DNA of 37,713 nt, from the IMG/VR virus record IMGVR_UViG_3300028590_000052, positions 1-37,713 of that record; one strand, 5' to 3'. Each line of letters opens with the position of its first letter. Within the stretch, counting starts at the first letter, position 1. The stretch is from a virus. The translations under genes were made by a program, and so were the position numbers. Shown piece after piece: positions 1 through 37,713 of this stretch. The notes beneath the pieces are model-generated. The model had not been told where the DNA came from, did not search any database, and was given only the letters and a program-made list of their open reading frames with translations.

Positions 1-276
1 GAATATGCGTTCACCATATTATTAGCTAGTGTGGGAGGGCTAATAAAGTTTTTAAACGGGGATCAACTCAAACTCCGGCCTCTAATAGTAACCGTATTGA
101 CCGCAGGCTACACCGGTCTCCTAACTTTTTGGTTTTGCAAAATGATGTCAATTCAAGGTCCTTTAATGGCTATCTTGATTTCCATTGGAGGTATGATGGG
201 TAATCGAACGTGGTCCGAATTCGAAAATTTCTACCGAAAACGTCTTGGTCTCACTAAGGACGAGGAGGGGAAGTAA
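1..276 (+). CDS. Phage holin (5' end outside window)
   Basis: The reading frame is open from base 1, so the true start is probably upstream; an internal GTG at 31 is the first possible start inside the window. The visible 91 residues hold two hydrophobic stretches, roughly residues 1-16 and 30-62, separated by a short polar turn. The protein ends in a charged cytoplasmic-type tail (KRLGLTKDEEGK). This is the shape of small phage holins, which open the inner membrane so that the endolysin reaches the wall. It lies three genes upstream of the GH19 endolysin, and its stop overlaps the next ATG by one base (TAATG), which fits a lysis operon. The family assignment rests on topology and position only, not on a conserved motif. 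Confidence 0.65.
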   Translation, partial: EYAFTILLASVGGLIKFLNGDQLKLRPLIVTVLTAGYTGLLTFWFCKMMSIQGPLMAILISIGGMMGNRTWSEFENFYRKRLGLTKDEEGK

Positions 277-734
277 TGATGACTACCATAGTAGCTGGCT
301 TAAGGTCTGTCCGTGAAGTAGCGGATGGACTTTTTACTTTATTTTCCCTGATTTGCGTGCCTGCTCTAAGCGGTGCAAGCTTTATGTGGATATTAGAGTA
401 CCCTAAGGTATCACAGAGTTTGGCTTCGAGGCCGAGTGTAGCGGCTTCCGCAGGTACAGATGCTGAAGTCTATGTACCCTGGTTTGCTAATTCACCGCGT
501 ATAGCCTACAAGCTTTACCTGATAGACGGGGTAGGTCGGATTGTCTATGATTACCCAGAGGCTTCCACAGATATCAAGAACAGCCCGGAGTTCGGTAACA
601 TGTTGTTCAAGATTCCTCGTGAAGTACCACCTGGGGATTACAAGCTGGTGGCCGATGTTAAATACCTTATGAGTCCTCAACAGACGGGGATAATTCAAAT
701 GGAGATCGCCCAGATAAATGTGAAAAGCAAATGA
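276..734 (+). CDS. Membrane-anchored beta-domain protein of lysis cassette, copy 1 (spanin-like candidate)
   Basis: This 152-aa protein has one hydrophobic segment near residues 19-41 followed by a soluble domain of about 100 residues that looks all-beta. I do not recognise a named family. The C-terminal domain resembles that of the next gene: both carry a [YH]KL-x-LID-x-x-G-[RK]-x-VY strand, a P-G-[DE]-Y turn, and an alternating hydrophobic end. The two are therefore probably tandem paralogs exposed in the periplasm. Sitting between holin and endolysin, they are candidates for outer-membrane disruption (spanin function) or holin control, but there is no lipobox or coiled coil as in classical Rz/Rz1. 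Translation appears coupled to both neighbours (TAATG upstream, ATGA downstream). Confidence 0.6.
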   Translation: MMTTIVAGLRSVREVADGLFTLFSLICVPALSGASFMWILEYPKVSQSLASRPSVAASAGTDAEVYVPWFANSPRIAYKLYLIDGVGRIVYDYPEASTDIKNSPEFGNMLFKIPREVPPGDYKLVADVKYLMSPQQTGIIQMEIAQINVKSK

Positions 735-1105
735 AAAAGATTCTAGCCCTGGTAGGCTTGATCACGTTTGGAGTAGTTGTTTACTGGGCCACTCAACCTC
801 CAAAAGCCTTTGCTTTGGTTCCTGTTCGAAACGTAGTCCAACGTTCAGGTAGTTTATCTGTGGTGGACGTTCCCGTATCAGTTGACAGCAAGGCGTTCCT
901 TAGACATAAGCTAATAGACCTGGAAGGAAAAACCGTATATGAGTCTCCAATAGAGCCCTTCATAGAGGGAACACAGTATAAGGTATTGACCGACAGCAGG
1001 CTAGAACCAGGGGAATACAATGTCATACTCTGGGTGTCTTATCGACTGAACCCTATATCGTGGAAACAACAAGAGTTCGTGCTGGCAGTTCTTAACGTGA
1101 GGTAG
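731..1105 (+). CDS. Membrane-anchored or secreted beta-domain protein of lysis cassette, copy 2
   Basis: This 124-aa protein starts at an ATG overlapping the previous stop (ATGA). It begins with KK and a hydrophobic stretch of about 18 residues (ILALVGLITFGVVVYWA). That may be a signal peptide with a possible cleavage after AFA at about residue 28, or a signal anchor. The remaining ~95 residues align by eye with the C-terminal half of the preceding protein (KLIDLEGKTVYE against YLIDGVGRIVYD, and EPGEYNVIL against PPGDYKLVA). It is shorter at the N-terminus than its paralog. Function is unknown. Position suggests a role in envelope disruption, with the pair possibly acting as partners. The gene ends two bases before the endolysin ATG. 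Confidence 0.6.
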   Translation: MKKILALVGLITFGVVVYWATQPPKAFALVPVRNVVQRSGSLSVVDVPVSVDSKAFLRHKLIDLEGKTVYESPIEPFIEGTQYKVLTDSRLEPGEYNVILWVSYRLNPISWKQQEFVLAVLNVR

Positions 1106-1107
1106 AT

Positions 1108-1740
1108 ATGACAATAATAGAGAAGCTTTTGACCTACGCACCGCAAGCCAAGGATCCAGACAAGCTTATAGAGGCCTTAAAGGAAACTTGTGCTCGATTT
1201 GAAATAAATACGCCGAGGCGTCAACGGTATTTCATAGCCCAGGCTATGTTTGAAACCGAGAACTTTACCAAGTTTGTGGAAGTACTCTACTACTCTACGC
1301 CTGAGCGACTGGTAGCCGTGTGGCCTACGAGATTCACTATGGATAAGGCGAACGTGGGCAAAGCTTGGGCACCGGACTATATCAAGAATTCCGAAAAGCT
1401 GGGCAACCTAGTGTACGCCAACAGACTAGGCAATAAGGGCCCTGAATCTGGCGATGGCTTCAAGTATAGAGGGCGTGGTGCATTTCATCTGACCTTCTTC
1501 GATAACTACAGGAAGTGCAGCAAGGATCTATACGATGATGACCGCTTCGTAATCAATCCAGACCTAGTTGCTGCACCCCTTGATGCGATGCTTACCGCTG
1601 GGTGGTTCTGGAACAATAATAAGATGAACGTGTTAGCAGATGCCGATATGTTTACCAAGGCAACAACAGTCATTAATGGTTCTGCTGTAACGGTTCCCGA
1701 GAGATTAAAAGTCCTAAACATTCTAAATAAGGTTGAATAA
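1108..1740 (+). CDS. Endolysin, glycoside hydrolase family 19 (chitinase-like)
   Basis: This 210-aa single-domain protein matches phage GH19 endolysins, which cleave the glycan chains of peptidoglycan. The motif AQAMFETENF puts the expected catalytic Glu at residue 49; many relatives have His-Glu-Ser where this has Phe-Glu-Thr. The signature block YANRLGN...SGDGFKYRGRGAFHLT runs from about residue 103 to 129. INGS and PERL near the C-terminus match the usual end of the domain. There is no signal peptide or binding domain, so it should need the holin to reach the wall. It is the last gene of the lysis block, followed after one base by the first fibre gene. Confidence 0.92.
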   Translation: MTIIEKLLTYAPQAKDPDKLIEALKETCARFEINTPRRQRYFIAQAMFETENFTKFVEVLYYSTPERLVAVWPTRFTMDKANVGKAWAPDYIKNSEKLGNLVYANRLGNKGPESGDGFKYRGRGAFHLTFFDNYRKCSKDLYDDDRFVINPDLVAAPLDAMLTAGWFWNNNKMNVLADADMFTKATTVINGSAVTVPERLKVLNILNKVE

Positions 1741-1741
1741 C

Positions 1742-2242
1742 GTGGCTAACTTTTACTATCCCATAGCGTTGACTCAGAATGAATCTGAAGGTCAGGTCAT
1801 TGCACCTTTCTCTGATTCGGTTCCTTCACCTAGTGAGATAACAGCTGCCTATGTATTGACCCGCGACATAGGTAACCTCCCAGGTGGCATGTACGTATTG
1901 GATAATGGTACGTGGCGTTTTGTTATACCTTTGGTGAACATAAGCGAATCGATCATCAAGGGCGATGATATAGCAATCTACTTTGATCTGTCCGAAGACA
2001 TAGAGCTTACCGATGGTACAGTGTACAGAAACGGCGTGTTGGCTAACACGCTGACGTTGGAAGCAGGCCCCAATGTATATGGGGTTCGCAGAGTAGGTAG
2101 CGCTGGTGGTGGAGTGTCCGCAGTCAATGGCAAAACAGGATCAGTGAGTATTGCAGCGGGGTCCAATATAACAGTCAACAGCTCAGGATCTTCGATAATC
2201 ATAAGCACACCCTCTGATATAGATGAAGGTACTTACACATGA
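1742..2242 (+). CDS. Small tail-fibre protein
   Basis: I chose GTG at 1742, one base after the endolysin stop and about nine bases after AAGG. A TTG at 1733 in the same frame would add three residues and overlap the endolysin. The 166-aa product is rich in Gly, Ser, Thr and Val. Its segment VSAVNGKTGSVSI followed by a repetitive Ser/Ile strand is a very common phage fibre shaft motif (VNGKTG). It ends in DIDEGTYT, a short terminal motif also found, slightly varied, at the end of two other small proteins here (ending at 5428 and 13026). A virion fibre or fibre adaptor is likely; receptor and partner are unknown. Confidence 0.7.
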   Translation: MANFYYPIALTQNESEGQVIAPFSDSVPSPSEITAAYVLTRDIGNLPGGMYVLDNGTWRFVIPLVNISESIIKGDDIAIYFDLSEDIELTDGTVYRNGVLANTLTLEAGPNVYGVRRVGSAGGGVSAVNGKTGSVSIAAGSNITVNSSGSSIIISTPSDIDEGTYT

Positions 2243-4182
2243 GTCTCCTAAAGAAGTTCATGTCAGCAGGAGGGAACGTACTAAACCGGCTATTCAGGGT
2301 TAATCTGTTCCCTGGGACTGGTAGTTCCCAAACGCTGAAAACAGGGCTGGACTTCGATACCAATGTGGGGTCTTGGCAATCGTCTACAACCTTGGCACCA
2401 AGAACAAGCTCTGCTAGCCCATTTAGTGTGGGCTTCAATCGAGTTGCCTATGGTAGTGGGAAGTTTGTTGCGGTAACCAACGGTAATGTACAGGATTACG
2501 CTGGAGTATCCTCTGACGGTGTAACCTGGAATTCTAATATCATACAGTCAGGTGTAGGATATTGGGCGGACATATGCTTTGGCAACGGTTTGTTTGTTGC
2601 CGTATCTCAAGGGTTGTCTGCTGCTAATCACAATAGAGTTGCTACTTCCCCAGACGGGATTACGTGGACTTTGAGGACCGTAACGAACTCGATATGGAAG
2701 AACGTTGGTTTTGGGAACAATACGTTCTTCATTATCAGTGCAACTATAGCTGCTATATCCACAGATACCATAACTTGGACTCCCGTTACTAGACCAGCAG
2801 TAGGCGTATCCCCTGGTCGTGTTGTATTCGGTAATGGGAAGTTTCTGGTCCTTGCTTTCGGCTCAGGTTTGTTCAATGTAGCCGTTACGTCTAACAATGG
2901 CTCCTCGTGGTCGACAACTTCTTTGACCGGAACGTTCTTTGATGCGGCTTTTGGCTCTGGCTTGTTTATAGTCCTCTATAGAGATGCGAGCAACCGGGGC
3001 GTGTGTAGAACTTCTGCTGACGGTGTTACATGGTCCTCGCCAGTAATCATTTTCAACAATGTAGGTACTACATTCTCGTCGGCTAGCTTGGCCATAGCTT
3101 ATGGCGCAGGTATATTTGTAGCCACCAATAGATCATCGGCTGTAGGTAACGTAATAGAGAGCGCAGTGTCCTACGATGGCGGTGCTACTTGGACCCCCAA
3201 GACGACAGGACTACCCACAGGCTTTCTTTATCCGTCTATGGCGTATGGTGGTGGCCGGTTCGTATTGGTCCAAACGGTAATATCGGGCTCTACTACTGTG
3301 TACACAATGGGTATCCTGCAGGCACTAAAGGGTGGAGGTTTAGTGTGGATAAAAAGCTATACGGCTACCACACCTCATACACTCTGGGATACAGTACGAA
3401 AGGAACTATATGGTAACTACAAGCTGCTGATTGCACCTGCTGCTCAGGACGAAGACAACGATGGTCTTACGGCTTTCAATAATAGCTTTGCCTCTAACGG
3501 ACCCGGTTTCACCTTAGGATCTAGCGTTGATGTGAACGCGGTAGGTGAGGAGTTCGATGCTGAGAGTTTTAAAATAGGCGCCGAGTTCTTCGACATAGTA
3601 CCGTATGAAGGCACCGGTAGTGCTCAGAATTTGGCTCACATATTAGAGTCTTTACCTACGTTTGCTATAGCCAAAGCACTTGAGATGCCAACCAGTCTAT
3701 GTGTATATTTTGGAGCGCTAGGCAGCGCTAACTATCTGACGTTGGATACAGATGATCCAGTGACTAACGATGTTACTGTATGGGGTACTCACACAAGTAC
3801 AACCTTCGGAGTAGGTACCAGCAGTGCGGTCAATGCTGTGGGTGAACCTTACATACTGTATGTATTTTCAGATGGGCCTGACTCTAAATCAGGCTCCTAC
3901 GTCGGCACTGCTGCACAACAGGATATTGACTGTGATTTCTCCATTGGTGCCCGATGGGTTATAATAAAGAGCGCATTAACAGGTCATTGGTACATATTTA
4001 ATAAGAATAGAGGGATGGGAGGTGCAACAACACCTTATCTGTTGGCCGATACTAATGGGGCTCAAGTTGGAGGTGATCCCCTGTTAGCACGAGACAGTGC
4101 GGGTTTCACTTTGCTACAACCGGGAGGTGGTTCACCGATCAATAATAGTGGTGAAACATATTACTTCTTTGCTATTCAATAA
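2239..4182 (+). CDS. Tail fibre: beta-propeller (Asp-box-like repeats) plus C-terminal binding-type domain
   Basis: This 647-aa protein starts at an ATG overlapping the previous stop (ATGA). After a ~45-residue N-terminal segment come six units of ~45-50 residues. Each pairs a 'YGSGKFVAV'-type strand with an Asp-box-like turn (SSDGVTW, SPDGITW, STDTITW, SNNGSSW, SADGVTW, SYDGGATW). Six units fit one six-bladed propeller. From about residue 365 a different domain begins; its W-IKS, VGEEF, W-I-IKSALTGHWYIF and ETYYFFAIQ pieces resemble the lectin-like fibre domain annotated as DUF7483 (from memory). A receptor-binding role at the fibre tip is likely. It lacks the collar halves seen in the three downstream propeller proteins. 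Confidence 0.8.
   Translation: MSLLKKFMSAGGNVLNRLFRVNLFPGTGSSQTLKTGLDFDTNVGSWQSSTTLAPRTSSASPFSVGFNRVAYGSGKFVAVTNGNVQDYAGVSSDGVTWNSNIIQSGVGYWADICFGNGLFVAVSQGLSAANHNRVATSPDGITWTLRTVTNSIWKNVGFGNNTFFIISATIAAISTDTITWTPVTRPAVGVSPGRVVFGNGKFLVLAFGSGLFNVAVTSNNGSSWSTTSLTGTFFDAAFGSGLFIVLYRDASNRGVCRTSADGVTWSSPVIIFNNVGTTFSSASLAIAYGAGIFVATNRSSAVGNVIESAVSYDGGATWTPKTTGLPTGFLYPSMAYGGGRFVLVQTVISGSTTVYTMGILQALKGGGLVWIKSYTATTPHTLWDTVRKELYGNYKLLIAPAAQDEDNDGLTAFNNSFASNGPGFTLGSSVDVNAVGEEFDAESFKIGAEFFDIVPYEGTGSAQNLAHILESLPTFAIAKALEMPTSLCVYFGALGSANYLTLDTDDPVTNDVTVWGTHTSTTFGVGTSSAVNAVGEPYILYVFSDGPDSKSGSYVGTAAQQDIDCDFSIGARWVIIKSALTGHWYIFNKNRGMGGATTPYLLADTNGAQVGGDPLLARDSAGFTLLQPGGGSPINNSGETYYFFAIQ
2505..3200 (+). repeat. 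Six Asp-box-like coding repeats
   Basis: Six coding units of ~140 bases inside the 647-aa fibre gene carry S-x-D/N-G-x-T/S-W turns. They are more diverged at DNA level than the arrays at 7330-12260. The repetition is explained by a beta-propeller fold. Confidence 0.75.
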
Positions 4183-4192
4183 GGGGACAACC

Positions 4193-4408
4193 ATGGACTT
4201 CGCAGATATAAGCTCTGACTTGAACGATTTAGAGAACGAGCAGTTAGTGAATCAAGCCCGGGCTAAAGCAATGATCAAAAAATTTCCATACAACGGTCAT
4301 TGTTATAATTGTGAGGACCCTTTAGAGGAACCGAAGGTATTCTGCGATAGTCTTTGTAGAGATGAATACGAGGAGATGAAAGTTAAACTAGCACGGAGAT
4401 GTGAATGA
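4193..4408 (+). CDS. Small C4 zinc-finger protein
   Basis: The start is ATG 4193, ten bases after an AAGGGG ribosome-binding site. An in-frame ATG further upstream at 4097 would lie inside the previous gene and is unlikely. The 71-aa product has an acidic, helical N-terminal half and then a four-cysteine module, C-x2-C (CYNC, residues ~42-45) and C-x3-C (CDSLC, ~57-61), followed by RDEYEEM. This is like the DksA/TraR-type single zinc fingers that phages often carry. It may bind a nucleic acid or protein partner such as RNA polymerase; the sequence does not decide. It is odd in sitting alone between virion genes. Its stop overlaps the next ATG (ATGA). Confidence 0.72.
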   Translation: MDFADISSDLNDLENEQLVNQARAKAMIKKFPYNGHCYNCEDPLEEPKVFCDSLCRDEYEEMKVKLARRCE

Positions 4409-5100
4409 TTACCAGCATACCTGCCCCACAGATTTCATTCGGCATAAAGCTTCAGGTTACACATGGGCGTAACCAAATTCAAATGGCTTCCGGTTCTTAT
4501 AGCGCACTATATATGGGCGCTGATCCTCGGATTGCTGAATTTTATGTCGAACTCAAGCCTGGAGAGTCTTACGTCTCCAATACATCGGAAGCCGTGGCCA
4601 ACCTTGTGGTATCTACTTCGAGTCCCTTGGCTTTCGTTGGTCAGGCTATTAGCGGTGAAATAAATGCCGTAGTATCTCGAATGTTATGTCTAGACAATCC
4701 TCTGACGGGCTTCACTTTGACCAACAATAGCTCAAGCACAGTTGCCAGGGTGTACATCAACACAATGAGCACGAAGATACCTCAAGCTACCCTGTATTGG
4801 GGCCCAGCAGTAGAACCCTCTGTGTATGACGCAGACTTTATACGGAGCCTCAGCAACGGCAGTAACGGCAATAAAGACCAGACCATTACAGTGAATGCGG
4901 GAGCAGGGGAGAATATTTACTACTGCTACCCCGTGTCATTGGGGGCCTCGCAGTTCTCGGTCAATGGTTTCATTGGTGGCATAGTTCTGGTGGCCACCGT
5001 AAACATGACTATGGACGATAATAGCGTGGTACCTTTCTACGTGTATGGAAGTGAAAACTCTGGGCTAGGGTTGACCACCGTAACAGTATTAGGAGCGTGA
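4405..5100 (+). CDS. Putative virion protein, function unknown
   Basis: I do not recognise this 231-aa protein. It is beta-rich, with many Ser, Thr, Val and Gly, few charges and no membrane segment. Phrases such as ELKPGESYVSN, LTGFTLTNNSSSTVARVYINT and NIYYCYPVSLG look like jelly-roll or Ig-like structural domains of phage virions. It lies inside the fibre cluster with translational coupling on both sides (ATGA upstream, one-base gap downstream), so a fibre accessory or virion decoration role is the best guess. Confidence 0.55.
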   Translation: MITSIPAPQISFGIKLQVTHGRNQIQMASGSYSALYMGADPRIAEFYVELKPGESYVSNTSEAVANLVVSTSSPLAFVGQAISGEINAVVSRMLCLDNPLTGFTLTNNSSSTVARVYINTMSTKIPQATLYWGPAVEPSVYDADFIRSLSNGSNGNKDQTITVNAGAGENIYYCYPVSLGASQFSVNGFIGGIVLVATVNMTMDDNSVVPFYVYGSENSGLGLTTVTVLGA

Positions 5101-5101
5101 G

Positions 5102-5428
5102 ATGCCCATCTTCCTTATAACCCATATAGCACCAAAGAACAATCAGGATTTCCCTACCCACTTCTCGACCTACGGTAAAGGTGGGTGGCATGAAGCAGCT
5201 ACGTTGGTGGCCCGTAATGCGTTGCCAGCAGCCCGAAGAACGGCAGGCATGGCTTGTCGTGTTTTAGAGAACGATACTACCTACATACTACAAGCAGACC
5301 TCACAACGTGGATTGCTGATACAACATCAGGTATACCAGAGGCCCCTATAGACGGTAAACCTTATGTTCGAATGGACGGTGACTGGGGCGATCTTGATGA
5401 TCTTCTAGACGAAGGAACATATGCTTAG
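5102..5428 (+). CDS. Small tail-fibre associated protein
   Basis: This 108-aa protein starts at ATG 5102 with a good AGGAG site just upstream. The C-terminal third contains PIDGKPYVRMDGDW, a motif family (PIDGK-x-YVR-x-DG-x-W) very common in tailed-phage fibre and baseplate-attached proteins. It ends in DDLLDEGTYA, which matches the terminal motif of the proteins ending at 2242 and 13026. The N-terminal ~60 residues are basic and unrecognised. It is probably a fibre component or connector and is the last gene before a 98-base non-coding gap. Confidence 0.6.
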   Translation: MPIFLITHIAPKNNQDFPTHFSTYGKGGWHEAATLVARNALPAARRTAGMACRVLENDTTYILQADLTTWIADTTSGIPEAPIDGKPYVRMDGDWGDLDDLLDEGTYA

Positions 5429-5526
5429 GCAAAATTTTATTGATGACAAAGGACTTACATATGTAGCTCTTTACATAAGGCTCTATATGTGCCTTGCCGA
5501 ATTTTTAATTTTGAGAGGCTTGCAAA
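5429..5526. other. AT-rich intergenic gap inside fibre cluster
   Basis: This is the first real gap on the + strand. It holds a 10-bp palindrome (TACATATGTA, about 5456-5465), a weak hairpin (AAGGC, 9-base loop, GCCTT) just downstream, and a T-rich stretch after it. A weak terminator for the upstream genes and/or a promoter for the adaptor gene at 5527 is plausible, but I see no convincing -35/-10 pair. The end carries GAGAGG, the ribosome-binding site of the next gene. Confidence 0.35.
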
Positions 5527-5919
5527 ATGGCACTAACTGGAAGAAAGCTTCAACACGGTAGGACCAGCGTATCAGGGGAAGCTCCAGATGCTGGTCAGAT
5601 GCTGGATGGTCAGATATTCATTAACACCGCTGATGAGGTCTTGTACATCAAGAATAGCAGCGGTGTAATTGTAGGCTTTCAGCGCAATGGCGGTGGAGGC
5701 GGTGTACCAGACACTATAGAACAGACCATCACAAGTGCTGGTGCAAATACGATTAACGTACCCAATCCTATGAACTCGGATGGTCATAGTCTATTTATAA
5801 ATGGATTAGCTCAGTCGTCTGCATCCTATAGTTTGTCAGGTCAGACGGTAATTCTGCCCTCCACATTGAGCTTAATGGTGGGCGATGTTGTAATCTTCAA
5901 TTACTTTAGGAGTGAATAA
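5527..5919 (+). CDS. Tail-fibre adaptor with MAL[TS]G N-terminal module
   Basis: This 130-aa protein has two parts. Residues 1-49 form an attachment-type module also found in the protein starting at 12524 (MALTGRKLQHG against MALSGKKVIHG, GQIFINTADEVLYIKNSSG against GQLFINSADELLFIKNSSG). Phage fibres often begin this way. A Gly5 hinge (~54-58) then leads to a small domain with LFINGLAQ and VGDVVIFNYF, which resembles the 'LNG..Q..Y.ISG..I' modules of fibre proteins. A similar module ends the next protein. It probably links fibres to the tail or each other. Start is well supported by GAGAGG upstream. Confidence 0.72.
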   Translation: MALTGRKLQHGRTSVSGEAPDAGQMLDGQIFINTADEVLYIKNSSGVIVGFQRNGGGGGVPDTIEQTITSAGANTINVPNPMNSDGHSLFINGLAQSSASYSLSGQTVILPSTLSLMVGDVVIFNYFRSE

Positions 5920-5921
5920 AC

Positions 5922-6962
5922 ATGGCACAAACAAAAATCCGCGGTAATACCCAGATACTTGACGACTCAATTGAGTTGGCGCAGTTAGCAAGTGATTTGG
6001 TCCTGCCGTTAGCTAACGTACAAGATGGGACATCTTTGCTGAAGGCTGACGGTTCTGTTCCCTTGACAAGCGATTGGGACACCGATGGTTTTAAAGTCAC
6101 GGGCCTGCCGCCGGCTACTGCTCCTAGTGATGCGCTGAATCTAGAAAGTGGTCAGGACTTGGTCAACCAAGTTTCTTCCAAGCCATCTGCTAAGGTTGTC
6201 GCTACTACCAATCTGACTTTGGCCAATGAGCAAACAGTTAACGGCGTTGCTGTAGCTGATGGTGATTATGTTTTGGCAACAGGTCAAACCGATGCTTCTG
6301 AAAACGGCCCCTGGGTTGTTGTGGATGGTGGTGCGTGGACACGTCCAGCATTCTGGGCTACAGCTTCGATTCAACGTGCAGGCGCAACTGTAGTTGTTAC
6401 GGAAGGTACTGGCGCGCCGACTCAGTGGGTATGTACCACTACTGGCACAATCACCGTGGACACGACCGACACTGCTTGGTCTGAGATCGAAAGCGGTGGT
6501 GGGACTAGCTATACCGCTGGTGACGGTTTGGACCTCACTGGTACTGAATTCAGCGTTGTAGCCGATGGCCCCGGCCTGACTGTTGGCCCTGACGGCGTAA
6601 AGATCACTGATGGTGCTGGTGGTCAAGTAATGCTTGCTACCAGCACTGGCGAAGCAGCATTCACTACTATCACTGGTGATATCGCCGTTGATGACGCTGG
6701 TGTTGCCTCGATTAATACCACTGCCGGTACTGGCTTCCTGAAATACGATGCATTCGTTGCCAATGAAACACCCAGCGGTACTGTGAATGGTGTCAATACC
6801 ACGTTCACGTTGGCCAATGCACCCTTCGGTTTGATGCTGTACCGCAATGGTCAATTGCTGGAGCCTGGTGTTGGTAACGACTACACGATATCCGGTACTA
6901 CAATCACAACCCTAGTTATTCTCGAAACTGGCGAGAAACTGCGGGCCTACTACTTCAAGTGA
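5922..6962 (+). CDS. Tail-fibre shaft protein
   Basis: This 346-aa protein begins MAQTKIRG-x-TQI with DDSIELAQLA, a frequent fibre N-terminus, preceded by AGGAG and two bases after the previous stop. The middle (about residues 88-190) carries ATGQTDASENGPWVV and similar repeats known from fibre shafts of many phages. Glycine-rich strands follow (DGLDLTGTEFSV, GPGLTVGPDGVKI). The last ~70 residues form the FTLANAPFGLMLYRNGQLLEPG type module, related to the end of the preceding protein. Codon choice looks different from its neighbours, with more C-ending codons and more GC (by eye), which may reflect recent acquisition of the gene. Confidence 0.8.
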   Translation: MAQTKIRGNTQILDDSIELAQLASDLVLPLANVQDGTSLLKADGSVPLTSDWDTDGFKVTGLPPATAPSDALNLESGQDLVNQVSSKPSAKVVATTNLTLANEQTVNGVAVADGDYVLATGQTDASENGPWVVVDGGAWTRPAFWATASIQRAGATVVVTEGTGAPTQWVCTTTGTITVDTTDTAWSEIESGGGTSYTAGDGLDLTGTEFSVVADGPGLTVGPDGVKITDGAGGQVMLATSTGEAAFTTITGDIAVDDAGVASINTTAGTGFLKYDAFVANETPSGTVNGVNTTFTLANAPFGLMLYRNGQLLEPGVGNDYTISGTTITTLVILETGEKLRAYYFK

Positions 6963-6971
6963 TGACGTAAA

Positions 6972-8237
6972 ATGCTTACACAAGGGACTGGTAGTCAAGT
7001 AAAAGACGAGGCGATTACCCGGGATTTGGTGGATGCCACTACCCCGGGTAGTGCTATGATTAGACGTTTAATAGCCGGCACAGGAATCCAACTCAATAGC
7101 ATGGGTGTGGATTCCGGGACCGGTGATGTAAACATTAGCGTGGCAAACAGTGGTGGTAATGTTGGTCAATTAGTTGAAGCCCGGTCCGGCGTGTTGGGTC
7201 CCTCATTCTTAGAGTGTGATGGATCAGTTAAAGAGGTGGCCGACTATCCACAGTTGGCCACCCTTTTTCCCACTACTGTATTTCAGCCAACAGCTGGTTC
7301 TATGCTGGGTACCACACAGAACTGGTCTAATGTTGCTTGGAACGGTACGGTTTTCTGTGCCATCAATGGAGCAAACAACACGGCGGCTACATCCCCGGAT
7401 GGTATTACGTGGACCACCCGAACAATGCCAACAACCGCAAACCCTTGGAATGCAATTACGTCTAATGGGTCTATATTTTGTGCGGTGGTAACAGGTGGTA
7501 ACCTAGTAGCCACGTCGTCTGATGGAATTACGTGGAGTACAGGTACCATGCCGGTGTCTTCCGGCTGGTTTGATATAGCCTGGAACGGCACTGTGTTTTG
7601 TGCCATTTCGTCTGCTAACGGCACTGTTGCTGCAACCTCCACCAATGGTCTTAGTTGGACAGCTAGAACACTGCCGACTACCCAACAATGGCGCGCTATT
7701 GCTTGGAACGGCACTGTGTTTTGTGCGATATCTGGAACATCAGCAGGTAGCAATGTTGCTGCAACCTCTACTGACGGTATTACGTGGACCGCTAGAACCA
7801 TGCCTGCTGCTTTGTTGTGGTTAGACGTTGTTTGGGATGGTACTGTATTCTGTGCGGTAGCGAGTGGTACAAGCGGCTCCGGTACGGCTATAGCAGCCAC
7901 GTCCCCTGACGGTATTACGTGGACTGCTAGAACACTGCCCATTTTCACAACATGGGCAACAATAGCTGGCAACTCTAATCTTCTGTGGGCCTTATCTAGT
8001 AGTTCGAGAACAAGTGCTATAAGTAGGGATCATGGTGCTACTTGGACCTCATATGATATCAATACAGCTAATGCATGGACTTCAGTCGGAGCAATATCTG
8101 GAGGAACCACATTTTGCGCTGTAACTAGTAGCACAACAGCTCAAGTAATCAGAGGAATCGAAGATAACTCAAAGTTCTACCTGCCTAATATACCTCAGCA
8201 GGCAGCCTATTATCCAGTTCTAATACAGGCATTATGA
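6972..8237 (+). CDS. Collar/propeller tail-fibre paralog A (421 aa, 6 repeats)
   Basis: First of three tandem paralogs. Residues ~1-58 are a shared N-terminal domain with the signature A-[ML]-IRRLIAG-x-GI and DSGTGDV. The front half of a phage Tail_Collar-like domain follows (GQLVEARSG..., LECDGS, DYPQL). A ~300-residue block of Asp-box-like repeats comes next (SPDGITW, SSDGITW, STNGLSW, STDGITW, SPDGITW, SRDHGATW, alternating with WNGTVFCAI strands). The C-terminal 24 residues restore the collar tail (DNSKFYLPNIP...). The propeller thus appears inserted into a collar fold. It is likely a host-recognition fibre protein. Six repeats suit a single propeller. No strong ribosome-binding site is visible upstream, so expression may depend on the previous gene. 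Confidence 0.85.
   Translation: MLTQGTGSQVKDEAITRDLVDATTPGSAMIRRLIAGTGIQLNSMGVDSGTGDVNISVANSGGNVGQLVEARSGVLGPSFLECDGSVKEVADYPQLATLFPTTVFQPTAGSMLGTTQNWSNVAWNGTVFCAINGANNTAATSPDGITWTTRTMPTTANPWNAITSNGSIFCAVVTGGNLVATSSDGITWSTGTMPVSSGWFDIAWNGTVFCAISSANGTVAATSTNGLSWTARTLPTTQQWRAIAWNGTVFCAISGTSAGSNVAATSTDGITWTARTMPAALLWLDVVWDGTVFCAVASGTSGSGTAIAATSPDGITWTARTLPIFTTWATIAGNSNLLWALSSSSRTSAISRDHGATWTSYDINTANAWTSVGAISGGTTFCAVTSSTTAQVIRGIEDNSKFYLPNIPQQAAYYPVLIQAL
7330..8060 (+). repeat. Propeller-repeat array, paralog A
   Basis: Six coding repeats of about 110-130 bases. Two pieces are strongly conserved in DNA: the TGGAACGG-C/T-ACTGT-TTTGTG block and the GATGGTATTACGTGG block. Confidence 0.8.
7899..7939 (+). 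repeat. 41-bp block identical to 10888-10928
   Basis: The 41 bases spanning the Asp box and the following TARTLP strand are identical, letter for letter, to a block in paralog C. This suggests recent duplication or gene conversion between paralogs. Confidence 0.85.
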
Positions 8238-10333
8238 ATACTATACTGAATGATGAGCAATTCAAAGACGAGGGTATAGAGCGGTCTAACTTGAATATGT
8301 CCACACCAGGACAAGCAGTAATTAGACGAGTTATGGCCGGACCTGGGATAGCATTAACCAGTACAGGAGCTGATAGTGGAACTGGCGATGTAACGGTATG
8401 GGGGATGAGTTCTACGGTAGCTGTGGGCCAGATATGTATGGCTGCCGAATTAGATCCCCTCAAGTATTTGGCCTGCGATGGCTCTACCAAACTTAGGTCG
8501 ACTTACCCTCTCTTGTCTGCCATTACACCAGAGAATTCTTACGTAAATCAGACATCAACGATTGATTCTACGATTCCTCTGACCTTAAACTATTCGGCTG
8601 CGGTAAGTAATAGCAGCATTATTTTGGGGTTCACAAGTGGTGGTAATACGTATGCCACTAGCTCTGATCACGGCTCTACGTGGACATCCAGAACAGCGCC
8701 TTGGTCAGGTAGTATTCAAGCCGCTGCTTGGAACGGTACCGTATTTTTGGTCATTCTTCAGAATAGCAGCGCTGCTTATACAAGCCCAGATGGTATTACC
8801 TGGACGTCCAGAACGATGCCCTCTTCTCAAAACTGGGCATCAGTAGCCTGGAACGGCACTGTCTTTTGTGCAGTAGCTGGTTATTCAGGAGCTTCTTCAG
8901 TTGCTGCAACATCTCCAGATGGAGCTACGTGGACAGCTAGAACCATATCTTCATCAGCAACTTGGTTTAGAATAGCTTGGAACGGAACTGTGTTCTGTGC
9001 CATAGCCAATGCCAGCAGCATTGCAGCTACGTCTCCCGATGGAGCTACTTGGACCACACAGGCTATGCCGGTAAGTACGAACTGGCAAGGTCTTACGTGG
9101 ACTGGTAGTTTATTCTGTGCTGTAGGTTCAAACTCGTCTATCGCTGCCACGTCTCCAAATGGATCAACGTGGACCCAGAGAACGATGCCAGGATCCTCAA
9201 CGTGGACCAATCTCGCTTCTAACGGTAGTGGGCTTGTAGTTGCTACGGCTGCTACTACTGCTAGTGTAGGTGCCTACAGTCTTGATCATGGCGCTACGTG
9301 GACTGCGTCGGTTATGTCAAGCCGTGCTCCATTTAGAGCCCTGACATGGGACGGAACTGTATTCTGTGCGTTCTCTACCTCACCCTATACAGCCGGTACG
9401 TCTACTGATGGTATTAATTGGACCAATAGAGAGATTGCTGCCTCTGGAATACTTTCGTGGAAACCTATAGTTGGCACTGGTACTATCTTCTGTGCTCTGT
9501 CACCTAATTCTACGCGAGCAGCAACATCCACGGATGGTATTACGTGGACCCAACAAATAATGCCTTGGACGTCTAACTGGGCTGCTATTACATACGGCGG
9601 CGGTTTGTTCTGCGCTGTCGGCGGTAGCACAGACGTTATTACAAGTCCTGATGGTATTACGTGGACAGGAAGAACTCTGGGTGGGAGCGCTACGTGGACT
9701 GATATAGTGTGGAACGGCTCTATATTCTGCATAATAGGTAACACCTCCTCAGCTTATACGTCATCTGATGGCGCTACGTGGACAGTTCGTAGTATGGGAG
9801 CCTCTAACTGGGCTGCTATAGCCTGGAATGGTACTGTGTTCTGTGCAGTAGGTGGTGCAGCAACCTCCTCTAACGTAGCAGCCACGTCCCCTGACGGTAT
9901 TACGTGGACACTTCAAACCATGCCGATATCACTATTTTGGAGAGACATAGCCTGGAATGGCAGTGTGTTCTGTGCCATAGCTGCAGGTAATGTAGCAGCT
10001 ATCTCGACTAACGGTGCTAACTGGACCACCGTTACCCTACCTGATAGCGTTGACTGGCAAGCTATCACATGGAATGGCAGTGTGTTCTGTATAGCGGCTG
10101 CAAATGGAACGCGATATGCTACGAGTGCTGATGGTATAAACTGGAAGCCTAGGCTTGTAAGTGCTGCCACCCATAGCAGTATAGGTGTGGGCTCCAATGG
10201 CAGTGCCTTATGTATAGTAGGGGACATGGGTGGTGTCTCTATAGCTATAAATGAAGATGCCACAAGCTTCGATGTACCCTATATCATACCAAGAGACCTT
10301 AATTTTCCACCTCAAGTACGATGGGATGAGTAA
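8234..10333 (+). CDS. Collar/propeller tail-fibre paralog B (699 aa, 13 repeats)
   Basis: This is the middle paralog, starting at an ATG overlapping the previous stop (ATGA). The N-terminal domain (PGQAVIRRVMAGPGI, GADSGTGDVTV) and collar front (GQICMAAE..., LACDGSTKLRSTYPLL) match paralogs A and C. About 13 Asp-box-like turns follow (SSDHGSTW, SPDGITW, SPDGATW twice, SPNGSTW, SLDHGATW, STDGINW, STDGITW, SPDGITW, SSDGATW, SPDGITW, STNGANW, SADGINW). That is enough for two six- or seven-bladed propellers. The end (DATSFDVPYI and the last ~18 residues) matches the collar back half in diverged form. It is probably a trimeric host-binding fibre. The next ATG overlaps its stop (TAATG). Confidence 0.85.
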   Translation: MNTILNDEQFKDEGIERSNLNMSTPGQAVIRRVMAGPGIALTSTGADSGTGDVTVWGMSSTVAVGQICMAAELDPLKYLACDGSTKLRSTYPLLSAITPENSYVNQTSTIDSTIPLTLNYSAAVSNSSIILGFTSGGNTYATSSDHGSTWTSRTAPWSGSIQAAAWNGTVFLVILQNSSAAYTSPDGITWTSRTMPSSQNWASVAWNGTVFCAVAGYSGASSVAATSPDGATWTARTISSSATWFRIAWNGTVFCAIANASSIAATSPDGATWTTQAMPVSTNWQGLTWTGSLFCAVGSNSSIAATSPNGSTWTQRTMPGSSTWTNLASNGSGLVVATAATTASVGAYSLDHGATWTASVMSSRAPFRALTWDGTVFCAFSTSPYTAGTSTDGINWTNREIAASGILSWKPIVGTGTIFCALSPNSTRAATSTDGITWTQQIMPWTSNWAAITYGGGLFCAVGGSTDVITSPDGITWTGRTLGGSATWTDIVWNGSIFCIIGNTSSAYTSSDGATWTVRSMGASNWAAIAWNGTVFCAVGGAATSSNVAATSPDGITWTLQTMPISLFWRDIAWNGSVFCAIAAGNVAAISTNGANWTTVTLPDSVDWQAITWNGSVFCIAAANGTRYATSADGINWKPRLVSAATHSSIGVGSNGSALCIVGDMGGVSIAINEDATSFDVPYIIPRDLNFPPQVRWDE
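8655..10150 (+). repeat. Propeller-repeat array, paralog B
   Basis: About 13 coding repeats averaging ~115 bases. Several carry near-identical DNA around GATGGTATTACGTGGAC. The stretch near 9887-9919 is almost identical to that at 7894-7926 in paralog A. Confidence 0.8.
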
Positions 10334-12447
10334 TGAAAACAGAATATACTGGTCAACAGTTATCGGTACTGCCCAAAAGCAAATTCAATGTCTCAACTGA
10401 AGGTAAGTCTGTAATTCGTAGGCTAATAGCAGGTGACGGAGTTGAGATTACGAGTAGTACTGGTGCTGACAGCGGTACTGGTGACGTAACTTTAGCTTTG
10501 ACAGGCACTACAGAGGGTATGCCTGTCGGTATCATTATCGACGCACCTAGCGGCGTACTGACTCCAGAAGAAGACTATCTGGTTTGTGATGGATCCGCTC
10601 AATTAAGATCAGCCTATCCAGACTTGTCGGATGTAATAACAGAAGATAGTCTGACACCTACCTCTATACCTATGGCTGGTACACAGAGTGCCGTGGCTTT
10701 CTCGTCTATAGCTGCTAGTGGTTCTATGTTTGCTGCTGTGTGCGTGGCTGCACCTTCACTGATAGCATATTCCACTAATGGAACCAGTTGGACTGTAATA
10801 CGGCCACCTGTTGATGTTCCATTTCGGTGTATCACATGGAACGGTAGTGTGTTTTGTGCAGTGCCAAATAGTGGCAATCAATGTATTACGTCCCCTGACG
10901 GTATTACGTGGACTGCTAGAACACTGCCAGCAGCCGGCAACTGGACTGTAGTTGGTTCAAACAATTCAGGTAGATTAATCGCTTTAGTATCTGCCAGTAC
11001 TATTGGCGCAACAAGTGATGACAACGGTGCTACCTGGACTCAACAGGTTATTATATCTGGTTCGTGGAACAATGTAGCGTGGGCTACGTCTCTCGGTTTG
11101 TTTTGTGTTGTATCGAGCGTCGCTACCAATACTTACATGACGAGTCCGGATGGCATTACGTGGACATCCAGAACTTTTGCAACGAGCGCCACACGTCCAG
11201 GAATAGCTTGGAACGGTACTGTATTTGCTGTATCTAGTACAGCAACCGCATCGTTTCTTTATTCTAGTGATGGCGTAAACTGGGGTGCGGCAACTTCATC
11301 TGTTGGTGCCGCAGGTGGATCCAATACTATCATATGGAACGGCTCTATATTCGTATGTGTGGCTGGTACTACGTTGGTACTTACGTCTCCTGACGGAATT
11401 ACGTGGTCTACGGCCAGTATGCCATCATCGGCACAGTGGCAAACAGTAGCCTGGAACGGCACGGTGTTCTACTGTAAGGCCTACAATACCACTGCTGGAG
11501 CTACGTCCACGAATGGAACCACCTGGACAGCGGCGAATTTCGATATAAAGATTGGTCGTTGGGGATCAGTGGCCTGGAATGGGTCTCTATTTTGTGCGGT
11601 TCAGACCTCTGTATCTGTAGGTACCACCAATGCGTATGCTACTAGTCCGGATGGTATTACGTGGACTCAGAGAACGCTTCCATCAGCAGCAAGCTTGGCA
11701 AAGATCATATGGAACGGCACTATATTCTGTGCTATAGGTGGAGGCGCTGTATCTAATGCAGTGTTCACGTCCACTAACGGTACTTCGTGGTCATCTGGTT
11801 CTCTAGGTGTATCTCAAGCCTGGTCCAGTGTTGCCTACGGTAATGGTATATTCGTTGCCGTAGCTCTGACATCGACAACTAACTATGCCACGTCCACTAA
11901 CGGCACATCCTGGACAGGTAGAACTCTACCAGTCATCGCCGTATGTAATGCCATAGAATGGAACGGCAGTGTGTTCTGTATTGTAGGTAACAATATATGT
12001 TTCACGTCCACAAATGGAATCGCTTGGACTCAGAGAACAATTCCAACAGGTAGCTGGGTGGGTCTAACTTGGAATGGTACTGTTTTTGTGGCTATTAAAA
12101 CAGGTAATACGTGTGCTGTGTCTCAAGACGGTACAGTTTGGGATATTATCACATTGCCCATCAGTTCCACTTGGACTTCAATAGCTTGGGACGGCTCTCG
12201 ATTCTGGATGTTTGGTAACAACGATGTGGCAGCTGTGTCTGCTGATGGTAGAACCTGGACAACCGTAAGCTTTACCAATGAGAGTAATACTTGGTCTTGT
12301 GCAGCTTATGGTGGTGGCGTAATGCCAGTTCTGGCTTCCAACTACACACAGACTGCCAAACTGCTTGAACCAGATGCAACAAAGTTCAACTTACCCCTGC
12401 TAGGTCCAATAGCCAGTGGTATGGTGCCCTACATCAAGGTGCAATAG
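10333..12447 (+). CDS. Collar/propeller tail-fibre paralog C (704 aa, 13 repeats)
   Basis: Third paralog. The N-terminal domain (GKSVIRRLIAGDGVEI, GADSGTGDVTLAL) leads into the clearest collar front of the set (MPVGIIIDAPSGVL, LVCDGSAQLRSAYPDL). Thirteen Asp-box-like turns follow, including SPDGITW four times and STNG-[TI]-x-W five times. The collar back half closes the protein (DATKFNLPLLGPI and a YIKV end). Collar domains normally have these two halves separated by only a few tens of residues; here ~560 residues lie between. The product should be a large receptor-binding fibre. A perfect palindromic hairpin follows two bases after the stop. Confidence 0.86.
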   Translation: MKTEYTGQQLSVLPKSKFNVSTEGKSVIRRLIAGDGVEITSSTGADSGTGDVTLALTGTTEGMPVGIIIDAPSGVLTPEEDYLVCDGSAQLRSAYPDLSDVITEDSLTPTSIPMAGTQSAVAFSSIAASGSMFAAVCVAAPSLIAYSTNGTSWTVIRPPVDVPFRCITWNGSVFCAVPNSGNQCITSPDGITWTARTLPAAGNWTVVGSNNSGRLIALVSASTIGATSDDNGATWTQQVIISGSWNNVAWATSLGLFCVVSSVATNTYMTSPDGITWTSRTFATSATRPGIAWNGTVFAVSSTATASFLYSSDGVNWGAATSSVGAAGGSNTIIWNGSIFVCVAGTTLVLTSPDGITWSTASMPSSAQWQTVAWNGTVFYCKAYNTTAGATSTNGTTWTAANFDIKIGRWGSVAWNGSLFCAVQTSVSVGTTNAYATSPDGITWTQRTLPSAASLAKIIWNGTIFCAIGGGAVSNAVFTSTNGTSWSSGSLGVSQAWSSVAYGNGIFVAVALTSTTNYATSTNGTSWTGRTLPVIAVCNAIEWNGSVFCIVGNNICFTSTNGIAWTQRTIPTGSWVGLTWNGTVFVAIKTGNTCAVSQDGTVWDIITLPISSTWTSIAWDGSRFWMFGNNDVAAVSADGRTWTTVSFTNESNTWSCAAYGGGVMPVLASNYTQTAKLLEPDATKFNLPLLGPIASGMVPYIKVQ
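10775..12260 (+). repeat. Propeller-repeat array, paralog C
   Basis: Thirteen coding repeats, with DNA blocks shared with paralogs A and B. 10888-10928 is identical to 7899-7939. Confidence 0.8.
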
Positions 12448-12449
12448 GT

Positions 12450-12473
12450 AAAGGCTGGGAATTCCCAGCCTTT
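12450..12473 (+). terminator. Palindromic hairpin after fibre paralog C
   Basis: A perfect 24-base palindrome (12-bp arms beginning AAAGGCTGGGAA) lies just past the stop at 12447. The 3' arm ends in TTT and is followed by CTCAATT, so the U-tract is short. It is probably a partial intrinsic terminator or mRNA 3'-end protector, because the next + strand gene starts only 50 bases on. Confidence 0.65.
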
Positions 12474-12523
12474 CTCAATTAACGCGATTCCTCATTTAAA
12501 ATAGATCAGAAAGAGGACTAAAA

Positions 12524-13026
12524 ATGGCTTTAAGTGGAAAGAAGGTAATACATGGTAATTCAATAGTGCCTGGGAGAGTGCCCTTATCTGAACAAATAGG
12601 AAATGGGCAACTATTTATCAACTCGGCAGACGAGCTTTTATTCATAAAGAATAGTAGTGGGGACGTAGTACAGCCCAAACCTCGATCCATGCCTTTGACT
12701 GTAACTGGGGACGTGTCTGGTAGCGGTACAACCTCGGCCGTAAACGTTACGCTACCAAGCATAGTCAGTGCGGGTACATATAAATCTGTGACTGTTAATG
12801 CCAAGGGCCCGTAACCTTCGAGGACGTAGTAACTCTAGATTACACGCCCACCCAAGATACTCATGGGGCCAATAAGCTTTATGTGGATGACGCTATTGCA
12901 GCTACCGTAGTTCCAGTTGGGGCCAATACTATGTACATGGGACCTGCATCAGGCGGAGACGCGGATCCTACATTCCGGGCTTTAGAGTTAGCGGACTTAC
13001 CAGACATCAACGAAGGGACGTTCTAA
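12524..13026 (+). CDS. Fibre adaptor in two frames (possible -1 frameshift or disrupted gene)
   Basis: Frame one, 12524-12814, encodes 96 aa. Residues 1-49 match the adaptor at 5527 (MALSGKKVIHG..., INSADELLFIKNSSG), followed by the fibre phrase LTVTGDVSGSGT and TYKSVTVNAKGP, then TAA. Homologous fibres normally continue after NAKG. The continuation is in the -1 frame: VTFEDVVTLDYTP, GANKLYVDDAI, PTFRALELADLPDINEGTF, stop at 13024-13026. The total would be 167 aa. The switch coincides with G-GGC-CCG at 12805-12811. AGAGGA gives a good ribosome-binding site. Either a programmed -1 frameshift makes short and long forms, or one base was lost (real mutation or sequencing error). The end motif DINEGTF matches two other fibre proteins here. 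Confidence 0.75.
12805..12811 (+). promoter_or_regulatory. Candidate -1 slippery heptamer G GGC CCG
   Basis: In the zero frame the codons are AAG GGC CCG TAA. Bases 12805-12811 fit the X-XXY-YYZ rule exactly, with the stop codon immediately after. Slipping back one base leads straight into the open frame that runs to 13026. No strong downstream stem or pseudoknot was seen by eye, only a small CCT-TCG-AGG hairpin, so efficiency could be low. Confidence 0.45.
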
Positions 13027-13031
13027 ATGGA

Positions 13032-13061
13032 AAAGGCCAGGGTGATTTCACCCTGGCCTTT
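13032..13061. terminator. Bidirectional terminator between convergent arms
   Basis: A perfect 14-bp inverted repeat (AAAGGCCAGGGTGA and its complement, 2-base spacer) lies between the + strand stop at 13026 and the - strand stop at 13069. It ends in TTTATTA on the + strand and reads TTTTCC on the - strand. It is well placed to end both converging transcripts. Confidence 0.88.
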
Positions 13062-13068
13062 ATTACGG

Positions 13069-13569
13069 CTATGCAGTCATGGAACCTCTAAGGATACCAT
13101 CAAATACTATAGGCAAGGGCTTCGCGGCTAGCACTTCATTGGTCTCCGCTAACCATATCCTAGTACGCGCATCAAGATCGATATCGTGCCCCAGCGTTAT
13201 ATGCGCGTTATATTCTGGGAATCCATGCTTCAATCCCTGGGCGGCCAAATCGTTATGAACGGCCTTCAGGTCTGGACTATCAACTGCGGCTACCACTATG
13301 TTACGCCCTTTGTGGTCTACCCAGTGGTTAATCTGACCTATAGTACCCACACATACTTGATCTGGCATAGGCTTTACATCGGGTGCCAACTGCTTACTGT
13401 GTATTACAGTGCAGTGGAAGTCAGCACTATTCTTAGTCTTGAATGGGGCCCCTTCGATTAAACGTTGGAGCTCCAAAACAGACCTCTCGTTTGGGTATAC
13501 CCATACATATAGACCACTGCCTTCTGCGGCTATCTCTGAGTATAAGATCTCTGCGTTTATCCTCTTCAT
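13069..13569 (-). CDS. 2H phosphoesterase, Acb1-like (anti-CBASS candidate)
   Basis: The start is ATG 13569, overlapping the previous stop (TAATG) with GGTGGAG upstream; an in-frame GTG at 13575 is less likely. The 166-aa protein has two H-x-T motifs, HCTV at residues 52-55 and HITL at 123-126. These define the 2H phosphoesterase superfamily of LigT/2'-5' RNA ligase-like proteins and cyclic-nucleotide phosphodiesterases. The layout fits phage Acb1 (T4 gene 57B), which destroys CBASS cyclic nucleotide messengers: SGLYVWV, an LI helix, FHCTVIHSK, VDSPDLKAVH, then PEYNAHITLGHDID. Size and spacing of about 70 residues between the histidines also fit, as far as I recall that family. RNA repair or tRNA-fragment chemistry remains possible. 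It is the last gene of the tail operon, a usual spot for accessory genes. Confidence 0.78.
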   Translation of the reverse strand: MKRINAEILYSEIAAEGSGLYVWVYPNERSVLELQRLIEGAPFKTKNSADFHCTVIHSKQLAPDVKPMPDQVCVGTIGQINHWVDHKGRNIVVAAVDSPDLKAVHNDLAAQGLKHGFPEYNAHITLGHDIDLDARTRIWLAETNEVLAAKPLPIVFDGILRGSMTA

Positions 13570-15182
13570 TACCACTCCACCCTTAGGAATCCACCGGCAC
13601 CGTCGCCACCATTCCCAGCTGGACCACTATTAACATCAAAGTATATCCCAGCGCCTCCACCGCCTGACGAGCCGAATCCAGTAGCATCTCGACCATCAAG
13701 AACTGAGGCATCAGATTCAGTAGCTGCACGACCTGCACCACCACCGATACCGTAGGGTCCGCTAACCCCTGGTCCACCAGAACCACCAAGATTACCGTCG
13801 TTCCCAAAATTACCATTGGGTAACCCACCAGGGCCACCAGCTGTAGATCCAGAAGGACCTTTGCCGCCTTCGCCTGCCGCACCACCTATCAATGTTACGG
13901 CCCCAAACGTAGTATTGCCGCCCGCTGTACCGTCATTACCGGAAACGTTTACTAATGCACCGGTACCACCTACCCCGCCAGCGCCGATAATACCTGTTAT
14001 AACTTGACCAGGTGTCACTGATATAGCCATAGAGTCAATTGATTCCCCTGCCGCACCTGAGCCTCCACCTCCACCACCTATATAGTCATATGGGGTAGGT
14101 CCAGACGGGTAGCCACCACCTGCGCCACCGCCACCGCCACCCGCCGCACAACCACTAAGGTAGAGTGTAGTTACGTTGTCAGGCACAGTGAAAGCGAATG
14201 GCCCTGGTGTCGAGAAGTTAGCGACCCGTCCTTGGATAGCCTGGTTAGCAATGGTAGCGTTAAGGGTCACCTGGTTGCCAAACAGTATGGCAGAGCCGTT
14301 CATGTCACCTGTCAGAGTCAGCGTAGTGATCTGCGAGTTCACATACAGTAGGGCAGTAGATCCTGTTAATGGGGCATCAAACAAAGGCTCTGGGTTGAAC
14401 GTCAGCCTATAGTTGCTGCTAACCGACGTTATGTTATTCACCGACCTTATGTAGCCATCTTCTAGGGCCACAACGAATTTGCCACTTAATGCAGACAGAA
14501 CCGTGGGATCCAAATCAGACTGTGCAATATCAACGTAATCAACGGTAGCCCCAGTAAGGGTTACTTGTTTGACCAACGTGTAGTTGGTACCTATTGTCCA
14601 ATGATCTGAATCAGCACGGTGGATAAACGATGAATTGCCATTAGAATCAAGCTCGCCTACCAATATGGTTGGTATCTCTGGATTAGCTGACAACGAGGGC
14701 GGATATACATCGGACCACAGGTCTACTTCCCATACAGCAGGAGGCTCTGTGTCCATCGTATTACCAACCTTGAAGATAGCCACCGACTGTTGGAGTTTCA
14801 ATAAGCAGTTGAAAGTATAGGTCGATAAGACGTTGGTCCCCAAGCTAGAATACTTGGTTTCCATATGATCGAAGACGGCTTTAGCAAACATCGTGCCATC
14901 TTCAAGGTACAGGGCAACCTCTCCGAATGTGAAGGGCCCGGCATCTGCAGGAATCTTACACACGATGTTGATCGTATTGTCCCCTGCATACCTATATGAC
15001 GAAGGAGCACCCTCATATAGAAGATTACCATTGAGCCCCGTGTCTGTAGGTAGCGGTGTATAACCCCAAGCAGACCCTATGCGGAAATCAGTTATATGTA
15101 TAAAAGGACCTACCGGAGTGGCTACGGATGCAGCAGCTAGACCAGCATCCGTAACAATAAACAATGGAGTTGAATCAGACAT
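13569..15182 (-). CDS. Glycine-rich tail fibre / adhesin
   Basis: This 537-aa protein has three zones. Residues ~1-140 match the N-terminal domain of P2 gpH-type fibres (ITDFRIGSAWGYTPL, CKIPADAGPFTFGEVALYLEDG, then a K-x-SS-LGTN segment), which attaches the fibre to the baseplate. Residues ~140-330 are a variable beta-rich shaft. From about 340 to the end there is a glycine-rich domain with runs of five or six Gly, GGVGGTG, GGPGGLPNG and a final GDGAGGFLRVEW. Such domains form polyglycine sandwiches in the adhesins of T-even-like phages (gp38 type) and determine host range. The gene lies downstream of the baseplate genes, as gpH does after gpJ and gpI in P2. Confidence 0.87.
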   Translation of the reverse strand: MSDSTPLFIVTDAGLAAASVATPVGPFIHITDFRIGSAWGYTPLPTDTGLNGNLLYEGAPSSYRYAGDNTINIVCKIPADAGPFTFGEVALYLEDGTMFAKAVFDHMETKYSSLGTNVLSTYTFNCLLKLQQSVAIFKVGNTMDTEPPAVWEVDLWSDVYPPSLSANPEIPTILVGELDSNGNSSFIHRADSDHWTIGTNYTLVKQVTLTGATVDYVDIAQSDLDPTVLSALSGKFVVALEDGYIRSVNNITSVSSNYRLTFNPEPLFDAPLTGSTALLYVNSQITTLTLTGDMNGSAILFGNQVTLNATIANQAIQGRVANFSTPGPFAFTVPDNVTTLYLSGCAAGGGGGGAGGGYPSGPTPYDYIGGGGGGSGAAGESIDSMAISVTPGQVITGIIGAGGVGGTGALVNVSGNDGTAGGNTTFGAVTLIGGAAGEGGKGPSGSTAGGPGGLPNGNFGNDGNLGGSGGPGVSGPYGIGGGAGRAATESDASVLDGRDATGFGSSGGGGAGIYFDVNSGPAGNGGDGAGGFLRVEW

Positions 15183-15191
15183 TTAATCCCC

Positions 15192-16286
15192 TTAGAATAG
15201 TCTGCCAGAAATCACATTCAGCGGACGTTGTTGATTATCCCTTGTAAGGCCCGTAAAGTAATTGGTAAGACCCATCGCTGGATCGGCTAATGCCGGGTAC
15301 GTATTCAAATTAGTTTTACCTGGCTGAACTGGTAACGAGGGAACATCCGACCAGCTTAGACTCATTAGTGCGCTGCCATCTGATCCAGCTGATAGACTAC
15401 CACCTGACTGTATGTTGCCCAAGAAGTCCTTATAGAACCGAATGAAGTTTGCCCTCGTTAGAAGAACGTCAGTTGGTGCCCCTGATACAATGGGCACCCA
15501 GTTATATGTAAGTTGAGACGCAAACTGTTCTAGCATATTCGTGCCGGATCGTGCATGCATACCAAACAGACCATATACTGTTGAGGTATCTAGACGGCTT
15601 ACTATGGTGCCATATAGTTGAAGCCTAACAGGTGAGTACGTGGTAGCTATTACAAAGTTACAGTAGTCGCCTACACCAGTACCGGTTGACGGCAACTGTA
15701 TTCTAAGCCCCATTAGATTAAGTGTTAGGTCACCGCCAAAACTAGCGATGCAACCCATCCCCTCCGAGCCTACCGTAAGGGATTGAATAATAGGCCTTAA
15801 GAGGTCGGTCATCACTGCGGGGTCAGCGCCTGCTGGGCCGCCACCGACTGGAATGCGGGCCGAATCGAAATCACCGTACTGCGGATCACCCCAGAACGTT
15901 AGGGTTAAGTTCCCTCGTGCATAGTAGAACTTCGATATGGTAAACGTCTCACCAGCCTTTAGGGCGATAATCGTGTTACCCGTGAAGAGGGGGCCAGCAC
16001 CTGCAGGGCGATGACCTGCGGTCTTAGCATTCAGTTGATCAAGCGCGTACTCCAATGTTTTGTAGGGCGCTGATCTAGAACCGGAGGCAGGGTCATCGAC
16101 ACCGGAAGCCGCGACATAGTAAGCATCGCGGTCCAAGCTATAGCCTGCGTATAGACCATCATCGGCCCGACCCAATAGGTTACCGCCTCGGGCTGATACC
16201 GCTATAGCTGTAGGAAGTAATTCCTCGCCGGGGCCTACTGGACGATGTGTTTTATCCGCGTATATAAGGGGGTTATGAAGAGACAT
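15192..16286 (-). CDS. Baseplate-associated beta-helix-like protein
   Basis: This 364-aa protein is not firmly recognised. Residues ~55-90 contain YYVAASGVDDPASGS...APYKTLEYAL, the pattern that opens many right-handed parallel beta-helix tailspikes and pectate-lyase-like fibre proteins. The following ~200 residues alternate short beta strands (LTLTFWGDPQYGDFDSARI, LTLNLMGLRIQL, VRLQLYGTIV) as a beta-helix would. No catalytic residues can be assigned. It sits between the gpI/gp7-position protein and the glycine-rich fibre, so it may be a short tailspike or a connector on the baseplate. Confidence 0.62.
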   Translation of the reverse strand: MSLHNPLIYADKTHRPVGPGEELLPTAIAVSARGGNLLGRADDGLYAGYSLDRDAYYVAASGVDDPASGSRSAPYKTLEYALDQLNAKTAGHRPAGAGPLFTGNTIIALKAGETFTISKFYYARGNLTLTFWGDPQYGDFDSARIPVGGGPAGADPAVMTDLLRPIIQSLTVGSEGMGCIASFGGDLTLNLMGLRIQLPSTGTGVGDYCNFVIATTYSPVRLQLYGTIVSRLDTSTVYGLFGMHARSGTNMLEQFASQLTYNWVPIVSGAPTDVLLTRANFIRFYKDFLGNIQSGGSLSAGSDGSALMSLSWSDVPSLPVQPGKTNLNTYPALADPAMGLTNYFTGLTRDNQQRPLNVISGRLF

Positions 16287-16289
16287 AGA

Positions 16290-17495
16290 TCACCAGTATG
16301 GAGAAAATTTCCCAGGCTCAATTTCCACGAAGCCCAGAGGATTGACAAGGAAGTTATTACGTCGCGCACCTACCGTTTGGGCTGATACCGCAATGCCGTC
16401 TTTAACTGTATAAGTAGAAGTCGAGAAAGTGGGTATCCGTGTGCTGCTTCTAGAAGACCCTGGTATCTTTGCCCAAGTCACAGGACCATACACTAGATTA
16501 AATTCATTAAACGGCAGTGTGCGACCCATCATTTGGGTACCCAAGATTGCTTGGTCCCTTACTATCCTGTTGAACGTGCTATACACAGGTATTTTCTTGC
16601 CGTCTCCTAGATCGATCCAACCTGTAGGCTGACCCAATAAGAAGGCACTATTGAAGTCAACGTCAACTGAGCCCATAGCAAGGTATGTAGTAGGGAACCA
16701 TTCACCGTTATTTAGTTCATATGTTGGTGGCGCCGTCGTACCATAACTCTTAAAGTTACTGATCGCTATCTCATTGACCACATAGCCTGCTATCGCTACG
16801 ATATCAGCCGTAATGTGATCGGGCTCAAATCGATCAACAATATACATATCAAAGCTGGAATCGATCGACCTTAAAACCAGATTGTAATTGGCTATCTCGT
16901 AGAAGAAAGATTGTAGGGTCCGTATATCTAGGCCTTTCAGACCACCCTTGGCCTCGATTTCCACATGGGTTGTAGGGTACCAAGTACCGCCGTCCCATAT
17001 AGGGGTACCAATACCTGCGTCACCTTCAGGCAAGAAATCGACATAATTTTCGGTCCACAGATTATGGACCCTTAGGTCACTACGCAGGCAATAGTTGATG
17101 AACTCAATGAAGGCTTCCGTACCCTTTTCAAACCAGTAGATGCCAACGAATCGAGCGATGGTCTGATAAGAAGCATCGGTAACGATACCCGCATTCATCA
17201 ACTTCATGCCCAGCATGTTCACCTGCTTGACTACTATATCCCGCTCAGGTACTGTCCACTGGCTAACGTCAACCATCTCCTTTTCCTGAATGGTAAGCTC
17301 CATATCAGGATTCTGGACCCACATGTTTCTCAGGTTACTTACCGCCGTAATCTTATCGTCCACCAAAGGACCATAGACAGCATCCATTGAATTGGCGTAG
17401 TCTGTGAAATAGTCGTTGATAAGTAGATAGGGTGGTAGAAGTGTAGATCGGGGGACCTTAATCCCCAGTCTCTTATTCTGTTTGTATGAATCCAT
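16290..17495 (-). CDS. Baseplate protein downstream of gp6/gpJ (gpI/gp7 position)
   Basis: This 401-aa protein starts at an ATG overlapping the gp6-like stop by one base. No decisive family motif is visible. The N-terminal half is helical, with one stretch (residues ~95-150) rich in hydrophobics and TIARFVGIYWFEKGTEAF. A motif is repeated at roughly residues 168-176 and 265-273: G-[TE]-W-[YF]-P-TT, each followed by a strand. This suggests two copies of a small domain. Gene order J, then this, then fibres is that of P2 (J, I, H) and many large myoviruses, where the product joins the baseplate wedge to the fibres. Confidence 0.6.
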   Translation of the reverse strand: MDSYKQNKRLGIKVPRSTLLPPYLLINDYFTDYANSMDAVYGPLVDDKITAVSNLRNMWVQNPDMELTIQEKEMVDVSQWTVPERDIVVKQVNMLGMKLMNAGIVTDASYQTIARFVGIYWFEKGTEAFIEFINYCLRSDLRVHNLWTENYVDFLPEGDAGIGTPIWDGGTWYPTTHVEIEAKGGLKGLDIRTLQSFFYEIANYNLVLRSIDSSFDMYIVDRFEPDHITADIVAIAGYVVNEIAISNFKSYGTTAPPTYELNNGEWFPTTYLAMGSVDVDFNSAFLLGQPTGWIDLGDGKKIPVYSTFNRIVRDQAILGTQMMGRTLPFNEFNLVYGPVTWAKIPGSSRSSTRIPTFSTSTYTVKDGIAVSAQTVGARRNNFLVNPLGFVEIEPGKFSPYW

Positions 17496-19249
17496 TAGAC
17501 TATCCTACGGGTTGGCGAATTGTCTATCCGTTGCTGGCGCTCTGCAAAGGCTACGGTTACTGTTAGATCACCAAGAACGTTATATCTGATAGGCGTGTTG
17601 ACAATCAGGTTCGGCGGGGGTCCTACAGGGTCGATAGTACCATCGTCCAAGAAAGTCAGCGGATCGGCTGCATCGATTTCCGCTATCAAGCCGATTTGTC
17701 CAGCTTTACGCCCCCACAGCTTGTAGGTCTGTGTATCAGGTATGGGTTGCCAATCTAGCTGAATCGCGTATATGTCCGTAGGCGATATCACTTGAGGGAA
17801 TACCCAGTTAGTGGGCGCACCTTCTTCGCCGTCCATATTGACCGTGGATATGCCATATGCATACATATAGGTACCTAGTTCACCTGCACCTGATACCAAC
17901 GTGAACTTCAGCTGGGGGCTTAGAGGGGCCGTTACTATCATAGGTACCGTAGGTTCGTTTACGATCACATACGACACGGCACCTGCGCCCGCCATACGAC
18001 ACACTCGGTCCAAATCAGACCCATAGAAGTTAGTCATGAGCAGACCAGGTTTCGGCGCAAACAGATTTCTGATGGCTAGTTCACAGTCGGCCTGAACCTT
18101 GGAGAGCACCGCGCTATTAAAACAGAAGACGGATACGCTTACATTGTGAAGCACAGGTATAGGATCAACCCACAGGAATCGAGGCGCATACATCGTTACC
18201 TCCTGCATGAATTCGCAGAAGTCTGTTTTCTGCTGTTGGGTCCACGGTGAGCTAGTTAATCCCGATACCCGTATAACGTTCATCCACTCTAGTGCAGCGG
18301 GATTGATCTCTCGCTGAGCCTGTGTGAATGCGTCAACGATGCCAGGATATACCCCAACAGTAGCACCATACTGGGCTTTGGTAACCGCGCTTTCATATGT
18401 GCCGAATGCGCCACTAGCAAGGTTCTTGTAGGCCAGTATGGGCTTTTCGTTGGCCCCACCTGTAGGATTTGCGGTCACTGTACCACTGATAGCCGGGAAG
18501 CCATCAACTGCTATAGTTTTGCCTACCAGGTTCTCGTTATTGCCATCCTCGCCCTGTGTAATCGGATACCTTACAATCACGTTGTCTGTAATCTTAGGTA
18601 CCGTGCCGAATTGGGCGCTTCCGAATACCAGAAGAAGTCGGCCATCGGCGGCCGTCAAATCCGAATACGCAGGGAGGTTTCTGTAGTTCCACAGGTTACC
18701 AAAGGCTTTGGGTATGATAACGCCATTGACTAGAACCTGCACGTCTCTATCGCTGACCGCAAAGCTATCCTCTTCGCTCAAGAACGTTTGGTTGTCTGTA
18801 CCTAAGCCAGACATTCCGTAGGCCGCTATCTGCCCTTGAAAGAGCGTTATATCTAGAGGCACGTTAGCAACCAAATCAGTTTGATCTCGGGTAAAGTAGT
18901 ATTGACCACCGACTAGGAATTGAGTAAGAGGGTCTAGCGTAGCAGTAACCGGTGAAGTAATGGTCCCCTCTATTGCTGCAGGCAACTTGCGGCTTAACCG
19001 TAGGCCCTGCATTTGAGTAATCGCGCGAATAGCATCATCAGACTGTGCGGTCTCCGCAAAGGCATCTTCATAGGCTCGAACAAGCCGCCCCTGCATGAAG
19101 ACACCAACGGCAGACACAAGCTCAATCAAGGTCTGTGAGGTTTGGGTTGTAAGCGTGCCTTTCCAGACAGGCTTGGTCGTCAAGTAGGTCTCGAACTGAC
19201 TTGCGAAGTCATCGAAATCAGAGGTAAGATCAGAGAGAACTAATGTCAT
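17495..19249 (-). CDS. Baseplate wedge protein, gp6/gpJ family
   Basis: This 584-aa protein carries the Baseplate_J arrangement. An N-terminal helical region (SQTLIELVSAVGVFMQGRLVRAYEDAF, residues ~37-65, and a TQMQGLRLSRKLPAA segment) precedes the typical VNVxxxxxGAxxxGQ-equivalent region around IVRYPITQGEDGNNENLVGKT. It then has the KAQYGATVGVYPGI...WMNVIRVSGLTSSPW block, and a C-terminal part with LHNVSVSVFCFNSAV. In T4 gp6 makes the ring that holds the wedges together. Unusual is an insert near residues 455-545 (GTYMYAYGISTVNMDGEEGAPTNW ... YKLWGRKAG, split here) that looks like a fibronectin-III-like domain. Start overlaps the gp25-like stop (ATGA). Confidence 0.85.
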   Translation of the reverse strand: MTLVLSDLTSDFDDFASQFETYLTTKPVWKGTLTTQTSQTLIELVSAVGVFMQGRLVRAYEDAFAETAQSDDAIRAITQMQGLRLSRKLPAAIEGTITSPVTATLDPLTQFLVGGQYYFTRDQTDLVANVPLDITLFQGQIAAYGMSGLGTDNQTFLSEEDSFAVSDRDVQVLVNGVIIPKAFGNLWNYRNLPAYSDLTAADGRLLLVFGSAQFGTVPKITDNVIVRYPITQGEDGNNENLVGKTIAVDGFPAISGTVTANPTGGANEKPILAYKNLASGAFGTYESAVTKAQYGATVGVYPGIVDAFTQAQREINPAALEWMNVIRVSGLTSSPWTQQQKTDFCEFMQEVTMYAPRFLWVDPIPVLHNVSVSVFCFNSAVLSKVQADCELAIRNLFAPKPGLLMTNFYGSDLDRVCRMAGAGAVSYVIVNEPTVPMIVTAPLSPQLKFTLVSGAGELGTYMYAYGISTVNMDGEEGAPTNWVFPQVISPTDIYAIQLDWQPIPDTQTYKLWGRKAGQIGLIAEIDAADPLTFLDDGTIDPVGPPPNLIVNTPIRYNVLGDLTVTVAFAERQQRIDNSPTRRIV

Positions 19250-19662
19250 GGCTGTTCCAGAAACTGAAGATCAATAGGTGCGCCTGTTAAGGTGTCGACG
19301 CCTGTAATACGAACCTGATAACCAGGTAACGCCGGTATAGCAAGTATGTAGGTCTTGCTATAGTCAAGCTGTATGCGAGGTTCCCAGCGAGCTATCGCTT
19401 GAATCATCGCTATACGCATTGCCGCAGCTGTGGTGTCATCGATAGGCTCCTGCAAGAAATGATGCCACAGAGAGCCATATTCTGGTTGAAATATCTTGCC
19501 TCGGGCCCCTATGGGGCAATTGAACAAATTGTAAAGACTTGAGTTGGATATCGATAATGTATCAGGCAATCGATCAGGCAACGCGTCCACAGTGTACCGA
19601 GTATTAACATCGATCCACGTTGCCCCATTGAGACTCTTTTGGTATTGTGTAGGATTAGCCAT
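19246..19662 (-). CDS. Baseplate wedge protein, gp25/gpW family
   Basis: This 138-aa protein has the family pattern. QPEYGSLWHHFLQEPID (residues ~59-75) is followed by AIARWEPRI with the conserved Glu-Pro-Arg at 94-96. In T4, gp25 nucleates sheath assembly on the wedge, and EPR is its hallmark. Length is in the normal range (T4 gp25 is 132 aa). It lies between PAAR and gp6 genes, the usual order in contractile injection systems. Confidence 0.93.
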   Translation of the reverse strand: MANPTQYQKSLNGATWIDVNTRYTVDALPDRLPDTLSISNSSLYNLFNCPIGARGKIFQPEYGSLWHHFLQEPIDDTTAAAMRIAMIQAIARWEPRIQLDYSKTYILAIPALPGYQVRITGVDTLTGAPIDLQFLEQP

Positions 19663-19666
19663 TTAG

Positions 19667-19930
19667 TCACCCAGCATTAACATCAGAAGAGCCGGCCACT
19701 ATTACGGCACCGCAGCCTGCTACTGCACCGACGGTCACAATAAGCTGACCATTAACACGTTGTGTAGTTGTTACCGCAGTTAAAGCCGTGACACCATGCC
19801 CAGATATAGGACATGCGTGAAGATCGCCCTCACGTGCTACGGCTATACCATTTGCTGCCACGTTTGATGATGCAGATATGATGGTTCCACCGTGGCTAGA
19901 ACCGTCACCTAGTCTTGATATCGCCGGCAT
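19667..19930 (-). CDS. PAAR-domain spike tip
   Basis: This 87-aa protein carries the PAAR signature. It starts PAISRLGDGSSHGG, then has IAVAREGDLHACPISGHG in the middle and ends with an AGSSDVNAG strand. PAAR proteins fold into a zinc-binding cone that sharpens the central spike of contractile tails. His and Cys candidates for metal binding are visible (H13, and H/C in DLHACP). It is encoded one base after the spike gene, its physical partner. Confidence 0.92.
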   Translation of the reverse strand: MPAISRLGDGSSHGGTIISASSNVAANGIAVAREGDLHACPISGHGVTALTAVTTTQRVNGQLIVTVGAVAGCGAVIVAGSSDVNAG

Positions 19931-19931
19931 A

Positions 19932-20588
19932 TTAGTTTAGATTAATTTGAGAACCTGTGATAGTCACAGTACCTGAAGAGGCCACATCGACATTACCTTG
20001 CACGATAATCGATAAGTTCCCCTGCACCATTTTAGCGGCATCACCCATGACCGTCGTTGCTTCGTCTCCTGCTACGGTCTTAGTTGCGTTACGCCCCACC
20101 TCTACGTTTTCATCCCTAACGATGGTCAGCGTTTGATCGCCCTGCGCATTGTATTTCAACGTTGTACCTGAGCTATGGGTGAATTCCCAAGCATTGGTCT
20201 CCATATTAACCCACAGCTCATTACCTGATGGGTCTTTGAAGCCCCAAGTGTGTGGACTGGAGAATTTCGGATTGGGCTTACTATAGTGGGAGGCTTCATA
20301 GAGACCATAGTTAGCATCGCTATTCTGAAGATGAACCCTGACCTCAGAGCCGACTGCAGGCGAACCATAGGTACCATAGCCTTCGCCAATACCGAACGGA
20401 GAATAAGGGTGTGGACCTACCCAGGGTATCTCACCTTCAGCAGGATCCCAAAAGTTAGGTACCTTGACCTTAATGCGATTTTGCCCCAAAGGGTCTGCGT
20501 TATCGACCACCACGCCTACTAGGTAATTCTTCTCTTGGGAGTCTTCTACGGCCTCGCCTATCTGGTCATTTACACTATTGAATCCCAT
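19932..20588 (-). CDS. Central spike, gp5/gpV family (no lysozyme domain)
   Basis: This 218-aa protein has an OB-fold N-terminal domain (about residues 22-108: LVGVVVDNADPLGQNRIKV, IPWVGPH, VGSEVRVHL) typical of gp5/gpV/VgrG. Then comes GFKDPSGNELWVNM and a repetitive C-terminal beta-prism (residues ~135-218, with short repeats ending in VNVASSG-like and TITGSQINLN strands). T4 gp5 has a lysozyme domain between these parts; it is absent here, as in P2 gpV. Wall cutting may instead come from the lytic transglycosylase encoded at 22871-24322. The PAAR tip follows immediately. Confidence 0.9.
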   Translation of the reverse strand: MGFNSVNDQIGEAVEDSQEKNYLVGVVVDNADPLGQNRIKVKVPNFWDPAEGEIPWVGPHPYSPFGIGEGYGTYGSPAVGSEVRVHLQNSDANYGLYEASHYSKPNPKFSSPHTWGFKDPSGNELWVNMETNAWEFTHSSGTTLKYNAQGDQTLTIVRDENVEVGRNATKTVAGDEATTVMGDAAKMVQGNLSIIVQGNVDVASSGTVTITGSQINLN

Positions 20589-20589
20589 A

Positions 20590-21708
20590 TCAGCCCTCTA
20601 CATATTGTTCATTCGTACCGTGACGAGTCACATAAATTTTCTCTGAGTAAGTTGCGCCTCTGATGTAGATTGCCCTTCCGTAGGTAGTGTAGATGCCTGA
20701 ATTGGCTACGTCTTGCGTCGTGTCTTCCTTCTGAATACTAAGATTAACAAGCTCCATGAGATCGAGATTGGTAGCCATCTGAATCAATAGTTCCAAGTTC
20801 TGTGAAAACAGATTACGATACCTTATATTTTGGTACGATGCTTTCTCATAGTTTTGATGCACGTTACCTACGTCAATGGGTCCGAATCTTACGGGCCCTC
20901 GTTGCAACTTGGTCTTCAAGGCTTGGTTATACAAGGGCGCTCTCGAATCCGACTTAAAGGCCAGATTATCGATCTTCGTCTGTATGTTGCCAATCATAGA
21001 CTGAGCATACCGCATGTTCTGATAGCCAGATAATGCATTGTTGAATCCTGATGCGGCTGCCGCTGCTATGTCCACAGCCGTAAAGGCATCTGCTGCATAT
21101 TGGTAGGCCACAATCTTCTTGGTTGCAGGCGGTAGTTTATTGATATTTCGGTACAGCAGCTTGCCACCCAGATTGACACCTAATCCAGTACAGGACTCAT
21201 CATCGATATAACCACATAGAGCTATGTCACGGGCGAACGTTGACCACGATAGATTCTGTGGTACCCATAGTTGTGCGTCATTCGTTGTAGGTCCGTCGTA
21301 AAGCAATCCGCATTTCTCTGCTATAGTCCCCAATACCGAAGAACTGGTGCCCCGTATTGATGTACTGGACGTGGTATTCCAATATAGCGGCGCGTCCCAA
21401 TAGCCAGTTATCTTGTACACATAGGACGCACCATTAAACGTTCGTGTGTGATTAAATTTACGGAACAGGTAGGTTTGTGTATCACTACTACCGCTTTTGA
21501 TGGTAACTCTTATAGGTATACCGTCCTGAAGCCCCATTTTGTCCATAACGTGCTGCACATCAGTGATACCCAAACTTAGTGTTGGCAGCTTGTAGGCAAC
21601 CGACGCGGCAATCAGCAGATAGTCCAGAATGTTGGTGTTCTGTAGGGGGTATTCGCGGTCATCAATGAACACGGAGACCTCTAAGTCTCCTTGTAATAGG
21701 TAACCCAT
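20590..21708 (-). CDS. Baseplate hub, gp27/gpD-like
   Basis: This 372-aa protein lies directly upstream of the spike gene, the normal place for the hub on which the spike sits. The N-terminal part (VSVFIDDREYPL, then IPIRVTIKSGSSDTQTYLFRKF) and the middle (SSVLGTIAEKCGL, WSTFARDIALCGYIDDES) match the alternating strand/helix plan of gpD/gp27 proteins. There the helix 'vl..la...gl' and 'W.fl..ia' are characteristic. Identification is by order and weak pattern; no catalytic function is expected. Confidence 0.78.
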   Translation of the reverse strand: MGYLLQGDLEVSVFIDDREYPLQNTNILDYLLIAASVAYKLPTLSLGITDVQHVMDKMGLQDGIPIRVTIKSGSSDTQTYLFRKFNHTRTFNGASYVYKITGYWDAPLYWNTTSSTSIRGTSSSVLGTIAEKCGLLYDGPTTNDAQLWVPQNLSWSTFARDIALCGYIDDESCTGLGVNLGGKLLYRNINKLPPATKKIVAYQYAADAFTAVDIAAAAASGFNNALSGYQNMRYAQSMIGNIQTKIDNLAFKSDSRAPLYNQALKTKLQRGPVRFGPIDVGNVHQNYEKASYQNIRYRNLFSQNLELLIQMATNLDLMELVNLSIQKEDTTQDVANSGIYTTYGRAIYIRGATYSEKIYVTRHGTNEQYVEG

Positions 21709-21709
21709 G

Positions 21710-22054
21710 TTAGATCACAAAAGCAGGCAACTGGTTATTTTGTTGGGCTGACATATATGCAATAATATCGGCCTTAGCGGGCACCTTCAGAACCATTCCT
21801 GGGTAAACCTCTTGAATAGGATCCTGAAGACCATTATAGGTCAGTAATACACGCCACAAAGAAACATCAGCATACAGTTTATACGCCATACCAGCTAGGT
21901 TAGCCAAATCAGATTCTGTGATTACATAGGTCGAGGTGAATGGTATAGCAAACCGTATATTCTTATAAGCACTCTTGAATACAGAGCGATTGGTTCCCGT
22001 GTTGTCAACAGGCGTATAACGTCCCCAATCATAATCAGTAGATACGTCAGCCAC
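21710..22054 (-). CDS. LysM-type baseplate protein (gp53/gpX-like)
   Basis: This 114-aa protein carries a LysM-like core: ITESDLANLAGMAYKLYADVSLWRVL, split as a helix after a T/S-rich strand, then YNGLQDPIQEVYPGMVLKVP. In phages such small LysM proteins (T4 gp53, P2 gpX) join the wedge to the hub rather than binding peptidoglycan in the cytoplasm. It is located between the hub gene and the 268-aa tail protein. The N-terminal 35 residues are polar and probably strand-forming. Confidence 0.8.
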   Translation of the reverse strand: MADVSTDYDWGRYTPVDNTGTNRSVFKSAYKNIRFAIPFTSTYVITESDLANLAGMAYKLYADVSLWRVLLTYNGLQDPIQEVYPGMVLKVPAKADIIAYMSAQQNNQLPAFVI

Positions 22055-22064
22055 TTATACCTCC

Positions 22065-22871
22065 TTATTGAGCGCCCTGCAGCGCAAATATCTTGTCCAA
22101 ATCGGATTGTAGCAGCAAGAACAGGGGCGTGAATTGCACGGCCACCCGAGCATACATAGGTAAGCCTGTTCGTGCGTCTATTTGTGATTCATAAGTCTTT
22201 TGCACGTTGGTGATGACCACCGAATCAAAGAATGCATAGCGGCCAATACTGATCGATATCTGGTTCTTGATTCTACGTTTCCACTCTTCGGCTTGGCCAA
22301 GTCCACCGTTAGAAGGTACGCCTTGGGTCTGGTTATTACCATTAAGAACCTGGGTCTCGCTGTTGGTCATCTTCGCGGGCTTAATGAGTCCGAAAGCTTC
22401 ACCAAGCGCCGTACCAGCATACGAAGCGGTATCCACAAACTGATCCTTGGCGGCGGATAGTATGTCCTTGGCTGCCTGTATGTCTAGTTGGGGACCGGGA
22501 GACTGCAACATCCCTGATTTAACGTCCATACGTGGTGTCGTAAGTTTTAGGAGCTTCAATATAGGATCCCGAACGTCCTTCACGGGATCCGTTTCTGTTT
22601 GGAATTCTAGCTCAAGACCCAATTGTGTGTCAGTAGAACCCTGCCAGATTTTAGCTGTCAACGCTTGTGAAGTGAGCCTTATGCCACCCATTCGGGCTAA
22701 CGAAGTCAAGGCGTTCTCACCGAATACGCCTTGGCTGAAAGGCGCTTGGTATTCTGATTGGCTATCGAACGTGAATTGCTGGGGCATATAAGCATTGACC
22801 ACCACTGGTGTGCCTTCAGCTGGATTCACGGTCATTATTGTTACCGTATAATTAGGGTTGGTAGACGCCAT
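22065..22871 (-). CDS. Tail/baseplate junction protein, function unknown
   Basis: This 268-aa protein is not firmly recognised. Both ends are beta-rich and the centre (residues ~120-195) is helical and polar. The N-terminal strand block (VVVNAYMPQQFTFDSQS) and the C-terminal one (RYAFFDSVVITNVQKTY, then LPMYARVAVQF with a PLFLLL end) have the feel of the tube-like folds used at the tube-baseplate junction. It sits between the lytic transglycosylase and the LysM protein, where contractile phages encode the tube initiator or hub parts. Its start overlaps the stop of the upstream gene by one base. Confidence 0.5.
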   Translation of the reverse strand: MASTNPNYTVTIMTVNPAEGTPVVVNAYMPQQFTFDSQSEYQAPFSQGVFGENALTSLARMGGIRLTSQALTAKIWQGSTDTQLGLELEFQTETDPVKDVRDPILKLLKLTTPRMDVKSGMLQSPGPQLDIQAAKDILSAAKDQFVDTASYAGTALGEAFGLIKPAKMTNSETQVLNGNNQTQGVPSNGGLGQAEEWKRRIKNQISISIGRYAFFDSVVITNVQKTYESQIDARTGLPMYARVAVQFTPLFLLLQSDLDKIFALQGAQ

Positions 22872-24322
22872 TATGATACCTCTAGAAGTGTTTTACCCTT
22901 ACCTTTCACGATCTGACGATTTACCTTATCTGAGAGGGCCACAGATAGATCAGATTCCTCAGCAGTAGCCGCAATTACTGCGGTTCTCTTTGCAGCACCC
23001 TTAAGAACGGGGGTGCCCATAGTGGGCTTCGATTCAGCCACCACAGATGTGTTCTCATTGGCTGCCGCGTAGTGTGTGCTAAACCTGCCCTTCTGATATA
23101 CCAGGAACTGTTCCGCAGTTTGACCCTTAAGCATACCGTTTTGCTGCATTGCCAATAAAGTGGCTTTAGAAGCAGGCTGCCCTAGCATGACAGGTATAAT
23201 GCCAGGCCCAATGTTATGTAGCATATAAAGATTTTCGCCCGTCACCGGCAGGTTAGCTTTCTGAAGAAGTCGCGCATTCTCTTTAGCCAACAAAGCGGTA
23301 GCCAAAGTATTGATGCGCTTGTCATGCCGAGGATCATCAGAAGTCCTAAACGTTTGCTTGGTAATAGGGACCATGCCTATTGCTTTGCCCTCCGCTTTGG
23401 CGGCTAAAGCATTCCACGTACCATAGATAAACTGGCCAGCACCGATAGCACCTGTTGGGGACATCTTGCCAGTCCAGCCGCCCTCCATCTTTATAAAGCC
23501 TCGTAACACATCTTCAGGCAAGCCGAATCGAGAGCTGGCTTCCTTAATGTGGGAGTCCATGTCCTTACCAAAGCCTTGAAACTTCTGACTTTTGGGCTCG
23601 CTTTTAAACAACGAGGAGACCGCCGATATAGGAGTTTGAATCGCTGACTTAGCGGACTCCATTATGGTCGGCTGGTATACGGGAGAGGCTTCTACAGGTG
23701 CCGTGGTAGTGCTAATGTCCTGCTGGGGCGGCTCTACCTGTCGTGTAAGCCTAGCTGGCACATGATCTGCGTCATTCTTACCCCAGAACTTTCTATATAG
23801 CCAATACAGACCACCGGCAGTCAATAACGTACCACCTATAATGGCAGCCGTCAGAGGATTACCAATGATAAATGCGGCAACCAACCCGATTATTGGCCTG
23901 ATGACGCCGAAGATCAAGCTTCGAAAAACATTCCTGGCTATGGCCATAGCCAAACGACCTGCAAATGTCAGTATAGGCCTCACTATGTAGGTGATTAGCC
24001 GTCGACCAATGAACGTCAGGGCCCCCATCACTATACGCCTGCCCGCAAACGTTAAAAGCGATTTCAGGATACTCTTAAAGCTCAGCCCCTTAGATTTTTC
24101 TTCGTCATCTTCTTCCGGCTTGTCTCTCTGATGCTGAAGGCTTTGCAGAACAATTCCCATTATATTATGGGCTCGGTCTGCATTCTCCTTATTGCTGATC
24201 CCGCTTTTGACCATTCGTAATAAAGAAGCAGAGAGCGCCAAAGTCTTGGTTGATTCGTGAAGCAGCTGGACACTCTTCTCCTTGCGGGGCACAAAGGACA
24301 GTGCGTTAGCTATGGTGCTCAC
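22871..24322 (-). CDS. Tail-associated lytic transglycosylase with membrane-type segment
   Basis: This 483-aa protein has three regions. Residues 1-90 are helical and charged. Residues ~97-177 are strongly hydrophobic, with repeated [LF]-TF-[AI]-GRR units and several possible membrane helices. The C-terminal part (about 250-410) is an SLT-type lysozyme-like domain: HIKEASSRFGLPEDVL, then the catalytic Glu-280 in IKMEGGW, and SPTGAIGAGQFIYGTW. Its ...MLHNIGPG also fits. It should cut peptidoglycan during DNA injection, and the hydrophobic zone may insert into the inner membrane. Together with the preceding gene it occupies the tape-measure position, so tape-measure and enzyme functions may be split over two proteins. 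Overlap ATGA with that gene. Confidence 0.83.
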   Translation of the reverse strand: MSTIANALSFVPRKEKSVQLLHESTKTLALSASLLRMVKSGISNKENADRAHNIMGIVLQSLQHQRDKPEEDDEEKSKGLSFKSILKSLLTFAGRRIVMGALTFIGRRLITYIVRPILTFAGRLAMAIARNVFRSLIFGVIRPIIGLVAAFIIGNPLTAAIIGGTLLTAGGLYWLYRKFWGKNDADHVPARLTRQVEPPQQDISTTTAPVEASPVYQPTIMESAKSAIQTPISAVSSLFKSEPKSQKFQGFGKDMDSHIKEASSRFGLPEDVLRGFIKMEGGWTGKMSPTGAIGAGQFIYGTWNALAAKAEGKAIGMVPITKQTFRTSDDPRHDKRINTLATALLAKENARLLQKANLPVTGENLYMLHNIGPGIIPVMLGQPASKATLLAMQQNGMLKGQTAEQFLVYQKGRFSTHYAAANENTSVVAESKPTMGTPVLKGAAKRTAVIAATAEESDLSVALSDKVNRQIVKGKGKTLLEVS

Positions 24323-26121
24323 GATACTAAGCTCCCCATGTTAAGCATATGCAGCATGTCATCGCCAGGATTCAAGCCAAAGCTGGAGATAGACACACCG
24401 TTAGTAGCCGCCAAACCAGACTTCTCTGGTTGTGTTGCCTGTGGTGGTTGTACCGCAGGGTCAGGTATCGTTATACCGTCCTTAAATGATGCACTCACCT
24501 CCGGAACTACTGTAGTAGTTGGCACACTACTAGACGCCAATATTGCAGCAGGTGCCGGCCCTGTGCTTGTTGCACCACCCATAGGTGCCACGCTTTGGGT
24601 AGAAACCATCGTGGCAGGCTTGGCTACCACACTAGCGGTTGTCGTAGGGCTTGCCGCACCTCTATAGTAAGCAATGTCGGCCTCCACTTTGGCTATCTGG
24701 TGCGGTGCGTAGGCCAAAGTAGTTTTGGTTTCCAACGATAGCTCCGTACCGTTACGTTTGGCTTCCTGCTCCTTCTGTTGGGCCGTTTTCAAACGGGCTT
24801 TCAAGGAAGCCAATGTGGTCTGGAGTTCAGGCAGCTTGGACTTCGCTTCATCAGCGCTTACCTTAGGTCGGGCTGACGCAGGTGTGGGCGCCGGAACCTT
24901 AACAGGGCTAGGTGTTTCTTTGCCGGTCACCCAACCCTTTGCTTTCTCCCACAACGATGGTCCTTTATCATCCTTCAAGCCGAACCAACCTCTAACCTTA
25001 TCAACTAGCCAATCAATGATAGCGGATCCACCTTCTTTAATTGACTTCCATTGATCACCCATAAACTTGGATATCGTCTCGAAGTTGAGGTACTGCCTAA
25101 CGTTATCCGCTATAGTCTTGATCAATTGAGGGGCTGTAAGCGCTACAACAAGAGGGGCCATCAGCTTGCTTATAAGGCTCTTGGCTCCACCAAAGAAGCC
25201 TTTGGCACCCTTAGCTGCGGTCCCCAATTTGTCTTTACCCGCGCTGAGCCAGAGCTTGGCTTCTCTAAACCATGCCCTGGCCTTCTTTTCTTCAGGTTCT
25301 TTCTCTGACCTTGACTTATAAGCGCGCCACTCATCTTCTACAGAAGACCGCAGTTTATTGTTGGCTTCCACCGCCCTGTTGATCTTGTTATCTACGGCGA
25401 CCGTTGTGGTCTTCTTTATATCGTCCCCGATCTTGGCATCGTCTTTCACACCACGGGCAACCATAAAGTCTTCTAGTGAGTCATAGGCTTCTGGCTTAGG
25501 TTTGGTGAAAAGCGACGTTACTTTGCTGAGGGTACCAGACTTTGCTTCGGTGGCTTTCTCTTTAAGAGATCGGAATCGATCAAATAAGGACGGACCTTGG
25601 TCCGTCTTCTTATTGACCATCTGCTCGAATTTATCGAACGTGTCTTTGGCTTCTTTCTGGTCCCTGGTGGCCTTGACGACGGCTTGGAGTTTGTCGAACA
25701 TGCTTTCGACTTCTTCCTCTTGGTCATCAAGGCGTTCTTCAAGGACATCCTCAAGCTCATCGAACTTCTCGGTGATATAGTCCTTCAAGCTTCCCACTAT
25801 ATCTACCGTAGCCTCGGCAAGAACCTGCTGGAATGTCTGCTTGAAAACCCGATCATGTGCCTTAGGCGTAAGGGGTCGCTTACCCAGTGCAATACGATCA
25901 GCATTGAGCTTGTCAACAATGGTATCAGCCGTAGCCTCAACGCTGGCTATCTGGTCTTCAAACAGCTGGGCCGCCAGTTGATCGTACTTGGCTAAGACTG
26001 TGCCCAAACCTTTCAGATCCTGAGGTGTAGCGGCGCCCTCCAGCATCTTATCGAAGGTAGTGGACGCCGCGCCCTGTATTTCAGCCCATTTTGCAGTTTC
26101 TTTATCGGTTCTAAATGCCAT
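24319..26121 (-). CDS. Tape-measure-like tail protein
   Basis: I chose ATG 26121; an in-frame TTG at 26130 would add three residues. The ~600-aa product is mostly helical and charged. Long coiled-coil stretches occur at residues ~110-200 (DELEDVLEERLDDQEEEVE) and ~420-470. A hydrophobic patch lies near 300-340 (AAKGFFGG...LMAPLVVALTAPQLI), and there is a Pro/Thr/Ala-rich linker towards the end. This composition and its place after the chaperone-like genes fit a tape-measure protein that sets tail length and is ejected with the DNA. At ~1.5 angstrom per residue a 600-aa ruler would give a tail near 90 nm, but the enzyme encoded next may contribute. Confidence 0.65.
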   Translation of the reverse strand: MAFRTDKETAKWAEIQGAASTTFDKMLEGAATPQDLKGLGTVLAKYDQLAAQLFEDQIASVEATADTIVDKLNADRIALGKRPLTPKAHDRVFKQTFQQVLAEATVDIVGSLKDYITEKFDELEDVLEERLDDQEEEVESMFDKLQAVVKATRDQKEAKDTFDKFEQMVNKKTDQGPSLFDRFRSLKEKATEAKSGTLSKVTSLFTKPKPEAYDSLEDFMVARGVKDDAKIGDDIKKTTTVAVDNKINRAVEANNKLRSSVEDEWRAYKSRSEKEPEEKKARAWFREAKLWLSAGKDKLGTAAKGAKGFFGGAKSLISKLMAPLVVALTAPQLIKTIADNVRQYLNFETISKFMGDQWKSIKEGGSAIIDWLVDKVRGWFGLKDDKGPSLWEKAKGWVTGKETPSPVKVPAPTPASARPKVSADEAKSKLPELQTTLASLKARLKTAQQKEQEAKRNGTELSLETKTTLAYAPHQIAKVEADIAYYRGAASPTTTASVVAKPATMVSTQSVAPMGGATSTGPAPAAILASSSVPTTTVVPEVSASFKDGITIPDPAVQPPQATQPEKSGLAATNGVSISSFGLNPGDDMLHMLNMGSLVS

Positions 26122-26126
26122 AATAA

Positions 26127-26291
26127 TCAACCCACATAAATTTTTCCTTCCTTGGCGGCCTTCTTCTTGTCTTCTTTGATCTGATAGGCTTTATCGCTAA
26201 GATACAGGAATTGATGAACAGGCGCCGAGTCAGGAAGATACACATGGAATTCAGACATAATTAGAGCATGTCTGTCCATGATATCCTGCAT
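26127..26291 (-). CDS. Small ORF between chaperone-like and tape-measure genes
   Basis: This 54-aa open frame begins at ATG 26291, one base beyond the TAG of the upstream gene, and ends TGA at 26127-26129, five bases before the tape-measure ATG. It has an internal Met at residue 5, then HALIMSEFHVYLPDSAP and a Lys-rich end (KEDKKKAAKEGKIYVG). It fills the entire gap between two genes, which favours a real gene. Position is that of the second tail-assembly chaperone (gpT-like) of many phages. I see no family signature. It lies in the +1 frame relative to its upstream neighbour. Confidence 0.6.
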   Translation of the reverse strand: MQDIMDRHALIMSEFHVYLPDSAPVHQFLYLSDKAYQIKEDKKKAAKEGKIYVG

Positions 26292-26292
26292 A

Positions 26293-27243
26293 CTATGCTT
26301 TGGGAAGAAACGAGTGCGCGTCGAGAGTGATTTTACTCACCCAAGACGCGCCACACTCCTTACATTTCACATTGATAGACTCAACTACGCCATAATCCAT
26401 AATGGCTTTCTCGTATGCCTTGATAGTCGATATGTCATCAGCACACATATCCTCTACCACGGCTATACGTTCTTGAAGCGATGCCGGGTGACCTATGTCT
26501 AAGTAGGCCGCTATCTCTGCTGCATACCTAAAGTCCTCTTCGGCGAACTGCGGGTGTTCCATCATCTCTACAGTGTCGCGGGCTGTAACGCTCTTACAGG
26601 TAGCACCCGGATACTGGAGAACATACAGTTCTGGGTTGGGGAGGTGCTCAAGTTTGTTGATCTTGAGACTCGACTTCCTTACGATCTCTGAGACCACAAG
26701 TGAGTCTTGAGGAAGTTGGCCATCCATTACCTTCTTAACGTGCGCCTCGTTCTCACATGTTGTGGTATGTGTGTACATATACTTGGTATAAGAGTTCTGT
26801 CTCAACCAGTACAGAACAAAGTAGAAGTCTGGTAAGGCCAAGTCGAAGGCCAAGTTCTGGTCTCCTCGTGTATTGCTCAATACCGAAGACACGACTTCCA
26901 CTATCTGCAGGAAGGAACCTTCATCCGAAGCCCGGCTTAACTTGGCTAGATGACGACCTTTAAAGGGCTTGATGTACAGGTCCTTGAACTCGTAGAACAC
27001 ATAATTACTGGGCAGGTCGATCAGCACGGCCTCTGCTTCTGCCACTGGGTTGGTGAAGCCTGGCGTAGATACCGGAATCGTAGGCTCTTGTATAGGTGCC
27101 TGACTGGTCAAACCCTGTGCGTGGACCTTAGGCTTTCGGGCTTGTTCAGGCAGATGTGGGCTTTGGTATGGCTCACGTGCCTTTACACGTTGTTCAATAG
27201 CCTGCTGTCTTTCAGGCGGGAATGGTTCAAACTGGGTAGTCAT
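26293..27243 (-). CDS. Tail assembly chaperone / hub-assembly-like protein with C-terminal zinc motif
   Basis: The start is ATG 27243 with AGAAAG upstream; GTG 27249 is an alternative. The 316-aa protein has a polar, Pro-rich N-terminal ~75 residues. A helical body follows (YEFKDLYIKPFKGRHLAKLSRA, DFYFVLYWLRQNSY). The last 30 residues have a C-x2-C motif (VKCKECGASWVSKITLD) and a final hydrophobic FLP. The 'x-F-K-x-x-D-x-x-LA' body and the terminal cysteine pair recall the gp26-type hub-assembly proteins of T4-like phages and tail chaperones encoded before tape measures. It likely guides tape-measure or hub assembly and may not be in the virion. The assignment is tentative. Confidence 0.6.
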   Translation of the reverse strand: MTTQFEPFPPERQQAIEQRVKAREPYQSPHLPEQARKPKVHAQGLTSQAPIQEPTIPVSTPGFTNPVAEAEAVLIDLPSNYVFYEFKDLYIKPFKGRHLAKLSRASDEGSFLQIVEVVSSVLSNTRGDQNLAFDLALPDFYFVLYWLRQNSYTKYMYTHTTTCENEAHVKKVMDGQLPQDSLVVSEIVRKSSLKINKLEHLPNPELYVLQYPGATCKSVTARDTVEMMEHPQFAEEDFRYAAEIAAYLDIGHPASLQERIAVVEDMCADDISTIKAYEKAIMDYGVVESINVKCKECGASWVSKITLDAHSFLPKA

Positions 27244-27255
27244 AGACACTTTCTA

Positions 27256-28263
27256 TTAGAGGAACTCTTCACCAGGGCTTAGAGACTCAATGGGGTTGAA
27301 CAAAGAGGAATTAGAAACATTGTACAGATTGACGTAAACATCACCCACAGAGAACGTAACGTGATTAACTACCCGGTCAGATGAGCCACTATTCAGCGAA
27401 TAAGCATCTATGGTCTGGGGCCAGCACTCCGTATATTCCAGCTCAGCTATCACGTTCCTTGCAGAGTTCATCAGGTATATTAGAATCGGCTTCTTGTAGG
27501 CTGAGGGTCGACCCCAAGCACCACCATTGAACTCAGCATTTTGGCTGGACGTGTTCTGGAGAATAGCGTTATTCCATGCCTGTAGATATCGCAGTGCCCT
27601 ATTGGTAGAGTCTTGGTATATCGATAAGCGTAGGGAATCCACACTATACACGGTGCCTACATAATGCTTATTCCTGCCAGCCCTAAAGATGGCTCTGGTA
27701 TCAAAGTTCCTAAAGGGAGTTGTGGCTTCCTCAACGTAGTACCAGGGTAACCCTTCAGCAGCACCATTAAGTGGCAGAATAACGGGCATTACCGCATACC
27801 AGTTGAATGACATCTGTGGATCTGACCGAGCCAGCGCACCAGCAAGGGCATTACCTTCAGTAAGAGGCGAACCCAGATTTATGTTGGGTCCGTCTAGACC
27901 ACCGAAGAAGCCTGGGGACCTAAGAATCGATCCAGACGTAATGGGACCAAAGACTTTGCCTAGGTTCCCCATCACTTGATCCGGTGTCGATATAATCTTA
28001 TTAACCCCACCACTAACATCGCCCCTAAGAATATCGTAGAGCGCACCGTTTAGATTCTTAAGCCCACCAGTTACCGTCTTGTTAATGCCTCGTGTAGTAG
28101 ATCCTAACGTGCTGTCTATGGACCTGTTTACGGCTTGGCTAACGTCACGTTTCGCTGTGTTGTTGCTATTTACTGTTGAGGTCCTAACATTCTTAGGCAC
28201 ACTCTGCGTATTGTTCTTGATCTGTTTCTTTGCCTGACCGAGAATATCGTTTAAAAGGCTCAT
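27256..28263 (-). CDS. Tube-fold baseplate protein, gp54-like tube initiator candidate
   Basis: The first ~120 residues of this 335-aa protein are polar and low-complexity (Asn, Ser, Thr, Gly). The C-terminal ~200 resemble the tail-tube fold shared by gp19, gp48 and gp54 of T4. A FNWYAVMPVILP strand and FRAGRNKHYVGTVYSVDSLRLSIYQ with W-NNAI helix come first. A YKKPILIYLMNSA strand, TECWPQTIDAYSL, and a final VTFSVGDVYVN strand follow. In T4, gp54 starts tube polymerisation on the baseplate. It is the first gene after a terminator on this strand and is preceded by AGGA, so it may head the tail operon. Confidence 0.66.
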   Translation of the reverse strand: MSLLNDILGQAKKQIKNNTQSVPKNVRTSTVNSNNTAKRDVSQAVNRSIDSTLGSTTRGINKTVTGGLKNLNGALYDILRGDVSGGVNKIISTPDQVMGNLGKVFGPITSGSILRSPGFFGGLDGPNINLGSPLTEGNALAGALARSDPQMSFNWYAVMPVILPLNGAAEGLPWYYVEEATTPFRNFDTRAIFRAGRNKHYVGTVYSVDSLRLSIYQDSTNRALRYLQAWNNAILQNTSSQNAEFNGGAWGRPSAYKKPILIYLMNSARNVIAELEYTECWPQTIDAYSLNSGSSDRVVNHVTFSVGDVYVNLYNVSNSSLFNPIESLSPGEEFL

Positions 28264-28336
28264 GTTGGCGAATTCCTAATGAATCCGCGACAAAGGCTGA
28301 CTATTGGATCCTCATGAGCCAGCCTTGCTCACGGGT

Positions 28337-28357
28337 AAAGGGGAGTTTGGCTCCCCG
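28337..28357 (-). terminator. Intrinsic terminator before the tail module
   Basis: On the - strand the hairpin GGGGAG, loop CCAAA, CTCCCC is followed by TTTACC. It lies just after the stop of the 144-aa gene (28369) and before the tube-like gene (28263). The U-tract is short, so read-through into the tail genes is likely. The remaining ~70 bases to 28264 may contain a promoter, but none is clear. Confidence 0.7.
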
Positions 28358-28368
28358 GAAGAACTAGT

Positions 28369-28803
28369 TTAATTGCCCCACAAGTACAGCACTATAGGGT
28401 CAGTCATGCCACTATGGTTGGGTGGTGGCCTGTTTATCAACGATGACGATCTACCTGGTCTTCCCTGAGGAGCCAAGAAATAACCGCCATGATCAGCATC
28501 TGATAAACCACCTCTGTCGGTTGTCTCTTGATAGAGATCGCGCTCGATAACAGTCACAGCATGTTCGGGTGGCTCTACGTGTTCTGGACCTGTGCGATAT
28601 ACTATCCATAGGTCCGCCAGAGACTGCAAGGGACATGGTTGAACACGCAGGGCCTCTAAAGTTCGATTAGCTGCACCATTCAATACGGCTACCATTAAAT
28701 TGCACCTCGGTAACTGCTGAAGTGCAATAATATCCCTTACTATTTGACCCTCTACAGCAGGCGTATAGTTATCCCATACGATGCCGAAGCAGTAGTTTTT
28801 CAT
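28369..28803 (-). CDS. Hypothetical protein, unrecognised
   Basis: This 144-aa protein is not recognised. The first ~75 residues look like an alpha/beta fold (YCFGIVWDNY, CNLMVAVLNGAANRTLEAL, LADLWIVYRTG). The last ~50 are rich in Gly, Arg, Pro and Ser and likely unstructured, ending DPIVLYLWGN. A TAGGGC site precedes ATG 28803. It is between the portal block and the tail module, where head-completion or neck proteins are often found, but the sequence gives no evidence of that role. Confidence 0.55.
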   Translation of the reverse strand: MKNYCFGIVWDNYTPAVEGQIVRDIIALQQLPRCNLMVAVLNGAANRTLEALRVQPCPLQSLADLWIVYRTGPEHVEPPEHAVTVIERDLYQETTDRGGLSDADHGGYFLAPQGRPGRSSSLINRPPPNHSGMTDPIVLYLWGN

Positions 28804-28811
28804 GATAAGCC

Positions 28812-29054
28812 CTACACATGTTTGGCCAAGTCTCTGGCTTGGTCCAGCGAGATCGTGAACACGCGGTTTACATCGTCGTCCAGTATTAGGCGTATTGCCT
28901 TTTTGTTGGCCGATTTACGTACACCGAACTTCTGGCCTTTAGTGACCAGTATCTCTTTACCTCTGAAATCAAGCGGTACAGGACGTTTCCCCTCATAGGT
29001 AAAGAATTGGTAATTATCTGCGGGCTTGATTCGAGCAACTAAAAACGAATACAT
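28812..29054 (-). CDS. Small hypothetical protein
   Basis: This 80-aa protein has several basic residues and short beta-type strands (YSFLVARIKP, KEILVTKGQKFGVRKS, AIRLILDDDVNRVFTI) and a final helix. No family recognised. It starts one base after the portal stop, so it is translated with the portal. A small virion or regulatory protein is possible. Confidence 0.55.
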   Translation of the reverse strand: MYSFLVARIKPADNYQFFTYEGKRPVPLDFRGKEILVTKGQKFGVRKSANKKAIRLILDDDVNRVFTISLDQARDLAKHV

Positions 29055-29055
29055 A

Positions 29056-30909
29056 TTATTTCAATCCTATGTCAGAATGAATGGGCAATTTTGTGGTACC
29101 GAATTTATCCATGTTCCTCTTAGCTAGTTCTCTACGGTATTCAGGATCGACCTCTGCACGAGCCGCTATCTTTGCGATTCGTGCGTTCTGATCACGAACT
29201 GCCGCCCGTTGATTAATAACGTGGTGTTTCTTATTACCACTCTTACTTACTGAATATGCCTCAGGATCACCAAACTTGCGGGACAACAGCGGCTTACGAG
29301 TACGGGCACCACTGTTTATCGATTGAGCAGTAAGCCTCGCACGTAAATGGGCTTCAAGGTCTTCACCTATTGCATCTTCACCTTCATGGCTAGTGTCTTT
29401 GCCTGTGAACTGCTCTAATTGTTTTCTTAGAGCAGCATCTTCCTTGAGGTCCTTTAGTAATGTATCGCTGTCTAATCCCGCAGCAGCCATCCAGTTCTTT
29501 AGAGGTACTGGAACACCTTTTTCTGAAGCCTGCTCCAGAAGCTCAAAAGTATTCTCTTCACCTTTGGCTTCTAAAGATTTATGCCACATCAACTGAGGTA
29601 TCTTGAGATTGCTACGGTTAGTAGAATTCAGAAGATACTCGGATATTTGCCCCCTCTTCACTTTATTGGCACTGTCCTTATATAGATTGTTTGAGACCGC
29701 AATCAACGGGAACAAGGTAGAGTAGAATATAGAATGTGTAAGGTGTTGACGATAAGAGTTCATAGTCTCCAGGAACGTGGAATACGCTGATTCTGCGGCG
29801 GCAAAACTAGCGTCACCACTTAGGAGTGCCTCACTCATACCCAGTGCCCGCATCTTATAGGGCACCAGAACATCGGCCATATCAGTCCACTTCCAGAAGT
29901 CCCCACCCGGGCGAATGTCCGTCGATTGCACTGCACCACGTGTAGCAATCCAGCCACCTAGGGGATCCGACTCTGCGGATTGGAACATATTCACGTAGGC
30001 TTGCAGCTCTTCACCAGTAGGCGTCCACACATCATCACCTGCTGTAATGTGCGTCATTGCCCTTTGCCTACGCTGGGCCTCAACCAACGTACCCCTGAAC
30101 ATCGTCTTTTCGATCAGATACATCGGCAGAATTCTGTGCAAGAACGATACGTAAGCCCGGTCCGGCAAGCTTCGTCTTGCAACGAACAACGTGGACACAG
30201 GATTAAGGATGAAGGTCCCTTGTTGTAGCATCTGCGTGAATTCACGGGGAAGCGATGCCTTGTACTGCCTGGAGTATGGAGAATTGGAAGCTAAAAACGA
30301 TTGGGTTGCCTGACCAGTCTGCACATGAATTTCAGGCATCAAGTTAAAGAACGAGGTCGGTATAACGGTGCACTGTAGCGCATCGTATATCAGGGTGTCC
30401 ATAAACTTACGGGCTTTTTCATCGTAGACCAACGAGCCACAGAAGAAACCATCGACTAGATAAGCCGTAGATATCTCCGGAAGCATGCGCAGTATATTGA
30501 GCTGGTCTAGCGCATGCTTATAAATGTCTAGATCAGGTTCAGGCAGACCACGAAGATCATAATCAGAGAATGGGAATGTTGACTGGATATCGACAGCAGA
30601 ACCAGCCACATTGTCGAACAAATAGCAGTCCCTGTAAAACAGAGCCAGATTGGACGAGTCAGTATACCCAGGGTCAGCCGGGATCAAGCCCGTCATGTAA
30701 TACTGGTAATTGGAAGCCCATGAAGTATTGATGCTCATAGAGTGAGCACCACCTCCATATCCGCCGAAGCCGCCAAAACCACCCATCGATGCATTAACCG
30801 GCTTCGGCGGCTCTGGCCTTGCAGCACGAGCCCCTACAGATAGGCCTTGGTTTGGAGCGGTCTGAATCTTGCCGCCAACTACCCCAGTTACTTTATTGCG
30901 TGGAAACAT
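29056..30909 (-). CDS. Portal protein
   Basis: This 617-aa protein has the composition and layout of phage portals, the dodecameric ring at the capsid vertex through which DNA is packaged. A Gly-rich disordered N-terminus (GGFGGFGGYGGG, residues ~43-54) precedes the wing region. That includes FYRDCYLFDNVAGSAVDIQS and ALDQLNILRMLPEISTAYLVDGFFCGSLVYD. The stem/crown region follows (FWKWTDMADVLVPYKMRALGMSEALLSGDASF), where the ALGMSEALLSGD phrase is typical of portals. The C-terminus is basic. It is separated from the large terminase by recombination and unknown genes, unlike many phages where they adjoin. Confidence 0.85.
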   Translation of the reverse strand: MFPRNKVTGVVGGKIQTAPNQGLSVGARAARPEPPKPVNASMGGFGGFGGYGGGAHSMSINTSWASNYQYYMTGLIPADPGYTDSSNLALFYRDCYLFDNVAGSAVDIQSTFPFSDYDLRGLPEPDLDIYKHALDQLNILRMLPEISTAYLVDGFFCGSLVYDEKARKFMDTLIYDALQCTVIPTSFFNLMPEIHVQTGQATQSFLASNSPYSRQYKASLPREFTQMLQQGTFILNPVSTLFVARRSLPDRAYVSFLHRILPMYLIEKTMFRGTLVEAQRRQRAMTHITAGDDVWTPTGEELQAYVNMFQSAESDPLGGWIATRGAVQSTDIRPGGDFWKWTDMADVLVPYKMRALGMSEALLSGDASFAAAESAYSTFLETMNSYRQHLTHSIFYSTLFPLIAVSNNLYKDSANKVKRGQISEYLLNSTNRSNLKIPQLMWHKSLEAKGEENTFELLEQASEKGVPVPLKNWMAAAGLDSDTLLKDLKEDAALRKQLEQFTGKDTSHEGEDAIGEDLEAHLRARLTAQSINSGARTRKPLLSRKFGDPEAYSVSKSGNKKHHVINQRAAVRDQNARIAKIAARAEVDPEYRRELAKRNMDKFGTTKLPIHSDIGLK

Positions 30910-30917
30910 GGTTCTTC

Positions 30918-31463
30918 CTATACATACCGTTTGATGGACTCAGCTACTATATGCCTAGCCGACATCCTATTGGGTAGATCACCGCAGTCATATAAAGAAT
31001 CAACTGCGAGCTTGGCTAAAAATTGAGGCCTCGCTTCCTTGTTCTTTCGTTTACCTCTTGTTGCCGAAGCTGACCTATATGCCATTCGAGTTATCACGTT
31101 TAAGCGTACAGAGCGCTTTATCTCATTAATAGTGGCCCGCTTCTTGTTCCGCATAGTGACCCTGCCTACAAGGAATACACCAATCCCTTTGGGTACCAGA
31201 TGCTTGACCTTGGCATACACTTCTTCTGACATAGCTAGGTAAAGCTTATCGCAATATTTAGCGTAGAGACCCATCTTCTTGTCGGCCTTAAAATCGGCGA
31301 CCGAGGATTTGATTTCTACGATAACGATTTCACTCCGCATATTAGTTGCCAACACGTCCACCCGTAGCCGCCCACTTTTAACTATGCCGACCTCAAAATG
31401 AACGGCCCACAGTTTATCAGTGAAATATTTGGCCACTATCTGCCTTATGTGTTCGGCATCCAT
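30918..31463 (-). CDS. MmcB-like PD-(D/E)XK nuclease family protein
   Basis: This 181-aa protein carries RLRVDVLA (Asp-36) and IVIVEIKSSVADFKADKKMGLYAKYCDKLYLAM, with Glu-50 and Lys-52 forming the D...E-x-K core. This is the pattern of MmcB family DNA-repair proteins and related PD-(D/E)XK nucleases. The C-terminal ~70 residues are Lys/Arg-rich and helical, suited to DNA binding. In bacteria MmcB acts in mutagen-induced repair. Here it may process DNA ends or branches before packaging, alongside the RecA- and RuvC-like proteins of the same operon. Its stop is 8 bases before the portal start. Confidence 0.8.
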   Translation of the reverse strand: MDAEHIRQIVAKYFTDKLWAVHFEVGIVKSGRLRVDVLATNMRSEIVIVEIKSSVADFKADKKMGLYAKYCDKLYLAMSEEVYAKVKHLVPKGIGVFLVGRVTMRNKKRATINEIKRSVRLNVITRMAYRSASATRGKRKNKEARPQFLAKLAVDSLYDCGDLPNRMSARHIVAESIKRYV

Positions 31464-31756
31464 TAGGGAACAAGGTAGACCAAAGCAGGGGAACCATCGG
31501 AGTCGTACTCGACAGCTACCTTATCGCTACCTACATTCCATACCCTATGCACTAAAGTGCCTTTTGTAGTCCATATATCAGGTGCCCCATGCTTCTTGAT
31601 CAATTGAGGCAACAGCTTCAGATTCTGTTTGGTAGTCAAACGAAAGCCCTTCTTTGCCTCTTGTGCCGGATTCAAATCGAAACCCAGAAATTCGCTTAGG
31701 GTCGACATTTCGGTAGCCACAGAAGCAATAATCCTACTGCAAATATTCCTGATCAT
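31463..31756 (-). CDS. Small hypothetical protein
   Basis: This 97-aa protein overlaps the ATG of the nuclease gene by one base at its stop. The first half is helical (ICSRIIASVATEMSTLSEFLG) and the second has KKHGAPDIWTTKGTLVHRVW and a VAVEYDSDGSP strand hairpin. No family recognised. Confidence 0.55.
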   Translation of the reverse strand: MIRNICSRIIASVATEMSTLSEFLGFDLNPAQEAKKGFRLTTKQNLKLLPQLIKKHGAPDIWTTKGTLVHRVWNVGSDKVAVEYDSDGSPALVYLVP

Positions 31757-31758
31757 AG

Positions 31759-32355
31759 TTACCTCTGCAAATAACTGGTGGTCTCGTCTTTGACCTGACG
31801 GTATTGTTTATTTATCGAGTCAGCTAGACGGCTCCTGCTTTCTCGAAGAGCCGTACTGAATTCCGGCCAGTCCTTCTCAGGTATCAAGTTCTTAGCGTCG
31901 GTCGCTATGGTGCTGTACTCTCTAACAATAGCATTGGCTAAATCAGAGTAAGCAGGCCGTATGACCTTATCGACCAGCGCTTCTCCCAACATACCTCTAT
32001 CTTGAGCTGACTGAATATCGACCATTAGCTCCCGCATGCTGGATATCAGGGAGTTGATTTGGTAGACACCACGGGCACCCTTTGATTTCCGTACCGCATG
32101 TTCAGCATATGGCAGAAGATCGACCAAGCTGGATAAAGCCTTCTTGTATATCAGTTGAACAGCGGTATCCGTTTCGTTGGTATCCAGAAGCTGAAGAATC
32201 TTCTCCGCGTTATCACCAAATATGGACCGCATATTTTTGGTGTTAAGCTTGGATACCTTGCTATCGGACGGCTCCCCTTTCTCGACAGGCGCAGGAAGCA
32301 TCTTGGGCTTTACTCGAATATCTTTGACTACGCCGCCTTTCGCCTTAGTTTTCAT
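31759..32355 (-). CDS. Helical hypothetical protein
   Basis: This 198-aa protein has a basic N-terminal tail (KTKAKGGVVKDIRVKPK). About 150 mostly helical residues follow (IYKKALSSLVDLLPYAEHAV, QINSLISSMRELMVDIQSAQ, IRPAYSDLANAIVREYSTI). Repeated amphipathic helices suggest a coiled-coil or helical bundle, perhaps oligomeric. It starts with an ATGA overlap with the zinc-ribbon gene. A small-terminase-like or DNA-binding role is possible but unsupported. Confidence 0.55.
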   Translation of the reverse strand: MKTKAKGGVVKDIRVKPKMLPAPVEKGEPSDSKVSKLNTKNMRSIFGDNAEKILQLLDTNETDTAVQLIYKKALSSLVDLLPYAEHAVRKSKGARGVYQINSLISSMRELMVDIQSAQDRGMLGEALVDKVIRPAYSDLANAIVREYSTIATDAKNLIPEKDWPEFSTALRESRSRLADSINKQYRQVKDETTSYLQR

Positions 32356-32603
32356 GATGGTACGAATGTGGTAGGTAGAGGTCCGCCTTCTACCACGTCT
32401 GGTTTGGGGATTGAAATACGATCAGCGTGGCACACATAGGTTTCGTGGCCATTAGCATAACCCGTCCCCATAGGGCGCTTGCAATCCGGGCACAGACCAG
32501 CGCCTGCTACTTCAGCACTCATGTCTACCCGAGCAGTCACTGGCGTAGGTTTCTGTTCGCCAACATGGGCCGCCACTTTGGTCCAAGCTTGTGGTAACTT
32601 CAT
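32352..32603 (-). CDS. Zinc-ribbon-type small protein
   Basis: This 83-aa protein contains CPDCKRPMGTG and YVCHADRISIP: a C-x2-C pair at ~38-41 and a C-H about 17 residues later. It looks like a partial zinc ribbon lacking a clear fourth cysteine. The N-terminal ~35 residues are polar and the end is Pro-rich. It is embedded in the packaging/recombination operon with 4-base overlaps on both sides, so co-translation with the RuvC-like gene is likely. Partner unknown. Confidence 0.6.
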   Translation of the reverse strand: MKLPQAWTKVAAHVGEQKPTPVTARVDMSAEVAGAGLCPDCKRPMGTGYANGHETYVCHADRISIPKPDVVEGGPLPTTFVPS

Positions 32604-33208
32604 TTGATTCTCCTATTACGTAAGGGCAGCAAACTGGAAGCCTCTACCTTCCTAACAATAGACTCTGGGCTGTACCGAAGTTCTCTGCGCAAACCTGCCT
32701 CTAGTCCATAACATCCGATAAGAGAGGAATCCAGTTGGTGTGGTGTAACCAATAGCTCTCTGTATATGGCATCCAACTCATGCTCAAATCGGCGGTGAAA
32801 CTGATTCTTCCACTGAGAAGCCACAATCATCTTGCAAGGCAAATGTTTGTAGGCCGTACATATGGATCCGATCATAACTGAAACAAGTTCGATCAAGGGG
32901 CCGCCTGTGCCTCGGGTTTGAAATCGCTCCATCACTAAGCCATGGGGCTGGTACATTCTGACCCACCTATCGACCTCCTTAAGATAAACCAAAAGGGAAG
33001 CATGGAATCCCGAGGTAAGGTGTGTGATAGGGTTAGTCAGTATAGAGTTAGCCAATACCTGAATTCTGTCCTTCTTGTCCACACCCACACAGGAGATTCC
33101 CATGTTTCTGGACCCAGGATCCAAAGATAGAACCCGTCGGGTTGTTAAGCTAAGGTCAGCAGGTTTGAGTTTGTATTCTGCATTAGGCTTTCGTGGTTTT
33201 TTCTTCAT
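32600..33208 (-). CDS. RuvC-like Holliday-junction resolvase
   Basis: This 202-aa protein fits the RNase H-fold RuvC family. VLSLDPGSRNMGIS gives the first acidic residue (Asp-30), LVMERF the second (Glu-94), and PHQLDSSLIGCYGLE the late acid (Asp-160). A basic N-terminus precedes the fold. Such phage enzymes debranch replicating DNA so the terminase can package it, the role of gp49 in T4. Placement right after the large terminase supports this. A GGGG ribosome-binding site lies seven bases before the ATG. Confidence 0.85.
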   Translation of the reverse strand: MKKKPRKPNAEYKLKPADLSLTTRRVLSLDPGSRNMGISCVGVDKKDRIQVLANSILTNPITHLTSGFHASLLVYLKEVDRWVRMYQPHGLVMERFQTRGTGGPLIELVSVMIGSICTAYKHLPCKMIVASQWKNQFHRRFEHELDAIYRELLVTPHQLDSSLIGCYGLEAGLRRELRYSPESIVRKVEASSLLPLRNRRIK

Positions 33209-33225
33209 GGTTTACCCCACAATCA

Positions 33226-33240
33226 TGCAATAAAATTGCA
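33226..33240 (-). repeat. Short inverted repeat between terminase and resolvase genes
   Basis: A six-base stem (TGCAAT / ATTGCA) with a three-base loop occupies most of the 33-base gap. It is AT-rich, so it is more likely an mRNA structure than a terminator. Confidence 0.4.
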
Positions 33241-33241
33241 G

Positions 33242-35374
33242 TTACCGTATTCGCGGGAAACCTCCACCACCTCTGCTGATGTATATAGGCATAGGCGAAT
33301 TAAGGCTGGTTGGGCCTGAAGACGGCTTCCATTCCTTCAGGATTTCCATGACTTTGGGTTCGTGGAGTTTAGACACGCCTAGGACCATGGCTCGTGCCAT
33401 ATCATCAGTGTACCCTTCACCCTTCTCTGGCGGCCTAGACGAATTGACGTCCTTTATGGTAACCAATTGCAGCATCAAGTGAGCAACAGGTTTATTGACG
33501 AGTTCCGTCTTGAAATTCTCGACACCTATATCTAGGACCAACCGTTGATCTTCTTTGGAGATTACGGGCAATACGAGACTCTTATCGGCCATAAGCTGGA
33601 CCACAAAATCGAAGTCCTTACGTTTACACGAATACTGTTTGGTAACCGTTATCGGCTTTTGAGTTGTAGGATGTAGACCACGATCGTCCTTCATTCTGTG
33701 AAGGTGATCCAGACTATTCCACCGGTCAGCCAGCATTACAGCGCAATTGGTATTCTTGGCCAACGGTAAAAGCACATGCTGGTATACCATATTGAAGTTG
33801 ATGGTTCGTCCCTGCTGTGGCACTATTTCCAACACACAGTCCACAACCGTCTTGCCTGTATTGAAATCGAAGTATGTAGAAGCCACCGCAAAGGCATTGT
33901 TGGTGAAGCCTGCATCGATGGACAGAACCGTCGGGAACTGATGGTTGTTTAAGCGCTCCAGCTTACCGTGTATCTCACCCGGTTGGTCAAACTGGTGGAC
34001 CAAAATATGTGAATTAGGTTTGCCAACAAAGATTCCGCTCTCAACGAGATTTCTCTTAATATAGGTAGAGTGTACCCGTGGTGGATTGGCTCCAAAGTCA
34101 CGCTCCGCCTTTTCAGGATTACGCTCGTAGGCCAAGGCAATGATAGGTGTGGTGCGCTCGATGTAGGGATTGACTTCCCAGGTAGGCAACTGAATACCCA
34201 ATATGTTCTTCGATCCCAGTTCGGTGCGGGACTCCTTCAGGAGACGCATGACCTTATCACGTTCAGACATAGGCGATGATACACCAACCATTAGTGCGCC
34301 AGGTACAGAGTTGTAACCACGTTTCATGAGCTGCTCTGATACAGCCTGCACGGTAGTCAAGCTGTTGGTCAGCGACTTGTGGGCCTCGTCGGAGTTGGCG
34401 CGCTCTGATTGCTCGTCTTCATCGTCTTTTCCGGAGGGTAAGGGAAAGAGGCCCAATTCGTCGATGAATGCAGCAAAGCGAGTATCACCACGGAGGATAG
34501 GGCCGTTAGGGTGACTAGGATATAAATGCAGACCTTTATGGTGATATTTGAGGAACACATCTTTTTTACGATACAATTCTTGTCCATACTTAGTACCATA
34601 GTAATCAAGCATAGCATGGTATTCTTGGAACCAACTAGAGCTACTAATCTTATTATTAAAAGGGGTCCACAGAAGGCTGAAGGCTTTATTAAAGGTTAGG
34701 GATACGAAGGTGCAGGTCAATGGTGTAGATGCTTGAAGCGCCTGCGACATCGAGGACAGCTTGGGGAACTTCAGGTATCTATGTGTCTGGTACGACCCTA
34801 GGTTAGCGGCGGTTTCCGATTTACCTGATCGCTGACCCCAACACAGGGTCAGTTCTTGGTAGTTCCTTAGGTTGTGCTTGACTATCAGCTCATGCTTACC
34901 TGTCTTACATTTGGGGCACTTTCCATTCTCCAAGAACTGCAGGTGCTCTGGCATGTCCTTGCTTCTGTATTCCTTCGGAACATTCTCGACATCCAGCCAT
35001 TTTGGATTACTACATTTAGGGCAAACCTCCCCGAAGAGCATAGCACCGGTCCACAGCTGCCGAGCCCAAGGAGGATTGCTATCCTTACCTATGATATTGA
35101 AGCAAAAGTCATAGTAGTTCTTGGCTAACGGCAAATCACGGTCATCGATCTTGAGATCACGAAGAACACCCGTTATAGGATCTTCTGCCGAGTCCATCAA
35201 GGCTTTTATATCAAAGTCCTCGGCAAACTGAGGTTCGGGCTCAGGCAGAATAATCGATTTCTTCTTTTTCTTCTTGGTCTTCGATTCCCAATTGTCTAAA
35301 GCTTGCAAGTCTTCGGTACTAGTTAGCTCTGGAAATAGCGAGTGGACCAGAGCCTTGTTCTTCATTTTAGACAT
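33242..35374 (-). CDS. terL: Terminase large subunit (ATPase and nuclease) with inserted zinc ribbon
   Basis: This 710-aa protein contains the motor and nuclease of DNA packaging. Walker A is GQRSGKS at residues 180-186 and Walker B AAFIDEL at 301-307 (Asp-305, Glu-306). Nuclease acids are Asp-487 (LSIDAGF), Asp-550 (VMLADRW) and a late Asp in YTDDMARA. A Lys-rich run (KTKKKKKKS) sits near residue 33. Before Walker A there is a four-Cys module, C118-x2-C121 and C153-x2-C156, which is not part of the standard terminase core and may bind zinc. The start at 35374 follows AAGGGGA and overlaps the upstream gene by eight bases. Confidence 0.93.
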   Translation of the reverse strand: MSKMKNKALVHSLFPELTSTEDLQALDNWESKTKKKKKKSIILPEPEPQFAEDFDIKALMDSAEDPITGVLRDLKIDDRDLPLAKNYYDFCFNIIGKDSNPPWARQLWTGAMLFGEVCPKCSNPKWLDVENVPKEYRSKDMPEHLQFLENGKCPKCKTGKHELIVKHNLRNYQELTLCWGQRSGKSETAANLGSYQTHRYLKFPKLSSMSQALQASTPLTCTFVSLTFNKAFSLLWTPFNNKISSSSWFQEYHAMLDYYGTKYGQELYRKKDVFLKYHHKGLHLYPSHPNGPILRGDTRFAAFIDELGLFPLPSGKDDEDEQSERANSDEAHKSLTNSLTTVQAVSEQLMKRGYNSVPGALMVGVSSPMSERDKVMRLLKESRTELGSKNILGIQLPTWEVNPYIERTTPIIALAYERNPEKAERDFGANPPRVHSTYIKRNLVESGIFVGKPNSHILVHQFDQPGEIHGKLERLNNHQFPTVLSIDAGFTNNAFAVASTYFDFNTGKTVVDCVLEIVPQQGRTINFNMVYQHVLLPLAKNTNCAVMLADRWNSLDHLHRMKDDRGLHPTTQKPITVTKQYSCKRKDFDFVVQLMADKSLVLPVISKEDQRLVLDIGVENFKTELVNKPVAHLMLQLVTIKDVNSSRPPEKGEGYTDDMARAMVLGVSKLHEPKVMEILKEWKPSSGPTSLNSPMPIYISRGGGGFPRIR

Positions 35375-35975
35375 TTGGGGTCCCCTTCTTGGCCCTTGGA
35401 TCGTTTCCGTGTCGAGGTCCCTCAGGTACGGGCAGTATTATGGGTTTGGGCTGTAATTCAGATATCAGGTGACTTGCTACCTTCTTGGGTAACCCGAGGT
35501 AGTCCACAATGAATCGAGCCATAGATACATTAACTGCCGTGTTCATCATACGCTCATACCGAACGAAAGTCCCTGGATCAACTTCGGTACCCAGCATCTT
35601 CTGCACTATGTCCTTAGCCTGCGCGGCACCCGCTACACCCGCTAATGTTTTGGGCCCTAATTCAGTTAGAAAGAATTCTCGAACCCGGTCTATGTGGGTA
35701 CTCAATTCAGGCGGCAACTCCTTCTTATAGTCCTTTAGACGCCCTTCAACAGCGGCATCAATGTGTTCCATTACCTTGGGAGTGAATTGCTCGGCCCTCT
35801 CTTGCACTTCTTCTGAAAGACTTTTAAGCCTGAAAAAGAACTTGGACTTACGCTTGCTCTTGGTCTTGACTGGTGTCCTTGGTACCGCAAATGCTATGTT
35901 AGACAGAGAGGCTAAGAGGGAATCCGCAGCAGCCTCCCCTTCAACATCGGTTAAAACTAAATCTACGGATTCCAT
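35367..35975 (-). CDS. Hypothetical protein in small-terminase position
   Basis: This 202-aa protein is not recognised. It has an acidic start, a basic stretch at ~38-45 (KTKSKRKSK), then helices (SLSEEVQERAEQFTPKVMEHI, VNVSMARFIVDYLGLP) and a Pro/Arg/Lys-rich C-terminus. Immediately upstream of the large terminase and overlapping it by eight bases, it is where the small terminase subunit is often found, and the helical character would allow that role. I cannot see a helix-turn-helix with confidence. Confidence 0.58.
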   Translation of the reverse strand: MESVDLVLTDVEGEAAADSLLASLSNIAFAVPRTPVKTKSKRKSKFFFRLKSLSEEVQERAEQFTPKVMEHIDAAVEGRLKDYKKELPPELSTHIDRVREFFLTELGPKTLAGVAGAAQAKDIVQKMLGTEVDPGTFVRYERMMNTAVNVSMARFIVDYLGLPKKVASHLISELQPKPIILPVPEGPRHGNDPRAKKGTPNV

Positions 35976-35978
35976 TCA

Positions 35979-37379
35979 TTACTCCTCAGTGTCTACTTCG
36001 CCCTTGAAGGCTACATACAACCGTTCAGCGGTGCCATCTGCCATCTGCTTGAAGCAGTAGGAGCGGAGGGACATAGGCTTGAAGCCCGCTTTCTTGGATA
36101 TCTTGATCATCATTTCCTTGTCACCCAATACCCAAGCCTTATACTCACCCCACGTTAAGGCTTTGGCTTTGCCTACGCCTTCAAGATTAAGAGTAAGCTT
36201 ATCCCGGCCTTTACCAGTCAATTGACCTGTCTGGCGTAAGTAATACAAGGTATCCCAAAAGGGATCGAAGCCCCGTGCCATGCCTGAACCGTCTTCATGC
36301 CATAGCCTGTACCATGCTTGGCGACCAGGTGTCCACAACTTGTTCTTGACGGCCTTACTGTGGATATATCGGTATTGGTCTTTGCCATCAAATTCTACGG
36401 AGCGCTCTTCTTCCAGGTGCTCCTTGTTGAACTTCTTAGGCCACAGAGGTTGATTTGAGTTACGACCGGTATTGCGGAGACGGGCATCAGAGTTATATTT
36501 CAGAGCATTACCACCAGGTTCTGCCTCTTTAGGGCCATACATAGCCATCGGTATAGCCCGCAGTTGATTGACGCCAACCAAAGCTACCATCTTCTCCGCA
36601 AGACGACCCTTAATGCGAGGCAGGTGCTTAGAGAACATACGGGCTTGCAAAGCCAAGCCATTGTTTGCGTCCTCTTCGTCATTGGCCGTAGAGTTCATAG
36701 CAGGATACGAGTCCACGAACACAATGCCCTGCAGTTTATCATCAGGGGCTTCAAGCCAAATACCTTTACCATATCGCCTAGGCATAGTATCGTCTGCATA
36801 CTCACCGTATTTGGCTTTGTTGATTTTGTTATCCTCAAATACCAGCCACCACTTCTTGTTGATGTATTTTTTATCTGGTAGTTTACGAAGCACTTCCGAT
36901 ACATAGTCGAAGAACTTTTCGCCAACACTGACAGAGTGGTATCGAACACGTGGTCTTATTACCCACTTACCTGTCTTCTCATCGCGTTTACCGAACAGTT
37001 CGTCATTGGTGATCTTGACCCCTGCACCTTTGATAATGGAGTGAACATACCTCTTAGAGTTCTTGGTTGAGCCCTCATAGTCCCAAAGTTCAATCAGAGG
37101 TATGACCTGTTTGATTGCCGAAGCCATGATGGTCAATGCTGTAGTAGTCTTGGCCGACTGCTCTGCACCAGCTGTCGTGTACATAGCAGCCCGAATACCA
37201 CCACCCAACTGAAGGTCAAGGCAGAGCAAACCTGTGCTCATAGCGGGCCCTGCGTCTAAGGAAGAACTCTCAACACCTTGGCGTCGAGCTATAGTATCCA
37301 TGTCCTCGTTATAGATAGAGGCTATGTCAAACTTAGGCTTCTTCTCTTTGTCCTTCTTGGCTTTGTCTTTCTTAGGCAT
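35979..37379 (-). CDS. RecA/UvsX-like recombinase with altered Walker A
   Basis: I chose ATG 37379 with AAGGGA eight bases upstream; an earlier ATG at 37418 lies within the preceding terminator. The 466-aa protein aligns with RecA. STGLLCLDLQLGGGI comes before Walker A, Walker B is GIVFVDSYPAM, and the VGVNQLRAIPMAMYGPKEAEPGGNALKYNSDARLR block (split: VNQLR, then PGGNALK) matches RecA's FINQIR and TTGGNALKF. Walker A reads GAEQSAKTT (residues 71-79), with Ala-76 in place of the usual Gly before Lys. An insert of about 90 residues holding a Trp-rich, Lys-rich segment and a long C-terminus make it larger than bacterial RecA (~350 aa). It likely serves recombination-dependent replication. Confidence 0.88.
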   Translation of the reverse strand: MPKKDKAKKDKEKKPKFDIASIYNEDMDTIARRQGVESSSLDAGPAMSTGLLCLDLQLGGGIRAAMYTTAGAEQSAKTTTALTIMASAIKQVIPLIELWDYEGSTKNSKRYVHSIIKGAGVKITNDELFGKRDEKTGKWVIRPRVRYHSVSVGEKFFDYVSEVLRKLPDKKYINKKWWLVFEDNKINKAKYGEYADDTMPRRYGKGIWLEAPDDKLQGIVFVDSYPAMNSTANDEEDANNGLALQARMFSKHLPRIKGRLAEKMVALVGVNQLRAIPMAMYGPKEAEPGGNALKYNSDARLRNTGRNSNQPLWPKKFNKEHLEEERSVEFDGKDQYRYIHSKAVKNKLWTPGRQAWYRLWHEDGSGMARGFDPFWDTLYYLRQTGQLTGKGRDKLTLNLEGVGKAKALTWGEYKAWVLGDKEMMIKISKKAGFKPMSLRSYCFKQMADGTAERLYVAFKGEVDTEE

Positions 37380-37392
37380 AATTTGTCCCTTA

Positions 37393-37430
37393 AAACAAAA
37401 GGGCCCGACGAGGATCACTCCAGGTCGGGC
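37393..37430 (-). terminator. Intrinsic terminator upstream of the RecA-like gene
   Basis: On the - strand a GCCCGAC / GTCGGGC stem (37424-37430 with 37403-37409) with a 14-base loop is followed by CCTTTTGTTTT. It ends the transcript of the low-complexity gene at 37438. The RecA-like gene then needs read-through or its own promoter, which I could not identify. Confidence 0.82.
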
Positions 37431-37437
37431 TCATCGA

Positions 37438-37713
37438 TTAACGCTTAGACTTCTTTTTCTTTGACTTCTTCTTGGGCTTGGACTCCTCTTCGTCCTCATC
37501 CTCGTCGAATTCATCGTCTAGGTCATCATCGTCTTCCTCTTCCTCTTCTTCGTCCTCGTCTTCATCCTTGGACTTTTTAGACTTAGCCTTAGACTTCTTG
37601 GATTTCTTAGACTTGGGCTCATCGTCCTCTTCGGCCTCATCATCTTCCTCGTCCTCATCATCGAAGTCATCCTCGTCTTCATCCTTCTTGGATTTCTTCG
37701 ATTTCGATTTCAC
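37438..37713 (-). CDS. Lys/Asp/Glu low-complexity protein (5' end at window edge)
   Basis: The frame is open to the window end, where a GTG happens to sit, so the start may lie outside. The visible 91 residues are nearly all Lys, Ser, Asp and Glu in alternating blocks. Basic KSKKSKK-type blocks flank acidic DEDEDDFDDEDEEDDE-type blocks, ending KSKKKKSKR. No fold or family can be assigned; it is almost certainly disordered. Charged block proteins can bind DNA, act as histone- or nucleic-acid mimics, or tether partners. A strong terminator follows 8 bases after the stop. Confidence 0.7.
   Translation of the reverse strand: MKSKSKKSKKDEDEDDFDDEDEEDDEAEEDDEPKSKKSKKSKAKSKKSKDEDEDEEEEEEDDDDLDDEFDEDEDEEESKPKKKSKKKKSKR

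Follow-up and report, generated by a model that had tools for sequence, protein, structure and literature searches.

The three tandem open reading frames at positions 6972 to 12,447 of IMG/VR virus record IMGVR_UViG_3300028590_000052 raise the question of how a beta-propeller array and a tail-collar-type domain can share one polypeptide, and what such a protein would do on a phage particle. The window analysed comprised positions 1 to 37,713 of the record, which also holds baseplate and tail-tube genes. The three frames overlap, through ATGA between proteins 1 and 2 and TAATG between proteins 2 and 3, and are laid out as follows:

6972..8237, + strand: protein 1 (421 aa), with a putative docking module, a collar front, one predicted seven-bladed propeller and a collar back
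8234..10333, + strand: protein 2 (699 aa), layout as protein 1, with two predicted propellers (14 blade units)
10333..12447, + strand: protein 3 (704 aa), layout as protein 1, with two predicted propellers (14 blade units)

Each protein begins with an N-terminal module of approximately 60 aa that is common to all three, continues with a collar-type front (CDGS...YPxL) and propeller repeats, and closes with a C-terminal F-x-[LV]-P tail. An earlier interpretation of this DNA (the sequence-only reading) had proposed the order of collar front, Asp-box-like repeats and collar back, and the sequence analysis confirmed it in all three ORFs. Proteins 1-3 matched no functionally named family in PHROGs, and nothing in NCBIfam scored over its cut-off. 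We consider it probable (approximately 0.7) that the three proteins are virion adhesins, in which one or two seven-bladed propellers are inserted in a loop of the collar and which are docked by the N-terminal module.

The front half was identified as a G...YLxCDGS...YPxL segment in all three proteins (CDGSVKEVADYPQL in protein 1, CDGSTKLRSTYPLL in protein 2 and CDGSAQLRSAYPDL in protein 3), with overlapping matches within positions 2-35 of the Pfam Collar profile (PF07484):

7152..7271, + strand: collar front of protein 1 (residues 61-100); Collar positions 14-35, E 0.0023 alone; AF2 pLDDT 87-88
8411..8530, + strand: collar front of protein 2; Collar positions 2-33, E 0.00091 alone
10501..10635, + strand: collar front of protein 3; Collar positions 10-35, E 0.00068 alone

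The whole proteins matched the profile with E values of 0.026, 0.023 and 0.020 (14.9-15.3 bits), through the front only. The fronts alone scored 18.3-20.0 bits, and neither the whole proteins nor the fronts reached the Pfam gathering score of 24 bits. Separate profile searches of the two halves had been suggested in the sequence-only reading: the fronts match Collar below the gathering score, and the back halves searched alone against Pfam gave no Collar match. When all six frames of the 37.7-kb record were searched, Collar matched nowhere outside these three fronts (E ≤ 0.1). No solved structure was matched at E ≤ 1 by a profile built from 11 nested fronts.

Asp-box-like motifs follow the front, with 6, 13 and 13 present in proteins 1, 2 and 3, respectively. 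These were counted by eye, as a strict Asp-box pattern misses motifs with an extra residue. An HMM of the blade, built from 13 units of the window itself, identified 7, 14 and 14 units; no domains were found at i-E ≤ 0.01 among 600 shuffled proteins. The final unit of each protein stops short of its Asp box and scores weakly (i-E 0.001, 0.0082 and 1.0), so that the 14th unit in protein 3 lacks significance when taken alone. The counts of 6 and 13 boxes correspond to 7n-1, as expected if an N-terminal strand closes each array, which points to one, two and two seven-bladed propellers. The blade counts fit the earlier suggestion, made from the repeat numbers, of one versus two propellers. The inserts are:

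7281..8162, + strand: predicted seven-bladed propeller of protein 1 (about residues 104-397); seven blade HMM units and VIA-align alignment to 2z2o
8531..10255, + strand: propeller insert of protein 2 (13 Asp boxes); boxes and blade HMM
10636..12372, + strand: propeller insert of protein 3 (13 Asp boxes); boxes and blade HMM

DUF6242 matched all three proteins, over the cut-off in proteins 2 and 3 and below it in protein 1. The fold-holding positions of the blades are nearly invariant, with the Asp-box residues S, D, G and W being the least variable, and positions 16-20 are variable.

Structure predictions were made for protein 1 as a monomer. In the first AF2 model, the propeller had a pLDDT of 77-98 per ten residues, mostly >90, and the collar parts 41-75. 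The second model, for which the alignment included nested relatives, was a single 361-residue chain with a pTM of 0.82, in which both collar halves had a pLDDT of 82-89 (back half: 82 for residues 401-410, 89 for 411-420 and 88 for 421); given the low collar values of the first model, this rise may partly reflect the choice of alignment. Structure prediction had been put forward as a check on the nested layout, and for protein 1 no placement of the halves in separate, unrelated domains was seen, both being predicted with confidence in one chain. The closest solved folds were seven-bladed propellers (2z2o, VIA-align Z 33.3, rmsd 2.2 over 280 residues, model residues 42-337), and YCF48 (5ojr) was among the solved matches returned by Foldseek. 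As fold searches of solved structures list propellers, they do not test the collar, and a missing collar entry is uninformative. The modelling supports a seven-bladed fold and both collar halves in protein 1, and the blade units in multiples of seven, together with this fold, predicted for protein 1 only, identify the arrays as predicted seven-bladed Asp-box propellers. A BFVD entry at rank 31, annotated 'Phage tail collar domain containing protein', aligns over 421 columns.

The proposed back half lies at the extreme C-terminus, with tails of FYLPNI, FDVPYI and FNLPLL in proteins 1, 2 and 3, respectively:

8163..8234, + strand: collar back of protein 1 (DNSKFYLPNIPQQAAYYPVLIQAL); site matrix rank 1 of 409 positions; AF2 pLDDT 82-89
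10256..10330, + strand: collar back of protein 2 (DATSFDVPYIIPRDLNFPPQVRWDE); site matrix rank 1 of 687 positions
12373..12444, + strand: collar back of protein 3 (DATKFNLPLLGPIASGMVPYIKVQ); site matrix rank 1 of 692 positions

The distance from the front to F-x-[LV]-P is 306, 584 and 586 aa in the window; in ordinary collar ORFs, the two halves are 13-20 aa apart in 55 of 61 cases. In 54 of the ordinary collars, 93-260 aa separate F-x-VP from the end. The earlier statement that ordinary halves are nearly contiguous therefore holds for the loop before F-x-VP, but the ordinary IMG/VR collars carry their large insert after F-x-VP, whereas the window proteins carry it before. Across the 14 nested proteins, including the relatives described below, 291-1703 aa lie between the halves and the back strand starts 18-24 residues before the end. 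The insert lengths, for which the anchors were picked by eye, were 291-320 aa in seven proteins, 584-611 aa in four, and 724, 1012 and 1703 aa in the others, mostly near multiples of 300 aa. A terminal [FY]IIKT is present in 41 of 54 ordinary collars; the nested C-termini (YPVLIQAL, PQVRWDE, PYIKVQ, YYIKIADPE, YIRAT and others) resemble [FY]-I-I-K by eye.

A site matrix, built from ordinary collars only, placed the C-terminal F-x-LP at the top of each window protein. The score for protein 1 was modest (1.9 bits, with higher tail scores in 4 of 75 control proteins), and both this score and that of the nested relative L175a (-2.6) were under the best controls (3.8). The back was ranked first in 7 of 14 nested proteins compared with 6 of 75 controls, and was not top-ranked in the other seven (rank 20 in L101 and rank 52 in Percy).

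Nine other phage records, among them those of the cultured Caulobacter phages KSC and Percy, contributed 11 more proteins with the nested layout. The Collar front scored over the Pfam cut-off of 24 in the nested relatives L101 (25.0 bits) and L171 (30.2 bits). No Collar match was obtained by hmmscan at E ≤ 1 for L151, L175, L204, L137 or KSC. A per-record search gave weak Collar matches in L151 (12.9 bits) and L137 (12.3 bits), and L175, L204 and KSC were assigned as nested by eye. The cassette stands behind differing N-terminal modules, with Mtd_N over the cut-off in L171 and L151 and Phage_T7_tail over the cut-off in KSC and Percy. Relatives from Stenotrophomonas phage RAS14, Limnohabitans phage DC31 and Synechococcus phage B23 have a propeller, but no collar front or F-x-LP tail was seen in them. 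A Collar match in B23 was considered as a nested case and rejected, as it resembles an ordinary fibre tip. A literature search, in which sources were available in part, returned no description of a propeller inside a collar domain.

The N-terminal module and the gene upstream of it bear on the place of these proteins on the particle:

5922..6962, + strand: virion protein of 346 aa that may dock the N-terminal module; PHROG 2647
6972..7151, + strand: putative docking module at the N-terminus of protein 1 (residues 1-60)

A shared N-terminal domain had been noted in the sequence-only reading; the module of protein 1 indeed recurs widely in IMG/VR, at 43 loci besides two copies of this phage, and docking of all three proteins at one site may be inferred. 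A homologue of the 346-aa protein is encoded upstream in 30 of 38 module-carrying ORFs.

The layout could be explained without a nested collar, if F-x-LP were the closing strand of the last blade and the CDGS front an unrelated or decayed piece. The last blade has no Asp box of its own, F-x-LP occupies the expected place, and the lack of a Pfam Collar match in the back halves agrees with this. However, the F-x-[LVI]-P tail was present in 6 of 8 propeller proteins with a Pfam Collar match and in 4 of 72 without (p = 1.8e-5); it is absent from the other 68, and the four that carry it have fronts recognised by eye. The matrix derived from ordinary collars picks the same strand in all three window proteins, and an N-terminal strand is available to close the propeller, as the model strand of protein 1 at residues 104-108 lies within the region aligned to solved propellers. 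We regard this explanation as distinctly unlikely, and the reading of a propeller inside a collar as supported.

It is also unlikely, to a lesser degree, that the proteins are capsid or neck decorations, sticking the particle to cells or mucus, rather than tail or baseplate components. The best PHROG for the 346-aa protein is 2647, 'head decoration' (E 2.3e-31), but the same protein also matched a tail-fibre PHROG, these labels are annotations and not tests, and the nested relatives have the tail-type N-termini Mtd_N and Phage_T7_tail. That the propellers are enzymes (glycan lyases, sialidases or depolymerases) and not simple binding heads appears very unlikely. Virginiamycin B lyase (2z2o) is among the best solved matches, and protein 2 has a weak NCBIfam glycosylhydrolase match (30.8 bits against a cut-off of 175); however, the identity to lyases is just 10-12%, the least variable blade positions are those of the Asp box, and the Pfam and NCBIfam scans returned no enzyme model at its curated cut-off.

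Under the adhesin reading, the three proteins would be produced together from the overlapping genes, and the N-terminal module would dock each on the particle, possibly via the upstream 346-aa protein. The collar-type domain, which makes trimers in T4-like fibres, would form the tip, and one or two complete propellers would be accommodated in an opened loop that connects the YPxL helix to the F-x-LP strand. F-x-LP and one last strand would close the collar right at the C-terminus, so that both ends of the propeller array would be anchored and the heads would stand out in threes round the collar axis. Cell-surface glycans or proteins may be bound by the propeller faces, where variable loops sit on a conserved Asp-box frame. 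Trimerisation, receptor binding and the docking site are thus proposed; the heads would be free to differ while the dock and collar stay alike.

To address the origin of the nesting, two trees of propeller segments were analysed, both of which are weakened by long branches and blade exchange. In the careful tree of 95 segments, built without L101 (below the length cut-off), KSC and Percy, the nested label (16 rows) required 11 changes, at least 7 of them forced by well-supported branches; shuffled labels required a mean of 15.1, and 11 changes or fewer were reached in one shuffle of 500. In a second, quickly built tree of 97 segments, with L101 and KSC added and without Percy (segment too short), 10 changes were required, only 2 of them forced by well-supported branches (shuffle mean 16.7; 0 of 500 as low). 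The low shuffle counts indicate that nesting is clustered, and that inheritance plays a part. On this weak evidence, a single origin of all nested propellers is not favoured. A tentative reading, to which we give somewhat less than even odds, is that the collar serves as a general socket with a choice of two insertion loops, the usual large insert lying after F-x-LP and, here, whole propellers (about one to five) before it, and that propellers entered or were exchanged before F-x-LP on more than one occasion, irrespective of the docking module. If so, phages would swap the head with the dock and trimeriser untouched, and particles of a phage such as this would each bear heads of more than one size. 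The data suggest a second insertion loop in collar domains, and a layout by which phages could alter their binding target in a modular fashion.

Several known systems resemble the window proteins in part. The repeat family and fold are shared with the Asp-box propellers of YCF48 / PSII_BNR and DUF6242. YCF48 is not known to carry collar halves, and differs further in being a photosystem II assembly factor (Pfam description). In the available parts of PMC3004832, T4 gp10, gp11 and gp12 are described as having a core of a helix and short sheets, with large loops inserted in various regions, and genes 10, 11 and 12 as sequential on one mRNA. The window proteins resemble gp12 in the small core with large inserted loops, and their genes overlap end to end where those of T4 are sequential; those parts mention no propeller for gp12. 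The receptor-binding protein of Staphylococcus phage phi11 is, in the available text of PMC4901313, trimeric with one presumed glycan-binding propeller per chain. It is likewise a virion adhesin with a propeller as the presumed binding part, the role in the window being proposed from sequence, but its propeller has five blades, is flanked by a coiled-coil stem and a tower, and is not set inside a collar. The phiKZ protein gp131C (4GBF) has a seven-bladed propeller at the myophage baseplate periphery, and is set apart by its description, the available parts of which mention no collar halves (PMC4901313, PMC6115969).

Standard profiles tend to miss such adhesins, as each collar half alone scores too low. 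The layout gives a rule for finding them: a collar front, at least one propeller, then F-x-LP approximately 20 residues before the end. The tail fibres of the Caulobacter phages KSC and Percy (OQ135104, KT381879) have the collar front and a propeller insert of approximately 600 aa, and terminate in a collar back of 19 aa; they differ from the window proteins in the T7-type N-terminus and stalk, in being encoded by a single gene, and in being annotated only as 'tail fiber protein'. These phages are cultured and their host is a harmless laboratory bacterium, and the proposal that inserted heads set host range is directly testable in them. At the level of sequence, the layout, the repeat counts and the recurrence in other phages are accompanied by a greater divergence of the insert between KSC and Percy, with identities of 71% over residues 1-230, 44% in the stalk, 60% in the collar front, 30% in the propellers and 41% in the collar back.

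In the virus record of 37,713 bases, the minus strand encodes the tail tube, baseplate, portal and terminase, and the plus strand an endolysin and adhesin-like proteins. Three of the adhesin-like ORFs are consecutive:

6972-8237, plus strand, protein 1 (421 aa)
8234-10333, plus strand, protein 2 (699 aa)
10333-12447, plus strand, protein 3 (704 aa)

As these ORFs overlap by ATGA and TAATG, the proteins are probably co-translated. Proteins 1 and 3 have 100% identical copies on two other IMG/VR contigs, which carry ORFs of the same three lengths. Each protein was comprised of an N-terminal module, a collar-type front, propeller repeats and an F-x-[LV]-P end followed by 16 or 17 residues. Pfam Collar matched the three fronts within profile positions 2-35 of 57, below the gathering score, and had no further match in the record.

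A blade profile built from 13 of the proteins' own units identified 7, 14 and 14 units in proteins 1, 2 and 3, and no domain at i-E <= 0.01 in 600 shuffled proteins. The final unit is weak (i-E 0.001, 0.0082 and 1.0, respectively) and stops before the Asp box in all three, which accounts for the 6, 13 and 13 Asp boxes. Seven-bladed propellers closed by a strand from the N-terminus would be expected to give these counts, which bear out the one and two propellers proposed in the sequence-only reading. The AlphaFold propeller of protein 1 had a pLDDT of 77-98, mostly >90, and VIA-align superposed a second model on 2z2o, a virginiamycin B lyase, over 280 residues (Z 33.3, rmsd 2.2). In BFVD, the protein 1 model also matched giant-virus collagen-repeat proteins (Hokovirus, Klosneuvirus). 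Positions 24 (S), 26 (D), 27 (G) and 30 (W) were almost invariant across 513 blade units. As positions 16-20 were variable, with an insertion before position 17 in 37% of the units, this loop could plausibly, on sequence grounds, form the binding surface. Another, diverged propeller lies at 2239-4182 (+), with seven matches to the blade profile between residues 69 and 356. It is fused to DUF7483 (92.9 bits), and no collar halves were seen in this ORF.

Whether a propeller is nested between the two halves of a collar was assessed from relatives, association, an independent site matrix and predicted structure. In loci L101 and L171, propellers and a similar tail come after a front that exceeds the Pfam cut-off. 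Among 80 propeller ORFs from the records searched with Pfam Collar, F-x-[LVI]-P lay <=50 residues from the end in 6/8 with a Collar match vs 4/72 without (p = 1.8e-5), counts that are less independent than they appear owing to paralogues; the four exceptions were the L175 and L204 proteins, whose fronts were recognised by eye. An earlier version, with fronts assigned by motif, gave 5/6 vs 3/79 (p = 1e-5). The tail motif occurred 16 times in 822 other ORFs. A matrix derived from ordinary collars (35 distinct F-x-VP segments), independent of the nested proteins, ranked the C-terminal site first of 409, 687 and 692 positions in proteins 1, 2 and 3 (1.9, 6.7 and 10.7 bits), with four control proteins outscoring protein 1. 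The site ranked first in 7/14 nested vs 6/75 non-nested propeller proteins; the matrix missed the other seven nested proteins, the worst being L101 (rank 20) and the Caulobacter phage Percy (rank 52). The second AlphaFold model of protein 1, whose alignment included nine proteins with both halves, had a pTM of 0.82 and pLDDT values of 87-88 at residues 61-100 and 82-89 at 401-421, with lower values at 101-110 (61) and 391-400 (65). The sequence-only observation is real, and its reading of a propeller inside a collar fold stands at the level of sequence and prediction.

The nested collars were compared with 61 ordinary collar ORFs from 80 loci. In 55/61 of these, F-x-VP lay 13-20 aa past the YxALF segment; the 54 of the 55 with a stop codon had 93-260 aa more after F-x-VP, and 41 ended in [FY]IIKT. 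In the nested proteins (n=14), the gap between the halves was 291-1703 aa and the back strand started 18-24 residues before the end, as measured from anchors placed by eye, the strand in L101 and L137 having no clean F-x-LP. Given these differences in gap and end length, the large insert has moved to another place within the collar fold. Six of the 61 ordinary ORFs lacked F-x-[VLI]-P[DNE] up to 60 residues from the front, and some of them may carry a different insert in the same loop. Collar-tipped phage adhesins and propeller adhesins are already known; a literature search found no description of a propeller insert in a collar or of this insertion site. What is new is the nesting of propellers at this collar loop in several phages with different N-terminal modules.

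Beyond these three proteins, the nested layout was found in 11 proteins from nine records: L101, L171, L150, L151, L175 (two), L204 (two), L137 and the cultured Caulobacter phages KSC and Percy, with L175 and L204 representing one lineage. Their N-termini are Mtd_N in L171 and L151, Phage_T7_tail in KSC and Percy, almost absent in L175 and L204, and unnamed in the remainder. The collar halves of the L150 protein (2647-8217; 1857 aa) are separated by a propeller insert of 1703 aa, and the contig also holds an ordinary collar fibre gene. In L208 (3509-6112), a contig labelled Oxalobacteraceae MAG, a kindred propeller interrupts a different, tail-like protein, and the propeller may therefore be a general insertable module. 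Neither of two trees united the propeller segments of the nested proteins, with only 2/10 changes forced in the second; this scatter in the sequences would fit exchange or repeated entry.

Among the matches listed, alignment of the KSC fibre with those of other Caulobacter phages, such as ERS, BL198, BL199, DCM, Cd1 and Quill_5.2, was confined to its first 339 residues, and the fibre tips of ERS, BL199 and Quill_5.2 showed neither collar nor propeller. Between KSC and Percy, identity was 71% for residues 1-230, 44% for the stalk, 60% for the collar front, 30% for the propeller insert and 41% for the collar back. The two differ in published host range, CBR1 and TK0059 being infected by Percy and not by KSC (PMC11053796). 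A tie between propeller divergence and this host-range difference is only suggestive, as many other genes differ too.

The simplest reading is that the proteins are virion adhesins, docked by the N-terminal module, in which the collar might act as a trimeriser and the propeller heads would be anchored at both ends. The trimerisation idea is carried over from T4 gp12. The module spans residues 1 to ~60, and together with the collar front shows 41-46% identity to protein 1 among the three proteins. It occurred in 45 IMG/VR loci, a number that includes two copies of this phage. An iterated module profile matched 46 ORFs among the loci searched, 38 of them outside the phage's own loci; as these 38 have only 0 or 1 strict Asp box each, other kinds of C-terminal part follow the module there. 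A homologue of the 346-aa protein encoded immediately upstream of protein 1 (5922-6962, +) lay upstream of 30/38 module ORFs, the nearest 3-362 bases away, a count that includes some near-copy loci and in which two of the eight ORFs lacking the homologue are preceded by <300 bases of sequence. This recurrence suggests the 346-aa protein as a candidate docking partner. The gene is labelled head decoration, and the adhesins may accordingly sit on the capsid.

Downstream of protein 3, a 96-aa ORF (12524-12814, +) is kin to a 130-aa ORF at 5527-5919 (E 2.7e-13) and appears to be a tail-fibre paralogue that is short or truncated. It is followed by a gene encoding an anti-CBASS 2H phosphoesterase of the Acb1 type (13069-13575, minus strand; Pfam Acb1 68.2 bits vs a cut-off of 27).
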